Assembly: GCF_017876675.1 (NCBI RefSeq) | Contig: NZ_JAGIOI010000001.1 | Span: 2,294,001 to 2,358,000, forward strand | Reading direction: 5' to 3' | Length of the DNA: 64,000 bases | From: Arthrobacter stackebrandtii | GTDB taxonomy: Bacteria > Actinomycetota > Actinomycetes > Actinomycetales > Micrococcaceae | In this document: one piece after another, positions 1 to 64,000 of the stretch | How positions within the stretch are numbered: the first letter of the stretch is position 1 | Layout of the letters: each line of letters opens with the position of its first letter | The notes under the pieces: model-generated | Told to the model about the DNA's origin: nothing | The model's input: only the letters and a program-made list of their open reading frames with translations | Database searches by the model: none | Position numbers and translations under genes: made by a program

Positions 1-315
1 GAAGCAGCCGAACAGGTCGAGGTGCTTGCCGCGGACCTGGCCGTCCGCCGCAGCGAACCAGTCCTCGCCGCCTACGGTGCCAGCGCCCGGCCGTCCGTTT
101 CCGAAGCGGTTGCCGTGCTGAAGGACAAGGGGGCTGCCGGCGTCGCCGTGGCCTCCTACCTCCTGGCGCCCGGCTATTTCCACGACCAGCTCGCCAAGGC
201 CGGGGCCGACCGTGTGTCTGCGCCGCTGCTGCCGTCCACGCTGCTGGCCGAGCTGGCGCTCGAGCACTTCGACGCTGCACTAACCGCAGCACCGCCGGCC
301 GTGCCGGGGTCCTGA
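1..315 (+). CDS. C-terminal part of a sirohydrochlorin chelatase-like protein (CbiX/SirB type)
   Basis: The frame is open from base 1, so the N-terminus lies outside the window; 104 residues are visible. The segment with 'AVLKDKGAAGVAVASYLLAP' followed by 'GYFHDQL' resembles the second half of small CbiX-type chelatases, which insert iron (siroheme) or cobalt into sirohydrochlorin. The catalytic His of the first half cannot be seen. The position upstream of the sulfite reductase operon, and cysG at 19 kb, fit a siroheme role, because CysG here shows dehydrogenase and methyltransferase parts and this protein could supply the chelation step. The family call rests on a partial sequence. Confidence 0.6.
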   Translation, partial: EAAEQVEVLAADLAVRRSEPVLAAYGASARPSVSEAVAVLKDKGAAGVAVASYLLAPGYFHDQLAKAGADRVSAPLLPSTLLAELALEHFDAALTAAPPAVPGS

Positions 316-448
316 CCCGGAGGCCAGGCACGGAACCCTGGCCGGCAGCAGAAAGAAGAGCCGCCTGGCGGGCCTGCCTCTTTCCGGCAGGTCAGGTATC
401 TTATGGGGATACGCATGATGCTTGTTCCCAGACACACGGAGGCCTTCC

Positions 449-1021
449 TTGGGCGAAAACCCGACGCCAGATCCTTACGTTGCCCCCGGCACCGCAGCCC
501 CCAACGGCGGGACGCCCGGATACGGTTACGGCCAGCCGGCACCCTACCCGGGCGCCCAGGTCCCTGACGCGCCCGAGTTTGCCACGCCGCAGTACGGCAC
601 GCCTGCGTACGGGGCGCCGCAGCCGGGGGAGCAGCCGTTTGGCACTCCTGCGTATGGAGCCCCGCAATATGGAACTCCGCCGTACGGTGCCCAGCCATTC
701 GAAACCTCTCCGTACGGAGCCCAGAAACCGGGCATGCAGCAGCCCTACTACGGTGTCCCGCCTTATGACGCACCCGCGCCCGGCGGCACCAACACGCTGG
801 CCATCCTCTCGCTCGTTTTTGCCTTTGTCTTCAACATTGCAGGAATTGTCCTTGGCCACATGGCGCTGAAGCAGATCAGCCAAACAAATGAGCAGGGACG
901 GGGGCTGGCCGTGGCGGGGCTCGTCATCAGCTATATCTCGCTGGCCGGCTCCGTCCTGTTCTTCGGGATCATGATCCTCGGCTTCATCGGCACTGTAGTC
1001 GGCGAGACCTACAGCTACTAG
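449..1021 (+). CDS. DUF4190-like membrane protein with Pro/Tyr/Gly-rich N-terminus
   Basis: 190 residues. I chose the TTG at 449 because GGAGG (438-442) sits six bases upstream; an earlier in-frame TTG at 422 lacks such a site. Residues about 10-110 are low-complexity repeats of the type YGTPAYGAP, QYGTPPYGA and FETSPYGA. Residues about 115-185 carry two hydrophobic helices separated by a short polar turn (HMALKQISQTNEQGRGLAVAG), the layout of DUF4190 proteins, which are common in actinobacteria. Function is unknown; the long disordered cytoplasmic tail suggests protein-protein contacts. It stands alone between the chelatase-like gene and a long intergenic region. Confidence 0.75.
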   Translation: MGENPTPDPYVAPGTAAPNGGTPGYGYGQPAPYPGAQVPDAPEFATPQYGTPAYGAPQPGEQPFGTPAYGAPQYGTPPYGAQPFETSPYGAQKPGMQQPYYGVPPYDAPAPGGTNTLAILSLVFAFVFNIAGIVLGHMALKQISQTNEQGRGLAVAGLVISYISLAGSVLFFGIMILGFIGTVVGETYSY

Positions 1022-1140
1022 CCCCACGCCTCCGGGCCAGGCCCATTTTTTTGGCGTCAGCCCCGCAGGCCCGCCGCCAGCTGCCAACCTTCCCGCATGC
1101 TCCGCGGCGCCACTCACGCTCCTGCGCTTCGTTAAGCTAC

Positions 1141-1173
1141 AACCATGCGCAACTCCAAGAGCTGCGCATGGTT
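1141..1173. repeat. Perfect 11-bp inverted repeat, possible operator or RNA hairpin
   Basis: Left arm AACCATGCGCA (1141-1151) and right arm TGCGCATGGTT (1163-1173) are exact reverse complements around an 11-base loop. There is no T-run after it, so a terminator is unlikely. It lies 430 bases before the sulfite reductase start and 120 bases after the preceding gene, which is far for an operator of either. Confidence 0.5.
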
Positions 1174-1275
1174 AACAGATATCCGTGCGCAGGAAGCTGA
1201 AGCGGTGGCTGCGTTCGGGGTGCAACGAGCACTTTCAAGCTGTTTTGAGTCACTGGGCCGGCTTTTGCGGTGTGA

Positions 1276-1364
1276 GCGTGCTGTTCTGCGGAGAGCTGCA
1301 GCCTGGCATGGCGCATAACACTGTTCTGCGTCACGCCAGCGCCAAACTCTGCGCAGAACGGCAC
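1276..1364. repeat. Dispersed intergenic repeat, copy A
   Basis: Begins GCGTGCTGTTCTGCG and ends GCGCAGAACGGCAC, so the ends are near-inverted repeats. Inside is a second CTGTTCTGCGTCACG unit (1321-1335) followed by AGC and an A-rich CAAACT stretch. The same order of blocks recurs at 56320-56410, 55 kb away. It looks like a REP/BIME-type or MITE-like palindromic unit. Confidence 0.7.
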
Positions 1365-1567
1365 GGTTGGCCCGGCTTCTTGCTGCCGCCGGAGTTTCGT
1401 CGGCAGCATGGAATCTTCCGGACGGCCGCCGTCGGACCTGTTTATGGGCAAATGCCGGGCCGGCAGTCGCACCCCGGACGGGGCAGGAAATGCTGCAAGC
1501 ACATCTTGGACAAAAACTGGCAGTATGACGAAATGTTGCCCAAGGTGAACAAGCGTTGCAAAGTCGA

Positions 1568-1603
1568 TTGGTGCAAGAAGGGGTGCGCCCTAGGCTCATT
1601 CCA
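1568..1603 (+). promoter_or_regulatory. Candidate leaderless promoter of the sulfite reductase operon
   Basis: TTGGTG (1568-1573), 17-base spacer, TAGGCT (1591-1596), then six bases to the ATG at 1603. There is no Shine-Dalgarno sequence before the ATG, so transcription probably starts at or next to the start codon. Confidence 0.55.
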
Positions 1604-3363
1604 TGACACAGACAGCTCTAGCCGGAGCGGGCGCCGCCGGCACTGAAACCGACGCCCCTGCCAAGCCGGTCCGCACCGCCCGCCCCCGCCCCGCCGCCAA
1701 GCCGCACGGGCAGTGGAAGGTTGACGGCAAGGCACCGCTGAATCCGGTGGAGGCATGGAAGCAGGAGGACGACGGGCTTTCCGTGCGCCACCGCATCGAG
1801 ACCATCTACTCCAAGCAGGGCTTCGAGTCCATCAGCGACGACGACCTGCACGGCCGCTTCCGCTGGTGGGGTCTGTACACGCAGCGCAAGCAGGGGATCG
1901 ACGGCGGCAAGACTGCTTCCCTGGAACCGCATGAGCTTGAGGACAGCTACCTCATGATGCGCGTGCGCACCGACGGCGGCAAGCTCACCACCGAGCAGCT
2001 GCGCGTGATCGGCCAGATTTCCGTGGACTTTGCGCGCAACACGGCAGATTTGACCAACCGCCAAAACATCCAGTTCCACTGGATTGAGGTGGAGGACGTG
2101 CCGGAGATCTGGCGCCGGCTCGAGGCTGTCGGCCTGCAGACCACCGAGGCCTGCGGCGACGTGCCCCGCGGCATGCTCGGTTCCCCTGTGGCAGGCATCG
2201 CCAAGGCGGAGATCATCGACCCCACCGATTTCCTGCAGGAAATTCGCGACCGCTTCATCGGCAGCCCGCAGTTCTCCAACCTGCCGCGCAAATACAAGAC
2301 CTCCATCACCGGCTACCCGGACCACGACACCATCCACGAGATCAACGACATCTCCTTCGTCGGCGTGCGCCACCCGGAACTCGGACCCGGCTACGACCTG
2401 TGGGTGGGCGGCGGGCTCTCCACCGCGCCCCGGCTGGCGCAGCGCGTCGGGGTGTTTGTGCCGCCGGAGGACGGGCCGGCCGTCTGGGAGGGTGTCACCA
2501 GCATCTTCCGCGACTACGGCTACCGGCGCATGCGCAACAAGGCCCGGCTGAAGTTCCTGGTGGAGGACTGGGGCGCCGAAAAGTTCCGCCAGGTCCTCGA
2601 GGATGAATACCTGGGCCGCAAGCTGCCCGACGGCATCGCCCCGCCCAAGGCCACCGTCAACGGTGACCACGTTGGTGTCCACGAGCAGAAGGACGGCAAG
2701 TTCTTCATCGGCGCCGCCCCGTTTGTGGGCCGCTTCTCCGGCACGCAGATGCTCGCCCTGGCGGACCTCCTGGAGGCCCACGGCTCCCACCGGCTGCGCA
2801 CCACCCCGCTGCAAAAGGTCATTGCCCTGGACATCCCCAAGGACGAGGTCGAGGCAGTGGTGGCCGGGCTGGACGAGGTGGGGCTGTCCGCCCGCCCGTC
2901 GGTCTTCCGCCGCAACACCATGGCCTGCACCGGCATCGAGTTCTGCAAGCTGGCCATCGTCAACACCAAGGACACGGCCATCGACGTTATCGGTGAGCTC
3001 GAGGTGCGCCTGGCCGACCTGGTTGATGCCGGCGCACTCAACGAGCCCATCACCCTCTACCTCAATGGCTGCCCCAACTCCTGCGCCCGCATCCAGACCG
3101 CTGACATCGGCCTGAAGGGGATTGTGGTTCCCGCGGACGACGGCGGCACAACAGGAGGCTTTCAGGTCCACCTGGGCGGGGGCTTGTCTTCGCACAACCG
3201 TGAAGAGGCCGGCCTGGGCCGCACCGTCCGCGGCTTGAAGGTTGCCATCCACGACCTGGCCGACTACGTGGAACGCGTCATCCGCAGCTACGCGGCCAAC
3301 AAGCTGGCGGATGAGACCTTTGCCGAGTTCGCCCACCGCGTGGATGAGGAGCTGCTGAAATGA
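1603..3363 (+). CDS. sir: Ferredoxin-dependent siroheme sulfite (nitrite) reductase
   Basis: 586 residues. The enzyme passes six electrons from ferredoxin to sulfite to give sulfide, in the cytoplasm. The cofactor cysteines are all present: Cys442 and Cys448 (ACTGIEFCKL) and Cys490 and Cys494 (NGCPNSC), which hold the 4Fe-4S cluster bridged to siroheme. Tyr92 (GLYTQRKQG) and Cys184 (EACGDVPRG) match the region where the Mycobacterium tuberculosis enzyme has a Tyr-Cys crosslink; I infer the equivalence. Two sulfite/nitrite reductase repeats span about 50-350 and 360-580. The first 40 residues are Ala/Pro-rich. The cys neighbours favour sulfite over nitrite as substrate. The end overlaps cysH by four bases (ATGA). 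Confidence 0.93.
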   Translation: MTQTALAGAGAAGTETDAPAKPVRTARPRPAAKPHGQWKVDGKAPLNPVEAWKQEDDGLSVRHRIETIYSKQGFESISDDDLHGRFRWWGLYTQRKQGIDGGKTASLEPHELEDSYLMMRVRTDGGKLTTEQLRVIGQISVDFARNTADLTNRQNIQFHWIEVEDVPEIWRRLEAVGLQTTEACGDVPRGMLGSPVAGIAKAEIIDPTDFLQEIRDRFIGSPQFSNLPRKYKTSITGYPDHDTIHEINDISFVGVRHPELGPGYDLWVGGGLSTAPRLAQRVGVFVPPEDGPAVWEGVTSIFRDYGYRRMRNKARLKFLVEDWGAEKFRQVLEDEYLGRKLPDGIAPPKATVNGDHVGVHEQKDGKFFIGAAPFVGRFSGTQMLALADLLEAHGSHRLRTTPLQKVIALDIPKDEVEAVVAGLDEVGLSARPSVFRRNTMACTGIEFCKLAIVNTKDTAIDVIGELEVRLADLVDAGALNEPITLYLNGCPNSCARIQTADIGLKGIVVPADDGGTTGGFQVHLGGGLSSHNREEAGLGRTVRGLKVAIHDLADYVERVIRSYAANKLADETFAEFAHRVDEELLK

Positions 3364-4097
3364 CCGAAACCCAAGCCGCCGCCGATCCCGCCACGGGCCT
3401 GCGTTCGCACGACCAGCTGAAGGCCCTCGCCGAGGCCGGCGCAGCGGAACTGGACTGGAACGCGTCCGCCAAGGACGTCATCGCCTGGGTGGCGAAAAAC
3501 TTCGCAACCGGTGCGGCCGCCGTCGCCTGTTCCATGGCCGATGCCGTGCTGCCGGCGCTTGTTGCGGACCAGCTGCCCGGCGTGGACGTCCTTTTCCTGG
3601 ACACCGGCTACCACTTCCCGGAAACGTACGCCACGCGCAACGAGGTGGCGGAGAACCTGCACGTGAACGTGGTGGACGTGCTGCCGCTGAACACGGTGGC
3701 GGAGCAGGACTCGCTGTTGGGCAAGGACCTGTTCGCCCGCGATCCGGCCCAGTGCTGCGCGCTGCGGAAGGTGGAACCGCTGCACCGCACCCTGCAGGGC
3801 TACGAGCTGTGGTTCACCGGTGTGCGCCGCGATGAGGCGCCCACCCGCACCAATACCCCGCTGGTGGTGTGGGATGAGAAGAACGGCCTGGTGAAGGTCA
3901 ACCCCGTGGCGGACTGGAGCTACGAGGACCTCATCACGTACTCGGACGACAACCTCCTGCCCGTCAACCCACTGCTCAGCCAGGGCTACCCGTCCATCGG
4001 CTGTGCACCTTGCACCAAGAAAGTGGCCCCCGGCGCCGACCCCAGGTCCGGACGCTGGGCCGGAACCTCCAAGACAGAATGCGGACTACACGTATGA
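3360..4097 (+). CDS. cysH: APS reductase (CysH family, iron-sulfur type)
   Basis: 245 residues. It reduces adenylyl sulfate to sulfite and AMP using thioredoxin. Cys132-Cys133 (QCCALRK) and Cys215/Cys218 (GCAPCT) are the four 4Fe-4S ligands that mark APS rather than PAPS reductases, and Cys241 in the C-terminal ECGLH is the catalytic cysteine. No APS kinase (CysC) is seen nearby, which agrees with the direct APS route. The start overlaps the sulfite reductase stop and the end overlaps cysD (ATGA at 4094), so the genes are translationally coupled. Confidence 0.95.
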   Translation: MTETQAAADPATGLRSHDQLKALAEAGAAELDWNASAKDVIAWVAKNFATGAAAVACSMADAVLPALVADQLPGVDVLFLDTGYHFPETYATRNEVAENLHVNVVDVLPLNTVAEQDSLLGKDLFARDPAQCCALRKVEPLHRTLQGYELWFTGVRRDEAPTRTNTPLVVWDEKNGLVKVNPVADWSYEDLITYSDDNLLPVNPLLSQGYPSIGCAPCTKKVAPGADPRSGRWAGTSKTECGLHV

Positions 4098-5044
4098 GCA
4101 CCCAAACCATTGACCAAGACCTGAGCCCCGGGACGGCACCGGCCGGCGATGCAGAGCTGAACTCGCTGGACCTGCTGGAATCCGAGGCCATCCACATCAT
4201 CCGCGAGGTGGTGGCCGAGTTCGAGCGCCCCGCGCTGCTGTTCTCCGGCGGCAAGGACTCGGTGCTGATGCTGCACCTGGCCACGAAGGCGTTCTGGCCC
4301 GGCAAGGTCCCGTTCCCCGTGCTGCACGTGGACACGGGCCACAACTTCCCCGAGGTCATCGACTTCCGCGACCGCACCGTTGAGCGCCTGGGCCTGCGCC
4401 TGGAGGTGGGCTCCGTGCAGGAGTTCATCGATTCCGGTGAACTCTCCGAGCGCGCCGACGGCACCCGCAACCCGCTGCAGACCGTGCCGCTGCTGGATGC
4501 CATTGCCCGCAACAAGTTTGACGCCGTGTTTGGCGGCGCCCGCCGCGACGAGGACAAGGCCCGCGCCAAGGAACGCATCGTGTCCCTGCGCGACGAGTTT
4601 GGCCAGTGGGACCCGCGCAACCAGCGCCCCGAGCTGTGGAACCTGTACAACGGCCGCCACACCGTGGGCCAGCATGTGCGCGCGTTCCCCATCAGCAACT
4701 GGACCGAGCTGGACGTGTGGCGCTATATCGCCCGCGAAGGCATCGAGCTGCCGCCGCTGTACTACGCCCACGAACGCGAAGTGTACGAGCGCGACGGCAT
4801 GTGGCGCGCTGTCGGGCCGGTCTCGCAGCCGCGCCCCGACGAGGAAGTAGTCATCAAGCAGGTCCGCTACCGCACGGTGGGCGACATGTCCTGCACGGGC
4901 GCCGTGGCCTCCGACGCCACCACCGTCCACGACGTGGTGCGCGAAGTCGCCGCCTCAACCCTGACCGAACGTGGCGCCACCCGGGCCGATGACCGCATCT
5001 CCGAGGCAGCCATGGAAGACCGCAAGAAGGACGGCTACTTCTAA
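4094..5044 (+). CDS. cysD: Sulfate adenylyltransferase small subunit
   Basis: 316 residues. With CysN it forms APS from sulfate and ATP. The PP-loop SGGKDSV is at residues 51-57, and the usual C-terminal GDMSCTGAV and KKDGYF are present, so the protein is full length. The ATG at 4094 was chosen over longer options because it overlaps the cysH stop as ATGA and gives the normal N-terminus. The stop overlaps the cysN start by one base (TAATG). Confidence 0.96.
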   Translation: MSTQTIDQDLSPGTAPAGDAELNSLDLLESEAIHIIREVVAEFERPALLFSGGKDSVLMLHLATKAFWPGKVPFPVLHVDTGHNFPEVIDFRDRTVERLGLRLEVGSVQEFIDSGELSERADGTRNPLQTVPLLDAIARNKFDAVFGGARRDEDKARAKERIVSLRDEFGQWDPRNQRPELWNLYNGRHTVGQHVRAFPISNWTELDVWRYIAREGIELPPLYYAHEREVYERDGMWRAVGPVSQPRPDEEVVIKQVRYRTVGDMSCTGAVASDATTVHDVVREVAASTLTERGATRADDRISEAAMEDRKKDGYF

Positions 5045-6435
5045 TGAGCACCATCACCGAAACCCCGCTTGATGCGGCGCCCCTTGAACAGTCCACGCTG
5101 TTCCGCTTCGCCACCGCCGGCTCCGTCGACGACGGCAAGTCCACCCTGGTGGGCCGCCTGCTCCACGACTCCAAGGCCATCCTGGCCGACACGCTCGACG
5201 CCGTCACCCGCACCTCGGCGGACCGCGGCTTCGGCGGCGAGAACGGCAGCACCCAGAAGATCGACCTCGCGCTGCTGACCGACGGCCTGCGCGCCGAGCG
5301 CGAGCAGGGCATCACGATCGACGTGGCCTACCGCTACTTCGCCACGGACCGCCGCAGCTTCATCCTGGCCGACTGCCCCGGGCACATCCAGTACACCAAG
5401 AACACGGTGACGGGCGCGTCCACCGCGGATGCCGTCGTCGTGCTCATCGATGCCCGCAAGGGCGTGCTGGAGCAGACCCGCCGGCACCTGTCCGTGCTGC
5501 GCCTGCTGCGCGTCCCCAACGTGATCGTCGCCGTCAACAAGATCGACCTCACGGGCTTCAGCGAGGACGTCTTCCGCACCATTGAGACCGACGTCCAGGC
5601 CGTGGCCGCCGGCATCGGGCTGGACGACGTCGTCGTCATCCCCGTCTCCGCGCTGGAGGGCGACAACGTGGTGGAGCGCTCAGCCCACACCCCCTGGTAC
5701 ACGGGCGCCAGCCTGCTGGAGCTGCTCGAAACGCTGCCCACCACTGACGAGCTGGAGCGCGGCCTGGAGCCGTTCCGCTTCCCCGTCCAGCTGGTGGTCC
5801 GCCCCCAGGGTGCGCTTGCGCCTGAGCTCACCCTCGCTGACGACGCCGGTGCCTCCTTCCGCGATTACCGCGCCTATGCCGGGCAGGTCGCCTCGGGCGC
5901 CGTCGCGGTGGGGGACGAGATCACGGTGCTGCCCTCGGGACGGAAGGCCTCCGTTGTGGGCATCGACTTTGCCGGCCGCACGCTGGAGAAGGCGGTGGCA
6001 CCGCAGTCGGTGTCGCTGCGCCTGAGCGAGGAGATCGACATTGCCCGCGGCGACGTCATTGCCGCCACCGGCACCTTCGGCGAGGTCAGCCAGGACCTGT
6101 ACGCCGAACTGTGCTGGCTCTCGGACAAGCCGCTGCGCGAGGGCGCCAAGGTGCTGATCAAGCACGGCAGCAAGACCGTTCAGGGCCTGATCCGCGCCGT
6201 CACGGGCAAGCTGGAGCTGGAGTCGTTCGCCTACGGGCAGGCCTCCGGGCTCGGGCTGAACGACATCGGCACGGCGCAGATCCGCCTGGCGTCGCCAGTG
6301 CCGATCGAGACGTATGCGCGCCACCGCCGCACCGGCGCCTTCCTGGTGATCGACCCGCAGGACGGCAACACCCTGGCCGCCGGCATGGTCCGCGACCACC
6401 CGGGCGACCACGAGGACGAGCGCTACGCCATCTAG
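5044..6435 (+). CDS. cysN: Sulfate adenylyltransferase large subunit (GTPase)
   Basis: 463 residues. It is an EF-Tu-like GTPase that drives APS synthesis by CysD. G1 is GSVDDGKST (26-34), G3 is DCPGH (110-114), and G4 is NKID (165-168); beta-barrel domains fill the rest. There is no fused CysC kinase domain at the C-terminus, unlike CysNC proteins of some mycobacteria. It is the last gene of the operon and is followed by a strong nested hairpin. Confidence 0.95.
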   Translation: MSTITETPLDAAPLEQSTLFRFATAGSVDDGKSTLVGRLLHDSKAILADTLDAVTRTSADRGFGGENGSTQKIDLALLTDGLRAEREQGITIDVAYRYFATDRRSFILADCPGHIQYTKNTVTGASTADAVVVLIDARKGVLEQTRRHLSVLRLLRVPNVIVAVNKIDLTGFSEDVFRTIETDVQAVAAGIGLDDVVVIPVSALEGDNVVERSAHTPWYTGASLLELLETLPTTDELERGLEPFRFPVQLVVRPQGALAPELTLADDAGASFRDYRAYAGQVASGAVAVGDEITVLPSGRKASVVGIDFAGRTLEKAVAPQSVSLRLSEEIDIARGDVIAATGTFGEVSQDLYAELCWLSDKPLREGAKVLIKHGSKTVQGLIRAVTGKLELESFAYGQASGLGLNDIGTAQIRLASPVPIETYARHRRTGAFLVIDPQDGNTLAAGMVRDHPGDHEDERYAI

Positions 6436-6445
6436 CGCCGGCCGG

Positions 6446-6544
6446 AAATGATCCCGATCCCGCCGGTCCGCCGGAAATGATCCCGATGACGCTTTCTGAC
6501 CCCGGGATCCGGGGATCAGAAGGCGGGATCGGGATCATTTTTCG
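6446..6544 (+). terminator. Nested palindrome and T-run after cysN
   Basis: A perfect 19-bp outer stem pairs 6446-6464 with 6522-6540 and runs into TTTTT. Inside it, TTCTGACCCCGG (6494-6505) pairs with CCGGGG-A-TCAGAA (6509-6521). A second copy of the left arm (AAATGATCCCGAT, 6475-6487) can pair with the same right arm, so two alternative outer stems are possible. The most likely role is rho-independent termination of the cys operon. Confidence 0.8.
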
Positions 6545-6555
6545 CAGGTGGTGCC

Positions 6556-6584
6556 TTGACCTACGTGCGGCCGGTCGCAACGAT
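6556..6584 (+). promoter_or_regulatory. Promoter P1, twin of the promoter at 7365
   Basis: TTGACC (6556-6561), 17 bases, AACGAT (6579-6584). The 13 bases TCGCAACGATGGA are identical to those at P2 (7365-7393), and both are preceded by GGGATCATTTTT. The AACGAT box differs from the TANNNT boxes seen elsewhere in the window, so a different sigma factor or regulator is possible. Confidence 0.5.
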
Positions 6585-7332
6585 GGAAAGGCACGGACAC
6601 TCCGGCGGTCCAAGGAGGTACTGCGGTGAACTCAGCTTTTCGGGTGAATCAGTCCTGCTGGTGGGTGCCTCCCGGGGCCTGGGGCTGGCCATTGCCAGGG
6701 AGTACCTGAGCCAAGGCGCCCGTGTGGTTGCCACGGTGCGGGGGCCGGAGCCGACACCGCTGCACGTGCTGGTGGAAGAATATCGCGGGCTGCTGGAGAT
6801 TGAATCCGTGGACATCACGGAGCTGGACCAGCTGGCTGCGCTGCACGCACGCCTGGCGGGGCATTCCTTCGGCCTGGTGTTCGTCAACGCAGGCGTCACC
6901 AACGACGAAGCGGAGACGATTGCAACCGTCAGCGACGCGGAGTTTTCCCGGCTGATGCTGACCAACGCCCTCGCCCCCATGAGGTTCATCGAGGCGTTTG
7001 CCGGGCTTGCCTCGGAACGAGCCACCCTGGCCGTGATGTCCTCGGGCCAAGGCAGCATCGAAAACAACACCCGGGGCGGATTTGAAATCTACCGCGCCAG
7101 CAAGTCCGCCTTGAACCAGCTGATGCGCAGCTATGCGGCCCGGACCCAGGATGACGGGCACACCCTGCTGCTGCTGGCGCCGGGGTGGATCAGGGGCACG
7201 GGTGTTGGCGGGCCGAATGCGCCGCTGACCATCGAGGAGAGCATTCCCCGTCTGGTGCGCACCATTCAGGGCAGCCATGGAAAAGGCGGCCTGCAGTTCC
7301 TTGACTACCGCGGGGAAACAGTCTCCTGGTAG
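6583..7332 (+). CDS. Short-chain dehydrogenase/reductase; start or frame uncertain
   Basis: About 249 residues from the ATG at 6583. The Rossmann signature GASRGLG, the NAG motif (FVNAG) and the catalytic YRASK are present, so it is an NAD(P)-dependent oxidoreductase of the SDR superfamily; a Ser in MSSGQGS completes the active site. The substrate is unknown. The ATG at 6583 lies inside the promoter box, so it is a doubtful start. A good ribosome site AAGGAGG (6612-6618) precedes a GTG at 6626, but that codon is one frame off the SDR frame. A single-base indel near 6630-6645 would join them. Confidence 0.7.
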   Translation: MERHGHSGGPRRYCGELSFSGESVLLVGASRGLGLAIAREYLSQGARVVATVRGPEPTPLHVLVEEYRGLLEIESVDITELDQLAALHARLAGHSFGLVFVNAGVTNDEAETIATVSDAEFSRLMLTNALAPMRFIEAFAGLASERATLAVMSSGQGSIENNTRGGFEIYRASKSALNQLMRSYAARTQDDGHTLLLLAPGWIRGTGVGGPNAPLTIEESIPRLVRTIQGSHGKGGLQFLDYRGETVSW

Positions 7333-7364
7333 TGCACAGGGATCATTTTTTACGGCGTGATCCA

Positions 7365-7419
7365 TTGACGTGGGTCCCGTGGTTCGCAACGATGGAGGGT
7401 GCCGGGAAATCCCGGCACC
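7365..7419 (+). promoter_or_regulatory. Promoter P2 and leader hairpin of the VOC gene
   Basis: TTGACG (7365-7370), 17 bases, AACGAT (7388-7393), matching P1 upstream of the SDR gene. A perfect 9-bp hairpin GGTGCCGGG/CCCGGCACC with an AAAT loop (7398-7419) follows and would form in the 5' leader, 16 bases before the ribosome site. Confidence 0.5.
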
Positions 7420-7446
7420 AGCACTGCCCGAGCCAGGGAGATCACC

Positions 7447-7902
7447 ATGTCCACGCAGGTATTCATCAGTCTTCCCACGAACGACCTTGACCGTTCCAAG
7501 GCCTTCTACGAGGCCGTGGGCTGGGCAATCCAGCCGAATTTCACCGATGAGAATGCGGCGTGCATCCAGGCGGACGACAACTTCTTCGTCATGGTGCTGA
7601 AGAAGGAGTACTTTGCCACATTCACGGACAAGCCCATTGTGGACCCGGGCAAGTCGATCCAGGTGCAAACGGCACTGAGTCAGGACAGCCGCGCTGCCGT
7701 GGATGCACTGTTGGAGAAGGCCCTGGCCGCAGGCGGCACCGAGCCCCGCCCGGCACAGGAACTTGGCTTCATGTACTCCCGCGACTTTGAGGACCCGGAC
7801 GGCAACCTCTTCGGCGCCATCTGGATGGACCCCCAGGCTGCCGCCGAGGGCCCCGAATCGTTCATGGCGGAACAGCAGGAAGAAGGCCTCGGCCACTCCT
7901 GA
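7447..7902 (+). CDS. VOC (glyoxalase-fold) protein
   Basis: 151 residues. Start at ATG 7447 with AGGGAG (7435-7440) six bases upstream. The N-terminal FISLPTNDLDRSKAFYEAVG and the C-terminal DPDGNLFGAIWMDP are typical of single-domain VOC proteins of the glyoxalase/bleomycin-resistance superfamily. The metal-binding residues of true glyoxalase I are not clearly kept, so the reaction cannot be named. It shares an unusual promoter with the SDR gene, which suggests shared control. Confidence 0.8.
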   Translation: MSTQVFISLPTNDLDRSKAFYEAVGWAIQPNFTDENAACIQADDNFFVMVLKKEYFATFTDKPIVDPGKSIQVQTALSQDSRAAVDALLEKALAAGGTEPRPAQELGFMYSRDFEDPDGNLFGAIWMDPQAAAEGPESFMAEQQEEGLGHS

Positions 7903-8071
7903 ATGTTGGCAGGATGAATCCAGCGTAAGTTCGCTCGAGCCTGCAAAGGGGCTCCTGAAAGTCATAGCCACGGTCTCCTCCGGACCAGGGTGCCCCTGAG
8001 GTCCGCCACGGTCTGCCCCTGCCGGCCTGGCCGGAAGCGCTCTGTCCTGCCCCGTGGCGCCTCTGTGCTAC

Positions 8072-8096
8072 AGTTATTATCAAGTTGATAATAACT
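8072..8096 (+). promoter_or_regulatory. 25-bp perfect palindrome, probable NrtR operator
   Basis: AGTTATTATCAA (8072-8083), a central G (8084), TTGATAATAACT (8085-8096). The arms are exact reverse complements and AT-rich in a GC-rich setting. It sits 17 bases before the pnuC start, and the operon encodes an NrtR-type regulator, whose family binds such palindromes upstream of NAD genes. Confidence 0.8.
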
Positions 8097-8113
8097 ACTC
8101 AAGAGGAGGCGCC

Positions 8114-8767
8114 ATGAACGCCATCATCGACTGGCTCAACGCCACGGCCTTCACCCTTCTGGACAACCCGGTGAGCTGGGTTGAGGTCATCGGCTTCGCC
8201 ACCGGCGCCGCCTGCGTGTGGGGCGTGGCCCGGCAGAAGATCTGGAACTGGGGCGTGGGCATCCTGAACAACATTGCCTTCGTGATCCTGTTCCTCGGCG
8301 CCGGCCTCTACGGAGAAACGCTCCTGCAGGTCATCTTCGCCGCCATCGCCGTCTACGGCTGGATCAAGTGGAGCCGCGGCGCCAGCGGAACGGCCGGCGC
8401 CAACGACCTCCCCATCCGCAGCGCCACCCGCACCGAGGCGCTCACGGGAGCCGCCGCCGTCGTGCTGGCAACGGCAGCCATCGCCTGGCTGCTGCACGCC
8501 GGGACCGACTCGGTGGTCCCCATTCCCGACGCCTTCGTCCTCGCCGCCTCGCTCGTGGCCACCTACGCCCAGGCGAAGAAAATCTTCCAGCACTGGTACG
8601 TCTGGATCGTGATCGACCTCGTCTCGGTCCCGCTCTACTTCAGCCGCGGCCTGGCGCTGACCGCCATCCTCTACATCGGCTTCCTGGCCCTGTGCCTGTA
8701 CGGCCTGCTTGGCTGGAACCGCCTCCGCAAAACCGCCGCACCCGAACCCGCACTGGCAGGAGTCTGA
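8114..8767 (+). CDS. pnuC: Nicotinamide riboside transporter PnuC
   Basis: 217 residues. An integral membrane protein that takes up nicotinamide riboside, which NadR then phosphorylates and traps. ATG 8114 follows GAGGAGG (8103-8109). About seven hydrophobic helices are visible; the family signature lies near residues 160-176 (WYVWIVIDLVSVPLYF). The stop is two bases before nadR, so the genes form one operon. The palindrome upstream suggests repression when NAD is sufficient. Confidence 0.92.
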   Translation: MNAIIDWLNATAFTLLDNPVSWVEVIGFATGAACVWGVARQKIWNWGVGILNNIAFVILFLGAGLYGETLLQVIFAAIAVYGWIKWSRGASGTAGANDLPIRSATRTEALTGAAAVVLATAAIAWLLHAGTDSVVPIPDAFVLAASLVATYAQAKKIFQHWYVWIVIDLVSVPLYFSRGLALTAILYIGFLALCLYGLLGWNRLRKTAAPEPALAGV

Positions 8768-8769
8768 CC

Positions 8770-9870
8770 ATGGAGAACGCACTCGTCATTGGCAAGTTCT
8801 ACCCGCCCCATGCCGGCCACCGGCACCTGATTGCCACGGCCGCAGCCGCCGCCCGGCACGTGTACGTGCTGGTCCAGGGGAGCCGCTTTGAGTCGCTCAC
8901 CGCCGCCCGGCGTGCCGCCTGGCTTGAGGAAGAGTTCGACGGCGGAAACGTCACCATTGTGCCGGTCCGCAACGACTGCCCCGTGGACTACGCCAGTGAC
9001 GAGATTTGGGCCGCGCAGGTGGAGAACATGCGTTGGGCGCTCAAAGCCAAGGGTGTGGAAAAGGTTGACGCCGTGTTCACGTCTGAGGCTTACGGCGAGC
9101 GGCTGGCGGACGCGTTTGGTGCCGCCCACATGGTGGTCGACCCGGCACGCAGCACCCACCGCATCAGCGGCACCGCCTGCCGGGAGGACCTGGCGGGAAA
9201 CTGGGGCCGGCTGGTTCCGGCGGCACGGCGCGGGCTGGCCGTGCGGGTGATCGTGGTCGGCGCGGAATCGACCGGCACCACCACGCTCAGCGAGGCACTG
9301 ACGGCGCACTACCGCCGGCAATTCCCGGCCATGCGCGACGTCACCGAGCACGGCCGCTTCTACACTTACGAACTGCTGGAGAAGCTGCAGGTGGAACATC
9401 GCGGGGCAACCGTGGAGGACCTGGTGTGGACGGATGCGGACTTTGGCATCATCGCCACCCGGCAGACCGCCATGGAGCAGGCCGCCGCGGAGGCCGCACC
9501 ACTCGTCATTGCGGACACCGACGCACTCGCCACCACCTTGTGGGAGCGGTACTACCTGGGCGATGGCAGCTACGGCTCGTACGAGGCCCTGACCCACCTG
9601 CCCCGCCGCGACGTGTACCTGCTGACCGACTTCAACGGCGTGGACTTTGAAGACGACGGCTGGCGCGAAGGCGAGCACCGGCGCCCCGAAATGACCGAAT
9701 GGTTCAAGGAGGCGCTGACCGAGGAGGGCCACTCGTGGATCCTCGTGACAGGCAGCCATGAACGCCGCATGGCCACCGCCACCGCCGTCATTGATGCCAT
9801 GCTGGAACAGCAAAACACGTTCACGGCCCCCGCCTGGGCCGGCCGCACAGTGCTGGAAGGAGCGGCGTGA
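8770..9870 (+). CDS. nadR: NadR-type NMN adenylyltransferase / ribosylnicotinamide kinase
   Basis: 366 residues. The N-terminal half is a nucleotidyltransferase with GKFYPPHAGH, giving HxGH at 14-17 (NMN to NAD). The C-terminal half (about 158-350) is a P-loop kinase for nicotinamide riboside. Its Walker A reads GAESTGTTT (164-172), with Thr where the usual GK[ST] lysine would be. My recollection is that some actinobacterial homologues share this change. I placed the start at ATG 8770, two bases after the pnuC stop. The end overlaps the next start as GTGA. Confidence 0.9.
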   Translation: MENALVIGKFYPPHAGHRHLIATAAAAARHVYVLVQGSRFESLTAARRAAWLEEEFDGGNVTIVPVRNDCPVDYASDEIWAAQVENMRWALKAKGVEKVDAVFTSEAYGERLADAFGAAHMVVDPARSTHRISGTACREDLAGNWGRLVPAARRGLAVRVIVVGAESTGTTTLSEALTAHYRRQFPAMRDVTEHGRFYTYELLEKLQVEHRGATVEDLVWTDADFGIIATRQTAMEQAAAEAAPLVIADTDALATTLWERYYLGDGSYGSYEALTHLPRRDVYLLTDFNGVDFEDDGWREGEHRRPEMTEWFKEALTEEGHSWILVTGSHERRMATATAVIDAMLEQQNTFTAPAWAGRTVLEGAA

Positions 9871-10604
9871 GCAGCAACGGATCCCAGGAGGCCGAGTTCC
9901 TGGCCGGCTACAACCCCGCCGAGTTTCCACCCGTCGCGCTGACCGTCGACCTCGTGGTGTTTGCCGTGGCCAACAAGGAACTGCATGTGGCACTCGTGGA
10001 ACGCGGCGGGCAGCCGTTCCTCGGCAGACTGGCCCTGCCCGGGGGATTCGTGGGGCCCGACGAGGACGCTCTCGCGGCGGCCCGCCGGGAACTGGCGGAG
10101 GAAGCCGGGCTGGACCTTTCCGGCCACCGCGTGGCCGTGGAACAGCTGGCCACCTACAGCGCCCCGGACCGCGACCCCCGGATGCGGGTGGTGTCGGTGG
10201 CGCACCTGGTCCTGCTGGCCTCCGACGGCGCAAGCCTGCCGGAGCTGCGGGCAGGCACCGACGCCGCCAAGGCACAATGGCGGCCCGTCCATGCGCTGGA
10301 CACGGGCGCCCTGGCATTTGACCATGCCCAAATCCTGCATGCAGGCTTGGAACGGTTGGCCGGAAAAATGGAATACACCACCATTGCCGCCGCCCTGGTG
10401 CCGGAGGAATTCACCGTCTCCGCACTCCGGGACGTCTACACCGCGGTGTGGCAGGTGGAACTTCCGGCCGGAAACTTCACCCGGAAAATGCGCGCCTGCC
10501 TGGCCCCCACGGGAGGCAAGGTGCAGGCAGTGGGGGCTCCGGCGTCGCTCTTCAAGGTGGCGGGGCAATGGATCCTGCCACCTCTCAACCGAACAAAGGG
10601 ATAA
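9867..10604 (+). CDS. nrtR: NrtR-type NAD regulator (Nudix domain plus winged helix)
   Basis: 245 residues, GTG start overlapping the nadR stop. Residues about 20-150 are a Nudix domain with a complete box (GFVGPDED then RELAEEAGL, matching G-x5-E-x7-RE-x2-EE-x-G). Residues about 165-240 are a winged helix with FTVSALRDVYTAVW and NFTRKM, the DNA-binding part of NrtR. The family represses NAD biosynthesis and salvage genes and is released by ADP-ribose-type ligands. Many NrtR proteins have a degenerate Nudix box; this one looks intact, so hydrolase activity cannot be excluded. It probably binds the palindrome at 8072-8096. Confidence 0.88.
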   Translation: MSSNGSQEAEFLAGYNPAEFPPVALTVDLVVFAVANKELHVALVERGGQPFLGRLALPGGFVGPDEDALAAARRELAEEAGLDLSGHRVAVEQLATYSAPDRDPRMRVVSVAHLVLLASDGASLPELRAGTDAAKAQWRPVHALDTGALAFDHAQILHAGLERLAGKMEYTTIAAALVPEEFTVSALRDVYTAVWQVELPAGNFTRKMRACLAPTGGKVQAVGAPASLFKVAGQWILPPLNRTKG

Positions 10605-10613
10605 ACACCGAAC

Positions 10614-11168
10614 ATGGGAATCTTTGCGCCAAGGAAGAAGGCGACGCCCGAGGCATACATTGCCGCCAGTGTTGAGGCGATGGCGGAAGTCCAGCAGATC
10701 CACATGAACACGTGGGGCATGAACCGTGCCGACTGCCGGTGGGACGTTGACATGAACCTGGGGAAGGTCTCGTTCATGTTCCCGGACAAGCTGGTCACCG
10801 CGGACATCCAGGTGGTGGGGACCCTGTTTGACGGCACCTTCATGTGGGGCTGGGACCATCCGTCGGTGCCGGCCCCGCTGCGGTTCGACGCGCTCGCCGC
10901 AAGGGAATGGGGCGCACAGAACTCGCTGCCGCAGTACACACAGTTGCAGGTGCCCGCGGACATGGATGCGGCGTGGGAGTTCACGGCGGTTGCGGCCAGG
11001 CAAGGCAATGCCGCCGGAACGTACAGCGGACAGGCCGGAACCGCGCGGGTGTTCCTCACGTTTGGGAAACTCACCATGACGTCGTTGTCGGCTGCAGCCG
11101 TGCCGGGGGCCGGGAGCCGGGGGCCGGTGCGGATTGGCGGTCCGGGCACGGCCGGACGGAACCGGTGA
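10614..11168 (+). CDS. DUF6882-like protein
   Basis: 184 residues. The pattern WDVDMNLGKVSFMFPDK, then GTLFDGTFMWGWDHPSVP, fits the DUF6882 family as I know it: small cytoplasmic proteins of unknown function. There is no signal peptide or membrane segment. The last 25 residues are Gly/Arg-rich and probably disordered. It starts nine bases after nrtR and might be read through from the NAD operon, but no functional link is evident. Confidence 0.65.
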   Translation: MGIFAPRKKATPEAYIAASVEAMAEVQQIHMNTWGMNRADCRWDVDMNLGKVSFMFPDKLVTADIQVVGTLFDGTFMWGWDHPSVPAPLRFDALAAREWGAQNSLPQYTQLQVPADMDAAWEFTAVAARQGNAAGTYSGQAGTARVFLTFGKLTMTSLSAAAVPGAGSRGPVRIGGPGTAGRNR

Positions 11169-11313
11169 GCGGCCTGAACCGGGGCGGCAGTTGGAACCGA
11201 TTCGCACCCCCGGCCGTTGTGCTGGACAAGCCCTGCAAAGCTGGGAGAATTTGAGATAGGCCGGGAATTGACCGGCCGGAACGCGCCAGGGGGACACCAT
11301 CGAAAGCCAGACC

Positions 11314-12321
11314 GTGGAAGATGCGGGGCATGCCATGGACGAATCACGATTCCAACAGGCAACCCTCCAGGAGGCCGCGCAGGCCATCCGGGACACCATA
11401 GTGGGCAGGCTCCACGATGACGGGCTGAACCACCACGACGTGGAGTTCCGGGTGAAGTCATCGGACTCCGCGGCGGAGAAAATGTCGCGTCGCGACCACG
11501 ACGGGCTGCTCAAGTACCCCGGCGGCCTTGAGCGGCTGGACGACCTCATCGGCGTGCGGGTCATCCTGTATGTGGAGTCGGACATCGACGCCGTGGCCAT
11601 TGCCCTCACCAGCCAGTTCATCTGCCATGACGACGAGGACAAGACCGCCATCATGCGCAAGAATGGCGGCATCGGCTACGCCGGGCGGCACCTGACGCTG
11701 GAGGTCCCCACGGACCGGCCGCCCACCAACTGCAAGGACTTCGGCGGGTACCGCTTTGAGGTGCAGATCCGCACGGTCCTCCAGCATGCCTGGGCCGAGT
11801 TTGAGCACGACATCCGCTTCAAGGGTTCCAGCGGCGACAATGCCGAGATCAGCCGTGCCTTCACCATGGCCTCCACCCTGATTGAGCTGGCCGACCAGCA
11901 GTTCGTGAACATTGCCGACATCCTCAAGCGCCAACAGGCCCACCTGGCAGTGGACACCGGCGCCCAGGAACAGCTGCTCGACGCCGGATCCCTCCAGGGA
12001 GTGCTGACCCGCGCCTTCCCGAACTACCGCAGCAGCAAGGAAAACCAGTACGACTGGATGGTGCACGTCCTCGCCGCCAACGGGATCGACACGGTCAATG
12101 CGGCCGAGGAGTGGTTCCACTCCATCGATTCGCAGCAGGTGGCCAAGCTCATGGAATACCGCTTCAACCCCGGTCAGGTCCGCGTCGCCGACGACCTCTT
12201 GCTGCAGACATTCGGGGAGTCGCACGTGGACGCCACCAAGTCCGTGGGCAGCGACCGCAACCGCGAATCCAAGCTCCGCTCCCGCCTGCGCAAGCTCCGC
12301 AACGAGCTCGACGGCCACTGA
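11314..12321 (+). CDS. RelA/SpoT-domain GTP pyrophosphokinase-like protein (small alarmone synthetase type)
   Basis: 335 residues from GTG 11314. The synthetase core spans about 40-190: RVKSSDSAAEKM, KYPGGLERLDDLIGVRV, GYAGRHL and EVQIRTVLQHAWAEFEHDI, the last being the HAWAE.EHD signature of ppGpp synthetases. No HD hydrolase, TGS or ACT domain is present, so it should make, not degrade, (p)ppGpp or a related nucleotide. Residues 200-335 form an extension of unknown role with a basic tail. The start is unclear: the best ribosome site (AGGGGGA, 11288-11294) fits an ATC codon at 11299 in this frame, while GTG 11314 and ATG 11335 have poor sites. Confidence 0.85.
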   Translation: MEDAGHAMDESRFQQATLQEAAQAIRDTIVGRLHDDGLNHHDVEFRVKSSDSAAEKMSRRDHDGLLKYPGGLERLDDLIGVRVILYVESDIDAVAIALTSQFICHDDEDKTAIMRKNGGIGYAGRHLTLEVPTDRPPTNCKDFGGYRFEVQIRTVLQHAWAEFEHDIRFKGSSGDNAEISRAFTMASTLIELADQQFVNIADILKRQQAHLAVDTGAQEQLLDAGSLQGVLTRAFPNYRSSKENQYDWMVHVLAANGIDTVNAAEEWFHSIDSQQVAKLMEYRFNPGQVRVADDLLLQTFGESHVDATKSVGSDRNRESKLRSRLRKLRNELDGH

Positions 12322-12993
12322 CGCCGGCCGCCGGTCTCGGCCGGGCAGGATGGCTTCAGCCTTGCCTGTCGCCGTGTTCCGGCATCCGTTCATGCATAAC
12401 ATGCGTTTGCATGGTAAAGAATTGGCAACAACTGCTGAGCTGTCCTTTTGGACAATGGCGCCGGGAAAATACTGCCCAATCACGCCGAATCGCCGTTGAA
12501 ATGCGATGAACGGCGCGGTGGCGGTGCGGCGCCCCTGTCCAAAAGAACAGGCAGGGCAGATGCCGCCCGCAGGGCCCGCCTTGATATGGCCAACATGGCC
12601 GCAGGCCCCGGGCAGGGCCCGCCATCGTACTGTTAGGCTCCCTTTTGTCTTCACCTGGTGGGGACAGGAATTGGCAGGCAGCCCACAATTTCTTCGCGTG
12701 ATCTGCCACCGTAAGAAACGGCCGGCGGCCTGCCCATTCCAGCGCACAGCCTTGCACGGCTGGCCGATTCGCAAGGACGGCCGGAGCGGCAACGGCTGAG
12801 TAAAGTACGGTTTGGGGGACTTTGCTCTGCTGTTGCCGGTTCGGCCGGGAACCGGGGGGTGTGCCCGGTTCGCGGCCGTCCGTGCAAGGACCCGGCCCGG
12901 CACGCCCCTGTCCCTGGGCGGGCCGGACCGGGAACAACCCGGGAACAGGCCCGGCGCGCCCGGGGCCGCCACTGCCGGGTGCGATGCCCGCCG
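12322..12993. other. 672-base intergenic region without a convincing gene
   Basis: Frames here are not family-like and have no good ribosome sites. Visible structure: CATGCA/TGCATG (12391-12413), an imperfect 15-16-bp inverted pair CTGTCCTTTTGGACA (12440-12454) and CTGTCCAAAAGAACAG (12535-12550), a direct repeat CAGGGCCCGCC (about 12570 and 12613), and a GGTTCGGCCGGGAACC hairpin near 12838. It separates the alarmone gene from a convergent VOC gene and may hold a terminator or small RNA, but I cannot support one. Confidence 0.5.
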
Positions 12994-13509
12994 CTAGCCG
13001 TTTTGGGTGGCCGCCCATGCCTCGACGCGGGCAGTGCTCTCCTCCTCGGAAAGGTCCTCGACGCGGGTCATGATGGACCACCGCACGCCGAACGGGTCGC
13101 GGATGCTGGCAAAGCGGTCGCCGGAGGCAAAATTGGCCACCGGCTCCCGGACGGCAGCACCGGCCCGGACGGCCCGCTCCACCACGGCGTCAACATCCGG
13201 GCAGTAAAAGCCCATGGAGTACACGTCGTCTTCCCCGGCGGGCGGCGCCACCAGGTGGTACTGCGGATTTGGCTCGCCCAACTGCAGCCGGCCCTGGCCG
13301 AAGTCCATTTCCGCATGGACCACCACGCCGCCAAACTCCATGCTGGAGATGGTGCGGGCGCCAAAGACCTCGGCGTAAAACGCCATGGCCCCGGCTGCCT
13401 GGGGGATGGCAAGGAACGGGGTCAGGCTGCTGAACCCGCCGGGAACGCCGTTGCTGGTGTACCGGCCGTCCGCGGCCGCTGTCTTTTCGATCTCTGCTGG
13501 CTTGTTCAT
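12994..13509 (-). CDS. VOC protein (PhnB-like glyoxalase-fold)
   Basis: 171 residues, ATG at 13509. The core LTPFLAIPQAAGAMAFYAEV, the middle GEPNPQYHLVAPP and the end IRDPFGVRWSIMTRVEDL match PhnB-like VOC proteins; no enzyme activity can be assigned. The sequence TAGCGT on the minus strand (13522-13517) ends seven bases before the ATG, pointing to a leaderless transcript. It is divergent from an AraC-type regulator 91 bases away, which may control it. Confidence 0.8.
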   Translation of the reverse strand: MNKPAEIEKTAAADGRYTSNGVPGGFSSLTPFLAIPQAAGAMAFYAEVFGARTISSMEFGGVVVHAEMDFGQGRLQLGEPNPQYHLVAPPAGEDDVYSMGFYCPDVDAVVERAVRAGAAVREPVANFASGDRFASIRDPFGVRWSIMTRVEDLSEEESTARVEAWAATQNG

Positions 13510-13600
13510 GGCCTCAACGCTATGGCCCCGCAGAGGCCGCAGGCTTGTAGATTCGCGACATCCCGGACCGGGGGAGGAGCCTGGACCATAGACTGTCCCC

Positions 13601-14389
13601 GTGGACCACGAATTCAAGGGAATCCTGTACCCCGCACGCCTGCCCGAGTTCCACCGGCTGCCTGCGCCCGCAGAGGTGGCCGAGCTGGTCCAATGGTTCT
13701 GGATCCCGGAGTGGGACATCGAGCCCGGGCGGTCTTCGCGGCAGCAGGTGCTGTCTTTTCCCGCCTCCAACCTGGCAATCCAACGCGACGTGGTGGAGTT
13801 CGCCGGCCCCACCACCACGGTCTCAAACCAGGACCTTGCCGGGCGGGGCTGGGCAGTTGGCGCCCTCCTGCAGCCGGCTGCGGTGCCGCTGTTTACCGCC
13901 AATCCTGCAGGGCTGCGCGACGCCAGGCTGGAGGTTGCGGCACCCGGGCTGCGCGGCGCCGTCGTGCAGGCCATGGAGATTTCCGACGGCGGGAGGCGGC
14001 GCGCGCAGGCGGTTGCCGTGGTCGCGGAATGGCTGGCGGAGCAGTCGCCCAAAGTCTCCGATGAGGCGCGGCTGGCGAACGCCATGGCCGCGCTGATTGC
14101 GGGGAACCCGGCACTGGTGCGGGTCGAGGACGTGGCGGAGGGGCTGGCGGTGTCTGTGCGGACGCTGCAGCGGCTGGCGAAGAAGTACGTGGGGCTGGGC
14201 CCGGCTGCGCTGATCAGGCGGCGCCGGCTGCAGGAGGCAGCGGACCGGGCCCGCAGTCATCCGGAAATGGACCTGGCCGAGGTGGCGGCGGAGTTTGGCT
14301 ACGCAGACCAGTCGCACCTGGCCAACGATTTCCAGCGGGTCCTGGGCTTTGCGCCCAGCAGCTACCGGCGGCATTCAGGGCAGGGGTGA
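13601..14389 (+). CDS. AraC-family transcriptional regulator
   Basis: 262 residues, GTG start. The C-terminal domain (about 165-260) has both helix-turn-helix units: VRVEDVAEGLAVSVRTLQRL and MDLAEVAAEFGYADQSHLAN, ending with the usual FAPSSYRR. The N-terminal 150 residues form a sensor region (AELVQWFWIPEWDI) of the kind found in regulators with DUF6597-like domains; the ligand is unknown. TAGACT (13589-13594) lies six bases before the GTG, so translation is probably leaderless. The divergent VOC gene is the likely target. Confidence 0.85.
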   Translation: MDHEFKGILYPARLPEFHRLPAPAEVAELVQWFWIPEWDIEPGRSSRQQVLSFPASNLAIQRDVVEFAGPTTTVSNQDLAGRGWAVGALLQPAAVPLFTANPAGLRDARLEVAAPGLRGAVVQAMEISDGGRRRAQAVAVVAEWLAEQSPKVSDEARLANAMAALIAGNPALVRVEDVAEGLAVSVRTLQRLAKKYVGLGPAALIRRRRLQEAADRARSHPEMDLAEVAAEFGYADQSHLANDFQRVLGFAPSSYRRHSGQG

Positions 14390-14398
14390 CGGGCTTTG

Positions 14399-14422
14399 TG
14401 ACGGCGCGTGAACGCCCGTGAC
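14399..14422 (+). promoter_or_regulatory. Sulfur box A: TGAC/TGAA/TGAC at exact 10-bp steps
   Basis: TGAC at 14399, TGAA at 14409, TGAC at 14419. The 15 bases TGACGGCGCGTGAAC differ at two positions from the identical stretch in boxes B and C. It lies about 18 bases before a -35-like TTCCGC (14441), with TAGCCT at 14464-14469 six bases before the start. The position suits an activator. Confidence 0.6.
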
Positions 14423-14475
14423 GTACCGCGTCGATTGGCTTCCGCCCGCGTCCCCGGCGTCCCTAGCCTAGGGAA

Positions 14476-15654
14476 ATGACAAAATACACAGCACCCAAAA
14501 CGCCCGAAGAACCGACCCCCGGAAGCGCCTCGCCGCTGAAGACAACCCGCGTGGAGGCGGGCGCAAAACCCCGGCGCAAACTGCGCGGACTGGAGATCGC
14601 GGCGCTCGTGGCCGTGGTGGCCCTGGTGGGAGCCGGGGCGGCAGTGGCCGCCGTGAACGCCGGACGCAACACTGCGCCTGACCAGCCCGCCGCCGCAGCC
14701 CCCGCCGCCGAGCTCCGGCTCGGCTACTTTGCCAACGTCACCCACGCACCGGCCCTGATCGGCGTCAACGACGGCATCCTCGCCAAGCACCTGGGCGCCA
14801 CCGAACTGAAAACGCAGGTGTTCAACGCCGGCCCCTCAGCCATCGAGGCCCTGAACGCCGGGGCCATCGACGCCGCCTACCTCGGCCCCAACCCGGCGAT
14901 CAACTCCTTCGTGAAGAGCGGCGGCGAGTCCATCCGCATCGTCGCCGGGGCCACGAGCGGCGGCGCGCAGCTGGTGGTCAGGCCCGAAATCACCTCGGCG
15001 GCCCAGTTGCGCGGCAAGGTGCTTGCCAGTCCGCAGCTGGGCGGCACGCAGGATGTTGCCCTGCGGTCCTGGCTGGCCGGGGAGGGCCTGGCCACCACGC
15101 CCAGCGGCGGCGGCGACGTCACCATCAACCCCACCGACAACGCCAGCACCCTGAAGTTGTTCCAGGAAGGCAAGCTCGACGGCGCCTGGCTGCCGGAACC
15201 GTGGGCCTCCCGCCTGGTGTTGCAGGCCGGGGCCAAGGTGCTGGTCAACGAGGCCGACCTTTGGGAGGACGGCGACTTCGCCACCACCATCCTGATTGTC
15301 AGCAAGGCCTTCCTGAAAGAGCACCCGCAAACCGTGGACGCCCTGCTGGAAGGGAACAAGGAGTCCATCGACTGGCTCAACGCCCACCCGCAGGATGCCG
15401 CGGCCTCTGTCAACGCAGCCCTCAAGACCGCGGCCGGCAAGGAACTGCCCGCCGACGTCATCGACCGGTCCCTGACCGAACTGAAGTTCTCCCCGGACCC
15501 TCTGGCACACACCTTCCCGAAACTGCTGGCAGCCGGCGTCACGGCGGGTGTGGGAAAGGACGCGGACCTGTCAGGAATCTTTGACCTGGCACCGCTGAAC
15601 AAGATCCTGGCCAAGGACGGGGCGCCGGAAGTCTCCGCCGCCGGCCTCGACTGA
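14476..15654 (+). CDS. ABC transporter substrate-binding protein, SsuA/NrtA-like (copy 1)
   Basis: 392 residues. A single N-terminal hydrophobic helix (about 38-60) follows a basic stretch (KPRRKLRG) and would anchor it outside the membrane; no lipobox Cys is seen. The binding fold starts at LRLGYFANVTHAPALIGV and includes GAIDAAYLGPNPA and LGGTQDVALRSWL, as in SsuA/TauA/NrtA-type proteins. The ligand may be sulfate, a sulfonate or a sulfate ester. It has its own sulfur box and a following hairpin (15673-15704), so it may be transcribed alone. It is a clear paralogue of the next gene. Confidence 0.88.
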   Translation: MTKYTAPKTPEEPTPGSASPLKTTRVEAGAKPRRKLRGLEIAALVAVVALVGAGAAVAAVNAGRNTAPDQPAAAAPAAELRLGYFANVTHAPALIGVNDGILAKHLGATELKTQVFNAGPSAIEALNAGAIDAAYLGPNPAINSFVKSGGESIRIVAGATSGGAQLVVRPEITSAAQLRGKVLASPQLGGTQDVALRSWLAGEGLATTPSGGGDVTINPTDNASTLKLFQEGKLDGAWLPEPWASRLVLQAGAKVLVNEADLWEDGDFATTILIVSKAFLKEHPQTVDALLEGNKESIDWLNAHPQDAAASVNAALKTAAGKELPADVIDRSLTELKFSPDPLAHTFPKLLAAGVTAGVGKDADLSGIFDLAPLNKILAKDGAPEVSAAGLD

Positions 15655-15672
15655 GCAGCACCATTTCGGACG

Positions 15673-15704
15673 GCCGGCACCCGGGCTTCCTGTCCGGTGC
15701 CGGC
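15673..15704 (+). terminator. Hairpin after binding protein 1
   Basis: GCCGGCACC (15673-15681) pairs with GGTGCCGGC (15696-15704) around a 14-base loop. There is no T-run, so termination would be weak or need Rho. Confidence 0.5.
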
Positions 15705-15765
15705 GGCCCGGCCACAGGCAAGGGCGCCGTCCATACAAGTGAAGGCTCGAAATATGTCCCGAATG

Positions 15766-15836
15766 TGACGCCGCATGAACAACCGTGACCTTGGGAGTCC
15801 CGTCCATTGAAGCACAGGCCCGGCTTTCCCTACCGT
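15766..15836 (+). promoter_or_regulatory. Sulfur box B and promoter of binding protein 2
   Basis: TGAC at 15766, TGAA at 15776, TGAC at 15786, again exact 10-bp steps. Then TTGAAG (15807-15812), 18 bases, TACCGT (15831-15836), and six bases to the ATG. The first 15 bases of the box, TGACGCCGCATGAAC, are identical to those in box C upstream of cysG. Confidence 0.65.
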
Positions 15837-15842
15837 TTAACC

Positions 15843-17009
15843 ATGACTACACGCGCAGACGCTGCCACACCGCAGCCGGCCCAGCCCTTGCGGCTCAAAC
15901 GCATCGTTGCCGGGGAGAAGCCCCAGGGCACAATGCGCGGCCTGGAAATCCTGCTCGTGACCGCCCTGGTTGCCTTGATTGGCGCCGGTGCGGCCGTGGC
16001 AGGCGTCAACGCACAGGACGGCGGGGAGGCCGGGGCACCTGCCGCAGCCCCGGCCGCCGTCGTCAATCTTGGCTACTTTGGCAACATCACGCACGGCCCG
16101 GCGCTGGTGGGCGTGGAGAAGGGCATCTTCGGGGCGGAATTGGGGGCCACGAAGCTGAACACCCAGGTGTTCACCTCGGGCCCGGCCACGGTGGAGGCGC
16201 TGAACGCGGGCGCGATTGACGCCGCCTACCTGGGCCCCAACCCGGCCTTGAACTCGTACGTGCAAAGCGGCGGCGAATCGATCCGCATCATTGCCGGGGC
16301 GGCGTCGGGCGGGGCACAGTTTGTGGTCCGCCCGGGCATCTCCGACGCGGCCGGGCTCCGCGGGAAGACCGTCGCCACCCCGCAGCTGGGCGGGACCCAG
16401 GACGTGGCCCTGCGCACGTGGCTGGACGGGCACGGCCTTAAAACCACCCCCTCCGGCGGCGGCGACGTCAACATCACCCCCACCACCAACGCCCAGACCC
16501 TGCGGCTGTTCCAGGACGGAAAGATCGACGGCGCATGGGTCGCCGAACCGTGGGCCTCCCGCCTGGTGCTGCAGGCCGGGGCCAAGGTCCTGGTCAACGA
16601 GGCCGAGCTCTGGGACAAGGGCGAGTTCAGCACCACGGTGCTGGCCGTGAACAAGTCCTTCCTGGCGGCGCACCCGCAGACCGTGGAGGCGTTGCTGGCC
16701 GGGCACATTGAATCCGTGGCCTGGCTGGACAACCATCCCGGCGAGGCGGCCGGGGTGATCAACGAGGCGCTGGTTGAGGCCATCGGGCAGCCGCTCGATG
16801 ACGACGTCATTGCCCGCTCGCTCGAGGAACTGGAGTTTACCTCCGACCCGCTGGCGGGAACCTTCCCCACACTGCTGGACCACGGGGTCGAGTCGGGCGT
16901 TTCCAAGCCCGCGGACCTGAACGGACTGTTTGACCTTTCATTGCTTAACAAGGTGCTACAAGCTGCCGGCGGGGACACCGTGACGGCGGCAGGATTGGGT
17001 GCGGAATGA
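15843..17009 (+). CDS. ABC transporter substrate-binding protein, SsuA/NrtA-like (copy 2)
   Basis: 388 residues. ATG 15843 was preferred to the upstream TTG (15807), which falls in the -35 box. It has the same plan as the preceding protein: basic N-terminus, one membrane helix (about 35-57), then the binding fold (NLGYFGNITHGPALVGVEKG, GAIDAAYLGPNPAL, TTPSGGGDVNITPTTNA). Long blocks match copy 1, so this is a recent duplication. It overlaps the ATPase gene by four bases and is the likely main receptor of the transporter. Confidence 0.88.
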   Translation: MTTRADAATPQPAQPLRLKRIVAGEKPQGTMRGLEILLVTALVALIGAGAAVAGVNAQDGGEAGAPAAAPAAVVNLGYFGNITHGPALVGVEKGIFGAELGATKLNTQVFTSGPATVEALNAGAIDAAYLGPNPALNSYVQSGGESIRIIAGAASGGAQFVVRPGISDAAGLRGKTVATPQLGGTQDVALRTWLDGHGLKTTPSGGGDVNITPTTNAQTLRLFQDGKIDGAWVAEPWASRLVLQAGAKVLVNEAELWDKGEFSTTVLAVNKSFLAAHPQTVEALLAGHIESVAWLDNHPGEAAGVINEALVEAIGQPLDDDVIARSLEELEFTSDPLAGTFPTLLDHGVESGVSKPADLNGLFDLSLLNKVLQAAGGDTVTAAGLGAE

Positions 17010-17791
17010 CCGAGCTGCTGATTGCCGAAACTGAAAGCCGCGGGGAAGCCGGCAGCGCAGGCCGGGCACCCGCCGTCGTACTAGAAAACCTGGGCAAGCG
17101 CTTTGGCTCCGGCGCCCCCGTACTGGAGGACATCAACGCCACCGTCCGCCAGGGCGAGTTTGTGGCGCTCCTGGGAGCCTCCGGGTGCGGAAAGTCGACG
17201 CTGCTGAACATCATTTCCGGGCTCGACGTGCCGTCCGCGGGTGCTCTCGAGGTGCCGGAGGAAGGTGCCGCGTTCATGTTCCAGGATTCGTCGCTGTTTC
17301 CGTGGCTCAGTGCGCGCGGGAACGTGGAAATGGCCCTGAAGTTGCGCGGCGTGGGGAAGGCCGAACGCCGGGTGCGTGCCGCGGAGCTGCTTGATCTGGT
17401 GAACCTGGGGCACTCGATGGACAAGCGTCCGCACGAGCTGTCCGGCGGCATGCGCCAGAGGGTTGCGCTGGCACGGTCGCTGGCGCAGGACCGGCCGCTG
17501 CTGCTCATGGACGAGCCCTTTGCCGCGCTGGACGCCATCACCCGCGACCTGCTGCACAACGAACTGGAACGGGTCTGGAAAGAGACCGGCCGGACCATCA
17601 TCTTTGTCACCCACAACGTGCGCGAGGCCGTCCGGCTGGGGCAGCGCGTGCTGCTGCTCTCCTCCAGGCCGGGGCGGGTGGTGGCCGAATGGGACGTCTC
17701 CGACGAGCACCGCACGGATCCCGGCGCCGCCGGTGCCCTCACCGCCGACATCACCGCCCGATTGCGCCAGGAGATCCGCAAACATGCCTGA
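17006..17791 (+). CDS. ABC transporter ATP-binding protein, SsuB/TauB-like
   Basis: 261 residues. Walker A GASGCGKST, signature LSGGMRQRVALA, Walker B LLLMDEPF and the H-loop region FVTHNVREA are intact. It energises import by the permease encoded next. The start overlaps binding protein 2 (ATGA) and the end overlaps the permease start by eight bases. The substrate cannot be read from the ATPase; the cys context favours a sulfur compound, nitrate being the main alternative for this family. Confidence 0.92.
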   Translation: MTELLIAETESRGEAGSAGRAPAVVLENLGKRFGSGAPVLEDINATVRQGEFVALLGASGCGKSTLLNIISGLDVPSAGALEVPEEGAAFMFQDSSLFPWLSARGNVEMALKLRGVGKAERRVRAAELLDLVNLGHSMDKRPHELSGGMRQRVALARSLAQDRPLLLMDEPFAALDAITRDLLHNELERVWKETGRTIIFVTHNVREAVRLGQRVLLLSSRPGRVVAEWDVSDEHRTDPGAAGALTADITARLRQEIRKHA

Positions 17792-18680
17792 AACAGTAAC
17801 GTCGCCCATGCTCAAGAGCGGCACGGAAGAAGAGATGCGCTCGCTCGAGGCGGGCCTGGATTCGCTGCAGTCAGAGGCCGCTGAACGGCGCAGTGTCGAC
17901 TGGTCCCGGGTGCTGCTGCCGCTGGCCGCATTTGTTGTGGTGCTGCTGGCCTGGCAGTTCTACGTTTCGCTGGGGCTCCGCCGCCGCGACCTGGTGCCCG
18001 GCCCGCTGGACGTGCTGGGGTCGCTCGGCTCCCTGTGGTCCGAGGGCACGGCGTGGGAGGCCGTCTGGACGTCGCTGCAGCGCGGCATCATGGGCTTCGC
18101 CATCAGCATCGTGGTGGCCACCCCCATCGGCCTGCTGCTCTCGCAGGTCCGGTTGCTGCGGCGCGCGTTTGGGCCGCTGATTTCCGGGCTGCAGGTGCTG
18201 CCGTCGGTGGCCTGGGTGCCGGCCGCCATCATCTGGTTCGGCCTGACCGACGCCACCGTCTACTTCGTCATGTTCATGGGCGCCATCCCGTCCATCATCA
18301 ACGGGCTCATTGCCGGCGTGGACCAAATCCCGCCGCAGTACCGCCGCGTGGGCCAGATCCTGGGCGCTTCACGCTGGGAGATGGCTACACACGTGGTCCT
18401 GCCGGCCGCACTGCCCGGCTACGTTGGCGGCCTCAAGCAGGGCTGGGCGTTCTCATGGCGCTCCCTCATGGCCGCTGAAATCATTGCCATGGGCGGCTCG
18501 CTCGGCTTCGGCCTGGGCTCGCTGCTGGAACAGGGCCGCCAGCTCTCCGACATGGGCATCGTCATGTCCGCGATCCTGATCATCCTCTTCGTGGGCATCC
18601 TCGTGGAGCTCGTGGTGTTCGCACCAGTGGAAAAGCGCCTCCTGCGCGGGCGCGGCCTGCTCGCCGGCAGCACGCGGTAG
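17784..18680 (+). CDS. ABC transporter permease, SsuC/TauC-like
   Basis: 298 residues. ATG 17784 was chosen because CAGGAG lies upstream and earlier starts would run far into the ATPase gene in another frame. The N-terminal 45 residues are cytosolic; about six helices follow. The EAA loop of BPD permeases is seen near 190-220 (RRVGQILGASRWEMATHVVL). It pairs with the ATPase and one or both binding proteins. It is the last gene of the transporter operon. Confidence 0.9.
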   Translation: MPETVTSPMLKSGTEEEMRSLEAGLDSLQSEAAERRSVDWSRVLLPLAAFVVVLLAWQFYVSLGLRRRDLVPGPLDVLGSLGSLWSEGTAWEAVWTSLQRGIMGFAISIVVATPIGLLLSQVRLLRRAFGPLISGLQVLPSVAWVPAAIIWFGLTDATVYFVMFMGAIPSIINGLIAGVDQIPPQYRRVGQILGASRWEMATHVVLPAALPGYVGGLKQGWAFSWRSLMAAEIIAMGGSLGFGLGSLLEQGRQLSDMGIVMSAILIILFVGILVELVVFAPVEKRLLRGRGLLAGSTR

Positions 18681-18714
18681 CCCCGCCGCCCCTGAACCGG
18701 CAATTTATGCCATT

Positions 18715-18850
18715 GAGGCGTCGCCGGCGCCAACACTGCGGGCCCACGCACGTCGCGCGGACAACGGCTCGCCTCGGCGCGCGGACAAAGGCCCCCTCGA
18801 CGCCTCGAAACCACAATCATGGCCCCCAAAAAGCTGAATTTTTTTGGGGG
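18715..18850 (+). terminator. Structured region: large stem plus terminator hairpin before cysG
   Basis: GAGGCGTCG (18715-18723) can pair with CGACGCCTC (18798-18806), enclosing two copies of CGCGCGGACAA. After it GCCCCCAAAAA (18822-18832) pairs with TTTTTGGGGG (18841-18850), a good terminator stem for the transporter operon. Confidence 0.6.
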
Positions 18851-18893
18851 TCATATTTGTCTTGTGTGGGCTCGTTGGCACGGCACCCAATTG

Positions 18894-18940
18894 TGACTCC
18901 ACATGACGCCGCATGAACTGGTGTAACGCGCCCCTTGTCC
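18894..18940 (+). promoter_or_regulatory. Sulfur box C (four phased units) and -35 of cysG
   Basis: TGAC at 18894, TGAC at 18904, TGAA at 18914, TAAC at 18924: four units at exact 10-bp steps. TGACGCCGCATGAAC (18904-18918) is identical to box B. TTGTCC (18935-18940) follows, with TAAGGT at 18959-18964 as a possible -10. Confidence 0.6.
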
Positions 18941-18971
18941 GCAGATATTGCACTTCTCTAAGGTCTCTCTT

Positions 18972-20252
18972 ATGGCAATTGTGGATCTTTACCCAACGTC
19001 GCTCCGGCTGCTCGGCCGCCCCGTCCTGGTGGTGGGCGGCGGCACGGTCGCGTCCCGCCGCGCCAAGGCCCTGCTCGACGCCGGAGCCCAGGTCACGCTG
19101 GTGGCGCCGGTTCTCAGTGCCCCGGCCCGCGCACTGGCCGACGCCGGCCTGCTTACCTGGCACGCCCGCGGCTACGAAAGCGCCGACATGGCCGGCGCCT
19201 GGTACGCGGTGGCCGCCACAAACAACAAGGGCGTCGACGCACAGGTCGCGGCCGATGCCGAAGCCAACCGCACCTGGTGCGTCAATGGCTCCGATGCACA
19301 GGAATCTGCAGCATGGACCCCGGCCGTTGCGACGGTCCAGGACATCAAGGTGGCCGTCAACGCCGGGGGAGACCCGCTGCGTGCCGTGGCCATCCGCAAC
19401 GCCATCGCAGCATCACTTGAAACAGGGGAGCTGCCTCTGGGAAGGTTCCGGGACACTCCTGCGGCGCAGCCCAGCCGCAGCCGGGACCGCAGGGGAAGCG
19501 TTGCACTGGTGGGCGGCGGCCCCGGCGCCGAGGACCTCATCACGGTGCGCGGGCGCAGGCTCCTGGCCGAGGCCGACGTGGTCGTGGCAGACCGGCTCGG
19601 CCCACGCGGCCTGCTGGAAACCCTGGGCGCACACGTCAAGGTCATCGAGGTTGGCAAGACGCCCGGCCACCACCCCGTGCCGCAAACGGAAATCAACGCG
19701 ATCCTGGTCCGTGAGGCCCAGGCCGGCAACAGGGTGGTCCGGCTCAAGGGCGGGGACCCCTACGTCCTGGGCCGCGGCGGTGAGGAAGCCATCGCCTGCC
19801 GTGAGAACGGCGTTGACGTGGAGGTCGTCCCCGGCGTCACCAGCGCCGTCAGCGTCCCGGCCGCCGCCGGCATCCCTGTCACGCACCGCGGCCTGGCCAA
19901 GGCGTTCACCATGATCAGCGGCCACGAGGAACTCGAGAACGTCCCGCACGGCAGCGACCACACGGTGGTCCTGCTCATGGGCGTGGGCACCCTCAACCGT
20001 TCCATGCCGATCCTCGAGGCGGCCGGCCGCGGCAGGGACTGCCCGGTGGCCATCATTGAGAACGGCTACGCCAAAAACCAGCGCGTCACCATCGGCACGC
20101 TCGGCACCATTGCAGCCCTGGCCCAGGCGGCGCAGGTGCGCAACCCGGCCGTCGTCGTCGTGGGCGACGTGGTGCGGGTCAGCCCGCTGGCACCGGCCGA
20201 ACTCGCGACCGACTTTTACGGCACGCGGGAAACTACCAGAACTCTCTCCTAG
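18972..20252 (+). CDS. cysG: CysG-like siroheme synthase (precorrin-2 dehydrogenase plus uroporphyrinogen-III methyltransferase)
   Basis: 426 residues from ATG 18972. Residues 1-150 are the NAD-dependent precorrin-2 dehydrogenase fold with VLVVGGGTVASRRA. Residues about 170-410 are the S-adenosylmethionine-dependent uroporphyrinogen-III C-methyltransferase (ALVGGGPGAEDLITVRGRRL, VVRLKGGDPYVLGRGGEEA, PGVTSAVSVPA). Together they give sirohydrochlorin; iron insertion could be done by the dehydrogenase domain or by the CbiX-like protein at the window start. The product is the cofactor of the sulfite reductase at 1.6 kb, and the shared sulfur box ties the two loci together. Confidence 0.92.
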   Translation: MAIVDLYPTSLRLLGRPVLVVGGGTVASRRAKALLDAGAQVTLVAPVLSAPARALADAGLLTWHARGYESADMAGAWYAVAATNNKGVDAQVAADAEANRTWCVNGSDAQESAAWTPAVATVQDIKVAVNAGGDPLRAVAIRNAIAASLETGELPLGRFRDTPAAQPSRSRDRRGSVALVGGGPGAEDLITVRGRRLLAEADVVVADRLGPRGLLETLGAHVKVIEVGKTPGHHPVPQTEINAILVREAQAGNRVVRLKGGDPYVLGRGGEEAIACRENGVDVEVVPGVTSAVSVPAAAGIPVTHRGLAKAFTMISGHEELENVPHGSDHTVVLLMGVGTLNRSMPILEAAGRGRDCPVAIIENGYAKNQRVTIGTLGTIAALAQAAQVRNPAVVVVGDVVRVSPLAPAELATDFYGTRETTRTLS

Positions 20253-20285
20253 ACTTATCCCTAAGCCCCTTTGAAACCCAAAGAA

Positions 20286-21746
20286 ATGAGCACAGCTGTG
20301 TCATCAACCACTTCAGCAACGCCCGGAACGCAGGACCGCCCGCTGCGCATTGCCGTCATTGGCTCCGGCCCGGCAGGCGTCTACGCGGCGGACATGCTGA
20401 CCAAGAGCGAGGAAGTGCGCGACGGCCTGGTTGTCAGCATCGATCTCTTTGACCGCTACCCGGCGCCGTACGGCCTGATCCGCTACGGCGTGGCACCGGA
20501 CCACCCGCGCATCAAGGGAATCGTCAACGCCCTCTACAAGGTGCTGGACCGCGGCGACATCCGCTTCTTCGGCAACGTGGACTACGGCACGGACATCTCG
20601 CTTGAGGACCTGCAGCACCACTACGACGCCGTCATCTTCGCCACCGGCGCCATCAAGGATGCGGACCTGAACATCCCCGGCATCGAGCTGGACGGCTCCT
20701 ACGGCGGCGCCGACTTCGTCTCCTGGTACGACGGACACCCGGACGTCTCCCGCGAATGGCCCCTGACGGCCAAGGAAATCGCCGTGATCGGCAACGGCAA
20801 CGTCGCCCTCGATGTTGCCCGCGTCCTGTCCAAGCACGCTGATGACATGCTCGTCACTGAAATTCCCGACAACGTCTATCAGGGCCTGTTGGCCTCGCCC
20901 GTCACTGACGTGCACATCTTCGGCCGCCGAGGCCCCGCCCAGGTCAAGTTCACGCCCATGGAGCTGCGCGAGCTCAGCCACTCCAAGGACGTCGACATTG
21001 TCCTGTACGAGGAGGACTTCGACTTCGACGAGGCTTCCGACGCGGCCATCAAGACCAACAACCAGGTCAAGACCATGGTCAACACGCTCACCAACTGGCT
21101 GGTGGAGCAGGAAGACGACGCCGCCAACCCCGCCACGGGTGCCTCGCGCCGCCTCCACCTGCACTTCCTGCACAACCCGGTCGAGATCACGGGCACGGAT
21201 GGCAAGGTTTCAGGCATCAAGTTTGAGCGCACCGAGCTCGACGGCACGGGCAACGCCCGCGGCACCGGCGAGTTCATCGACTACCCCGTCCAGGCCGTGT
21301 ACCGCTCCGTGGGTTACTTCGGCTCGGCCCTGCCGGACGTTGAGTTTGACCACCAGCGCGGCGTTGTCACGAACGACGGCGGACGCGTCCTGGGCGCCGA
21401 CGGAACCCACGTGCCGGGCATCTATGCGACGGGCTGGATCAAGCGCGGTCCCGTGGGCCTGATCGGCAGCACCAAGGGCGACGCACTGGAAACCATCACC
21501 CACCTGCTCTCCGACCGCGACGGGCTGCCACTGGCTGCCACCCCGGCCGCCGACGCAGTGGTTGAGCTGCTCGATTCACGCGGCGTGGAATTCACCACCT
21601 GGGAAGGCTGGCTGGAACTCGACGCACACGAGAAGGCACTCGGTGCCGCAGCGTCCGAGGACGGCCCCGTGCAGCGCGAACGCATCAAGGTGGTCCCGCG
21701 TGAGGACATGGTCAACGTCTCCCGCGGCGCCTCCATCGTCGGCTAG
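20286..21746 (+). CDS. fprA: Ferredoxin/flavodoxin-NADP reductase FprA-type (copy 1)
   Basis: 486 residues, ATG 20286, 33 bases after cysG. The FAD-binding N-terminus is IAVIGSGPAGVYAADML; the NADP part has IAVIGNGNVALDVARVL and FGRRGPAQVKF; the end has the family's GPVGLIGSTKGDALETI. It is an adrenodoxin-reductase-type flavoenzyme that passes electrons from NADPH to ferredoxin. Next to cysG and with ferredoxin-dependent sulfite reductase in the window, it is the likely electron source for sulfite reduction. A close paralogue lies at 39.5 kb. Confidence 0.92.
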   Translation: MSTAVSSTTSATPGTQDRPLRIAVIGSGPAGVYAADMLTKSEEVRDGLVVSIDLFDRYPAPYGLIRYGVAPDHPRIKGIVNALYKVLDRGDIRFFGNVDYGTDISLEDLQHHYDAVIFATGAIKDADLNIPGIELDGSYGGADFVSWYDGHPDVSREWPLTAKEIAVIGNGNVALDVARVLSKHADDMLVTEIPDNVYQGLLASPVTDVHIFGRRGPAQVKFTPMELRELSHSKDVDIVLYEEDFDFDEASDAAIKTNNQVKTMVNTLTNWLVEQEDDAANPATGASRRLHLHFLHNPVEITGTDGKVSGIKFERTELDGTGNARGTGEFIDYPVQAVYRSVGYFGSALPDVEFDHQRGVVTNDGGRVLGADGTHVPGIYATGWIKRGPVGLIGSTKGDALETITHLLSDRDGLPLAATPAADAVVELLDSRGVEFTTWEGWLELDAHEKALGAAASEDGPVQRERIKVVPREDMVNVSRGASIVG

Positions 21747-21764
21747 CTTCAGCCGGATCCACCA

Positions 21765-21832
21765 ATGCCGCCCCCAGCGGGCCGTGCCGCCGACATTTCG
21801 GCGGCACGGCCCGCCACGGGCGGCATTTTTTA
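21765..21832 (+). terminator. Strong nested terminator after fprA copy 1
   Basis: AATGCCGCCC (21765-21774) pairs with GGGCGGCATT (21819-21828); inside, a perfect 16-bp stem pairs 21779-21794 with 21799-21814. A run of six T ends at 21832. Confidence 0.85.
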
Positions 21833-21835
21833 TCG

Positions 21836-21918
21836 ACGCCATCGCAGCAATGGCTGGTTTTCCATGGACGCCATCGCAGCAACGGCAATGGTGGCATTTT
21901 GCCGAACGCCATCGCACC
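21836..21918. repeat. Three direct copies of GACGCCATCGCA
   Basis: Two copies of GACGCCATCGCAGCAA at 21836 and 21868 (32 bp apart) and a shorter third, GAACGCCATCGCACC, at 21904. They lie between the fprA terminator and the end of the convergent MFS gene. Three copies at unequal spacing without uniform spacers do not make a CRISPR array. Confidence 0.5.
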
Positions 21919-21967
21919 TGATCTCTCGAAGGGACGCGGCGGGAGTGCCGGGCATTGCCAGGGGCCG

Positions 21968-23269
21968 TCAGTCCAGCGGAACCGGGGTGACGGCGCCGGT
22001 GTTCCGCCCGCCAAGGTCGCGGGATGCGCTGGCGGGTCCGGTGGCCGTCAGCAGCCATGCCAGCACCACCTGCACGGCAGCCACCGCCACCAGCAGCATC
22101 AGCGGCACAGTCCAGCCGCCGCTGAGGGTGTGCGCCAGGCCCAGTCCGAACGGCCCCAGCGTCCCCAAAAGATACCCTACCGACTGGGCGACGGTTGACA
22201 TGGCGGTGGCCTCCGCCGTCGTACTGCCGCTCTTGCTGATGACCACCAGGACCAGCGCAAACACGCCAAAGCCAAATCCGAGCAGCAGCGCCGGGCCCAC
22301 GGCGGCCTGGGCGGGGAGCACAAGAAGTGCGATGGCGCCGAGCAGGTAGGAGCCGCTGGCGAGCATGAACGCCAGGCGCAGGCCGCCGGGCCGTGCCGCG
22401 ATGGCGAGCAGTCCGATGTTTGTCACGACGGTGACCACCTGGGCCAGGCCCAGCATCAGCCCGGCGGTGGCGGGGTCGAGCCCGCCGTCGATCAGGATCA
22501 GCGGCAGCCAGCTGATGATGGAGTAGGCGGCGATTGCCTGGATGGTGAAGAAGGCGGTGATGAGCAGGCCCTGGCGGGTTTTCAGCAGCTTCCACGGGGA
22601 GGTGGCCGGGCTGGGCGCCTGTGCGGGGCGGCGGTGGGCGGCGAGGGCGACAGGGATGAACGCCAGCAATGTGACCACGGAGAGGATTGCCCAGGCGGCC
22701 AGGCCCAGCGACGGCGAACCGAGTTTCATGGCGAGCGGGACGCTGACGGCGGCGGAGGTCGTGGCGCCCAGCGACATTGTGATGGTGTAGACGCCGGTCA
22801 TGGCGGCGGTGCGGCTGGCGTAGTGCTCGCGGATGAACGACGGCATGGCCACATTGCACACGGCCAGGCCGGACATGCTGACCACTGTGCCCAGCAGCAG
22901 CATGCCCACGCTGGGGACGGCGCGCAGGGCCAGGCCCGCCGTCAGCGTGGCCAGGGCTATGGCGATGGCCTTCTCAACGCCGACCAGCCGGACCAGCCAG
23001 GACGTCGCGGCGCCGGCAATGGCGAAGCTGAGCGTGGGGATTGAAGGAAGGAGTGCCGCGGTGAGCGGGCCGTATCCGAGGACCAGCTGGAGGTCGTGGT
23101 ACAGGGCCGAGGCGCTGGAAATGCCCGCGCGCAGGTTGAGCCCGATCAGCACAATGGCAACAATTCCGACCACCGCCACGAGCTTTTTTCCGGGTGCGGG
23201 AGCCGTTGCGGACTGACCGGTCTTGGGTGCGGAGGAAGCGGGCTGGGGGTGCTGGAAAGGTTGCGACAT
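21968..23269 (-). CDS. MFS transporter, CynX/NimT-like
   Basis: 433 residues. About 12 hydrophobic helices; the early segment LRAGISSASALYHDLQLVLG and the small-residue-rich helices resemble the CynX/NimT (cyanate/2-nitroimidazole) branch of the major facilitator superfamily. The substrate is unknown. ATG 23269 was chosen because TACGGT (minus strand, 23282-23277) ends seven bases before it, the leaderless pattern of this window; an in-frame ATG at 23293 is the alternative. It is divergent from the secreted protein gene at 23398. Confidence 0.85.
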   Translation of the reverse strand: MSQPFQHPQPASSAPKTGQSATAPAPGKKLVAVVGIVAIVLIGLNLRAGISSASALYHDLQLVLGYGPLTAALLPSIPTLSFAIAGAATSWLVRLVGVEKAIAIALATLTAGLALRAVPSVGMLLLGTVVSMSGLAVCNVAMPSFIREHYASRTAAMTGVYTITMSLGATTSAAVSVPLAMKLGSPSLGLAAWAILSVVTLLAFIPVALAAHRRPAQAPSPATSPWKLLKTRQGLLITAFFTIQAIAAYSIISWLPLILIDGGLDPATAGLMLGLAQVVTVVTNIGLLAIAARPGGLRLAFMLASGSYLLGAIALLVLPAQAAVGPALLLGFGFGVFALVLVVISKSGSTTAEATAMSTVAQSVGYLLGTLGPFGLGLAHTLSGGWTVPLMLLVAVAAVQVVLAWLLTATGPASASRDLGGRNTGAVTPVPLD

Positions 23270-23397
23270 TGCTTTAACCGTAAGACGTCCCATGTCTAAG
23301 GCTCCGGAATTAGTAAAAACAGAAAATTGGTTTTAATGGTGGAATTTCTTGCCAAGGCGTCGTAATGTGGGGCTCAGGTGCCTTTGTGTTGTGATAC

Positions 23398-24795
23398 ATG
23401 GCACGGTCTCGATTTTTTGGATTGCCGTTGGGGGTGAGCGCGGTGGACAGTGGGCAGGCTACATTGCCGCTGGCCGGTTCCTTGGCGCGCGCAGTCCGCA
23501 TCGCCTTGGGCGTTTCCCTCTTTCTGGCGTTGTTTGTCCTCCTCGGTTCCACCGGCGCATCTGCCTCGACCACATCGGATCCCCAGCCCGCCCCGCGTCA
23601 CGGCCTCCTCTCCGGAATCCTGAACCCCGTTGTGGGCGTCGTCGACCAGACGCTGTCGCAGGTTCCCGTGGTCAAGGACATCACCGGCCCCGGCACCGTG
23701 GGCAAGATCACCGCACCCGTCACCGGGCTCACGGACCACGTTGAAAACACCCTCACCCAGGTGCCCGTCGTTGAGAACGTTGTGTCCCCGGTCCGTGAGG
23801 TCGCCACAACTGTTGTCCCGCCCGTAACCGACGTCGTTTCGGCCGTCACCACACCCGTCCTTGGCGCCGTCGGGCAGGCAACCGCCCCCGTCGTTGAGGT
23901 GGCGGCGCCGGTCCTGGACCCCGTCACCACGGCAGTTGCCCCCATCGTTGGCGGCGTCACCGACACCGTGGCCGGCGTTACCGGAGGGACCTCCGGCGTG
24001 GTCGTGGAGGTCGTCGACAACGTCGTTGCCCCCGCCATCCCGGCCATCCCCGGCGTGACCGTCCCGCCGGTTTCCCCTGAGAGCCCGACGCCGGCCACTC
24101 CCGTCACGCCTGCTGCTCCCGTTGCGCCTGTGGTTCCGCAGGAGCCCGGAACCCCGGGTGCACCTTCGGTCCCTGGGACGCCGGCCAGCCCGGACGCGCC
24201 CGCTGCCGTTCCCTCAGCCCCTGTGATTTCCGGCGAGGCCGGTGCTGTTGTGCCTGGCAGTGTCCCGCAGGGTGCCGACGGCCTCACAGGCCAGCAGAAT
24301 TCTTCCCCACAGCAGGATCAGGCTGTTGATTCCGAGAAACTGCCAAAGGGCAACCGCACCGAGGCCGCTGGCCAGGATGCATCCGCCGAGGCAGTGAGCG
24401 TGCATGCTCCGGCCGCACCGAGCAGCCGCGACGTACTGGCCCGGTACTTTGCTCCATCCGCCATGCCGGGCACTTCCACTGCAACAGCGACGCCCGCCCA
24501 GACGGTGCTGGCAGTTCCGGGCGGCAGCGCCCCCTCAGCAGTGTGCGGCGCGGATGACAGCCGCACGTCCGTGGGACCGTGCGCGCCTGCCGTGGCCACC
24601 GGCCCCGCATCAGCCCCGTCGTCAGGCGTGTCATCGGCCGGTGCCGGCGGTTCAGGCGCCACCGGCGGAGCCGCCGCTGCCCACGAAAACACCTCCGAGC
24701 TTTTTCTACTTGCAGGAGGGCCCGCGGCGTTGCCCAACGTCGACTGGCCACTCCCTGCCTCCCAGCCCTCCGACCCGGGCTCAACACCTGACTAG
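23398..24795 (+). CDS. Secreted Val/Pro/Ala-rich low-complexity protein
   Basis: 465 residues. A signal peptide is visible (hydrophobic 33-53, ending GASAS). Residues 65-220 are imperfect repeats rich in Val with recurring QVPVV and PVT elements (DQTLSQVPVVKDITG, ENTLTQVPVVENVVS). Residues 220-290 are Pro/Ala-rich and the rest is Ser/Gly/Ala-rich and probably disordered. There is no LPXTG-type signal and no C-terminal membrane helix, so it is secreted or held non-covalently. I recognise no family. It lies 100 bases before a chaplin-like wall protein of similar composition, so a joint surface role is likely. Confidence 0.75.
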   Translation: MARSRFFGLPLGVSAVDSGQATLPLAGSLARAVRIALGVSLFLALFVLLGSTGASASTTSDPQPAPRHGLLSGILNPVVGVVDQTLSQVPVVKDITGPGTVGKITAPVTGLTDHVENTLTQVPVVENVVSPVREVATTVVPPVTDVVSAVTTPVLGAVGQATAPVVEVAAPVLDPVTTAVAPIVGGVTDTVAGVTGGTSGVVVEVVDNVVAPAIPAIPGVTVPPVSPESPTPATPVTPAAPVAPVVPQEPGTPGAPSVPGTPASPDAPAAVPSAPVISGEAGAVVPGSVPQGADGLTGQQNSSPQQDQAVDSEKLPKGNRTEAAGQDASAEAVSVHAPAAPSSRDVLARYFAPSAMPGTSTATATPAQTVLAVPGGSAPSAVCGADDSRTSVGPCAPAVATGPASAPSSGVSSAGAGGSGATGGAAAAHENTSELFLLAGGPAALPNVDWPLPASQPSDPGSTPD

Positions 24796-24895
24796 ATGAC
24801 CTCTGCCCTCCCGCCTATTGCCGGGACGGCCACGGTCTTACCTTGGACTGCGCACGCAGACAAGGCCAAAAAATCTTAGTCAGGAGTTGGACATC

Positions 24896-26515
24896 ATGCA
24901 TGTCATTATTCGTCGATCGCTGTGCTCAGCGGTCTTTGCCGGAGGGCTGCTCGCCCTCGGCGCTGGTGCGGCAAGTGCCGCAGACCAGCCAACCACAGAC
25001 ACCACCCCGGCTGCGCAGTCCGCGGTTTCGCAGACCTCATCACAGGCCGACACTGCCAGCCAAGGCTCCAAGGGCCTGCTGGGCGGGCTGCTCACCGGCG
25101 TGGTTGGGGGCGCGCTGGACAACGTCCAGGTTGCGGTGCCCGTGACGGTTCCGGTGAACGTATCGGGCAACGCGGTTGGTGTTGCCGGGAACGCTGTTTC
25201 CAAGAACTCTGCGGCAAGCAACACCACCGCGGCGCCTGCCGTTGAGCAGTCGGCGGCACCGGCTCCCGTTCCCGGGCCGGCCGACACCAGCCTCCTCGGC
25301 GGGTTGGCCGGCGACATCCTGGGCAACGTCCAGGTCTCGGTGCCCGTGACTGTACCCGTGAATGTATCCGGCAATGCTGTCGGCGTTGCCGGAAACGCCG
25401 TTTCCGCGGATTCCGCAGCGAGCAACACCACCGCGGTGCCTGCCGCTGAGCAGTCGGCGGCACCGGCACCCGCTGCACCGGCACCGGCCGACACGAGCCT
25501 CCTCGGAGGGATCGTTGGCGATGTTCTGGGCAATGTCCAGGTGGCCGTTCCCGTCACGGTTCCGGTCAATGTTTCCGGCAACGCGGTGGGCGTTTTGGGC
25601 AACGCCGTTTCCTCGGATTCGGCAGCAAGCAACACCACCACGGCACCTGCCGTTGAGCAGGTTGCCGCACCGGCACCCGCTGCTCCTTCGCCCGCTGACA
25701 CTGGCCTGCTCGGAGGGATCGTTGGCGACGTTCTGGGCAATGTCCAGGTGGCCGTTCCCGTCACGGTTCCGGTGAACGTTTCCGGCAACGCGGTGGGCGT
25801 TTTGGGCAACGCAGTTTCCAAGGACTCCACGGCAACCAACACCACCACGGCACCTGCCGTGAACCAGGAATCCACAACCGGTGGCGCTGCCGCAGCGCCT
25901 GCCGGTGACGGAGGCCTGCTCGGCGGGCTCGTTGGCGACGTTCTGGGCAACGTCCAGGTGGCCGCTCCGGTCACGGTTCCGGTGAACGTTTCCGGCAACG
26001 CGGTGGCTGTTCTGGGCAACGCAGTTTCAACCGGATCGACGGCCGTCAACGTGGTGGTCCCCGGGATCCCGGCCACGCCGCTGACTCCGGCAACGCCGGT
26101 TGTGCCTGCCACGCCCGTCGTCCCGGCTACGCCAGTAACTCCGGCGACGCCGGTGACCCCGGCTACCCCGGCCACGCCTGCCACCCCTGCCACCCCTGCG
26201 ACGCCTGCCACTCCCGCGACGCCGGCAACCCCGGCCACGCCTGCGACGCCCGCTACCCCGGCGGTCGTCGTGCCGGTAGGCATCACGGCACCTGCAGGCA
26301 CAGTGGTTGTTGCTGAAGCAGTTCAGGTGCACCCCATGGGATCGGCTGTCCAGCCCCTGGCATCAGCCGTCCAGCCGGTGGGAGCAGCGCTTCCTGCCCA
26401 GCTGGCCTACACCGGCACCGGTTGGTGGCCGATCCTGTGGAGCGTGCTCGCGTTGTTCGCAGGGTTTGTGCTGCTGCGCCTGCGCAAGGTGCAGCCGACA
26501 GTCGCCCGCATCTAG
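24896..26515 (+). CDS. Chaplin-like repeat protein with LAXTG sorting signal
   Basis: 539 residues, ATG 24896 with CAGGAG upstream. Signal peptide 1-28 (GAGAASA). Five repeats start near residues 76, 144, 213, 282 and 352, each with a core like NVQVAVPVTVPVNVSGNAVG followed by GNAVS. This resembles the chaplin domain of Streptomyces (VPVNVCGN...), but the paired cysteines are absent. Residues about 393-455 are (Ala-Thr-Pro)n. The C-terminus has LAYTG (503-507), a membrane helix and a basic tail, which suits a class E sortase. I infer a wall-anchored, possibly self-assembling surface protein. Confidence 0.8.
   Translation: MHVIIRRSLCSAVFAGGLLALGAGAASAADQPTTDTTPAAQSAVSQTSSQADTASQGSKGLLGGLLTGVVGGALDNVQVAVPVTVPVNVSGNAVGVAGNAVSKNSAASNTTAAPAVEQSAAPAPVPGPADTSLLGGLAGDILGNVQVSVPVTVPVNVSGNAVGVAGNAVSADSAASNTTAVPAAEQSAAPAPAAPAPADTSLLGGIVGDVLGNVQVAVPVTVPVNVSGNAVGVLGNAVSSDSAASNTTTAPAVEQVAAPAPAAPSPADTGLLGGIVGDVLGNVQVAVPVTVPVNVSGNAVGVLGNAVSKDSTATNTTTAPAVNQESTTGGAAAAPAGDGGLLGGLVGDVLGNVQVAAPVTVPVNVSGNAVAVLGNAVSTGSTAVNVVVPGIPATPLTPATPVVPATPVVPATPVTPATPVTPATPATPATPATPATPATPATPATPATPATPATPAVVVPVGITAPAGTVVVAEAVQVHPMGSAVQPLASAVQPVGAALPAQLAYTGTGWWPILWSVLALFAGFVLLRLRKVQPTVARI
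25121..26035 (+). repeat. Five tandem 204-210-bp coding repeats
   Basis: Units begin near 25121, 25325, 25532, 25739 and 25949 at AAYGTCCAGGT. Unit lengths of 204, 207, 207 and 210 bases keep the frame, as expected for in-frame domain duplication. Units 3 and 4 are the most alike. Confidence 0.85.
26076..26262 (+). repeat. Nine-base repeats encoding (Ala-Thr-Pro)n
   Basis: A tract of GCC-ACS-CCN-type codons gives about twenty Ala-Thr-Pro or Val-Xaa-Pro triplets between the last chaplin-like repeat and the C-terminal anchor. This is a likely wall-spanning spacer and a site of length variation by slippage. Confidence 0.8.
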
Positions 26516-26528
26516 GTGACGCGCCACG

Positions 26529-26612
26529 GTTGGTGCGGGAAGCGGCACAGCAGCCGGTTCCCGCACCAACAGGCATGCCGTCCCTGGACGGGGAGAAGCA
26601 ATCCCCGTCCAG
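26529..26612. terminator. Two perfect hairpins between convergent genes
   Basis: GTTGGTGCGGGAA (26529-26541) pairs with TTCCCGCACCAAC (26558-26570). CTGGACGGGGA (26584-26594) pairs with TCCCCGTCCAG (26602-26612). They sit between the ends of the chaplin-like gene and the PucR gene and probably stop transcription from both sides, though no T-run follows either. Confidence 0.65.
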
Positions 26613-26639
26613 CGGGGAGAACGATCCGCCCAAGTACTG

Positions 26640-28088
26640 TCAGGACGGCGGGGAAATCCTGCGCACCGCGAGGGCCAGCCACAATTGGACGCGGTCCGGC
26701 GTCAGCGCGGGGTCGTATCCGGTCAACTCGGCAATCTGCGTCAGCCGGTACCTGACGGTGTTCCTGTGCAGGGACATGGCGTCAGCCACGGCGGCCACGG
26801 AACCGTTGAGCCGCAGGTACGTTTCCAGGGTGTCCAGCAGCTCGGCGCCATGGGCGGCGTCGAAGGCAGCCAGCGGACCCAGCGCCTCGGCGGCCATGTC
26901 TGCCATCGGCACGTCCTCACTGGCCAAAAGGAGGGAAGTCAGGCTCAACCGCTCCGGAACGTTGACTTCCAACCCCCGGGTGGCCGCCTCACGCGCCTCA
27001 AAGTAGCTCCAGCGCAGGCCGTTGGCCTGTGAGTAGGCGCCGCCGATCCCTACCGGGGCGGTGACACCGATGTTGTGCATTTGGTGGTTCAGGGCCCTGC
27101 CGAGGGCTGCCGGGTCTCCGGCCCCGGTCGGCACCACCAGCAGCAGTTCCTGCCGCCCTTCGGACTGGATGGTGGCAGTAACGGCTTCCTCCAGGCCCGC
27201 GGGCAGGCTGATGGTGGCCAGTGTGGCAAACCTGTTCTCGTCGCAGCTTGCCAGCAGCACAAAGTTCTTTGCCGAGGGGGAGATGCCGAGATTTTCCAGC
27301 CGGGCGGCGGAGTCGGCCGGTTCCAGCGTGCCCCGGATGACGTCGGAGATGACCTGCCCGGCGATCTGCCGTGCCGCCTGGCGCCGCTGCATCAGGTTGT
27401 TCAGCTCGATGCTGATCAGCCCGCGTGCATAGTCAACGATCCCGTCGTCGTGAAACGGCTTGCGCAGCCAGAGCGTGCTGGCATCCCGCTTGCCTGTCGA
27501 CAGCGCAACCGCATGCCAGGCGCCGTCGTCCGGAATGGTGCCCGGATCCGTGGAGGAGACCACGCCGCCGTACTGGGTGATGAGCAGCTCCGAGCCCACC
27601 ATCGCCGAGAGCTTGGCCAGCAGCGCCGGCAGCCCGCCGCCGGTCAGCAGCGCCCGCGCCAGCACCTGGTGCTCACGGAGCAGGCGCTCGAGCTTGATGT
27701 AGTGGTCGGATGAAAGGGCGTCGGCCACGAGCTTGCCGATGGCGATGAACGGGGTGCCATACGGGACCTCCACCACAGGCACGCCCCAGCGGTTGGCCTC
27801 CGCAATGAGGGCAGGCGGCACCGCGGCGTGTTCAAAACCAATGCCAAAGCCAATTCCGACGGCGCCCGCCCGCTTGATCTGTCGGACAAAGGAACGCTGT
27901 GCATCGGCGGTGCCCTGCCGGGCCCCCGTGGTCAGCACCAGTTCCCCGCCGCTGAGGAACGATTGCGGATTCTCCAGCTCGGTGACGGCCACCCAGTCAA
28001 TGGCGGCGGTCAGAGGTGTGCGGCTGGAACCCATGTTCTTGAGCGACAGTGTGGGTGTGCCCAGGAGGTCCGCCAGTGAAAGTGCCAT
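26640..28088 (-). CDS. PucR-family transcriptional regulator
   Basis: 482 residues, ATG at 28088. The N-terminal PucR domain spans about 5-120 (LADLLGTPTLSLKNMG, SGGELVLTTGARQ). The C-terminal helix-turn-helix is in the last 60 residues (LETYLRLNGSVAAVADAMSL then HRNTVRYRLTQIAELTGYD), the hallmark of the family. A GGDEF-like middle section may bind a ligand. It is divergent from the aldehyde dehydrogenase-gabT genes; relatives in Corynebacterium and Bacillus control GABA or purine use, so I infer that it activates the neighbouring genes. Confidence 0.88.
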   Translation of the reverse strand: MALSLADLLGTPTLSLKNMGSSRTPLTAAIDWVAVTELENPQSFLSGGELVLTTGARQGTADAQRSFVRQIKRAGAVGIGFGIGFEHAAVPPALIAEANRWGVPVVEVPYGTPFIAIGKLVADALSSDHYIKLERLLREHQVLARALLTGGGLPALLAKLSAMVGSELLITQYGGVVSSTDPGTIPDDGAWHAVALSTGKRDASTLWLRKPFHDDGIVDYARGLISIELNNLMQRRQAARQIAGQVISDVIRGTLEPADSAARLENLGISPSAKNFVLLASCDENRFATLATISLPAGLEEAVTATIQSEGRQELLLVVPTGAGDPAALGRALNHQMHNIGVTAPVGIGGAYSQANGLRWSYFEAREAATRGLEVNVPERLSLTSLLLASEDVPMADMAAEALGPLAAFDAAHGAELLDTLETYLRLNGSVAAVADAMSLHRNTVRYRLTQIAELTGYDPALTPDRVQLWLALAVRRISPPS

Positions 28089-28228
28089 GCATCAACTATA
28101 CAAACGCACTACAGCGAACGGGTGCGGTGGTGCAGATGGCTATTCGGTTCGACTGGGTGCTCAGCCTAAGCTGTCGCATACGCGGTTCATAGGCCGCACA
28201 TCACATCTAGCTAAAGAGGTTGAACACT

Positions 28229-29659
28229 GTGGTCCAGACCTTGCAGAACTTTATCAACGGCGAATTTGTCCCTGTCACGGGCACGGAATCACTGGATATC
28301 GTCAATCCCACCAATGGTGAGGTGGTGGCGAAGGCGCCCATCTCCAGCCAGGCTGATGTGGATGCAGCCATGGATGCAGCGGCCACCGCGTTCCAGACGT
28401 GGAAGCGCACCACCCCGGGCGAGCGCCAGCGGCTCCTGCTCAAGCTGGCCGACGCCGTCGAGGCCCGCAGCGACGAACTGGTCGAGGCCCAGCACCGCAA
28501 CACCGGCCAGGTCCGGCAGATGATCGCCGATGAGGAAGTTGGTGCCGGTGCGGACCAGTTGCGCTTCTTCGCCGGTGCCGCGCGCCTTCTTGAAGGCCGC
28601 TCGGCCGGGGAGTACATGGAGAACTTCACCTCCTATGTGCGCCGCGAACCGGTGGGTGTCATCGCCCAGGTCACCCCGTGGAACTACCCGTTCCTCATGC
28701 TCGTCTGGAAGATCGGCCCCGCGCTCGCGGCCGGCAACACCGTGGTTCTGAAGCCCAGCGACACCACGCCCGAAAGCACGCTCGTCTTCGCCGATATCGC
28801 CAAGGACATCCTGCCCGCCGGCGTGCTGAACTTTGTCCTGGGCAATGGCGCAACCGGGGCCTCCATGGTGGACCACCCGACGCCGGCCATGGTGTCCATT
28901 ACGGGTTCCGTGCGTGCCGGCATCGCCGTTGCCAGCGGAGCAGCCAAGGGTCTCAAGCGTGCGCACCTCGAGCTGGGTGGCAAGGCGCCCGCCGTCGTGT
29001 TCGCTGACGCCAACCTGGGCCGCACCGCCCAGGAGATCGCCGAGTACGCCTTCTTCAACGCCGGCCAGGACTGCACCGCCATCACCCGCGTGCTGGTGGA
29101 GGAATCCGCCCACAAGGACTTCCTGGCGCTGTTGGCCACCGCCTCCGAAGGCCTGGAGACCGGCAACGAGGACGACTCCAAGAACTACTACGGCCCGCTG
29201 AACAACATCAACCACTTCAACCAGGTGGCCGGCGTGGTGGCCAACATCCCCGAGTACGCCACCGTCGTCACCGGCGGCACACAGGTGGGCGACAAGGGAT
29301 TCTACTTCGCACCCACCGTGGTGGACGGCGTGAAGCAGAGCGACGACATCGTCCAGAAGGAAACGTTCGGACCTGTCATCACGGTCCAGACGTTCAAGAC
29401 GGAGGAGGAAGCGGTGGAGATGGCGAATGACGTCGACTACGCCCTCGCCTCCAGCGTCTGGACCTCCAACCACGGCGTGGCCATGCGCCTGGCCCGGGAC
29501 CTCGACTTCGGCGTGGTGTGGATCAACACCCACGTCATGCTGACCGCCGAGATGCCGCACGGCGGTTTCAAGCAGTCCGGCTACGGCAAGGACCTCTCCA
29601 TCTACGGCGTGGAAGACTACACGCGCATCAAGCACGTCATGAGCAACCTCGACGCCTGA
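28229..29659 (+). CDS. NAD-dependent aldehyde dehydrogenase, probable 4-aminobutyraldehyde type
   Basis: 476 residues. GTG 28229 has AGAGG (28215-28219) nine bases upstream; an in-frame TTG at 28220 is too close to it. The catalytic Cys lies in FFNAGQDCTAITR and the general-base Glu in HLELGGKAP; the cofactor loop VTPWNYPF and ITGSVRAG are intact. The FFNAGQDCTA form is typical of 4-aminobutyraldehyde dehydrogenases. Followed by gabT, the pair would take putrescine-derived 4-aminobutyraldehyde to GABA and on to succinate semialdehyde. A succinate-semialdehyde role is less likely but not excluded. Confidence 0.88.
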   Translation: MVQTLQNFINGEFVPVTGTESLDIVNPTNGEVVAKAPISSQADVDAAMDAAATAFQTWKRTTPGERQRLLLKLADAVEARSDELVEAQHRNTGQVRQMIADEEVGAGADQLRFFAGAARLLEGRSAGEYMENFTSYVRREPVGVIAQVTPWNYPFLMLVWKIGPALAAGNTVVLKPSDTTPESTLVFADIAKDILPAGVLNFVLGNGATGASMVDHPTPAMVSITGSVRAGIAVASGAAKGLKRAHLELGGKAPAVVFADANLGRTAQEIAEYAFFNAGQDCTAITRVLVEESAHKDFLALLATASEGLETGNEDDSKNYYGPLNNINHFNQVAGVVANIPEYATVVTGGTQVGDKGFYFAPTVVDGVKQSDDIVQKETFGPVITVQTFKTEEEAVEMANDVDYALASSVWTSNHGVAMRLARDLDFGVVWINTHVMLTAEMPHGGFKQSGYGKDLSIYGVEDYTRIKHVMSNLDA

Positions 29660-29733
29660 GCCACGCGCGGCCCCACAACCCCTTCGCGCGGTACGACTGA
29701 TCGCGTTTGAACACCATTGAAAGGAACCCCACC

Positions 29734-31095
29734 ATGAGCGACATCCAGTACCGCCTTGCCCAAAAGCGCGAAATCAGCGGCGCATTCCCCGGCCCCAAGT
29801 CACAGGCTTTGAACGAGCGCCGCAAGTCCGTCGTCGCAGGCGGCGTCGCCTCGACCGTGCCGGTTTATGTTGCAGACGCCGACGGCGGCATCATCACCGA
29901 CGTTGACGGCAACTCCTTCATTGACCTCGGCTCAGGCATCGCCGTCACCTCCGTCGGCGCCTCTGACGCCAACGTCGTTGAGGCCGTCCGCGAGCAGGTC
30001 GGCCACTTCACCCACACCTGCTTCATGGTCACCCCGTACGAGAGCTACATCGAGGTCGCCGAGGAGCTCAACGCCCTGACCCCCGGCACCCACGAAAAGC
30101 GCACCGTGCTGTTCAACTCCGGCGCCGAAGCCGTGGAGAACGCCGTCAAGGTTGCCCGCCTGGCCACCGGCCGCGACGCCATCGTCGCCTTCGACCACGC
30201 CTACCACGGCCGCACCAACCTGACCATGGCGCTGACCGCCAAGGCCATGCCGTACAAGACCAACTTCGGCCCGTTCGCACCGGAAATCTACCGCGTGCCC
30301 ATGAGCTACCCGTACCGCGAAGAAGCAGACATCAAGGGTGAAGAGGCCGCACGCCGCGCCGTCACCATGATCGAGAAGCAGATCGGCGCAGGCTCCGTCG
30401 CCGCGATCCTGATCGAACCGATCCAGGGCGAGGGCGGCTTCATTGTCCCGGCCGACGGCTTCCTGCCCACCCTGGCCGCCTGGGCCAAGGACAACGGCGT
30501 GGTCTTCATCGCCGACGAGGTCCAGTCCGGCTTCTGCCGCACCGGCGAATGGTTCGCCACCCAGCACGAAGGCGTTGTCCCGGACATCATCACGATGGCC
30601 AAGGGCATTGCCGGCGGCCTGCCGCTCTCCGCCATCACCGGCCGCGCCGACCTCATGGACGCAGTGCACCCCGGCGGCCTCGGCGGCACCTACGGCGGAA
30701 ACCCCATCGCCTGCGCCGCAGCCCTTGCTGCCATCAAGACCATGAAGGAACACGACCTCAACGCCCGCGCCGCCAACATCGAGCGCATTGTGACCGACCG
30801 CTTCAACGCACTCGTCGCCGAAATGGGCGAGGCCGGCATCATCGGTGAAATCCGCGGCCGCGGCGCCATGCTGGCGATCGAACTGGTCAAGCCCGGCACC
30901 GCAAACACCACCAAGGAAGTCAACGCCGAGGCCGCCAAGGCCATCGCAGGCGCCTGCCTCCAGGCCGGAGTCATCATCCTGACCTGCGGCACCTACGGCA
31001 ACGTCATCCGCCTGCTCCCTCCGCTGGTCATCAGCGACGAGCTGCTCAACGACGGCCTGGACGTCCTCGCCGACGCCATCCGCGCAGCAGCCTAA
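29734..31095 (+). CDS. gabT: 4-aminobutyrate aminotransferase
   Basis: 453 residues, ATG 29734 after GAAAGGA. A class III pyridoxal-phosphate aminotransferase: FNSGAEAVENAVKVAR (cofactor phosphate site), ADEVQSGFCRTG, and the Schiff-base lysine in ITMAKGIAGGLPLSA. It moves the amino group of GABA to 2-oxoglutarate to give succinate semialdehyde. It lies 74 bases after the dehydrogenase, probably in one operon under the PucR regulator. The terminator at 31158 ends the unit. Confidence 0.93.
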   Translation: MSDIQYRLAQKREISGAFPGPKSQALNERRKSVVAGGVASTVPVYVADADGGIITDVDGNSFIDLGSGIAVTSVGASDANVVEAVREQVGHFTHTCFMVTPYESYIEVAEELNALTPGTHEKRTVLFNSGAEAVENAVKVARLATGRDAIVAFDHAYHGRTNLTMALTAKAMPYKTNFGPFAPEIYRVPMSYPYREEADIKGEEAARRAVTMIEKQIGAGSVAAILIEPIQGEGGFIVPADGFLPTLAAWAKDNGVVFIADEVQSGFCRTGEWFATQHEGVVPDIITMAKGIAGGLPLSAITGRADLMDAVHPGGLGGTYGGNPIACAAALAAIKTMKEHDLNARAANIERIVTDRFNALVAEMGEAGIIGEIRGRGAMLAIELVKPGTANTTKEVNAEAAKAIAGACLQAGVIILTCGTYGNVIRLLPPLVISDELLNDGLDVLADAIRAAA

Positions 31096-31157
31096 ACGCG
31101 AGCGCGGGGCCCGCCGCGAACTTGTGAGCGGTGGGAAGGCGTGGTGATGTACGACGG

Positions 31158-31201
31158 CGGCACCCGGGTTGGCCTTTGGCCCGCCTTGGGTGCCGCTTTT
31201 G
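31158..31201. terminator. Terminator between convergent gabT and VanY-like genes
   Basis: GCGGCACCC (31158-31166) pairs with GGGTGCCGC (31189-31197), with an inner GGCC-TTT-GGCC, and TTTT follows on the plus strand. It serves gabT and could also act for the opposite gene. Confidence 0.75.
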
Positions 31202-31212
31202 TCTGCGTTGTG

Positions 31213-32511
31213 TCAGTAGCTGGGTGCCGCGGCGAGCCCGAAGTACTGCTCGAGGGTCTGGTAGCCGCGGTTGTGCATGTCGGTGGCCGTCCGGACGCCG
31301 ATGTAGCGCAGGTGCCAGGGCTCGTAGGTGTAGCCGGTGGTCCAGTCCTGGCCCCATGGGTATCGGATGATGAAGCCGTACCGCCAGGCATTGTTGGCGG
31401 CGAATTGTCCTGCCGGCGTGTTTTCAAAGCAGGCCTGCAGCGAGCAGGCGCCGTTCGGATTGCCAATGTCCATGACGAGCCCGGTCTGGTGCTCGCTGTA
31501 GCCGGGGCGTGCGGAAATGGTGTCTGCGACGGCCTGCCCGTATTGGGAAACGTATGAGTTGTACAGCCCCACCTGCGTGTCATAAGACCGGAAGCCGCTG
31601 ACAGGGGTGAGTGCAACCCCAGCTGCTGACGCCCCGGCGACCAGCTGTGAGTATTGCCAGGACGCCTCGCTGCGCATGAGCTGGGAACCGACCCAGGCGA
31701 GATCCGGCGGTGTCTGGTTGATGGGTGAATTGGGCCGCCTTTTGTTGACCACCACCCCGGTGCTGCCGGCATAGGGGTTGACGCTGACGCCGGCGAACGT
31801 GGGCCAGTTGATGGTGCCGCCCTGGAAATACTGGACGCAGCTCAAGGGGGAGCCGCCGCACTGCTCCTCGCTGGTGGGATATCCCAGCGGGCTGCGTTCG
31901 TAACCCATCTGGACCCACTTGGCGCCGATGGCGCCGTGGACGGAATGGGAGCCCACCGACGGCTGCCAGTACACGTAGCCGCCCTGGAAGTTTTGCACGC
32001 AGCCGCCGGAAACCAGGGTGCAGTTTTCCCCGGAGATGGGGTATCCGAGGACGCCGTGCTCGGCGCCCATTTGGTCCCAACGGGCCCCGATGCCGCCCTT
32101 GACCGGATTGGCACCGGCGCTGCGCTGCCAGTACATGCGCCCGCCCTGGTACTTCTGCACGCAGCCGGAACCGGCCAACGTGCAGCTTTCATCCGTGGTG
32201 GGGTAGCCCAGGAATCCCCGCTCCCAGTTGAGCGAGCCCCACCGCCCAAGGATGGCGCCGACGGCCATGTGCGCACCTGTTCCCGGCGACCAGTAGATGC
32301 TGCCGTTCCGGTAGCCGCGGTAGCAGCCGCCTTGGGCAAGGCCGCAGCGCAGCGGCGTGATGGCAGCCCCCAGTTGTGGATTCTTCGCATACTTCGCGGC
32401 AATCGCGTTGTTGTCGGGCGTTGCTGCCGTGGCAGGCCCGGGCCCTGCCGTGAAGACCCCCAGCAGGGAAAACACCGCCAGCACCAGGAGCAATAATCGT
32501 CTGGTCTTCAT
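31213..32511 (-). CDS. Secreted D,D-/L,D-carboxypeptidase (VanY/M15B) with LGFP repeats
   Basis: 432 residues, ATG 32511, with a signal peptide (hydrophobic 6-22, ending ATAA). Residues about 60-265 hold four to five LGFP-type repeats (ERGFLGYPTTDESC, EHGVLGYPISGENC, ERSPLGYPTSEEQC), wall-binding modules known from Corynebacterineae and relatives. The C-terminal 150 residues are the VanY domain with zinc motifs GYSEHQTGLVMDIG and YEPWHLRYIG. It should trim peptidoglycan stem peptides at the wall. The Cys pairs in each repeat (for example CTLAGSGC) could form disulfides. It is divergent from the FDER membrane protein genes. Confidence 0.88.
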   Translation of the reverse strand: MKTRRLLLLVLAVFSLLGVFTAGPGPATAATPDNNAIAAKYAKNPQLGAAITPLRCGLAQGGCYRGYRNGSIYWSPGTGAHMAVGAILGRWGSLNWERGFLGYPTTDESCTLAGSGCVQKYQGGRMYWQRSAGANPVKGGIGARWDQMGAEHGVLGYPISGENCTLVSGGCVQNFQGGYVYWQPSVGSHSVHGAIGAKWVQMGYERSPLGYPTSEEQCGGSPLSCVQYFQGGTINWPTFAGVSVNPYAGSTGVVVNKRRPNSPINQTPPDLAWVGSQLMRSEASWQYSQLVAGASAAGVALTPVSGFRSYDTQVGLYNSYVSQYGQAVADTISARPGYSEHQTGLVMDIGNPNGACSLQACFENTPAGQFAANNAWRYGFIIRYPWGQDWTTGYTYEPWHLRYIGVRTATDMHNRGYQTLEQYFGLAAAPSY

Positions 32512-32665
32512 GGCAAAGCCGCCTTGTCCAGTCAACGTTGATTTTTCGACCATAAATCGAATCGCGCGGCAGGACAAGGGGCGGCCTGTCATGGATGCGT
32601 GGGGGAGCGCTTCGCTGGGTAAGCTGAAGGGATATTTTCCTTCCGGCACGGCATATTGGGGTGGC

Positions 32666-33739
32666 ATGGGCGAGCAGCAGTTTGATGAACGTTATCCGGC
32701 GATGTTCCAGCCGGGCGGCGAGGCAGCTCCAGCCCACCTGCAATGGCCGGTGACGTCGGAAACTGCTCCCACAACCATCCGGGACCACACTGCTTCCGGT
32801 CCGCCGGCGGCCGTTGGGGGATTCTCGCCGATCGGCCACGAGAGCCCGAACCGGCCGGCCCTTGCCGACGAAACTGCATCGGAGCCGGTCGCGGCGCCGG
32901 CGTCGGCTCCGGCGGCTGCGGGGGCCCGGTTGGCCGGGTGGGTGGCGGCCTGTGTTGCTGTGCTGCTGGTGGCTGCCGGAATCACGATCGCGGCGATTCC
33001 TGCGGTGATGTCGCAGTCACAGATGAACTCCCAGGGCTACGACCCGATCATGATGTGGGTGTACACGGCCGGGCAGGCGGGCGCCCCCATGGTTGGGGTG
33101 GGGCTGGGCACCCTGGCTGCCATATTGCTCCTGAACATCCTCCTGCATCCGCAACGTGCGGAGGGGCTCCGGCGGCTCTTTGCCATCGCCACAGCGGCTG
33201 TCCTTTTTGCCGGATTCTATGCCCAGTTCGCCGTGTTCTTCATGCAGCCGGTGCCGCAGAAGATGTACGACTCCTTCGGCAACGAAGGCTACACGGTCAT
33301 CTCCACGCCGGTGGCGGCGACGGCCATGTCGTTGGTGGCATTTGGTCCACTGCTGGTCGGTTTGCTGATGTTGGCCGTTGTCGCGGCGGGACGGCAGCTC
33401 TCGCCGCTCCGCTTGTCACTTGTGGGGTTGGCAATGCTTGCCGCGGCGGTTGCGGCTCAGTTTGCTCCGGCAATGTTCCCGGATTCATTAATGGCCGCCC
33501 AGACATTCGAGCCAGGGGCCCAGCCCATGGTGGCATGGCCGTACTGGCTGCCCGGACTCACGCCGTCGCTGGTGGCAGCAGGGGCGTCGGTCCTTGCCGG
33601 GGCCGCGCTGATGCCCGTGCTGGTGGCAGCGCTCCGCCTGACCAAGGCGCACGAGCTGCGCGGCGATGGCCAAGGCTCCACTGAATCCCCAGCCACAGCC
33701 CACGAGCAGAAAGCCAACAATGCCCAGCAGCAACTTTGA
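32666..33739 (+). CDS. Unknown membrane protein with N-terminal FDERYPAMFQPGG tag (member 1)
   Basis: 357 residues. ATG 32666 is chosen because it places the shared tag FDERYPAMFQPGGE at residues 6-19, as in the two following genes. Residues 20-85 are a Pro/Ala-rich, probably cytosolic linker. About six hydrophobic helices follow between residues 86 and 335. I know no family for it. The membrane part is distinct from members 2 and 3, so only the tag is common. The gene overlaps member 2 by 20 bases, so the two are co-translated. Confidence 0.75.
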   Translation: MGEQQFDERYPAMFQPGGEAAPAHLQWPVTSETAPTTIRDHTASGPPAAVGGFSPIGHESPNRPALADETASEPVAAPASAPAAAGARLAGWVAACVAVLLVAAGITIAAIPAVMSQSQMNSQGYDPIMMWVYTAGQAGAPMVGVGLGTLAAILLLNILLHPQRAEGLRRLFAIATAAVLFAGFYAQFAVFFMQPVPQKMYDSFGNEGYTVISTPVAATAMSLVAFGPLLVGLLMLAVVAAGRQLSPLRLSLVGLAMLAAAVAAQFAPAMFPDSLMAAQTFEPGAQPMVAWPYWLPGLTPSLVAAGASVLAGAALMPVLVAALRLTKAHELRGDGQGSTESPATAHEQKANNAQQQL

Positions 33740-34712
33740 CGAGCGCTACCCCGCGATGTTCCAACCGGGCGGTGAGACGACGGGAATGATCGTTGAGGAC
33801 CCCACCGCCTACCATTCGGAGCGCGCCCAGACGCTGCACGTCATGCCGGAACCCATCATGCCGGAGCACGTCCCCCCGCTGCATGAGGGGCACGAACCCA
33901 CCCGCGGCGGGAATGCGGAGGCAGCGCCATGGCCGTTTTTGACATGGCTGGGACCCTTGCTGGTGGCATTCGTCTTGCTGGCCGGGGGAGTGTTCTCCTT
34001 GAGCGCTCAGTATTGGCTGCCATCAGCCACGACATTTGACCCGTCGAAGTTTCAGGGTGTGGATCTGCAGCCGTGGGGCTATGCCGTTGTGACGGCCGCG
34101 GCGCCCCTTTTCATGGCTGGATGCGGCATTCTGGGCGCACTGGTGTTTCTCGCCTCGCGCCGGGACGCGGACCGAGAGGCCTCCTTCAGGCGTGGCTTCG
34201 GGGTGCTGGCGGCGGCGATTGGCGTGGCCGGCTGGGTGGGCATGTTCGCCCCGTCGATGTTCCCGCAGGCCCTGTCCAACTTCGGTGACAACAGCGGCGG
34301 CTATGCCGCAATGCCATGGACGTACTTGGTGGGCGGCAGCGGGTTGTGGCTGTTCATCTTGGCACTGTCCATGACAGCGGTGCTCACCGTGCTGCCACCG
34401 GGGCAGGGGCGGCCGCGCCCTTTGCGCGGCCTGGGTCTTGGCGCGGTGCTGTCGATGGCCGGAACTTACGCCCTGTTGGCCCCCTACCTGCACCCCACGG
34501 CGACGGGCACCGTTATCGTCGAGCTGGCCAACGGCGCCCAGGCCACCAGTCAGGGTTGGGCGGCACTGGCGCCGACGCTGGCCGCCCCGCTGCTGCTTGT
34601 CGGGCTCGCAGTCATCGGCTGGGCCGTGCTCTACCTTGCCGCCACTGCCCGCCGCGGCCCGGCAGCGGAAGGTGGGCCGTCCGCCGTCGAGCCTGAAAAC
34701 GAAGAATCCTAG
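33720..34712 (+). CDS. Unknown membrane protein with FDERYPAMFQPGG tag (member 2)
   Basis: 330 residues, ATG 33720 inside the end of member 1. The tag NFDERYPAMFQPGGE is at residues 5-19. A His/Pro-rich linker follows, then about six hydrophobic helices. Blocks shared with member 3 include SLSAQYWLPS, FQGVDLQPWG, GALVFLASRR, GWVGMFAP and the C-terminal RRGPAAEGGPSAVEP. Members 2 and 3 are thus duplicates over their whole length and member 1 is a more distant partner. Function unknown. Confidence 0.78.
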   Translation: MPSSNFDERYPAMFQPGGETTGMIVEDPTAYHSERAQTLHVMPEPIMPEHVPPLHEGHEPTRGGNAEAAPWPFLTWLGPLLVAFVLLAGGVFSLSAQYWLPSATTFDPSKFQGVDLQPWGYAVVTAAAPLFMAGCGILGALVFLASRRDADREASFRRGFGVLAAAIGVAGWVGMFAPSMFPQALSNFGDNSGGYAAMPWTYLVGGSGLWLFILALSMTAVLTVLPPGQGRPRPLRGLGLGAVLSMAGTYALLAPYLHPTATGTVIVELANGAQATSQGWAALAPTLAAPLLLVGLAVIGWAVLYLAATARRGPAAEGGPSAVEPENEES

Positions 34713-34863
34713 GCTGCAGCAGGACACATTCCCGCCTCCTCATTGTCATGGCGGGCATGGAGATTTAGCCTTTCAGTAGGAAGGCCCGCCGGCATGCCGG
34801 AAGCGCGGCGGGAGCGGGCCTGCCAGGGGGAGAAGGACAACTCCGTCGATGAGGAAGTGGACC

Positions 34864-35850
34864 ATGTCCAGCCGGAACTTTGACGAGCGGTTCCCCGCCA
34901 TGTTTCAGCCCGGCGGGGAGGACGCCGCTGAAGACTGGCCGCCGCCCGCCATGGAATTTGTCGCCCCGCAGGCGGCCGGCGCGCAGGCGCACATCGCGCA
35001 GGGTTCGGGAGGGCAGGACGCCGGCACCGCGCTTGCGGGCACGCCGCAGCGTTCACCGCAATCTTCCCCGGTGCCAGCCTGGCCGCGCCGGGGCTGGCTG
35101 GCCCCGATGGCGGCCGCCGTGGCCATGCTGTGCGCCGGGGCGTTCGCCCTGGCGGCGCAGTACTGGATGCCTTCATCCATCGAGTTCGGCAGGGCCGCGT
35201 TCCAGGGCGTCGAGCTGCAGCCGTGGGGCGAGATTGTCCATGCCGCGGCGCCGCCCCTGTTGGCAGCGGGCACGGGCATCCTGGCGGCGCTGCTGTTCCT
35301 CGCATCCCGCCGCACTGCTGCACGGGAGCGCCCGCTGCGGGTGGTGTTTGCAGCGGCGGCGGTTGTGGTTGTGCTGTCCGGATGGACGGGCATGTTTGCG
35401 CCGGTGCTTTTCCAGGACGCGGCGGTGCAGTCGACGGGCGGCGGCACACACGCCTATGTGCGTCCCTGGACCTACATGGTGGGCCCCAGCGGCACCTGGT
35501 TGTTTGCGGCCGGGTTGCTGATGCTCGCGGTCCTGGTTGTGGTGCCCACCGGGGGCCGCCCCCTGCCCGTCCGCGGCCTGTGGCTGGGGGCAGCCATGGC
35601 AGCCGCGGGACTGTGCGCCCTGTTCGTGGAGTACCTGGCGCCCCTGCTGGCCGGGGTCGTCATTGTTGAAGTCTTTCGGGGGCAGGTGGTCACACACCAG
35701 GACTGGGCGTTCCTGGCCCCGTTGCTCGTCGCACCGCTGCTGCTCTCCGGCCTCGCGGTCATCGGATGGGCCCTGCTTTGCCGGGCCGCCTCACCCCGCC
35801 GCGGCCCGGCATCGGCAGGCGGGCCGTCCGCCGTCGAACCTGGCCAGTAG
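34864..35850 (+). CDS. Unknown membrane protein with FDERFPAMFQPGG tag (member 3)
   Basis: 328 residues. ATG 34864 with GAGGAAG upstream. The tag NFDERFPAMFQPGGE is at 5-19, then an Ala/Gln-rich linker to about residue 75, then six hydrophobic helices. It matches member 2 in ALAAQYWMPS, FQGVELQPWG, ALLFLASRR, GWTGMFAP and C-terminal RRGPASAGGPSAVEP. The 150-base gap from member 2 may carry its own promoter. The identical ends with variable linkers suggest that both tails contact the same partner. Confidence 0.78.
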   Translation: MSSRNFDERFPAMFQPGGEDAAEDWPPPAMEFVAPQAAGAQAHIAQGSGGQDAGTALAGTPQRSPQSSPVPAWPRRGWLAPMAAAVAMLCAGAFALAAQYWMPSSIEFGRAAFQGVELQPWGEIVHAAAPPLLAAGTGILAALLFLASRRTAARERPLRVVFAAAAVVVVLSGWTGMFAPVLFQDAAVQSTGGGTHAYVRPWTYMVGPSGTWLFAAGLLMLAVLVVVPTGGRPLPVRGLWLGAAMAAAGLCALFVEYLAPLLAGVVIVEVFRGQVVTHQDWAFLAPLLVAPLLLSGLAVIGWALLCRAASPRRGPASAGGPSAVEPGQ

Positions 35851-35967
35851 CATCCCCGGCCGGGCCCGGAATGCCGCAGCACTGTTCCGCGCACGGCGGC
35901 GGGCGGTACAGTCAGTGCTACCAACGCCCCTCACAACGACGTGCCGGGGCCTGCCGAAGGGTGCAGC

Positions 35968-36789
35968 ATGAAATATGTAGTGGGATACAGGCCGGATGAG
36001 CGCGGCGCCGATGCCGTGGCGCTGGCGGGTGTGATCGCGTTGACGCAGGGCGCGGCGCTCCACCTGGTGAACGTGGTGCGCGGGAACAAGCCGGCAGATC
36101 CGGAGCAGGAACGCCGGGCCCTCGCCATGGTGCCCGACGGCGTGGAGGCCGCCTTCTCCGTGAGAAACGCCGACTCCTTTGCCCACGGACTGATCGCCGC
36201 GGCGCAGGAGGACGGTGCGTCGCTGATTGTGGTGGGAGCCGCCAGCAACGGGCTGTTCAAGCGTTTCACGGTGGGTTCGGTGGCCAACGGGCTGCTGCAT
36301 GCCTCGCCCCTGCCCGTGGCGCTGGCGCCGCGCGGCTACAACCGCCGCGATCCGCTGACCCGGCTCACCGTCATGACCGGCGTGCGGGAGGGCTGGCAGG
36401 CCGTGCTCGACGTCGGCACCTCCGCTGCAGCGCGCCGGCATGTTCCGCTCCGGCTGGTGTCGGTGGTGGAGATCGACCAGACCTCGCAGACCGATTTTGA
36501 GCTGTCCAACGCGCTGAGCCCGGCCCGCCAGCACGTGAACACGGTCCTGGCGCAGGCGGCGGCGACGCTGCCGGAGAACAAGGTCACCGTCACCCTGGCC
36601 CATGGGCGCACCATTGAGGAGGCCATCGACGGGATCGGCTGGAAGTCAGGCGAGCTGGTCATAGTGGGTTCCAGCCGGCTGGCCGAGAACCGCAAGATCT
36701 TCCTGGGCTCCACGGCGAACAAGATCCTGCGCTCGCTGCCGGTGCCCATGGTGGTGGTCCCGCGCGACTACACGGAACCGGGCATCTAG
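35968..36789 (+). CDS. Tandem universal stress protein (two UspA domains)
   Basis: 273 residues, ATG 35968. Two UspA domains of about 135 residues. The ATP-loop pattern G-x2-G-x9-G[ST] is kept in both: VVGAASNGLFKRFTVGS in the first and IVGSSRLAENRKIFLGS in the second. These proteins bind ATP and help survival in starvation or hypoxia; the precise target is unknown. Only five bases separate it from the convergent flavoprotein gene. TACAGT near 35907 could be part of its promoter. Confidence 0.88.
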   Translation: MKYVVGYRPDERGADAVALAGVIALTQGAALHLVNVVRGNKPADPEQERRALAMVPDGVEAAFSVRNADSFAHGLIAAAQEDGASLIVVGAASNGLFKRFTVGSVANGLLHASPLPVALAPRGYNRRDPLTRLTVMTGVREGWQAVLDVGTSAAARRHVPLRLVSVVEIDQTSQTDFELSNALSPARQHVNTVLAQAAATLPENKVTVTLAHGRTIEEAIDGIGWKSGELVIVGSSRLAENRKIFLGSTANKILRSLPVPMVVVPRDYTEPGI

Positions 36790-36794
36790 CGGCT

Positions 36795-38186
36795 TCACGC
36801 CTCCAGGAATGCGTCGCTGAACAGCAGCTGCAGCCCTTCGGCCATGGTGGGGTGGGCAATCACGGCGTCGCGCACCTGCTGGTACGGCAGCCCGCCCAGC
36901 ATGGCCATCTGCACCACGGCAATGACCTCGCTTGATTCGTGCCCGAGCAGCGAGACGCCAAGAATCCTGTCCGTGCCGCGTTCCACCACGGCCTTCCACA
37001 TGCCCTCAAGCTGGCCCACCGTGCGCGCCCGGGGGATGGCCGTGACGGGCATCTTCGCAATCCGGACGTCGTGCCCGGCAGCCCGGGCCTGCGCCTCGGA
37101 CAGGCCCACGCGGCCCAGCTCCGGCGTGGTGAAAACACAGTACGGGATGAGCCTGTCCCGGGTGCTGTGCAGCGCCACGCCGGGGACGGCGGCAAGGTTG
37201 GCCTTCAAGATCCGGTAGTCGTTCCACGACGCATGCGTAAACTGCGGCGTGCCCGCCACATCGCCCGCCGCCCACACGCCGTCCGCCGTGGTGCGCAGGA
37301 ACTCGTCCACCGCCACCAGCCCGCCCGGGGCAAGATCGACGCCGGCCGCCTCTAGTCCCAGCCCTGCCGTGACGGGTTTGCGGCCCAGCGCCACCAGGAC
37401 CTCTGCCGCCTCCACCGTGGTTCCGTCCGCCAGTGACACGGTGACCGTGCCGTTGGTGCGGACCACCGATTCCGCAGCGGCACCCAGCCGCACGGACACG
37501 CTGTCGGACTCCAGGGCGGACGTGACGGCGGCGGAAACGTCGGTGTCCTCGCGGGGGAGCAGGGACGCGCCGCGCTGCACCAGCGTGACAGCGACTCCCA
37601 TGATGGACAGCATGGAGGCGAACTCGCAGCCGATGTAGCCGCCGCCCAGGATGACGATGCTTGCCGGCAGTTCGGCCAGGGTCAGGATGCTGGTGCTGGT
37701 GAGAGGCTGCGCGGCCCGCAGGCCGGGAATGTCCGGAACCGCAGGCACCATCCCGGTGTTGACCACAACGCCGGTGCCGGACAGCGAGCGGGGAGTGCCG
37801 GCGTCGTCCACCACTTCAACGGTGCGCGGGCCGGTGAAGCGCGCCTGGCCGATGACCAGGTCCATCCCGGAGGCCAGGAACGACTTGCGCTGGCCGGCCA
37901 CCATGGTCCCGACCACGTCTTCCTTGCGGGCGCGGAGGAGGTCGAGGTTGACGGCGGGGGTACCGGCGTCGATGCCGAACTCGGCGGCGCGGCGGGTGGC
38001 TGCCAGGAGGCGGGCGCTGTTGACGAGGGTCTTGGTGGGGATGCAGGCGACGTTGATGCAGGTGCCTCCGATCATGCCGCGCTCCACCATGGCCACGCGC
38101 TGCCCTGCCGCGGCGAGGTCCATGGCCAGGGACTTGCCTGCCTTGCCGCCGCCGATCACGAGGAGGTCGAAGTGTTCAGTTTCCAT
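36795..38186 (-). CDS. FAD/NAD(P) disulfide oxidoreductase (MerA/Lpd-like)
   Basis: 463 residues, ATG at 38186. The FAD site is LLVIGGGKAGKSLA; the redox disulfide is GGTCINVACIPTK; the NAD(P) site is ILGGGYIGCEFASML. The C-terminal dimer domain ends AHPTMAEGLQLLF, keeping the catalytic His-Glu pair. It lacks the heavy-metal domain and the C-terminal Cys pair of mercuric reductase, and the E1/E2 genes of ketoacid dehydrogenases are absent, so the partner is unknown; a RclA-like or mycothione-type role is possible. Confidence 0.85.
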   Translation of the reverse strand: METEHFDLLVIGGGKAGKSLAMDLAAAGQRVAMVERGMIGGTCINVACIPTKTLVNSARLLAATRRAAEFGIDAGTPAVNLDLLRARKEDVVGTMVAGQRKSFLASGMDLVIGQARFTGPRTVEVVDDAGTPRSLSGTGVVVNTGMVPAVPDIPGLRAAQPLTSTSILTLAELPASIVILGGGYIGCEFASMLSIMGVAVTLVQRGASLLPREDTDVSAAVTSALESDSVSVRLGAAAESVVRTNGTVTVSLADGTTVEAAEVLVALGRKPVTAGLGLEAAGVDLAPGGLVAVDEFLRTTADGVWAAGDVAGTPQFTHASWNDYRILKANLAAVPGVALHSTRDRLIPYCVFTTPELGRVGLSEAQARAAGHDVRIAKMPVTAIPRARTVGQLEGMWKAVVERGTDRILGVSLLGHESSEVIAVVQMAMLGGLPYQQVRDAVIAHPTMAEGLQLLFSDAFLEA

Positions 38187-38222
38187 GGTGTGCCTTCCGT
38201 GTGGGGTGGCGGTTGTGCGGGG

Positions 38223-39224
38223 TCAGTGGGCCATCTTGCGAAGGCGTGCGGTGCGGCGGTAGCTGATGAGCATGTCGGCGATGAGAAGTCCCAGCGCCGC
38301 CCAGACAATGATGAAGCCGATCCAGCGCTCGGTGCTCATGGGCTCGCCGAGGATGGTGATGGCGATGATGAACTGGACCACCGGGGTCATGAACTGGAGC
38401 AGGCCGATGCCGGTCATGGACAGCCGGCTGGCCGAGGCGCCGAAGAACAGCAGCGGCACGGCCGTGATGATGCCGGACGCGGCCATGAGCCAGAAGTGGC
38501 CGGCGCCCATGCTGAAGAGCGTGGCCTGGCCGGCGAGGGACATTGCCACCATGGCGGCGACGGCGAACGGGGTCAGGACGGCTGTTTCAATGCTGAGGCT
38601 GGTGATGGCGTCGACCTTGCCGCCCACCCGGTTCTTGACGAAGCCGTAGCTGCCGAAGCTGAAGGCCAGGACCAGGGCGATCCACGGCAGCTTGCCGTAG
38701 CTCATGGTCATCACGACGACGGCGGCGAAGCCCACACCCACGGCTGTCCACTGCAGCGGGCGCAGCTTTTCCTTCAGGACGATCACGCCGATCAGCACGG
38801 AGACCAGCGGGTTGATGAAGTAGCCCAGGGACGCCTCGACGGTGTTGCCGGTGGTGACGGCGAAGACATAGGTCAGCCAGTTGATGACGATGAGGACGCC
38901 CGCCACGGCCAGGGTGCCGAGAATGCGCTTGTTGCCGGCCGCGGTGCGGATCTTGCCCCAGCCGCGCGCCACGGTGATGATGATGGCGCAGAAAACCACC
39001 GACCAGACGACGCGGTTGGCCACGATCTCGATGCTGTTGGCCGGCAGCAGCAGGATGAAGTAGAGCGGCATCATGCCCCACCAGCCGTAGGCGCCGACGC
39101 CGTACATCACGCCCTTGGCGCCTTCGGAACGGGCGGGGCGCGCCGGCCTGCCGGTGGACTGCTGTGTCTGCGGGTTGCCTGTGGTCACTACCCCATCAGA
39201 GCACTGATGCGACGCAAACGCCAT
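38223..39224 (-). CDS. rarD: RarD-type EamA transporter
   Basis: 333 residues from ATG 39224 (AGGTGG nearby); a GTG at 39188 would give 321. Ten hydrophobic helices in two EamA halves are visible, starting VMYGVGAYGWWGMMPLYFIL, which is the RarD signature region. The product is an inner-membrane exporter of the drug/metabolite superfamily; the RarD name comes from chloramphenicol sensitivity, and the natural substrate is unknown. It is divergent from fprA copy 2 with a perfect hairpin between them. Confidence 0.88.
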   Translation of the reverse strand: MAFASHQCSDGVVTTGNPQTQQSTGRPARPARSEGAKGVMYGVGAYGWWGMMPLYFILLLPANSIEIVANRVVWSVVFCAIIITVARGWGKIRTAAGNKRILGTLAVAGVLIVINWLTYVFAVTTGNTVEASLGYFINPLVSVLIGVIVLKEKLRPLQWTAVGVGFAAVVVMTMSYGKLPWIALVLAFSFGSYGFVKNRVGGKVDAITSLSIETAVLTPFAVAAMVAMSLAGQATLFSMGAGHFWLMAASGIITAVPLLFFGASASRLSMTGIGLLQFMTPVVQFIIAITILGEPMSTERWIGFIIVWAALGLLIADMLISYRRTARLRKMAH

Positions 39225-39297
39225 GTCCACCTGCCATCCGGTGGACCGTGGCGGGCGGCGTTGCAGGGCCCAGCCGGTGTGCGCGCCGCCGTGCGCC

Positions 39298-39335
39298 CCA
39301 AGGCCTGCGGGCCGCGCCCGGCCCGCAGGCCTTGG
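39298..39335. repeat. Perfect 16-bp hairpin in a divergent intergenic region
   Basis: CCAAGGCCTGCGGGCC (39298-39313) and GGCCCGCAGGCCTTGG (39320-39335) around GCGCCC. It lies upstream of both rarD and fprA copy 2, so it is not an obvious terminator of either. Confidence 0.7.
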
Positions 39336-39505
39336 TGAGTGGTTCCTCACTTTCGCCTGCCCGTCGCGCCGGAACGCAATTAGACTAGGAAAGTAGCGCT
39401 TAATTTGCGCTGTCGTGTGCAACAGTTGATGTGTCGGGACCATGGAGTGTCCTGACGGATGATGTGTCTTGATGTTGCGATTCACAGTTCGGAAGGACTT
39501 CTTTC

Positions 39506-40924
39506 TTGGCTAACTCGAACGCCGCCCGCCCATTCCGCGTCGCCATCGTCGGCTCCGGCCCGGCAGGCGTCTATGCAGCGGACATCTTGACGAAGTCCCA
39601 GGAAGTCGCCGGCGGCGACGTGCAGGTGAGCATTGACCTCTTTGAGTCGCACCCGGCACCCTACGGCCTGATCCGCTACGGCGTGGCGCCGGACCATCCG
39701 CGCATCAAGGGCATCATGAACGCCCTGCACAAGGTGCTGGACCGCGGCGACATCCGATTCTTCGGCAACGTCAGCTACGGGCGTGACCTGACCATGGCAG
39801 ACCTGCGCGCCCACTACGACGCCGTCATCTTCGCCACCGGAGCCACCAAGGACGCCGAGCTGGACATTCCCGGCATCGGGCTGGACGGCTCCTACGGCGG
39901 GGCCGACTTCGTCTCCTGGTACGACGGCCACCCCGACGTCCCGCGCGAGTGGCCGCTCAATGCCAAGGAGATTGCCGTGATCGGCAACGGCAACGTGGCC
40001 CTGGATGTTGCCCGTGTGCTGTCCAAGCACGCGGAGGACATGCTCGTCACCGAGATCCCGGACAACGTCTACCAAGGCCTGAAGGCTTCACCCGTCACGG
40101 ATGTCCACATCTTCGGCCGCCGCGGCCCCGCCCAGGTCAAGTTCACGCCGCTGGAACTGCGCGAACTGTCCCACTCCCGCGACGTGGACATTGTCCTGTA
40201 CGAGGAGGACTTCGACTTTGACGAGGCCTCGGATACGGCCATCAAGACCAACAACCAGGTCAAGATCATGGTCAACACCCTGACCAACTGGCTCGTTGAG
40301 CAGGACGACGACGAAGGCCGGGTTCCGGCGTCGCGCCGCCTCCACCTGCACTTCCTCCATACGCCCGTGGAAATCGTGGGCGAGGACGGCAAGGTTTCGG
40401 GCATCAAGTTTGAACGCAACGAGCTGGACGGCACCGGGAACGCCCGCGGCACCGGCGAGTTCATCGACTACCCCGTCCAGGCCGTCTACCGTGCCGTGGG
40501 CTATTTCGGTTCAGAGCTTTCCGAGGTTGATTTTGATGCCCGCCGGGGCGTCATCCCCAACGACGGCGGACGCGTGCTGGGTGCCGACGGAACCCACGTG
40601 CCGGGCCTGTATGCGACAGGCTGGATCAAGCGCGGCCCTGTTGGCCTGATCGGCAGCACCAAGGGCGACGCACTGGAAACCATCGGCTGCCTGCTGGAAG
40701 ACCGGGCGAACCTGCCCGTTGCCGAGCACCCGGGCGAACAGGAAATTGTGGACCTGCTGGAATCCCGAGGCGTCGAATACACCACCTGGGAAGGCTGGAA
40801 CAAGCTGGACGCCCATGAGAAGCACCTGGGTGAGACGTACGTTCCGGAGCCCGGGATCGAGGTGGTCCGCGAACGCGTCAAGGTTGTGGATCGCGAGCAG
40901 ATGGTAAATATTTCCAAAAAGTAG
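39506..40924 (+). CDS. fprA: Ferredoxin/flavodoxin-NADP reductase FprA-type (copy 2)
   Basis: 472 residues, TTG start at 39506 with GGAAGGA upstream. It has the same motifs as copy 1: VAIVGSGPAGVYAADIL, IAVIGNGNVALDVARVL, FGRRGPAQVKF and GPVGLIGSTKGDALETI. Long stretches are identical to the protein at 20.3 kb, so the two are close paralogues; differences cluster at the N-terminus, around the linker near residue 270 (EQDDDEGRVPASRR), and at the C-terminus. It stands alone with its own terminator, so it may serve other ferredoxin-dependent reactions than sulfite reduction. Confidence 0.92.
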   Translation: MANSNAARPFRVAIVGSGPAGVYAADILTKSQEVAGGDVQVSIDLFESHPAPYGLIRYGVAPDHPRIKGIMNALHKVLDRGDIRFFGNVSYGRDLTMADLRAHYDAVIFATGATKDAELDIPGIGLDGSYGGADFVSWYDGHPDVPREWPLNAKEIAVIGNGNVALDVARVLSKHAEDMLVTEIPDNVYQGLKASPVTDVHIFGRRGPAQVKFTPLELRELSHSRDVDIVLYEEDFDFDEASDTAIKTNNQVKIMVNTLTNWLVEQDDDEGRVPASRRLHLHFLHTPVEIVGEDGKVSGIKFERNELDGTGNARGTGEFIDYPVQAVYRAVGYFGSELSEVDFDARRGVIPNDGGRVLGADGTHVPGLYATGWIKRGPVGLIGSTKGDALETIGCLLEDRANLPVAEHPGEQEIVDLLESRGVEYTTWEGWNKLDAHEKHLGETYVPEPGIEVVRERVKVVDREQMVNISKK

Positions 40925-40935
40925 CGGCGCCTGGG

Positions 40936-40969
40936 AAGGCCGGTCGGCACCTGCCGGCCGGCCTTTTGC
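40936..40969 (+). terminator. Terminator after fprA copy 2
   Basis: AAGGCCGGTCGGCA (40936-40949) pairs with TGCCGGCCGGCCTT (40952-40965) with one G-T wobble, followed by TT. A second small stem AAACTTT/AAAGTTT follows near 40978-40999. Confidence 0.8.
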
Positions 40970-41057
40970 GTGCCCAAAAACTTTCTGCAAAAAGTTTCCC
41001 GTTTTCGCGTCATGAATCGGGACCTGCCCTCTCTCATCTTGTGTAGGCAAAAAACAT

Positions 41058-41543
41058 ATGGTTCAAGGGCAGGTGGGTTTAGTGGTTCGCAGTGCAGCGT
41101 TCTTTCAGGGTGAGGCGATTTTGCTGGCAGGCATGCCGTGGGCCAAACCGCCCGTTGCCCTGCCCGGCCTGGCTGTAGCCAGCAGCCATGCCTTGATTGG
41201 CGCCGGGGACTTGCTGACGGTCCATGTCTATGTCTTCAACAGCACTGCCAGCCCCTTGTCCGGGCTGGTGCTGCAATCGCAGTCGCTCACGAACGCCGGC
41301 ATGGAGAACCTTCGCTTTGCCAGCTGCCCGAGCGTGGAGGAACTGGCCCTGCCCGAACTGGAACCAGGAGCCTTCGAGTCCCGGACGTTCACGTATCGGG
41401 TGACAGAGCGGGACACCAGCCATGGCGGCCTCATCATCGCGGCTCTTGCCGTCCTGATGGACACCCCGGAGGGGCTGTTCAAGGTGGCCGAAGCGGATGC
41501 CCTTGCAGAGGTGCACACCATGGAGTTGGCAGGGTCTAGCTAA
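41058..41543 (+). CDS. Hypothetical beta-rich protein
   Basis: 161 residues, ATG 41058. TAGGCA (41044-41049) lies eight bases before it, so translation may be leaderless. The composition (LTVHVYVFNSTASPLSGLVL, ESRTFTYRVTERDTSHGGLI) suggests an immunoglobulin-like beta sandwich of the DUF11/adhesion type, but there is no signal peptide or anchor. I do not recognise the family. A cruciform-forming repeat and a strong terminator follow. Confidence 0.65.
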   Translation: MVQGQVGLVVRSAAFFQGEAILLAGMPWAKPPVALPGLAVASSHALIGAGDLLTVHVYVFNSTASPLSGLVLQSQSLTNAGMENLRFASCPSVEELALPELEPGAFESRTFTYRVTERDTSHGGLIIAALAVLMDTPEGLFKVAEADALAEVHTMELAGSS

Positions 41544-41570
41544 CACCCTGCCTCTGCCCCTCCCCGGCAT

Positions 41571-41635
41571 TGCCAACCGTCAAATTGGGGGATTTTCCAC
41601 TCGTTGGGGGAGTGGAAGGTCATTGACGGTTGGCA
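41571..41635. repeat. Nested inverted repeat (cruciform-like element)
   Basis: Outer arms TGCCAACCGTCAA (41571-41583) and TTGACGGTTGGCA (41623-41635) are perfect complements; inner arms TTCCACTC (41595-41602) and GAGTGGAA (41610-41617) are also perfect around GTTGGGG. No T-run follows, and a separate classical terminator is present 30 bases downstream. Confidence 0.75.
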
Positions 41636-41664
41636 GTGGCGGGCCATGCACCGGCACCACGTTG

Positions 41665-41696
41665 AAAGGCTCCCGGCCACGCGGCCGGGAGCCTTT
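41665..41696. terminator. Perfect 14-bp terminator hairpin
   Basis: AAAGGCTCCCGGCC (41665-41678), loop ACGC, GGCCGGGAGCCTTT (41683-41696). The A- and T-ended arms allow termination in both directions. Confidence 0.8.
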
Positions 41697-41798
41697 CGGT
41701 CCCTCCAGCGCGTCAACGCTGATCTCCGGGTGAACCACTGGAAATTCGCTTTTTCAGCCGGGATATGATGGCAGGCGTGGCAATCTTAAGGAGGGGCG

Positions 41799-43982
41799 TT
41801 GTCAAGACAACCGGCCGATGAGTTGTTGGCGTCGCAAAAGAGCGACGAAGCGCTCATCCTTGAAGTGCGCCACGGATCTTCAGGCGCCTACGGCCTTTTG
41901 TATGAACGCCACGTCGACAGTGCCATGGCCACGGCATCACGCTATGCCGGAAACCACAGCGACGCTGCTGACCTTGTGGCGGAAGCCTTCGCCAACGTGC
42001 TGCAGGTGCTGCAGAACGGCAAGGGCCCCGACGTCTTTTTCCGGGCCTACCTGCTCACCACCCTGCGCCGCCTGGCCTCAGCCAAGCGAAGTGCAGACGA
42101 GAAGCTCTTCGTGCTGGACGACCTTGAACGGGTTGCCCCTGCGGTGCCATCCGCCAACACCGTCGTCGTTGCCTTTGAAAATGAAACTGTCGCCCGCTCG
42201 TTTCGCAACCTCCCCGAGCGGTGGCAACTGGTGCTTTGGCACACTGAGATCGATGGATTGGCTCCGGCGGCAGTCGCTCCCATCCTGGGCATGAGCGCCA
42301 ACGCAGTGTCCGCCCTTGCGGTCCGCGCCCGTGAGGGCCTCAAGCAGGCATACCTGCAAAACCACCTGTCCGGGACCGGCACCCCGGGCTGCGAGAAGTA
42401 CGCCGACCAGCTCGGTGCGTACGCCCGCCACGGCTTGACCGCCCGACGCACCAAAACTGTCCAAGCCCACGTCGACGGCTGCCTCAAGTGCACCGAGAAG
42501 CTGCTGTACCTGGAAGACGTGGGCGTTGGCATGCGCGCCATCATTTTCCCCGCGCTGCTGGGGTTGGCCTTTGCCGGCAAGGGTGCGGCCATTGTGGGCG
42601 GCGGCCTTGGCCTCGGACTGAACCTGGGCGCTGCCGCAGACCTTTCCGCTGCAGGTGCCCAGGGAGCGGGGGCCAACGGAGCGGGTGCCGGTGCTGCCGG
42701 TGCTGCCGCGGCGGGGCTCGGCCTTCCAGCGGTGAGTGCCCTGGTTGCTGCATCAGTCGCCGCCCTGGTCATGGTGGGCGGCGTGGTCGCCGCAGCCGTA
42801 GGGGTGCCGTTCTTTGGCGGGCCGTCGCAGGAGCCTGCCGCTGCGCCCCAAACAGGCAGCGCCGTCACTCAGGTGGCGGGGCAACTGCCCCCGGCCGCCG
42901 GCGCAACGCGCAAGGTTGCCGCGTCGGCCACCCCTGCCGCCGTTGCCGCAGACGATCCGGAAAGCCTGCCCCCAGCCGCGGGCCTCCTGCCTCCGGCCGC
43001 GGTCCCGTCACTGGACTATGCCGGCGAGCCGGATCCGGGACCCCTGCCTTCCGAGACGACCGGCCAAGTCACGGGGCCGTCTGCCACCGCGGACCCTGGG
43101 CAGCCAGCCACCCCGGGCCCCGGCCCGACGCCGGTGCCCACGCGGGCGCCTGCCGTTGCGCCAACAGCAGTCCCGACTCCGACTCAAGCCCCAAGTCACG
43201 TGCCGCCAGTTGCTCCCACTTCGAGCGCAACGCTGAAACCAACGCCGCAACCGACCCCAGCGCCGCCCTCGGCTGCCCCCACCTCGATGCCGACGGCCAT
43301 GCCTTCCCCAACTCCCACCCTGGTGCCGTCGGCCACACCTACGCCGAGTCCGTCGGTCGTCCCCACCCCAACTCCGACGGCCAAGCCGACGTCGGACCCC
43401 ACGGTGGCTCCAACTCCCACACCCACGTCGTCGGCTGCTCCCAGTGCGGGCCCCACGGGTGAACCCACTGACGAGCCCTCGGTTCAGCCGACCGATGAAC
43501 CTACGGAAGTGCCCACGGTTGATCCGACTGTGGATCCCACGGCCGAGCCGTCGGCGACCCCAACACCGGAACCGTCTGCGACACCCACTGCGTCACCTAC
43601 GGCCGAGCCGTCACCGGAACCTCCAGCAGAGAAAACACAATTCTCGGTGGAGACAACTGATTTGTCCGCCAGTGGATACGGCGCCAGGATCCAGATTGAT
43701 CTGACGGCCTCTGGCCCGGCACAAGTTTCCGCTCCCAGGGTCGCTTTCAGCAGCTCGTCGTGGCTGCTCCATCTGGGGCTTACGGTGCAAGCTCCATCCG
43801 GGTGGACCTGCGATAAGTCCGCAATCCTCACGGAACCCGAGTGGGTCTGCACGGTAGAGACATGGGCAGGTGAAACGTCGGCTTTCGTCCTGGCCCGGAG
43901 CAAATGGACGAGCGAAGCATCCCTGACAATGACCGTGCAGGCCGACGAATCCGACGACTTCATTAAGAAGCTGCAGTTCTAG
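41799..43982 (+). CDS. ECF sigma factor fused to zinc-finger, membrane and Pro/Thr-rich regions
   Basis: 727 residues, TTG start with AAGGAGG (41788-41794). Residues 15-95 are sigma region 2 (RHGSSGAYGLLYERHV, SDAADLVAEAFANVL) and 130-185 sigma region 4 (LPERWQLVLWHTEIDGL, LGMSANAVSALAVRAREGL). Residues 198-231 hold C198, H224, C228 and C231 (HVDGCLKC), the HxxxCxxC of anti-sigma zinc fingers. Hydrophobic segments lie at about 247-275 and 308-338. Residues 345-605 are Pro/Thr repeats (PTPTPT, EPTDEP). The last 120 residues form a beta-rich domain. It resembles sigma proteins with anti-sigma and sensor parts on one chain (ECF53-like, from memory). Whether the tail is outside depends on one or two membrane passes. 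Confidence 0.85.
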   Translation: MSRQPADELLASQKSDEALILEVRHGSSGAYGLLYERHVDSAMATASRYAGNHSDAADLVAEAFANVLQVLQNGKGPDVFFRAYLLTTLRRLASAKRSADEKLFVLDDLERVAPAVPSANTVVVAFENETVARSFRNLPERWQLVLWHTEIDGLAPAAVAPILGMSANAVSALAVRAREGLKQAYLQNHLSGTGTPGCEKYADQLGAYARHGLTARRTKTVQAHVDGCLKCTEKLLYLEDVGVGMRAIIFPALLGLAFAGKGAAIVGGGLGLGLNLGAAADLSAAGAQGAGANGAGAGAAGAAAAGLGLPAVSALVAASVAALVMVGGVVAAAVGVPFFGGPSQEPAAAPQTGSAVTQVAGQLPPAAGATRKVAASATPAAVAADDPESLPPAAGLLPPAAVPSLDYAGEPDPGPLPSETTGQVTGPSATADPGQPATPGPGPTPVPTRAPAVAPTAVPTPTQAPSHVPPVAPTSSATLKPTPQPTPAPPSAAPTSMPTAMPSPTPTLVPSATPTPSPSVVPTPTPTAKPTSDPTVAPTPTPTSSAAPSAGPTGEPTDEPSVQPTDEPTEVPTVDPTVDPTAEPSATPTPEPSATPTASPTAEPSPEPPAEKTQFSVETTDLSASGYGARIQIDLTASGPAQVSAPRVAFSSSSWLLHLGLTVQAPSGWTCDKSAILTEPEWVCTVETWAGETSAFVLARSKWTSEASLTMTVQADESDDFIKKLQF

Positions 43983-44014
43983 CCTCAGTTCATGACGAAA
44001 AGTGACGAAGCAAA

Positions 44015-44047
44015 AATCTCATAATTTGAGACAAACTATTTGAGATT
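44015..44047 (+). promoter_or_regulatory. Inverted and direct repeats upstream of the amino acid permease
   Basis: AATCTCA (44015-44021) and TGAGATT (44041-44047) form an inverted pair; ATTTGAGA is repeated directly at 44024 and 44038; CTCA-TAATT-TGAG lies inside. The AT-rich setting 70 bases before the gene suits a regulator site. TAGTGT (44071-44076) may be the -10. Confidence 0.45.
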
Positions 44048-44112
44048 CAAATGATCTGGTAGGGCTTCGCTAGTGTTGTCTGGTTGAAAAACCCCAAGAC
44101 GAAGTGGCTGGC

Positions 44113-45603
44113 ATGAACCTGTTCCGAACCAAATCCATCGAGCACTCCCTTGCCGATGCTGACGAACCGGGGCGCGGGCTCAAGCGGTCGCTGAGCACGT
44201 GGGACCTGATGATCATGGGCATCGCCGTGGCCGTCGGGGCCGGAATTTTCTCCGTGGGTGCCGAGGCTGCTGCCAACCATGCCGGGCCGGCGGTCTCCAT
44301 CTCCTTCATCCTGGCCGCCGTCACCTGTGCCCTGGCCATCATGTGTTACGCCGAGTTCGCCACGGCCATACCGGTGACGGGCAGCGCCTATGTCTTCACC
44401 TACGCCACGGTGGGGGAGTTGCTGGCGTGGATCATCGGCTGGAACTTGATCCTGGAACTGCTCATGGCAGCCTCCGTCATCGCCAAGTACTGGGGCATCT
44501 ATCTCAGCAACTTCTTTGAGGCGGTCAACCTCGACGTTCCCTCACACTTCGAGCTCGGCCCGCTGACCGTCTACTGGGGCCCGCTCGTGGTTGTTGCGGT
44601 GTTCACCTTCATCCTGGTCATGGGCACCAAACTCGCGGCCCGCATCAACAACGTCTTCACGCTGATCAAGATCGGCATCGTGCTGTTCGTGATCGTGGTG
44701 GGATTCTTCTACGTCAAGATGGAGAACTACCAGCCGTTCGTGCCGCCGGCCCAGCCGGCACCCGTCACGGACACGGCGTGGCAGGCGCAGCCGTTCCTGT
44801 CCCTGCTGACCGGGGCCGAGCCGTCCATGTACGGCTTCGTCGGCATCATCTCCGGTGCGGCACTGGTGTTCTTCGCCTTCATCGGCTTCGATGTGGTCGC
44901 CACGAGCGCGGAGGAAGTCAAGAACCCGTCCAAGACCCTGCCCCGGGGCATCTTCGCGGGCCTTGCGGTCACCACCGTGCTGTACATTCTGGTCACCCTG
45001 GCCGTCACCGGCATGGTCTCCTATGCTGACCTGGCCAATGCGGATGAGCCTTCCCTGTCGACGGCGTTTGCCCTGGTGGGCGCCGACTGGGCTGTCGTTG
45101 TAATCTCCCTGGGCTCCCTGATTGGCCTGACCACCGTCATCATGGTGCTGCTGATGGGCCTGGCCCGGGTCGTGATGGCCATGAGCCGTGACGGCCTGCT
45201 GCCGCGCTCGCTCTCCAAGACCTCCGACAAACACGCCACCCCGGCCCGCACCCAGATCCTCAGCGGCGTGTTCGTGGCCGTGCTTGCAGGGTTCACCCCG
45301 GTGGAACTGTTGAGCGAAATGATCAACATCGGCACCTTGAGCGCATTCGTCATGGTCAGCATCGGCATCCTGGTCCTGCGCCGCAAGCGCCCGGACCTCA
45401 AGCCCGCCTTCCGGGTGCCGCTTGGCCCGGTCATCCCTGTGCTCTCGGCGCTGCTGTGCATCTACCTCATGCTGAACCTGGCCACGCTCACCTGGGTGTT
45501 CTTCGCCGTCTGGTTGGCCGCCGGCCTGGTCTTCTACTTCAGCTACGGCCACTGGAATTCACGGTTGCGCCGCGAGGGACCCGCTGGCATCAAGCAGCCG
45601 TAG
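44113..45603 (+). CDS. APC-superfamily amino acid permease (cationic amino acid transporter type)
   Basis: 496 residues, ATG 44113 (an in-frame GTG at 44104 is possible). About 12-14 hydrophobic helices. The N-terminal STWDLMIMGIAVAVGAGIFS and the GFDVVATSAEEVKNPSKTLP loop are typical of the CAT branch (YfnA-like). It should import basic or other amino acids by proton symport; the substrate is not shown by sequence. The repeats at 44015-44047 may regulate it. Confidence 0.88.
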   Translation: MNLFRTKSIEHSLADADEPGRGLKRSLSTWDLMIMGIAVAVGAGIFSVGAEAAANHAGPAVSISFILAAVTCALAIMCYAEFATAIPVTGSAYVFTYATVGELLAWIIGWNLILELLMAASVIAKYWGIYLSNFFEAVNLDVPSHFELGPLTVYWGPLVVVAVFTFILVMGTKLAARINNVFTLIKIGIVLFVIVVGFFYVKMENYQPFVPPAQPAPVTDTAWQAQPFLSLLTGAEPSMYGFVGIISGAALVFFAFIGFDVVATSAEEVKNPSKTLPRGIFAGLAVTTVLYILVTLAVTGMVSYADLANADEPSLSTAFALVGADWAVVVISLGSLIGLTTVIMVLLMGLARVVMAMSRDGLLPRSLSKTSDKHATPARTQILSGVFVAVLAGFTPVELLSEMINIGTLSAFVMVSIGILVLRRKRPDLKPAFRVPLGPVIPVLSALLCIYLMLNLATLTWVFFAVWLAAGLVFYFSYGHWNSRLRREGPAGIKQP

Positions 45604-45701
45604 CGGTCCGAACCGCGAACAGCAATTGGCTTAATGAACCCAAATCCGCCGTCCCATCCGGTATCGTTTTGACGAAAATTGGATATCGCTTGGTGGACTA
45701 A

Positions 45702-47042
45702 TTGGAGACTGTTCGGTTCATCATTGAGTTGCTGGTGGTCTTGGCCGCCATCGTCATGGGCACCCGGTCCAGCGGCGTCGGGCTGGGCCTGTGGGGCGGT
45801 GCAGGTGTTGCTGTGCTCGTCTTCATCATGGGCCTTCCTGTGGGCTCGCCCCCGGTGGATGCCCTGCTGATTGTCATGGCGGTCATCGTGGCCAGTGCCA
45901 CCATGCAGGTGGCCGGCGGCATCGACTGGATGGTCTCGATTGCCGCGAAGCTCATCGCGGCCAACCCGAAGCGGATCACCTTTGTGGCGCCGCTGGTGTC
46001 CTTCCTCTTTGCCGTCGGTGCGGGAACCAGCAACATCCTGTACCCCCTGTTGCCGGTGATTTCAGACCTTTCCTACCGCAACGGGGTGCGGCCATCGAGG
46101 CCCCTCTCCCTCTCGGTGGTTGCCACGGGCGTGGCCCTGGCCTGCAGCCCGGTCTCGGCAGCCATGGCCGCCATGGTGACGCTGACCGCCGTGGGGCCCT
46201 ACAACTTTGAGCTCATCGACATCATCAAGGTCACCTTCCCGGCGGCCCTGATCGGCATTGTTGCGGCCGCGTTCGTGGTCAACAAGCTCGGCAAGGAAAT
46301 CGAAAACGACCCCGAAATCCAGGCCAAGATTGCCGCCGGCGTAATTGCCGCACCGAGTGCAGGCGGCCAGACGGCCGAGGTCCAGGTGACTGTCACGAAG
46401 GAGGGACGCAACGCCGCCATCATCTTCTTCATTGGTGTTGCCGCCATTGTCGTCTTTGGCCTGTGGAAGGGCATCCGGCCCCTCGATGCCGATGGGAATC
46501 CCATGGCCATGACGCCCATGATCGAGGTCATCATGCTCCTGGTGGGCACCCTGATCCTGGTCATCTGCAAGCCCAAGATGTCCGAGGTCCCCAGCACCAC
46601 CGTGTTCAAGGCGGGCATGGTCTCGGCCATTGCGCTCTTTGGCCTGGCCTGGCTGACCGACACCTTCCTGAGCGCGCACACGGAGATGATCGCATCTGGC
46701 GTGGGCGCCCTGGTGCAGCAGGCCCCGTGGATCTTCGCCCTGGGCGTGTTCCTGGTCTGTGTGCTCACCACCAGCCAGTCCACGGCCACCAGGACAGTGG
46801 TGCCCATTGGCCTGGCCGCCGGCATGGCCCCGGCACTTCTGTCGGGCATGTGGGCAGGAGCCTTTGCCGGCATCTACCTTCTCCCCACCAACGGTTCACA
46901 GATTGCCGCGGCAAACTTTGACACCAGCGGATCCACCAAGCTGGGCACCAAGCTCTACGACCACTCCTTCTTCATCCCCACGCTGGTCCTGGCCGTGGCG
47001 ACGCTGATTCCCGGAGCCATCCTGGGCGCCATTCTCAGCTGA
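45702..47042 (+). CDS. DcuA/DcuB-type C4-dicarboxylate transporter
   Basis: 446 residues, TTG start with GGTGGA just upstream. About 12 helices; the motifs GAGTSNILYPLLPVI, ATGVALACSPVSAAMA and LLPTNGSQIAAANFD fit the Dcu family, which exchanges fumarate, succinate, malate and aspartate. In Enterobacteria these work without oxygen; the role in an aerobic actinobacterium is unclear and could be aspartate or fumarate uptake. A cytosolic loop near residues 200-235 carries an Ala/Gln-rich insert. It is convergent with the amidohydrolase gene, 19 bases apart. Confidence 0.85.
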   Translation: METVRFIIELLVVLAAIVMGTRSSGVGLGLWGGAGVAVLVFIMGLPVGSPPVDALLIVMAVIVASATMQVAGGIDWMVSIAAKLIAANPKRITFVAPLVSFLFAVGAGTSNILYPLLPVISDLSYRNGVRPSRPLSLSVVATGVALACSPVSAAMAAMVTLTAVGPYNFELIDIIKVTFPAALIGIVAAAFVVNKLGKEIENDPEIQAKIAAGVIAAPSAGGQTAEVQVTVTKEGRNAAIIFFIGVAAIVVFGLWKGIRPLDADGNPMAMTPMIEVIMLLVGTLILVICKPKMSEVPSTTVFKAGMVSAIALFGLAWLTDTFLSAHTEMIASGVGALVQQAPWIFALGVFLVCVLTTSQSTATRTVVPIGLAAGMAPALLSGMWAGAFAGIYLLPTNGSQIAAANFDTSGSTKLGTKLYDHSFFIPTLVLAVATLIPGAILGAILS

Positions 47043-47061
47043 GGCGGGTTCCAGCCCGCGC

Positions 47062-48228
47062 CTACTCGGGGCGGGCGGCCAGGTAGGAGCGGAACTCATC
47101 CCAGCTGGTCTTGCACGAGCGCGCCAGCTGGGCGGTCCAGGCCGTGTCTTCCTCGGGCCAGCCCGTGCCCGGCTGCTGCAGCGCGGCCGTTGCATCAGGG
47201 CCCAGCAGGTACTCCCGCAAGAATTCCGCCTGGACCGCACCGAGCGCAACATGGGAGGCCCCGGCGCGCTTGCGGAACGTTGAGTCCGTCAACTCGCGGA
47301 ACAAGGCCCCCGAAGCGATGATCTCCTGGCTGCCCAGGTATGGCTTGTTCAGCGCAACAGCCGCGGGATCGCCGACCTTGAAGCCCAGCCTGTGGCACTC
47401 GGCCAGGATCCGCAGCATTTCAGGATCCATGGTGATGACCTCGCTGCCGCGGGGCTCACCCTTCTGGTCCCCCCGGTTGGACAGCGAAACCACGTCCGGG
47501 AGCCTGTCGGCTTCTGCCCGCTCAACGTTGACCGCCCCGTCCCGCGTGGTGGTGTGGTTCATGGTGTCGTGGAACGAGAATGCAAAGACGTGCCCCGGAG
47601 TGCCGCTTGCGGCCGCGCGGGCGGACGCGGCCTCGACGACGGCGTCCCGCAGTGAGTCGCGGGTGGACTCGTAGACGCCCAGGCCGCGTTCGGCAACCTC
47701 CTCGAAGGCCGCCACCATGCGGTCAAGCTCGGCATCGCTGCCTGGAACCTTGAGCAGGGGGTAGAAGGAGAAGGTGACGGGGCGGATGGTGTCCACCCCG
47801 CCCAGGTCCACCTTGTTCCAGGCGCCGGCTTCGCGCATCCGGACAAATGCCTCACGCAGTTGGGCGCCAAGGTCCTCTGGCCGGGCCCGGTTGGGGTCCC
47901 GGAGCAGGCGGGGGTGTGGGTTTTCGACGTAGACAATGCGGGGATCCTGTTCCGCCCAGGCCCGGCAGACAGGGGCCGTGGTGCGGTCGCTGTAGTCGAA
48001 CTGGAGGCGGTGGGTGAATTCCGGGGCCAGAAATTCCACCAGCTCTTCGGGGACGGCGTCACCGGCATGCGGCGTTGACACCACAAGGTCGGCTTCGGCG
48101 ATGGCCTCCTGCAGGGTCCGGCCGGAGTCCTTGCCCTGGTAAAACGTGATGTCCGAACTGGAGAAGCTGGTCCCGGCCGGAATGACCACGGGTGCGCGAT
48201 CGGCGTTGGAGGGGGTGTGCGTTGACAT
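47062..48228 (-). CDS. N-formylglutamate amidohydrolase family protein
   Basis: 388 residues from ATG 48228 (MSTHTPSN). The core holds VVSTPHAGDAVPEEL, FDYSDRTTAPVCRAWAEQDP, YVENPHPRLLRDPNRARPED and VFAFSFHDTMNHT, matching the FGase family (HutG-type), whose zinc-dependent members split N-formylglutamate to glutamate and formate. No other histidine-degradation gene is near, so the substrate could differ. The ribosome site is weak (GGAA). The upstream open frame is not needed for the fold. Confidence 0.82.
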   Translation of the reverse strand: MSTHTPSNADRAPVVIPAGTSFSSSDITFYQGKDSGRTLQEAIAEADLVVSTPHAGDAVPEELVEFLAPEFTHRLQFDYSDRTTAPVCRAWAEQDPRIVYVENPHPRLLRDPNRARPEDLGAQLREAFVRMREAGAWNKVDLGGVDTIRPVTFSFYPLLKVPGSDAELDRMVAAFEEVAERGLGVYESTRDSLRDAVVEAASARAAASGTPGHVFAFSFHDTMNHTTTRDGAVNVERAEADRLPDVVSLSNRGDQKGEPRGSEVITMDPEMLRILAECHRLGFKVGDPAAVALNKPYLGSQEIIASGALFRELTDSTFRKRAGASHVALGAVQAEFLREYLLGPDATAALQQPGTGWPEEDTAWTAQLARSCKTSWDEFRSYLAARPE

Positions 48229-48348
48229 GTGCAGTTCCGGGCCTTTCAAGAGGGGCGGGGAGAAATGGTTTGAGCCTACCTGTGCGCCATGGACCGTTGA
48301 AGCATTTGGGCATCTCACAGCCTTTTGTGTCAGGCTGGCGTTGCGGGC

Positions 48349-49170
48349 ATGCAGGATGCACGCACAAACAAAGCCAAGAACCAGGGTGGGCGGATGGCGC
48401 AGCACAAAGGCATTGGCGACATTGCACCGGAAGCGGTCATGCTGGCCGGGGCCGGCCGCGCCATACTATTGCAGCTGGCCAACCCGGCCGTTGGCTACGG
48501 GGTGGCCCGGCATTCCAGTTTCGCCACCGATCCGCTGAAGCGGCTGCATGGCACGCTCAGCTACATCTATGCACTGACCAACGGAACTCCCCAGCAGCGG
48601 GCCTCCGTCACGGCCCAGGTTCACAAGGCGCACCGTCCCGTCACGTCGCAGCGGGCGCCGGACCACCCGGCCTATGACGCCCAAGACCCCACGCTGCAAC
48701 TATGGGTGGCGGCAACCCTTTACGATTCAGCCATGCTCGTCCACCGCGAGGTGTTTGGGCCGCTGCCACCGGAAGATGCCGAGGCCCTTTACCGTGACTA
48801 CGGCATCCTGGGCATGGCGCTGGGCATGCCCGCCACGCTCTGGCCCGCCACCACGGCCGACTTCGCAGACTACTGGAACCGGCAGGTTCAGCAGCTCAGT
48901 GTGGACGACACCATTCGCAAAGTCGCCGGGGAACTCCTAGCCGCAAGAGCCGCACCGTGGTGGATCAAGATGCTCATGCCTGTCGCCCGATTCCTCACCG
49001 CCGGACTGCTGCCCGCCAGCGTCAGGGACATGTTCGGCCTGGCATGGTCGCCGGCCAGGGAACGCGCCCTCGCGGTGTTCTTCCGTGCCGCCCGAATCCT
49101 GGTCAACGTGCTGCCGAAGCGGATCAGGCATGCGCCCATGCACTTCTACCTCAAGCGCATCCCCGGATAG
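48349..49170 (+). CDS. Oxygenase MpaB family protein (DUF2236)
   Basis: 273 residues, ATG 48349 (a TTG at 48325 is an alternative). Segments AGAGRAILLQLANPAVGYGV, HGTLSYIYALTNGTP and VHREVFGPLPPEDAEALYRD are the conserved regions of DUF2236/MpaB proteins, haem-binding enzymes related to rubber oxygenase Lcp and mycophenolic acid MpaB'. The conserved His/Arg of the haem pocket would be in the early region. The substrate is unknown. The C-terminal basic helices suggest membrane contact. It is divergent from the amidohydrolase gene. Confidence 0.82.
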   Translation: MQDARTNKAKNQGGRMAQHKGIGDIAPEAVMLAGAGRAILLQLANPAVGYGVARHSSFATDPLKRLHGTLSYIYALTNGTPQQRASVTAQVHKAHRPVTSQRAPDHPAYDAQDPTLQLWVAATLYDSAMLVHREVFGPLPPEDAEALYRDYGILGMALGMPATLWPATTADFADYWNRQVQQLSVDDTIRKVAGELLAARAAPWWIKMLMPVARFLTAGLLPASVRDMFGLAWSPARERALAVFFRAARILVNVLPKRIRHAPMHFYLKRIPG

Positions 49171-49175
49171 CACGG

Positions 49176-49811
49176 CTACGGGGCCGCATGCCGGGTCACC
49201 CATTCAACCAGGGGCCGAAGGTGCTCCCAATGGTCCGCAATTTGCTTTTCCGCCCTGCCGGTTTCCAGCCAGTCAGGCCTGCCCAGCTCCAATGAGGCGC
49301 TCAGCGTCTTGTGCCGCAACAGCTCCGCCCGGGGGTGGTCCCTGGGGAAGCCGCGCGGGGCGGACTTCAAGTCCGGCGGCGACAGTGCGTAGCCGTCGGC
49401 TTCCAGCTGCCGGGCAATCTCCTCCAGGGCTGCGCCGCTGGAAGGGGCATCCACGGCGGCCCGGAACCTGGCCAGCTGGGCCGGGGCTGCGGAGCGATAG
49501 CCTCCGCCCACACTGAGGCCGTCGGCGTCCAGGTGGAGGTAGTACCCAACATCCTCGTAGTGCGACAAGAACATGCCCTGCGCCGTCTTGTAAGGCTCGC
49601 CGCGGGCGGCAAACCTCATGTCCCGGTTGGGCCGGAAAATCCTCCCCGGGCCAAACCTGGGTTCCAACTCACTGCGGAGGGCGGAAAACGGAGCCAGCAC
49701 ATCGGCGTCGTATTTGTCCTTGTTGGCCAGCCACCACTCACGGTTGTTGTTCTCTTCAAGCGCGGCGTAGAACTCAAAGGCTGCCGCGGGAAAGCCGGTG
49801 AAAGTGTCCAT
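49176..49811 (-). CDS. DUF2461 family protein
   Basis: 211 residues, ATG 49811. FTGFPAAAFEFYAALEENNN, RIFRPNRDMRFAARGEPYKT and YYLHLDADGLSVGGGYRSA are typical DUF2461 blocks. This family occurs in bacteria and fungi and has no firm function. It is cytoplasmic, convergent with the MpaB gene by five bases, and divergent from fur. Confidence 0.88.
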   Translation of the reverse strand: MDTFTGFPAAAFEFYAALEENNNREWWLANKDKYDADVLAPFSALRSELEPRFGPGRIFRPNRDMRFAARGEPYKTAQGMFLSHYEDVGYYLHLDADGLSVGGGYRSAAPAQLARFRAAVDAPSSGAALEEIARQLEADGYALSPPDLKSAPRGFPRDHPRAELLRHKTLSASLELGRPDWLETGRAEKQIADHWEHLRPLVEWVTRHAAP

Positions 49812-49921
49812 GGGCCGAGCATATGGACGCGGAACCCTCTGCGCCAGAACCCCAAACGCAATTGTGGAAAAGCGGCGGTGCCGTGACACCTGTGGAGGGA
49901 TGAAGGCACGCCCGGAGCGGC

Positions 49922-49946
49922 CTAAATTGGACTCAGTCCAGTTTAG
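49922..49946 (+). promoter_or_regulatory. Fur-family box upstream of fur-katA
   Basis: CTAAATTGGACT (49922-49933), C, AGTCCAGTTTAG (49935-49946): a 25-bp palindrome with one mismatch pair. It ends 16 bases before the fur start, the place expected for autoregulation by a PerR/FurA/CatR-type repressor. Confidence 0.8.
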
Positions 49947-49962
49947 CTGGCACAATGGACCC

Positions 49963-50430
49963 ATGGACAAGGGACATACAACCGAGGAAATGCTGCGTGC
50001 CGTTTCACTGCGCGTGACGCGTCCCCGGGTGGCTGTCCTGAATGCCGTCAGGGCCAACCCGCATGCAGATGCAGACACCGTCATTGGTGCCGCGCGGGCT
50101 GTGCTGGGAAGCGTTTCAAAGCAGGCGGTGTATGACGTTCTGGCTGCACTGGTCGATGCAGACCTGGTGCGCCGGATTGAGCCCCAGGGCTCGCCCGCGA
50201 GGTTTGAAACGAGAGTGGGGGACAACCACCACCACGTCGTGTGTCGCCTGTGCGGAGACATCGCCGATGTGGACTGCGCCCTCGGTGAAGCCCCCTGCCT
50301 GCACGCCTCCAACAGCCACGGATTCAGCATTGATGAGGCCGAGGTCATTTATTGGGGGACCTGCCCTGACTGTGCCGCCAAAAAGCTTGTGACTGACCAA
50401 GAACTGACTACACCTAGGAGCGATAAGTAA
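49963..50430 (+). CDS. fur: Fur-family peroxide regulator (FurA/CatR-like)
   Basis: 155 residues, ATG 49963. The winged helix is at 1-80 ([40 protein letters not shown]). The dimer domain has [11 protein letters not shown] and the structural zinc CxxC pairs (CRLC, CPDC). It lies two bases before katA with the Fur box upstream, the arrangement of CatR/FurA peroxide sensors, which lose DNA binding when metal-bound His residues are oxidised. I infer that it represses itself and katA. Confidence 0.9.
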
Positions 50431-50432
50431 AG

Positions 50433-51896
50433 ATGACTTTCGAAAACACCGCACCCCTGACCACGGCTGCTGGCGCGCCCGTCGCCAACAACCAGGACAG
50501 CCTGACGGCCGGCCCCCGCGGCCCCATGCTCCTGCAGGACGTCTGGTTCCTTGAGAAGCTGGCCCACTTCAGCCGCGAAGTCATCCCTGAGCGCCGCATG
50601 CACGCCAAGGGCTCCGGCGCCTTCGGCACCTTCACGGTGACCAACGACATCACCAAGTACACCAAGGCCAGCATCTTCTCCGAGGTCGGCAAGAAGACCG
50701 AGCTGTTCACCCGCTTCTCCACTGTTGCCGGTGAGCGCGGCGCCGCCGACGCCGAGCGCGACATCCGCGGCTTCGCCGTCAAGTTCTACACCGAAGAAGG
50801 CAACTGGGACCTGGTTGGCAACAACACCCCCGTGTTCTTCTTCCGCGACCCGCTGAAGTTCCCCGACCTGAACCGCGCCGTCAAGCGCGACCCCCGCACC
50901 AACATGCGCAGCGCCGAGAACAACTGGGACTTCTGGACCAACCTGCCCGAGTCCCTGCACCAGGTCACGATCGTCATGTCCGACCGCGGCCTGCCGGCCA
51001 GCTACCGCCACATGCACGGTTTCGGCTCGCACACCTACTCGCTGATCAACGCCGAGGGAGAGCGCTTCTGGGTCAAGTTCCACCACGTCACCCAGCAGGG
51101 CATCAAGAACCTGACGGACGAGGAAGCCGCAGCAGTAGTTGCCGGTGACCGCGAGTCCAGCCAGCGCGACCTCTTCGACTCCATCGAGAACGGCGACTTC
51201 CCCAAGTGGAAGCTCATGGTCCAGATCATGCCCGAGGCAGACGCCGAGACCTACAAGTACCACCCGTTCGACCTCACCAAGGTCTGGTCCAAGAAGGATT
51301 ACCCGCTGATCGAGGTTGGCGAGTGGGAACTGAACCGCAACGCCGAGAACTACCACGCAGATGTTGAGCAGGCCGCCTTCACGCCCTCCAACGTTGTCCC
51401 GGGCATCAGCTTCTCCCCGGACCGCATGCTGCAGGGCCGACTGTTCTCCTACGGCGATGCACAGCGCTACCGCCTGGGCGTCAACCACCACCAGATCCCG
51501 GTGAACGCAGCCAAGAACCCGGTCAACACCTACCACCGCGACGGCCAGGGCCGAGTCGATGGCAACCAGGGCCGCACCCCCGGCATCGAGCCGAACTCCT
51601 ACGGCCGCTGGGCCGAGCAGCCCGCCTACGCCGATCCCGCACTGGCTGTCGGCGCCACCGCGGACCGCTTCAACTACCGCGAAGACGATGCCAACTACTT
51701 CGAGCAGCCCGGCATCCTCTTCCGCGAGAAGATGACGCAGGAGCAGCGCCAGGTGCTCTTCGAGAACACCGCCCGCGCCATCGACGGTGCCTCACAGGCC
51801 ACCATCGAGCGCCACATCTACAACTGCACCCAGGCCGACCCGGCCTACGGCGAGGGTGTCCGCAAGGCCATCGAGGCCCTGCAGGCTTCCAAGTAA
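50433..51896 (+). CDS. katA: Monofunctional haem catalase
   Basis: 487 residues. The active-site His is in [15 protein letters not shown], Asn in [17 protein letters not shown], and the haem Tyr ligand in [12 protein letters not shown]. The length fits small-subunit (clade 3) catalases. It dismutates hydrogen peroxide in the cytoplasm. It is co-transcribed with fur (two-base gap) and ends at a strong hairpin. The converging ankyrin gene recalls the katB-ankB pair of Pseudomonas. Confidence 0.96.
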
Positions 51897-51915
51897 TACC
51901 TGAATAACGCACGAC

Positions 51916-51958
51916 GGCGGCACCCGCCTTTCGCATCAAGCGGAAGGCGGGTGCCGCC
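51916..51958 (+). terminator. Hairpin after katA
   Basis: A 19-bp stem pairs 51916-51934 with 51940-51958 (one G-T wobble) around ATCAA. GC-rich, no T-run. Confidence 0.75.
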
Positions 51959-52011
51959 GCCGTTGGTTGACGACGTCCCGGTCCCGACGGCCCATCACCT
52001 AACCGGACCCG

Positions 52012-52103
52012 ACGCCGCATCACTTAAGGCCGTGTTTTTTGGAAACGCTGTCGCACTGGGTGCGGACGCGTTTGGGAAAAGTGGGCGTTATGTGATGCGG
52101 CGT
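52012..52103. repeat. 12-bp inverted repeat with 68-base spacer
   Basis: ACGCCGCATCAC (52012-52023) and GTGATGCGGCGT (52092-52103) are exact complements. The right arm ends at the stop codon of the ankyrin gene. It may be the terminator of that gene or a decayed mobile palindrome. Confidence 0.55.
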
Positions 52104-52490
52104 TTAGGGGAGGAGGTGTTCGCGGCCGAACATCGCGGCGGCGGCGCGCGCGGTGGGGGTTCCGGCGTCGAGATCGGCGCCTGCGGCAATGAGGAGGCCT
52201 GCGATGGTGTCCTCGCCCTTGAACAGGGCGCCGGCCAGCGGGGACTGGTCGCGGCCGTTGCGGATGTCGACGTTGGCTCCGCGCCCGGTGAGCATGGCCA
52301 CGGTGTCCACTTCGCCATTGTAGGCGGCGAGCATGAGCAGCGTGTTGCCTTCGGCGTCCTGTGCGTCGATGGGCAGGCCGTGGTCCAGGAATTCAGCCAG
52401 TTCCGCGGTCTTGCCTGCACGGGCAAGGTCCATGGCGAGGGCAACAACCGCGGCCGACTGGTCTTCATTGAGGGGTGCGTTGGTGGTCAT
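52104..52490 (-). CDS. Ankyrin-repeat protein
   Basis: 128 residues, ATG 52490. Three ankyrin repeats: ELAEFLDHGLPIDAQDAEGN, TLLMLAAYNGEVDTVAMLTG with GANVDIRNGRDQSPLAGAL, and DTIAGLLIAAGADLD. No signal peptide is seen, unlike Pseudomonas AnkB, which is membrane-linked. Ankyrin proteins next to catalase genes are known to support catalase activity in Pseudomonas; I infer a similar link here from position only. Confidence 0.88.
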   Translation of the reverse strand: MTTNAPLNEDQSAAVVALAMDLARAGKTAELAEFLDHGLPIDAQDAEGNTLLMLAAYNGEVDTVAMLTGRGANVDIRNGRDQSPLAGALFKGEDTIAGLLIAAGADLDAGTPTARAAAAMFGREHLLP

Positions 52491-52606
52491 CTCTCCACAC
52501 TAGGCGATGGCGGCGGACTCAGGAACAACTGGGAATTGCCACACGTTTAATCATTTGCCGGCATGGGAACCGCCGGCATGGAACGACAGACATGAAGGAG
52601 ACGAAC

Positions 52607-53470
52607 TTGCACAACCATTTCAATGGGCTCAAGACCGTGGCACTCTTTGGGGTGCTGTGGGCGGTGTTGCTGGGCCTGGGCGGCTTGCTGAGCGCCGGAA
52701 TGAACAGTGCGGCGCCGTTGTGGATCTTTGCCCTCATCGGCGTTGGCACCACGGCATACGGCTACTGGAACAGTGACAAGATTGCCATCCGGAGCATGCA
52801 GGCCTACCCCGTGGCAGAGGAGCAGGCCCCGGGCATTTACCGGATCGTCCGGGAACTGTCCGCCAAGGCCAACCAGCCGATGCCGGCCATCTATGTATCC
52901 CCGACGCAGTCGCCGAACGCCTTCGCAACGGGCCGAAACCCCAAGAACGCGGCCGTCTGCTGCACCGAGGGGATCCTGAACATCCTGGACGAACGGGAAC
53001 TGCGCGGCGTGCTGGGCCATGAACTCATGCACGTCTACAACCGCGACATCCTGACGTCGTCGGTCGCGGCGGCAGTGGCCGGGGTCATCACCTCCGTGGC
53101 GCAGATGATGCTGTTCTTCGGCGGCGACCGGCGCAGCCAGAACCCGCTCGCCATGATCGCGATGGCACTTCTGGCCCCGCTGGCGGCGTCCATGATCCAG
53201 CTCGCCATCAGCAGGACCCGCGAATACGATGCCGACGAAGACGGTGCCAAGCTGACGGACGATCCTCTGGCGCTGGCCTCGGCCCTGCGCAAATTGGAGA
53301 TGGGTGTCCAGCGGGCGCCCCTGCCGCAGGACCAGAAACTGGTCAATTCCAGCCACCTCATGATCGCCAACCCGTTCAAGTCAGGCGGCGCCGCCAAGCT
53401 CTTCGCCACGCACCCGCCCATGGCGGAGCGGATCTCGAGGCTGGAGAAGATGGCCGGCCGGCCGGTCTGA
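52607..53470 (+). CDS. htpX: Membrane zinc metalloprotease HtpX
   Basis: 287 residues. TTG 52607 is chosen because AAGGAG (52595-52600) sits six bases upstream and HNHFNGLKT is the normal HtpX N-terminus; the ATG at 52592 overlaps that ribosome site. Helices at about 10-35 and 150-195, HELMH zinc motif, and the third ligand Glu in TREYDADEDGAKL. It degrades damaged membrane proteins. Its place next to peroxide-defence genes fits a stress role. Confidence 0.93.
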   Translation: MHNHFNGLKTVALFGVLWAVLLGLGGLLSAGMNSAAPLWIFALIGVGTTAYGYWNSDKIAIRSMQAYPVAEEQAPGIYRIVRELSAKANQPMPAIYVSPTQSPNAFATGRNPKNAAVCCTEGILNILDERELRGVLGHELMHVYNRDILTSSVAAAVAGVITSVAQMMLFFGGDRRSQNPLAMIAMALLAPLAASMIQLAISRTREYDADEDGAKLTDDPLALASALRKLEMGVQRAPLPQDQKLVNSSHLMIANPFKSGGAAKLFATHPPMAERISRLEKMAGRPV

Positions 53471-53625
53471 CCCCTTGCGGCGTCCGGCTGTGGCAGCTGG
53501 CTGCCTCCCCGGCGTCGTCCTCCGGCCGGCCACGGGCCCCGGCCCGGCACCCGGGCCGGGGATTCGCCGTCGGGCATGGGCATTGCCCGCCCCGCACCCG
53601 CAGCAAGTAGGGAACAATGGGAACC

Positions 53626-54315
53626 ATGCGATTGATCTTGATTCGACACGGCCAGACACCCAACAACATCCGCGGGCTCCTGGACACGGCGGTGCCCGGT
53701 CCGGGGCTCACAACGCTGGGCCTGCAACAGGCTGAGGCCGTCCCGACGGAGATCGGGGGGCAGCGCATTGACGAGCTGTACACCTCGAACCTCACCCGCA
53801 CCCAGCTGACGGCGGCGCCGCTGGCCGGTGCGCGGACGCTGGAGCCGCTGGTGCGGGACGGCATCCGCGAGATCAGCGCCGGGGACCTTGAAATGAAGGG
53901 CGACGAAGCTTCCATCATGGCTTACCTGAAGGTGCTGATGTCGTGGTTCGGCGGTGACCTGTCCGCCCGCATCCCGGGCGCCGACAACGGCTTTGAGGTG
54001 CTGGAGCGCTTTGACGCGGTGGTGGAGGAGGCAGCGGCGCACGAGTCGGTGGCCATGGTCAGCCACGGCGCCATGATCCGCTTCTGGGCCGCGCACCGCG
54101 CCCGGAACGTGGACTGGACGGACCCCAAGTACCGCATGCTCGGCAACACCGGCATCGTCACCCTGGAGGGCGAACCCACGGGCAGCGATGCACCCGGCGG
54201 CTGGTCGCTGCTGGACTGGCATGCGGAGGCAGCTGGCGGGCTGCACGGTGAGGACATTGCCGACCCCACCGGCGGGGCCGCCGAGGCAGCCTTCGGCGGG
54301 AAGCCCAATAACTAA
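53626..54315 (+). CDS. Histidine phosphatase superfamily protein (phosphoglycerate mutase-like)
   Basis: 229 residues from ATG 53626 (ATG 53617 adds three residues). The catalytic RHG is in LILIRHGQTPNN, and the second His in AMVSHGAMIRFW. Such proteins dephosphorylate small phosphometabolites; the substrate is unknown. TAGGGA (53608-53613) is a probable -10 giving a very short or no leader. The next gene starts 13 bases later, so a phosphatase-kinase-regulator operon is likely. Confidence 0.85.
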   Translation: MRLILIRHGQTPNNIRGLLDTAVPGPGLTTLGLQQAEAVPTEIGGQRIDELYTSNLTRTQLTAAPLAGARTLEPLVRDGIREISAGDLEMKGDEASIMAYLKVLMSWFGGDLSARIPGADNGFEVLERFDAVVEEAAAHESVAMVSHGAMIRFWAAHRARNVDWTDPKYRMLGNTGIVTLEGEPTGSDAPGGWSLLDWHAEAAGGLHGEDIADPTGGAAEAAFGGKPNN

Positions 54316-54328
54316 GGGCCAGCCTTCC

Positions 54329-55591
54329 GTGTCCGACGGCGGTGAGCCGCCGGCGCCCTTCAGCACCGTGACCCTGTGGCGGATGAAGGGCATCAGCTGG
54401 GTGTGGCTGGGAACTGCGGCCGTGTGCATCGCACTCATGGCCGTGGGCGCGCCGCTGAACATGGTTTTGTACCACATGCCGCTGCCGTTTGCGCTGGGCA
54501 TGGCCATCCTGCATTCGGCGTCCCTGGGCCTGACGGCCGCGCGGCCCATGGCGGGGACCCTTGTGTCGCTGCTGCCGCTGGCGATCATGCCGCTGGTGTC
54601 CAGCCCGGTGGGTGCGGCCCCGATGCCGTTCAGCGTCGTGGCCATGATCACCCAGGTCTTTGTCATCTGTGTGGCCGGGCTCCGGGCCCGCTGGCAGCTG
54701 GCCGCCGGCGCCTGGCTGGCCAGCGTGGTGGTGGGCGTGCTGGCGAACTACGTGACGATGCCGGACGGGCAGTCGGAGGGAGCGCAGATCAATGTGGTCA
54801 TTTTCGCGGCGGTCTCCGGCGGGCTCATGGTGGCGGCCGTGGTGGCGCAGCAGTGGCAGAACCTGCGTGTGGAACTGGCTGCGGAGCGCACCGTCAGCGC
54901 CGAGGAGCAGTCCCGGCGGCGCCTCGCGGAGGAACGCACCCGCATCGCCCGCGAACTCCACGACGTCGTGGCCCACGGGATGTCCGTGGTGGTGGTTCAG
55001 GCAACCACTGCCAGCTACCGGCACCCGGGCCTGAGCGACGAGCTCAAGCAGGAATTTGACGACATTGCGGCCAACTCGCGCCGTGCCATGACGGAGATGC
55101 GCAGCATGCTCGGCTCCCTCCGCAATTCCGGGGCCGGACGCCAGCTGGGACCGCAGCCCGGCCTCTCGGACCTGCCGCAGCTCTTTGCCTCGGCCCGTTC
55201 GGCAGGTGTGCGGATCGCCGAACCCGAGCTGTCCGGCGTCGAAAGCCATGACATCGGCGAGGTCATCGCCCTGACCACCTACCGGATCGTCCAGGAGGCG
55301 CTGAGCAATGTCATCCGGCACGCGCCGGGCGCCACGGTCAAGGCCGAATTCGTCATTTCGGGCGGGCAGCTGACCATTTCCGTGGTCAACTCCAGCTCTG
55401 CCGTGGGCGCGGTCATGGCGCAGCTGGACCGGGGGCAGCACCTCGGCCAGGGGCTGATCGGGATGCGCGAGCGGGCCGTCATTGTGGGCGGTTCCGTGGT
55501 GTGCGTTCCCCTGTCCGACGGCGGATTTTCAGTCACAGCTTCGCTGCCCCTGAGTGCGGCGAACCAGGCCAACGGAAGGAGGCAGCCGTGA
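54329..55591 (+). CDS. NarL-type sensor histidine kinase
   Basis: 420 residues, GTG 54329 (TAAGGGCC upstream); ATG 54383 is an alternative. Four to five helices fill residues 20-165. The phospho-acceptor His is in RTRIARELHDVVAHGMS (HisKA_3), and the ATPase domain has ALSNVIRHAPGA and GQGLIGMRERA. It resembles DesK-like kinases that sense membrane state, but the signal is unknown. It overlaps the response regulator by four bases. Confidence 0.9.
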   Translation: MSDGGEPPAPFSTVTLWRMKGISWVWLGTAAVCIALMAVGAPLNMVLYHMPLPFALGMAILHSASLGLTAARPMAGTLVSLLPLAIMPLVSSPVGAAPMPFSVVAMITQVFVICVAGLRARWQLAAGAWLASVVVGVLANYVTMPDGQSEGAQINVVIFAAVSGGLMVAAVVAQQWQNLRVELAAERTVSAEEQSRRRLAEERTRIARELHDVVAHGMSVVVVQATTASYRHPGLSDELKQEFDDIAANSRRAMTEMRSMLGSLRNSGAGRQLGPQPGLSDLPQLFASARSAGVRIAEPELSGVESHDIGEVIALTTYRIVQEALSNVIRHAPGATVKAEFVISGGQLTISVVNSSSAVGAVMAQLDRGQHLGQGLIGMRERAVIVGGSVVCVPLSDGGFSVTASLPLSAANQANGRRQP

Positions 55592-56256
55592 ACATTCGGG
55601 TACTTGTGGTGGACGACCAGGCCATGGTGCGGGAGGGGTTTGCCGCGCTGCTGGGTGCGCAGTCCGACATTGAGGTGGTGGGCCAGGCCGAGAACGGCGC
55701 CGTGGCCGTGGAACTCGCGGCCGAGCACCACCCTGACGTGGTGTTGATGGACGTGCGCATGCCTGTCATGGACGGGCTTGAGGCGGCGCGCCGGATACTG
55801 GCACTGCCGTCCGAGGGGCCCGGACCGCATGTGCTCATGCTGACCACCTTTGATGTGGACGACTATGTGTACGACGCCCTGCGGCTCGGCGCCAGCGGAT
55901 TCCTGCTCAAGGACGCGCTGGCGGACGAGCTGCTCGCGGCTGTGCGCGTGGTGGCGTCCGGGGATGCGCTGCTCGCCCCGTCCGTGACGAAGCGGCTCAT
56001 CGAGCAGTTCGCGCAGCAGGGCGTCAGGCCGGCGCTCTCCCGCGGTCCCCTGGAGGGGCTGACGGAGCGGGAGCTGGAGGTCATGACGCTCATCGGCCGC
56101 GGCATGTCCAACCAGGAGATCGCGGCGGATCTGTTCATTGCCCAGCAGACGGTCAAGACACACGTCAGCAAGATCCTGGCCAAGCTGGGGCTGCGCGACC
56201 GGGTGCAGGCCGTGGTGCTCGCCTACGACACCGGCCTCGTGGAGCCCGGCGGGTAG
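55588..56256 (+). CDS. NarL/LuxR-type response regulator
   Basis: 222 residues, GTG 55588 with AAGGAGG (55575-55581) and overlap with the kinase stop (GTGA). The receiver has the acidic pair VVDDQ, the phospho-Asp in VVLMDVRMPVMDG, and Lys in FLLKDAL. The C-terminal LuxR helix-turn-helix is LTERELEVMTLIGRGMSNQE. It is the partner of the upstream kinase; target genes cannot be seen. Confidence 0.93.
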   Translation: MNIRVLVVDDQAMVREGFAALLGAQSDIEVVGQAENGAVAVELAAEHHPDVVLMDVRMPVMDGLEAARRILALPSEGPGPHVLMLTTFDVDDYVYDALRLGASGFLLKDALADELLAAVRVVASGDALLAPSVTKRLIEQFAQQGVRPALSRGPLEGLTERELEVMTLIGRGMSNQEIAADLFIAQQTVKTHVSKILAKLGLRDRVQAVVLAYDTGLVEPGG

Positions 56257-56319
56257 CTCCGCCCAAGGATGCTGTGCCGGGTCCGGCAGGCAGGTTTGCG
56301 CCGGCAGGGACCGGGCTAA

Positions 56320-56410
56320 GCGTGCTGTTCTGCGCAACGCCACGGTCTGTCCTGGCGCAGGACACTGTTCTGCGTCACGACAGCAGCAAACTATGCGCAG
56401 AACAGCACGC
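56320..56410. repeat. Dispersed intergenic repeat, copy B
   Basis: Ends GCGTGCTGTTCTGCGC and GCGCAGAACAGCACGC are a perfect 16-bp inverted pair; an internal ACACTGTTCTGCGTCACG unit lies at 56363-56380. The block order matches copy A at 1276-1364. It lies between the response regulator and a convergent terminator. Confidence 0.75.
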
Positions 56411-56459
56411 TTGCGCGGTCTGGCCCCGCTGGGGCCGCATGCCGGGTCTGGACAGCACG

Positions 56460-56495
56460 ACGGCGCCCGGCCCACCAAGGCGGGCCGGGCGCCGT
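56460..56495. terminator. Hairpin between convergent response regulator and VOC genes
   Basis: ACGGCGCCCGGCCC (56460-56473) pairs perfectly with GGGCCGGGCGCCGT (56482-56495) around ACCAAGGC. Confidence 0.7.
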
Positions 56496-56513
56496 CGGGC
56501 GTGGCAGGAAAGA

Positions 56514-57287
56514 TCAGGCCGGGGGCTGGACCAGCTTGAACATGGCGCCGGTGCAGTCGGTCAGCCCGGCGACCCGGCCGTAGGGGGAGTCCTCGGCCTC
56601 GTTGATGATGGTGGCACCCAGGGTCAGGGCCTTCGCGATGGCGGCATCGACGTCCTCCGTCTGGAAATACACCTGCCAGTTGGAGGGTGCGTCCTCGGGG
56701 AGCCAGGCGCTGGCATCCATGATCCCGGCCAGCTCGCGGCTGTCCTGCACCAGGTTGGTGTAGCGGAACTCGGGGGTGTCCGACATGACCGAGGTTTGCA
56801 GGCCGAAGACGTCGCGGTAGAAGCCGACGGCGGCGGGGTAGTTCTTGCTGTGGAGCTCATGCCAGGCCGCGGCGCCGGGCTCCTCATGCGACTGGAAGCC
56901 GGTGTGGCCGCCAAATTCCCACAGGCCGATTGATGCGCCGCTCGGATCGCCAAGCATGGCCATCTTGCCCTGCTCCGGAACGTCCATGGGCTCGAGGTGG
57001 ACAATTCCACCGGCGTTTCTGGCGGCGTCCGCGGAAGCAGCAATGTCGTCGACGCGCAGGTAGGTGCTCCACACGTCCGGGTAGCCGCTGTCCTCCTGGC
57101 TCTGCATGAGGCCGGCGACGGACTTGCCATCCTTGAAGGCCATGACGTAGCCGCCGTACTTTTCCTCGTCCCCGGTTTCATAGGTCCAGCCGAAGAGGGC
57201 CGTGTAAAACTCCTGCGACCGGGACATGTTTGAGGTCATCAAGTCAATCCAGCACGGTGCGCCTGCAGGGAAGGTCTGGGCGTTCAT
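56514..57287 (-). CDS. Two-domain VOC (glyoxalase-fold) protein
   Basis: 257 residues, ATG 57287. Two VOC modules: 8-125 (PCWIDLMTSNMSRSQEFYTA, ending DPSGASIGLWEF) and 135-255 (AWHELHSKNYPAAVGFYRDV, ending DCTGAMFKLVQPP). Similar tandem VOC proteins in actinobacteria include hydroxylase-like and antibiotic-binding members; no function can be fixed. A longer frame upstream lacks a good start. Confidence 0.85.
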   Translation of the reverse strand: MNAQTFPAGAPCWIDLMTSNMSRSQEFYTALFGWTYETGDEEKYGGYVMAFKDGKSVAGLMQSQEDSGYPDVWSTYLRVDDIAASADAARNAGGIVHLEPMDVPEQGKMAMLGDPSGASIGLWEFGGHTGFQSHEEPGAAAWHELHSKNYPAAVGFYRDVFGLQTSVMSDTPEFRYTNLVQDSRELAGIMDASAWLPEDAPSNWQVYFQTEDVDAAIAKALTLGATIINEAEDSPYGRVAGLTDCTGAMFKLVQPPA

Positions 57288-57372
57288 GGCAGCTCCAATT
57301 CTGGTGGGGGTGGCGACAGGGTTCGTCGGCAGAATACAGGGAAGACTATGCCGGATGCTGCGTGCGGGCAAG

Positions 57373-57440
57373 AGAAAAAAGCGCCTGCCGGCTGAAAGTT
57401 TCGCCATAGTTCTCAGGGAGTTTCAGCGGCAGGCGCTTTT
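57373..57440 (-). terminator. Rho-independent terminator of yajQ
   Basis: On the minus strand AAAAGCGCCTGCCGCTGAAA (57440-57421) pairs with 57397-57377 (one bulged G), and a T-run follows at 57380-57375. The stop of yajQ is 21 bases upstream. Confidence 0.85.
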
Positions 57441-57460
57441 AGTGCGGAAGTGGTTGCGGC

Positions 57461-57949
57461 CTAGCGCAGGTTGACGAACTGGAGGTCGGCGTCCTCGAAC
57501 TTGCGCAGCAGGGCCATGACGTCCTGCAGATCATCGCGGCTCTTGGAGCTCACGCGCAGTTCGTCGCCCTGGATGGTGGACTTGACGCCCTTGGGGCCCT
57601 CGTCGCGGATGAGCTTGTTGATCTTCTTCGCCACATCCTGGGCGATGCCTTCCTTGATCTCTGCTTCCAGGCGGTACTCCTTGCCCGAGGGGTACGGCTC
57701 TCCGGCGTCCAGGGACTTCAGGGAGATGCCGCGCCGAATCAGCTTGGATTCGAAAACATCCATGATGGCCATGACGCGCTCTTCCGAGTTGGCCTTGAGC
57801 ATGATCTTTTCACCACTGAAATCAATCTCGGCACCGACGTTCTTGAAGTCGTAGCGCTGCGCCACTTCCTTCTGGGCCTGGTTCAGGGCGTTGGCGACCT
57901 CCTGCTTGTCGACTTTGCTCACGACGTCGAACGTTGACTCGCTGGCCAT
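57461..57949 (-). CDS. yajQ: YajQ-family nucleotide-binding protein
   Basis: 162 residues, ATG 57949. The start [20 protein letters not shown] and the end [16 protein letters not shown] with DLQFVNLR are characteristic. YajQ proteins bind nucleic acid or, in Xanthomonas, cyclic di-GMP; the role in actinobacteria is unknown. It is a single gene with its own terminator. Confidence 0.95.
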
Positions 57950-58165
57950 GTTTCCTCCATAAACTCAAAAAGTTGGATCGATCGGTTTGGATCTAAGCTT
58001 AGCGCCAGGGGTCCCGAAGCGAGCGAAGCGAGGTTCTGGGGGAGGTGGCTAAGCGTTGGCGCCAGGGGCGGTTCGCTCACAGAGTTCTTGGAGGATTCGT
58101 GGGGTGCTTGCACAGTTGCGGTTGAAACAGTGGGAGTTGTTGAGACCACCATTTCAGGAGGACCC

Positions 58166-58486
58166 ATGAGCACCGAACCAAACAACGCGCCGGCATCCAC
58201 AGTTGCGGCCAACATCCGCAGCGGCAGGAAGGCTGTTGGCACTGCCGTGGCCGCAGTGACACTGGCTGCCGTCACGGTGTTGGGTGCCTCAGGCATGACG
58301 GGGGGAACCGGGCTTGATGCCGCGAGCATCATCACCTCCCCGCCGAACTCTGCATCGTCCCGCATCGCCGGCGTCCAGGAGGACATGGCCCGCGCAGTCC
58401 AGCTTCAGCAGATCACCCCGGAACAGGCGGCATTCCTGGAGAGGCAGCTAGTGCGGCGGATCCAAAACGACACCGGAGCAGTGTGA
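58166..58486 (+). CDS. Small hypothetical protein with one membrane helix
   Basis: 106 residues, ATG 58166 with AGGAGG six bases upstream, a strong site. One hydrophobic helix (about 30-50, GTAVAAVTLAAVTVLGASG) follows a basic stretch and may be a signal or anchor. The C-terminal half is a polar helix (RAVQLQQITPEQAAFLERQL). Not recognised. Confidence 0.7.
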   Translation: MSTEPNNAPASTVAANIRSGRKAVGTAVAAVTLAAVTVLGASGMTGGTGLDAASIITSPPNSASSRIAGVQEDMARAVQLQQITPEQAAFLERQLVRRIQNDTGAV

Positions 58487-58612
58487 TTTAGCTCCCGTTT
58501 TGCCCCTCAAACCCGCTCGATTCGATTCTTGGGCGATTTCCTTGTATTGTTTTACTGCTTCCACATGTTGGGGGCGAAAAGCAGAGTCCGATGTTTGGGC
58601 GATGCTGGCCAT

Positions 58613-58697
58613 GGCAGATTACCCGAGTGGCCAAAGGGGGCTGACTGTAAATCAGCTGGCAACGCCTTCACTGGTTCGAATCCAGTATCTGCCACCA
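58613..58697 (+). tRNA. tRNA-Tyr (anticodon GTA)
   Basis: Acceptor GGCAGAT (58613-58619) pairs with ATCTGCC (58687-58693). The anticodon arm GGCTGACTGTAAATCAGC has GTA in the loop; the variable arm GGCAACGCC makes it class II, as for bacterial tRNA-Tyr. The T arm CTGGTTCGAATCCAG is perfect. CCA is encoded (58695-58697). Confidence 0.97.
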
Positions 58698-58812
58698 ACC
58701 GGAGACCCGGATCCACACCTGTGGATCCGGGTCTTCTTGGTTTTGTGCGCGGGCGCGGACTGGCTGCGGCCAGTGCGAGCCATCCGTGCCCGCGGCGAAC
58801 TACAGTTAAGCC

Positions 58813-59475
58813 ATGGAATATGTGGTGCCGCTGGTTATTGTGCTGGTCATTGTCGTGGTTGTCATCGTCGGGTCCCGTCTGCTGGGACGCCGCACGCCAC
58901 CCACATCGGCGACCGATCCGGCGTCGACCCTGGCAAAAGGCAGGCCTCAGGCGCGCGCCAGCCGGGCCATCACCCGCGAGGCCGCTCAGCAGGCCAGTGC
59001 ACGGCTCACCCCGGAAACCCACCAGCGCGTCTACTCGTACATTGCCCAGCGGCAGGTCATGAACGCCGTGAAGGAGTACCGCAAGGCCACCCACATGGGC
59101 CTCGGCGATGCTGCTGCCGCCGTCGCCGCGCTCGCCGAATTCCCGCAGCCCACGCCCGAGCCTGCGCTCCCGGAGCCCGTCGTTCCGCCCGCCGATGCGC
59201 CGCTGACGGTTGAGGACATCATGAAGGCCGCACCCGCTCCCGCCCCTGCACCCAAGCCGGCTCACGGCGCCTACCGATACCGGGCCATCGTCTCGCAGGG
59301 AGATGAGGTCCGCGAGGTCGCCAGCACCCGACTCAATGCGGAGATTTACGGCCGGATCCGCCAGCTTGCGCTCTCCGGAAATTACGACGGCGCAGCCCGC
59401 CTCCTGCTCGACCACGCCGACATCGGGGCAGCCGAGGCTCACGAGTTTGTGGCCATGATCGGTCCGGAAGACTAA
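58813..59475 (+). CDS. Membrane-anchored protein with L7/L12-like helical motif
   Basis: 220 residues, ATG 58813; TACAGT (58802-58807) lies five bases before, so probably leaderless. One membrane helix at 4-22, then a cytosolic part. Residues about 80-100 (NAVKEYRKATHMGLGDAAAA) look like the C-terminal fold of ribosomal protein L7/L12 (AVKxxRxxTGxGLxEAKxxV). A second related helix pair is near 190-215 (AARLLLDHADIGAAEAHEFV). The Pro/Ala linker at 110-150 separates them. The function is unknown. Confidence 0.7.
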   Translation: MEYVVPLVIVLVIVVVVIVGSRLLGRRTPPTSATDPASTLAKGRPQARASRAITREAAQQASARLTPETHQRVYSYIAQRQVMNAVKEYRKATHMGLGDAAAAVAALAEFPQPTPEPALPEPVVPPADAPLTVEDIMKAAPAPAPAPKPAHGAYRYRAIVSQGDEVREVASTRLNAEIYGRIRQLALSGNYDGAARLLLDHADIGAAEAHEFVAMIGPED

Positions 59476-59581
59476 CCGCCCGGGCCCGGCAGGGCAAAAA
59501 CGGCCCGGCACCGATAATCTTGGTTCTTTACGGTCAATCTTCGCCGCGCCTGCCTGGCGGCCGTCACTCTTTGGGGAGAGC

Positions 59582-60526
59582 ATGAACACGTCCCGCACCG
59601 CGCCGCAGCTGCGCCGAATCCTACTTGCCGCACTGGCGGCCCTGGCCCTCATGCTGCCCGTGCTTCTGGCGCCTGCCCCTGCACAAGCGGCAGCCACGAT
59701 CGCCACGCGCGTCAGCGGCTTTGCGGCCGGCCCGGCAACCGTCACCAAGGGCAAGGCAGTCACCTATTCGGGCCAGGTACAGCGCGCGTCCGGCAAGTCC
59801 TGGGTGAAGACCGGGGCGGTCTCCGTCCACGTCTACTTTGACCCTGACGGCACGGCGCCGAAGAAGTATGTGCGGACCATCAAGACCAGCGCCACCGGCT
59901 ATTTCAAGTCCGCCACGGCATCCACGGTTTCAGGCAAGTGGTCTGTGACTGTGCCGGCACGGGGAACCTACAAGGCGTCATCGTCAGTCACCAAATATGT
60001 GAAAGTTGTTCGCGCCAAGGTCGCCACGCGGGTGGGCAGCTTTGCGGCCGGCCCGGCAACGGTGACCAAGGGCAAGGCGATCACGTATTCGGGCCAGGTG
60101 CAGCGTGCGTCCGGATCGTCGTGGGTGAAGACCGGGGCCGTAACGGTCAACGTGTACTTTGATCCTGACGGCACGGCACCGAAGAAGCTTGTCCGAAGCC
60201 TCAAGACCGGATCCACTGGCTATTTCAAGGCATCGGCCACGTCCTCGGTTTCGGGCAAGTGGTCCGCTCACGTGCCTGCCCAGGGCAACTACAACGGCTC
60301 CTACTCGGCAACAAAATATGTCAAGGTCGCGGCCGCACCCAAGCCCGCCGTGACCACGCCGATCAACAAGACCACCTGCCCGTCGTGGGCGCCCATCAAG
60401 GGAAACCGGTCAAGCATGATCTACCACATGCCGGGGCAGCGCTACTACAACATCACCAATCCGGAGGCCTGCTTCGCCACCGAGACCGCCGCCGTCAAGG
60501 CCGGATACCGCAAGGCCAAGGTCTGA
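59582..60526 (+). CDS. Secreted protein with two Ig-like repeats and a small Cys-containing C-terminal domain
   Basis: 314 residues. Signal peptide 1-36 (ends PAQAAA). Two repeats of about 105 residues begin ATRVSGFAAGPATVTKGKAV (about 41) and ATRVGSFAAGPATVTKGKAI (about 148), each ending TKYVKV, probable immunoglobulin-like beta domains. The C-terminal 50 residues (CPSWAPIKGNRSSMIYHMPG, then NPEACFATETAAVKAGYRKA) match a small domain common at the ends of secreted actinobacterial proteins, which I believe is called the sunset domain. Likely a surface-binding protein. Confidence 0.78.
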   Translation: MNTSRTAPQLRRILLAALAALALMLPVLLAPAPAQAAATIATRVSGFAAGPATVTKGKAVTYSGQVQRASGKSWVKTGAVSVHVYFDPDGTAPKKYVRTIKTSATGYFKSATASTVSGKWSVTVPARGTYKASSSVTKYVKVVRAKVATRVGSFAAGPATVTKGKAITYSGQVQRASGSSWVKTGAVTVNVYFDPDGTAPKKLVRSLKTGSTGYFKASATSSVSGKWSAHVPAQGNYNGSYSATKYVKVAAAPKPAVTTPINKTTCPSWAPIKGNRSSMIYHMPGQRYYNITNPEACFATETAAVKAGYRKAKV

Positions 60527-60590
60527 GCTTTAGCCCCTGAAGGCGGCAGCGCTGCGATCCGCAACGTCTGAACGCGGGGATGCCGGGCCG

Positions 60591-60827
60591 TCAGTGTGCG
60601 GTGTTCTCCAGAACGAAGCCGTCCTGGTGGTGGATCAGCTGGCGGCCCATGCCTGCATCCAGAAGGATCCACAGGCACTGGCGGTCGTTGGACAGGGTTT
60701 CCACCCTGCCGGAAAGGCGCCAGCCCCGGTCGTTGATCAGGGCCACCGGGTCATTCTTGGCCAGCACGGGCCAGACCTGGTGGTTCTCGGGGTTGATGAA
60801 TGCGTGGTGGTGAACGGGGCGTGCCAT
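60591..60827 (-). CDS. Small conserved-looking hypothetical protein
   Basis: 78 residues, ATG 60827 with AAGGAG seven bases upstream, a strong ribosome site. The sequence is His- and Trp-containing (MARPVHHHAFINPENHQVWP, DRGWRLSGRVETLSNDRQCL) and appears globular. No family recognised. The next gene (marR) is on the other strand. Confidence 0.65.
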   Translation of the reverse strand: MARPVHHHAFINPENHQVWPVLAKNDPVALINDRGWRLSGRVETLSNDRQCLWILLDAGMGRQLIHHQDGFVLENTAH

Positions 60828-60997
60828 GGGATCTCCTTCTATGAAAGTCATCGCTGCTTCCTTTTTACGTTTGGTTGATACGGCTAGCATGCGCGTGCCC
60901 GGTTAATTCGCTGTGAACTTCAGGCGTCCGGTTGCCCAAGACCCGGTGAAACCGCGCCCGTGCCCTTGGCGATTGGCAGTGCACGGAGACCTGCAGC

Positions 60998-61036
60998 TTG
61001 ACTGTTAGGGCACCTAATAGTTAGGCTGACTAACTA
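60998..61036 (+). promoter_or_regulatory. marR promoter with overlapping palindromic operator
   Basis: TTGACT (60998-61003), 18 bases, TAGGCT (61022-61027), eight bases to ATG 61036. The palindrome TAGTTAG (61018-61024) and CTAACTA (61030-61036), five bases apart, covers the -10 and the first base of the start codon, ideal for self-repression. Confidence 0.7.
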
Positions 61037-61545
61037 TGACAAGTGATATTCAGGAATTGGCCGGTCGGTACCGCGACATCCTCCGCCAGGCCGTGTTCCT
61101 GGTCCGGTCCATGGATGCCGAGGGCGAGCTGAGCATCGGCCACCTGAGCACCTTGAACATGGTTGCCGTTGGGCCGATGCGGGTGGGTGCCATCGCCCGC
61201 AATGCCGGCATCAAGGTGCCCAGCGCCACCGAGCAGATCATCAAGCTGGAATTGGCGGAACTGGTGGAGCGCGTCCCCGACCCGGCCGACGCCCGCGGAG
61301 TCCTGGTCCGGCTCACCTCCAAGGGGCAGGATGTGCGCGAGGCGGCCAACACCCGCCGCAACGGCTCCATGGCGCGGGCACTGCAAACCCTCAGCGGTGA
61401 AGAGGTCCAGGCCATCGCCGCAGCCCTGCCCGCGATCGCCAAGCTCAACGAAGCACTGGCCGGCGGGCACGGCACCGGCACGCAGCAGGACCAGCCGGCA
61501 CAGGGACACAATCCCGCGCCGGCGCCCCAGCCAACCAAAGACTAA
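61036..61545 (+). CDS. MarR-family transcriptional regulator
   Basis: 169 residues. The winged helix spans about 40-110 (GPMRVGAIARNAGIKVPSAT, LVERVPDPADARGVLVRLTS). The last 30 residues are Gln/Pro-rich and disordered. The leaderless promoter overlaps a palindrome, so it probably represses itself and the MFS gene that starts 60 bases downstream. The inducer is unknown. Confidence 0.9.
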   Translation: MTSDIQELAGRYRDILRQAVFLVRSMDAEGELSIGHLSTLNMVAVGPMRVGAIARNAGIKVPSATEQIIKLELAELVERVPDPADARGVLVRLTSKGQDVREAANTRRNGSMARALQTLSGEEVQAIAAALPAIAKLNEALAGGHGTGTQQDQPAQGHNPAPAPQPTKD

Positions 61546-61605
61546 AGGCGGCGCGGGGCGCACAAGGCGCGCTCCGGCGTCGAACATCAAAAACAGGAGA
61601 AACAA

Positions 61606-62835
61606 GTGCAGGCCAATGCCGCAGCGGACACACGCCACCAAACGGGCGGGGCGCTCCAAGCCGAAAAGCAGTCCATGCTCAAGCAGCCCAAGGCGGTGTG
61701 GGCGGTGGCGTTCGCGGCCGTGTTCGCGTTCATGGGGATTGGGCTGGTGGACCCGATCCTGCCGGCGATCGCCGAAAACCTGAAGGCCACCCCGAGCGAG
61801 GTGTCGCTGCTGTTCACCAGCTACTTCCTGGTGACAGCCATCGCCATGCTTGTGACGGGGTTTGTGTCCTCGCGCATTGGCGGGAAGAAGACGCTCCTGA
61901 TCGGCCTGGGCATCATCGTGGCGTTCTCAGCGCTGTCGGGCATGTCCAACACGGTGGATGCGCTGGTGGGATTCCGCGCCGGCTGGGGCCTGGGAAACGC
62001 GCTGTTCGTGGCGACCTCGCTGGCGGTCATGGTGGGCGTGGCGTCCGGCGGCGCGGCAACCGCCATCATCCTGTACGAGGCGGCGCTGGGCCTGGGGCTC
62101 TCGCTCGGCCCGCTCATGGGGGCGCTGCTGGGCGGCTGGCAGTGGCGCGCGCCGTTCTTCGGCACGGCCACGGCCATGGCGATCGCGTTCATCCTCGTCA
62201 TGGTGCTGCTGCCGAAAACGCCTGTCCCGGCCGTCAAGACCCGCCTGCGCGACCCGCTCCTGGCCCTGGGCCACAAGGGCCTGCGCACCACGGCCGGCAG
62301 CGCCCTGTTCTACAACTACGGCTTCTTCACGATCCTGGCGTTCGTGCCGTTCATCCTGGGTTTTGACGCCTACGGGATCGGCGCCGTGTTCTTCGGCTGG
62401 GGTGTGGCCGTGGCCGTCTTCTCCGTCTTCGTGGCGCCACTGGTGCAGCGCCGCTTCGGTGCCACCGGGGCCCTGACCGCCTCCCTGCTGGGGCTCATGC
62501 TGATCTTGGTCGGCCTTGCGCTGGCCGCCGGCCATTCCATAGCTGTGATCGTGGTGCTGACCATCGCCTCCGGCGCGCTGCTGGGCATCAACAACACGCT
62601 CTTCACCGAGATGGCCATGTCCGTCTCGGATTCGCCCCGGCCTGTGGCCAGCGCCGGCTACAACTTCGTGCGCTGGATGGGCGGGGCCCTGGCGCCGTTC
62701 CTGGCCGCCAAGATCGCCGAGCATTCCTCCGCCTCCGTCACCTTCCTGGTGGCCGCGGCCATGGTGCTGGTCAGCGCCTGTGTGATTCTTGGCGGGCGGA
62801 AGTTCCTGGTGGCCCACGAACCCGCCGGCGTGTAG
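61606..62835 (+). CDS. MFS drug-type efflux transporter
   Basis: 409 residues, GTG 61606 with AGGAG upstream. Twelve helices; the first has GIGLVDPILPAIAENL and loop 2-3 FVSSRIGGKKTLLIG (MFS motif A), as in DHA1 multidrug exporters. Paired with the MarR gene, it is probably induced by the compound it exports. Confidence 0.88.
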   Translation: MQANAAADTRHQTGGALQAEKQSMLKQPKAVWAVAFAAVFAFMGIGLVDPILPAIAENLKATPSEVSLLFTSYFLVTAIAMLVTGFVSSRIGGKKTLLIGLGIIVAFSALSGMSNTVDALVGFRAGWGLGNALFVATSLAVMVGVASGGAATAIILYEAALGLGLSLGPLMGALLGGWQWRAPFFGTATAMAIAFILVMVLLPKTPVPAVKTRLRDPLLALGHKGLRTTAGSALFYNYGFFTILAFVPFILGFDAYGIGAVFFGWGVAVAVFSVFVAPLVQRRFGATGALTASLLGLMLILVGLALAAGHSIAVIVVLTIASGALLGINNTLFTEMAMSVSDSPRPVASAGYNFVRWMGGALAPFLAAKIAEHSSASVTFLVAAAMVLVSACVILGGRKFLVAHEPAGV

Positions 62836-62965
62836 CTTCCTCCCCGGCACCTTGGGCGGGCCGGCGGCGCAGGCTGCGTTCCGCCGTCGTGCACGGCACT
62901 ATTCCCGCTCACGCGCTCAGCGAAACAGGTAGCCACGGTTTCTGCACTCACGTAGCGTAGAGACC

Positions 62966-63343
62966 ATGGCTACAGTTGAAATCACCACTGAATCTTTTGG
63001 ACCGACCATTGAGGGCAACGACATTGTGATCGTTGATTTTTGGGCGGGATGGTGCCAGCCCTGCCTGCGGTTTGCCCCCACGTTTGAAGCTGCCTCGGAA
63101 AAGCATTCCGACATTGTCTTCGGCAAGGTGGACACGGAGGCGCAGCAGCAGCTGGCCGCGGAAGCCAACATCACCTCCATCCCCACGCTCATGGCGTTCC
63201 GTGAAAAGGTCCTGGTCTTCGCCCAGCCCGGCGCGCTGAGCGGCACCCAGTTGGACTCCGTCATTGACGCCGTCAAGGCCCTGGACATGAAGGAAGTCCA
63301 CGCGGCAGTCGCCGCCAAGCAGGAGGAAACCGCCGCAGAGTAG
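62966..63343 (+). CDS. Thioredoxin-like protein with WCQPC active site
   Basis: 125 residues. The fold runs from FWAGWCQPCLRFAPTF (Cys30, Cys33) to the cis-proline in ITSIPTL. The common thioredoxin site is WCGPC; Gln in place of Gly should change the redox potential or partner. The last 15 residues are Ala/Gln/Glu-rich. TAGCGT (62953-62958) is seven bases before the ATG, so likely leaderless. It could serve CysH or other reductases. Confidence 0.88.
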   Translation: MATVEITTESFGPTIEGNDIVIVDFWAGWCQPCLRFAPTFEAASEKHSDIVFGKVDTEAQQQLAAEANITSIPTLMAFREKVLVFAQPGALSGTQLDSVIDAVKALDMKEVHAAVAAKQEETAAE

Positions 63344-63362
63344 CCAGTACCCTGAACTCGCA

Positions 63363-63405
63363 GATATGGCCCCCACATCACTGATGTGGGGGCCATATCC
63401 GTATT
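63363..63405. terminator. Perfect 18-bp palindromic terminator
   Basis: GATATGGCCCCCACATCA (63363-63380), C, TGATGTGGGGGCCATATC (63382-63399), then CGTATTTTT. It separates the thioredoxin gene from the convergent monooxygenase-fold gene and can stop both. Confidence 0.85.
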
Positions 63406-63445
63406 TTTGCGGTGTCCCCGGTGGGGCCGGCCGCGGGTTCCGCTG

Positions 63446-63724
63446 TTAGAGGCGTTCCAGCTTGACCGGCTCGGCGAGCAGGGCGCTCAGGGACTCGTTG
63501 AGGTCCTGCACGGCGATGCCCTTGCTGTGCTTGTCGAGGTCTTCTTCGGAAGCCCACTGCTCGGTCAGCACAATCTTCTCTTCCGATTCCTCGGTGATTT
63601 CGTACTGGATGCAGCCGGGTTCCTCGACGACCTGCTCGATGGCAATGTCCAGGGCGAGCTTCACGCGGAAGAATTCGCCCTCGTTGGGGATGAAGGTGGC
63701 TTTTAGGTTGATGATCTCGCTCAT
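63446..63724 (-). CDS. Antibiotic biosynthesis monooxygenase-fold (ABM) protein
   Basis: 92 residues, ATG 63724. The order beta strand, helix, IEQVVEEPGCIQYEITEE and IVLTEQWASEEDLDKHSKG matches small dimeric ABM proteins (YgiN-like quinol monooxygenases and relatives). The substrate is unknown. Confidence 0.85.
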   Translation of the reverse strand: MSEIINLKATFIPNEGEFFRVKLALDIAIEQVVEEPGCIQYEITEESEEKIVLTEQWASEEDLDKHSKGIAVQDLNESLSALLAEPVKLERL

Positions 63725-63751
63725 GGAACAAGCCTACCGGGCGCGGCCGGT

Positions 63752-64000
63752 TCAGTGCCCGCGGTGGTCCTGGATGGTCATGCGCGGCCCGAACGAGGGC
63801 TTGCGGAATCCGCTCAGCTGCAGCATCCGCACCACGCGCTGCCGGTGCCCGCGCCACGGTTCCAGCAGCTCCAGCATGCCGGCATCATCCACAGGCCTCC
63901 CGGCCAGCGCCCAGCCCACATAGGCGGCCAGGTGGTAGTCGCCCACGGCAACCTGGTCGGCGTCGCCGTGCGTGCGCTGCGTGACTTCCGCAGCCGTCCA
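63752..64000 (-). CDS. C-terminal part of a DNA-3-methyladenine glycosylase-like protein (AlkA/HhH-GPD)
   Basis: 82 residues; the frame is open to the window end, so the N-terminus is missing. VGDYHLAAYVGWALAG, DDAGMLELLEPWRGHRQRV and FGPRMTIQDHRGH match the end of actinobacterial AlkA-type glycosylases. These excise alkylated purines. The catalytic Asp and helix-hairpin-helix would lie beyond the window. Confidence 0.7.
   Translation of the reverse strand, partial: WTAAEVTQRTHGDADQVAVGDYHLAAYVGWALAGRPVDDAGMLELLEPWRGHRQRVVRMLQLSGFRKPSFGPRMTIQDHRGH

Follow-up and report, generated by a model that had tools for sequence, protein, structure and literature searches.

GlpR of Corynebacterium glutamicum is the membrane receptor of the gephyrin-like Glp, a cytosolic hub. 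It has three predicted helices and, in the cytosol, two disordered regions of opposite charge, and its gene is co-localised with the MoeA-like glp (PMC10522489). GpsB binds cytoplasmic mini-domains of cell-wall synthases (excerpt of PMC6335420), and SepF contacts D436, P438 and F440 in the D-x-P-x-F core of the FtsZ C-terminal peptide (excerpt of PMC7118173). Here we describe three neighbouring genes of Arthrobacter stackebrandtii (contig NZ_JAGIOI010000001.1, positions 2,294,001 to 2,358,000; this whole stretch of 64,000 nucleotides is the window, and coordinates below count from its first letter). The helix and charge features of GlpR were not found in the tagged proteins of this family (helix windows of 30 genus, 94 Microbacteriaceae and 20 named-genome proteins). 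A MoeA-like glp gene was not seen among the six window neighbours, and the neighbour clusters elsewhere are mostly without profile names.

A preliminary description of the locus knew of no function for these proteins, and the libraries of known families (Pfam, NCBIfam, PHROG, PADLOC and PDB) gave no fit. Neither the window proteins nor five relatives came near a curated cut-off in Pfam or NCBIfam. At thresholds up to E 0.01, 30 genus members (Pfam only) and 20 single-hairpin members gave stray matches in one or two members, the best of them to Neurensin (E 3.9e-5, 2/30 genus members). The best PHROG match had an E value of 0.027, PADLOC matched 0/3 proteins, and in the PDB the genus profile reached E 0.017 at best, with no match for P0002 or for the first 24 residues of a single-hairpin protein. 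Membership of a characterised family, which would have spoken against the earlier claim, was thus not found in the libraries searched. Three tag strings were absent from the collection of papers searched, and a search of plasmid and phage collections for a mobile or phage origin gave no match for P0002 or for one single-hairpin protein.

Three tandem genes for hairpin membrane proteins

All three genes lie on the + strand and encode tagged, putative six-helix membrane proteins. Gene 1 (32666..33739, 357 aa) is an open frame with an ATG start and GGGGTGG upstream. Its tag (FDERYPAMFQPGG, 32681..32719) is followed by a Pro/Ala-rich variable linker (32723..32938) and by hairpin units 1, 2 and 3 (32939..33142, 33143..33394 and 33395..33619), which, like those of the other two genes, were delimited by repeat analysis. 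Gene 2 (33720..34712, 330 aa) starts inside the end of gene 1, with the 20-base overlap described earlier at 33720-33739. It carries the same tag (FDERYPAMFQPGG, 33735..33773), a variable linker (33777..33926) and hairpin units at 33927..34160, 34161..34397 and 34398..34640. In gene 3 (34864..35850, 328 aa) the tag (FDERFPAMFQPGG) occupies 34879..34917, the variable linker 34921..35079, and the hairpin units 35080..35310, 35311..35547 and 35548..35787.

Most of what had been described for these genes was recovered. The near-identical N-terminal tag FDER[YF]PAMFQPGGE corresponds to residues 6-19, which read FDERYPAMFQPGGE, FDERYPAMFQPGGE and FDERFPAMFQPGGE in genes 1, 2 and 3, respectively. Members 2 and 3 have AQYW[LM]PS, FQGV[DE]LQPWG and GGPSAVEP in common, and the expected six or so membrane helices appear as 6, 5 and 6 hydropathy windows in members 1, 2 and 3, with three hairpins each by repeat analysis. 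The statement that member 1 shares only the tag proved wrong, as its homology to members 2 and 3 runs the length of the protein. BLASTP aligned members 1 and 2 with the tag inside the alignment (279 aligned columns, 30%, E 1e-12), member 2 as query found residues 3-306 of member 1 (E 2e-7), and member 1 clusters with other genus members in the family tree. Judged by sequence, these tandem genes are paralogues within a single membrane family that occurs in two actinobacterial families.

The window proteins run from a cytosolic tag through a variable linker to three repeated two-helix hairpins. Compared by hhalign, hairpin units matched each other at E 3e-10 to 1e-12 (column-reversed controls, 3e-4 to 0.3) and matched single-hairpin relatives at E 5e-8 to 6e-7 (reversed, 3e-4 to 4e-3). 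Six hydropathy windows were found in 27/30 genus members, and two in 88/94 Microbacteriaceae tag matches and in all 20 of the 20 named-genome proteins. Hairpin number is one in most tagged relatives seen and three, fused, in the genus of the window. On these comparisons, the tagged proteins compared are one fast-diverging hairpin family, with bodies that are divergent, not unrelated.

Conservation, spread and gene context of the tag

Median pairwise identity among 30 tagged genus proteins, which were collected by a loose tag pattern, was 85% in the tag, 17% in the linker and 27% in the body (435 pairs). Adding two altered genus tags left the tag median at 85%, with a minimum of 46%. In the genus alignment all 8 invariant residues fall inside the first 17; the tag hardly varies, and the cytosolic loops and helices have next to no invariant positions. 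A tag-only profile made from 31 tags, the three window tags among them, found those three in their own genome at E 1.2e-12, 5.4e-11 and 3.5e-10 and the next place at E 0.3, which sets the tag beyond chance. Pairwise, the three window tags differ at 7, 9 and 6 of 13 third codon positions and at 0, 1 and 1 residues. Since third codon positions vary and residues stay, selection acts on the tag peptide, and the free third positions rule out a nucleotide element in its place. Cytosolic loops hold 24 and 16 Lys/Arg per 100 residues and outer loops 2-3; this loop charge places the tag and linker inside the cell, and both are predicted to be cytosolic.

The tag is not limited to its own genus. Full-length and single-hairpin profiles find a broader form, [FIV]DPR[FY]DPxFQ[RP]G[YF], close to the N-terminal end of single-hairpin relatives from other Micrococcaceae genera and from Microbacteriaceae. 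Among 245 Micrococcaceae genomes, strong matches of the narrow tag profile were confined to the genus, with 11 genomes of other genera at E 0.017 to 0.1; across the order it matched 3/297, its own genome among them. The broad tag profile matched 3/246 genomes of the phylum, namely the own genome, a Microbacteriaceae genome and a third at 19.6 bits in which the tag pattern was absent on reading. Weak matches of the single-hairpin profile occur in other families of the order. The exact pattern was present in 22 named records, one of them a binned genome labelled Aeromicrobium; its protein is 62% identical to a Salinibacterium sp. G-O1 protein, and the label is possibly a mistake. Within the genus, a search with member 2 found no match in 3/23 genomes, one of which (G009) does encode a tagged protein, though its tag is altered; G014 holds a fragment only, with a frame that looks broken.

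In 160 Microbacteriaceae genomes the tag-only profile matched 74 genomes and the body-only profile 78, with 67 in common. A body match lay downstream of 76/94 tag matches and a tag match directly upstream of 74/106 body matches, in searches that are not fully independent because the body profile was made from tagged proteins. Tag matches occurred in 46/85 sampled genera and were absent from 86/160 genomes, so any role must be dispensable. Reading all 94 matches placed 91 on helix-bearing proteins (89 distinct) and ruled out a tag on unrelated proteins; the random motif that would have undone the earlier proposal was not what we found. The three helix-less matches comprise a short, 67-residue frame that has the tag (L254) and two apparent chance matches (L250 and L251). 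Counted from the nearest possible start codon, which was found for 92/94 matches, the tag begins at residue 2-22, and linkers range from about 25 to 213 residues. Two proteins carry a double tag, with the two copies in one tail. D, Q and G are kept in 90/90 parsed tags, although D and Q were preconditions of the parsing pattern, which also demanded G or one of two alternatives. The proteins thus show the arrangement that defines the family, an N-terminal D-x-R-[YF]-x-x-x-[FY]-Q-x-G tag and then one or more homologous hairpins.

No directly adjacent gene was common to the genera compared. The six window neighbours are Aldedh, Aminotran_3, LGFP/VanY, Usp, Pyr_redox and EamA. Of 20 genus loci, 17 have an aminotransferase cluster and 18 a universal stress protein cluster, in most cases on the flanks of the tagged genes; contexts differ outside the genus, where neighbour clusters are mostly without profile names. 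The one recurring neighbour found, a VanY-type carboxypeptidase, lies at or near tagged loci in both families. Of the 20 genus loci, 5 contain its cluster, with no tagged gene recognised at one of the five (L050). Among the 22 named loci, 4, all Leifsonia, have a relative at a distance of about 3-6 kb from the tag (3/4 Pfam-confirmed). This is too sparse for a docking partner and remains a hint. Several genomes have tandem copies, or a tagged gene and then a hairpin gene without a tag match.

Possible roles of the tag

We lean towards a reading in which the N-terminal peptide docks on a conserved cytosolic partner, the linker gives it reach and the hairpins position it, with binding as the step that we infer. 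The tag is probably a plug that docks these proteins to one slowly changing cytosolic partner, presumably another protein. Each protein would present a cytosolic docking peptide with the core D-x-R-[YF]-x-x-x-[FY]-Q-x-G, which would plug into the surface of the conserved partner. The variable and probably disordered linker would give the peptide its reach, and the hairpins would fix either the partner or themselves at a particular membrane site. Docking to one common partner had been proposed from a shared tag on otherwise divergent proteins. The tag side of that argument stands, as the tag is conserved, cytosolic, present in two families and sometimes doubled; the bodies are divergent, yet related. 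The only near-invariant part is a 13-residue tail, which points to a conserved binding site in a large bacterial group.

Because the protein's own body varies freely, it is an improbable site for the partner face. This bears on an alternative that we regard as unlikely, in which the tag would act as a plug or latch, folding back onto the cytosolic side of its own hairpins, or of a tandem sister's, to gate or regulate them. Such a latch would fit the restriction of the tag to one kind of protein (helix-bearing in 91/94 matches, with no other kind seen). It would also fit the tandem copies and the cases in which a hairpin gene lacking a tag match comes after a tagged one. However, a nearly invariant tag would then face loops and helices nearly devoid of invariant residues, across linkers of about 25 to 213 residues in Microbacteriaceae proteins.

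A cell-division partner for the tag is a weak lead. Of 18 inspected hairpin proteins without the N tag, 7 have a short C-terminal motif built around F-[MK]-[RP]-P. These ends (DHSLFMRP, DLTPFMRP, DPDLFKRP and others) resemble the FtsZ tail in general form, the Microbacteriaceae N tag contains P-x-F-Q-[RP], and DPAF immediately precedes the C-terminal peptide in 5/16 Microbacteriaceae FtsZ tails. Mimicry of that peptide, with docking on a division hub such as SepF or Glp, would accommodate these likenesses and the faint cell-wall hint from VanY-type genes at or near tagged loci in both families. We nonetheless think it quite improbable, since FtsZ tails end in [DE][LI]D[VI]P[DE]FLK in 24/25 genomes and the tag is without the D-x-P-x-F spacing that SepF contacts (excerpt of PMC7118173). 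The N tag contains P-x-F, but the residue two positions ahead of P is not D; the window tag has neither and reads PAMF instead of PxF, and some C-terminal motifs of the proteins without an N tag have D-x-x-x-F. A [DH]-x-x-F before the FtsZ C-terminal peptide was present in 10/11 tagged versus 1/5 untagged Microbacteriaceae genomes, but the feature tracks the tag imperfectly. Co-variation of the FtsZ tail with the tag is not strong support, as G550 has a tag but DPAS, and the DPAS cases may be one clade. There is a similarly slender chance that the tag and the C-terminal motif are one docking code, used at either end and competing with the FtsZ tail for a division or polarity scaffold. Such a code would amount to a new class of tag for membrane addressing and would make the three-hairpin genus proteins single-chain forms of separate hairpin subunits elsewhere.

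It is doubtful, more so than for these schemes, that the tag is an aromatic/arginine sticker that binds its own copies and clusters the proteins in the membrane. The tandem copies, the two double tags and a Pro/Ala-rich tail that bears aromatic and Arg residues suit a sticker, yet the fixed order and spacing, with D, Q and G in 90/90 parsed tags (a pattern-biased count), exceed what one would need. A biogenesis or turnover signal, for insertion, N-terminal processing or protease recognition, is highly improbable even though the tag lies within 22 residues of a possible start codon in 92/94 matches, because two proteins have a second tag further in and, to our knowledge, insertion signals need no fixed residues.

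Should the partner of the docking peptide be a division or polarity scaffold, the tagged proteins would open such a network beyond Corynebacteriales. Even without such a partner, the analysis names a widespread family absent from the family libraries used.

Comparison with known systems

The clients of GpsB are of a different lineage and sequence from the tagged hairpin proteins. Two single-hairpin relatives, L092 (E 0.002, 18.7 bits) and L094 (E 0.1, 13.2 bits), weakly match the profile of DUF6264 (PF19779), whose cut-off is 31 bits; DUF6264 is absent from the matches of the window proteins. GlpR (PMC10522489) is likewise a divergent actinobacterial membrane protein with disordered cytosolic regions; the tagged proteins differ in having 2 or 6 helices, one N-terminal tag and other neighbours. 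GpsB clients resemble the proposed arrangement in that a membrane protein uses a short cytosolic segment to dock on an adaptor in the cytosol, although in the GpsB case the membrane protein is an enzyme (excerpt of PMC6335420). The FtsZ peptide read by SepF is C-terminal with a D-x-P-x-F core, whereas the tag is N-terminal with other spacing; both arrangements would nevertheless combine a conserved short peptide, a disordered linker and a conserved partner that reads the peptide (excerpt of PMC7118173).

Tandem tagged genes and their relatives

The window is part of a 4.43 Mb contig and carries three tagged membrane-protein genes in tandem on the plus strand: gene 1 (32666–33739, 357 residues), gene 2 (33720–34712, 330 residues) and gene 3 (34864–35850, 328 residues). 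As the preliminary description had proposed, their starts are near-identical, with a few variable residues followed in each by FDER[YF]PAMFQPGGE, and the coordinates bear out the 20-base overlap of genes 1 and 2; overlaps of the same size are found, also from coordinates, between tagged genes in related loci L034 and L035. The further claim that member 1 shares only the tag did not hold. Member 1 aligns to member 2 at 30% identity over 279 columns that take in the tag (E 1e-12), and between members 2 and 3 the identity is 49% (338 columns). With member 2 as query, member 1 was matched over residues 3–306 (E 2e-7), and 20 of the 23 genus genomes searched, its own among them, yielded relatives. 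No named family was found for members 1–3 in the libraries searched. A tree built from 30 tagged proteins pairs each member with a different protein of genome G015 (supports 100/97, 100/99 and 100/100), and the triplication therefore predates the split of these two species.

Neighbouring genes in the window encode an aldehyde dehydrogenase, a class-III aminotransferase, a universal stress protein, a pyridine nucleotide-disulphide oxidoreductase and an EamA transporter. An LGFP-repeat VanY-type D-Ala-D-Ala carboxypeptidase (31216–32667, minus strand) adjoins the tagged genes on the opposite strand. Some tagged loci, in the genus's own family and in Microbacteriaceae alike, include such a carboxypeptidase or have one close by: a VanY-type cluster is present at 5 of 20 loci of the genus, and four Leifsonia loci have a VanY relative at a distance of 3–6 kb from their tag (L157, L168, L170 and L174; L170 by similarity only).

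Tag conservation and the hairpin body

A loose tag pattern yielded 31 tagged frames from 20 compared loci, with none from L041 or L050. The L041 protein, read from L012 of the same genome, has the altered tag TDDRYPAIYQRGG. At L050 (8060–9148, genome G014) the match to member 2 lies in a seemingly broken frame whose upstream part is unlike the family and without a tag; this copy looks decayed. The alignment took in 30 of these 31 frames, without the 175-residue frame L039; its only invariant residues are M1, F6, D7, R9, P11, F14, Q15 and G17 (member 2 numbering). Median identity over the 435 pairs is 85% in the 13 tag columns, 17% in the linker and 27% in the body, figures that favour the tag, since the frames had been collected with a tag pattern. 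Inclusion of the altered tags of genomes G004 and G009 left the tag median at 85% and lowered its minimum from 62% to 46%. Third codon positions inside the tag vary freely. Lys and Arg are abundant in the cytosolic loops and not in the outer loops, which places the N terminus inside.

When the alignment was cut into three two-helix units and these were compared as profiles, the units matched one another with E values of 2.8e-10, 5.1e-11 and 1.2e-12, against 3e-4 to 0.3 for column-reversed controls. Single-hairpin proteins of other taxa matched the units at 5e-8 to 6e-7 (reversed, 3e-4 to 4e-3). By these matches among units, and between units and single hairpins, the genus proteins appear to be a threefold fusion of a hairpin that other taxa have as a separate protein. 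Simple hydropathy served throughout to count helices, and composition to assess linker disorder.

Tags and hairpins outside the genus

Strong matches to a 31-sequence tag profile among 245 genomes of the family were limited to the window's own genus, while a full-length profile led to short proteins of other genera, whose tags include YDPRYDGIYQRGG, FDQRYDTIYQRGG and a shortened version, MDERYESMYQRGH. Hairpin relatives without a tag were seen in g10, another genus of this family (L112, L113, L114 and L118); they have in common an N-terminal stretch ([IL]GFRE[IV] or NFREV, then an acidic/Gly segment) that is possibly a second tag type. The pattern FDPR[FY]DPAFQRG[YF] gave 22 matching stretches in named genomes, carried by Leifsonia, Salinibacterium, Herbiconiux, Rhodoglobus, Microbacteriaceae and Actinomycetota bins and one bin labelled Aeromicrobium. 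These were selected by tag, so that their tag columns are uninformative on conservation. Two hydropathy windows follow the linker in all 20 proteins aligned, L156 and L170 having been excluded as cut at the stretch end.

Tag and body profiles were then run on one set of 160 genomes from 85 genera of family f19, taken as Microbacteriaceae. The broad tag profile matched in 74 genomes and 46 genera, the body profile in 78 genomes and 46 genera, and both in 67 genomes. A body match lies downstream of 76 of the 94 tag matches, and a tag match directly upstream, within 900 bases, of 74 of the 106 body matches. Two helix windows follow 88 of the 94 tag sites, with four at one site, three at another, none at three and one site cut by the stretch end; the 91 helix-bearing tag matches represent 89 distinct proteins. 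Ninety parsable tags gave the consensus [FIV]-D-P-R-[FY]-D-P-x-F-Q-[RP]-G-[YF], in which the D, R or E, aromatic and Q columns were demanded by the parsing pattern and are not free counts. Two complete tags share one N-terminal tail in L206 (G549) and L301 (G623). L254 (G564) is a tagged 67-residue frame without helices, perhaps the remnant of a tagged gene.

We read 22 of the 32 body matches lacking a tag match; nine of the other ten have a second body match within 1.5 kb. Four of the 22 (L255–L258) have an altered tag. Seven of the other 18 (L259, L265, L266, L268, L271, L272 and L273) carry a C-terminal F-[MK]-[RP]-P motif (DPDLFKRPPG, DHSLFMRP, DHAIFMRP, DHSAFKRP in two, DLTPFMRP and DLTPFMPP), in some trailed by a few extra residues, and 11 have neither motif. 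A strict C-terminal pattern recovered 6 of the 7 motif proteins, 0 of 91 N-tagged matches and, out of 511 genes called in the loci examined, one; the Fisher value of 1e-6 overstates the case, since the motif was first spotted by eye and its six source genomes represent four genera.

Possible function and comparison with FtsZ partners

A text search inside words for three tag strings, and one combining Microbacteriaceae, conserved N-terminal motif and transmembrane, returned no paper in the openly licensed literature. Since the body has diverged freely around an almost constant tag, the tag's most likely contact is a slowly changing surface that does not belong to the protein itself. A tethered docking peptide would fit both the linker and the double tags.

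Among the FtsZ tails of 25 genomes (L275–L299), 24 end in [DE][LI]D[VI]P[DE]FLK, the other in DLDLPEFFR; DPAF stands immediately ahead of the C-terminal peptide in 5 of 16 Microbacteriaceae tails. Several Microbacteriaceae tails have DPAF or D-R-x-F some ten residues ahead of that peptide, and others DPAS. A link between this tail feature and presence of the tag is broken by genome G550. With VanY genes near some tagged loci as a hint and G550 as an exception, a role for the tagged proteins in cell division is a lead and not a result. In general form, the C-terminal motifs are somewhat like the FtsZ tail, which, according to PMC7118173, binds SepF via D436, P438 and F440. PMC10522489 describes Glp of C. 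glutamicum as also bound by the FtsZ tail, with GlpR as its membrane receptor; like the tagged proteins, GlpR is a divergent and partly disordered membrane protein.
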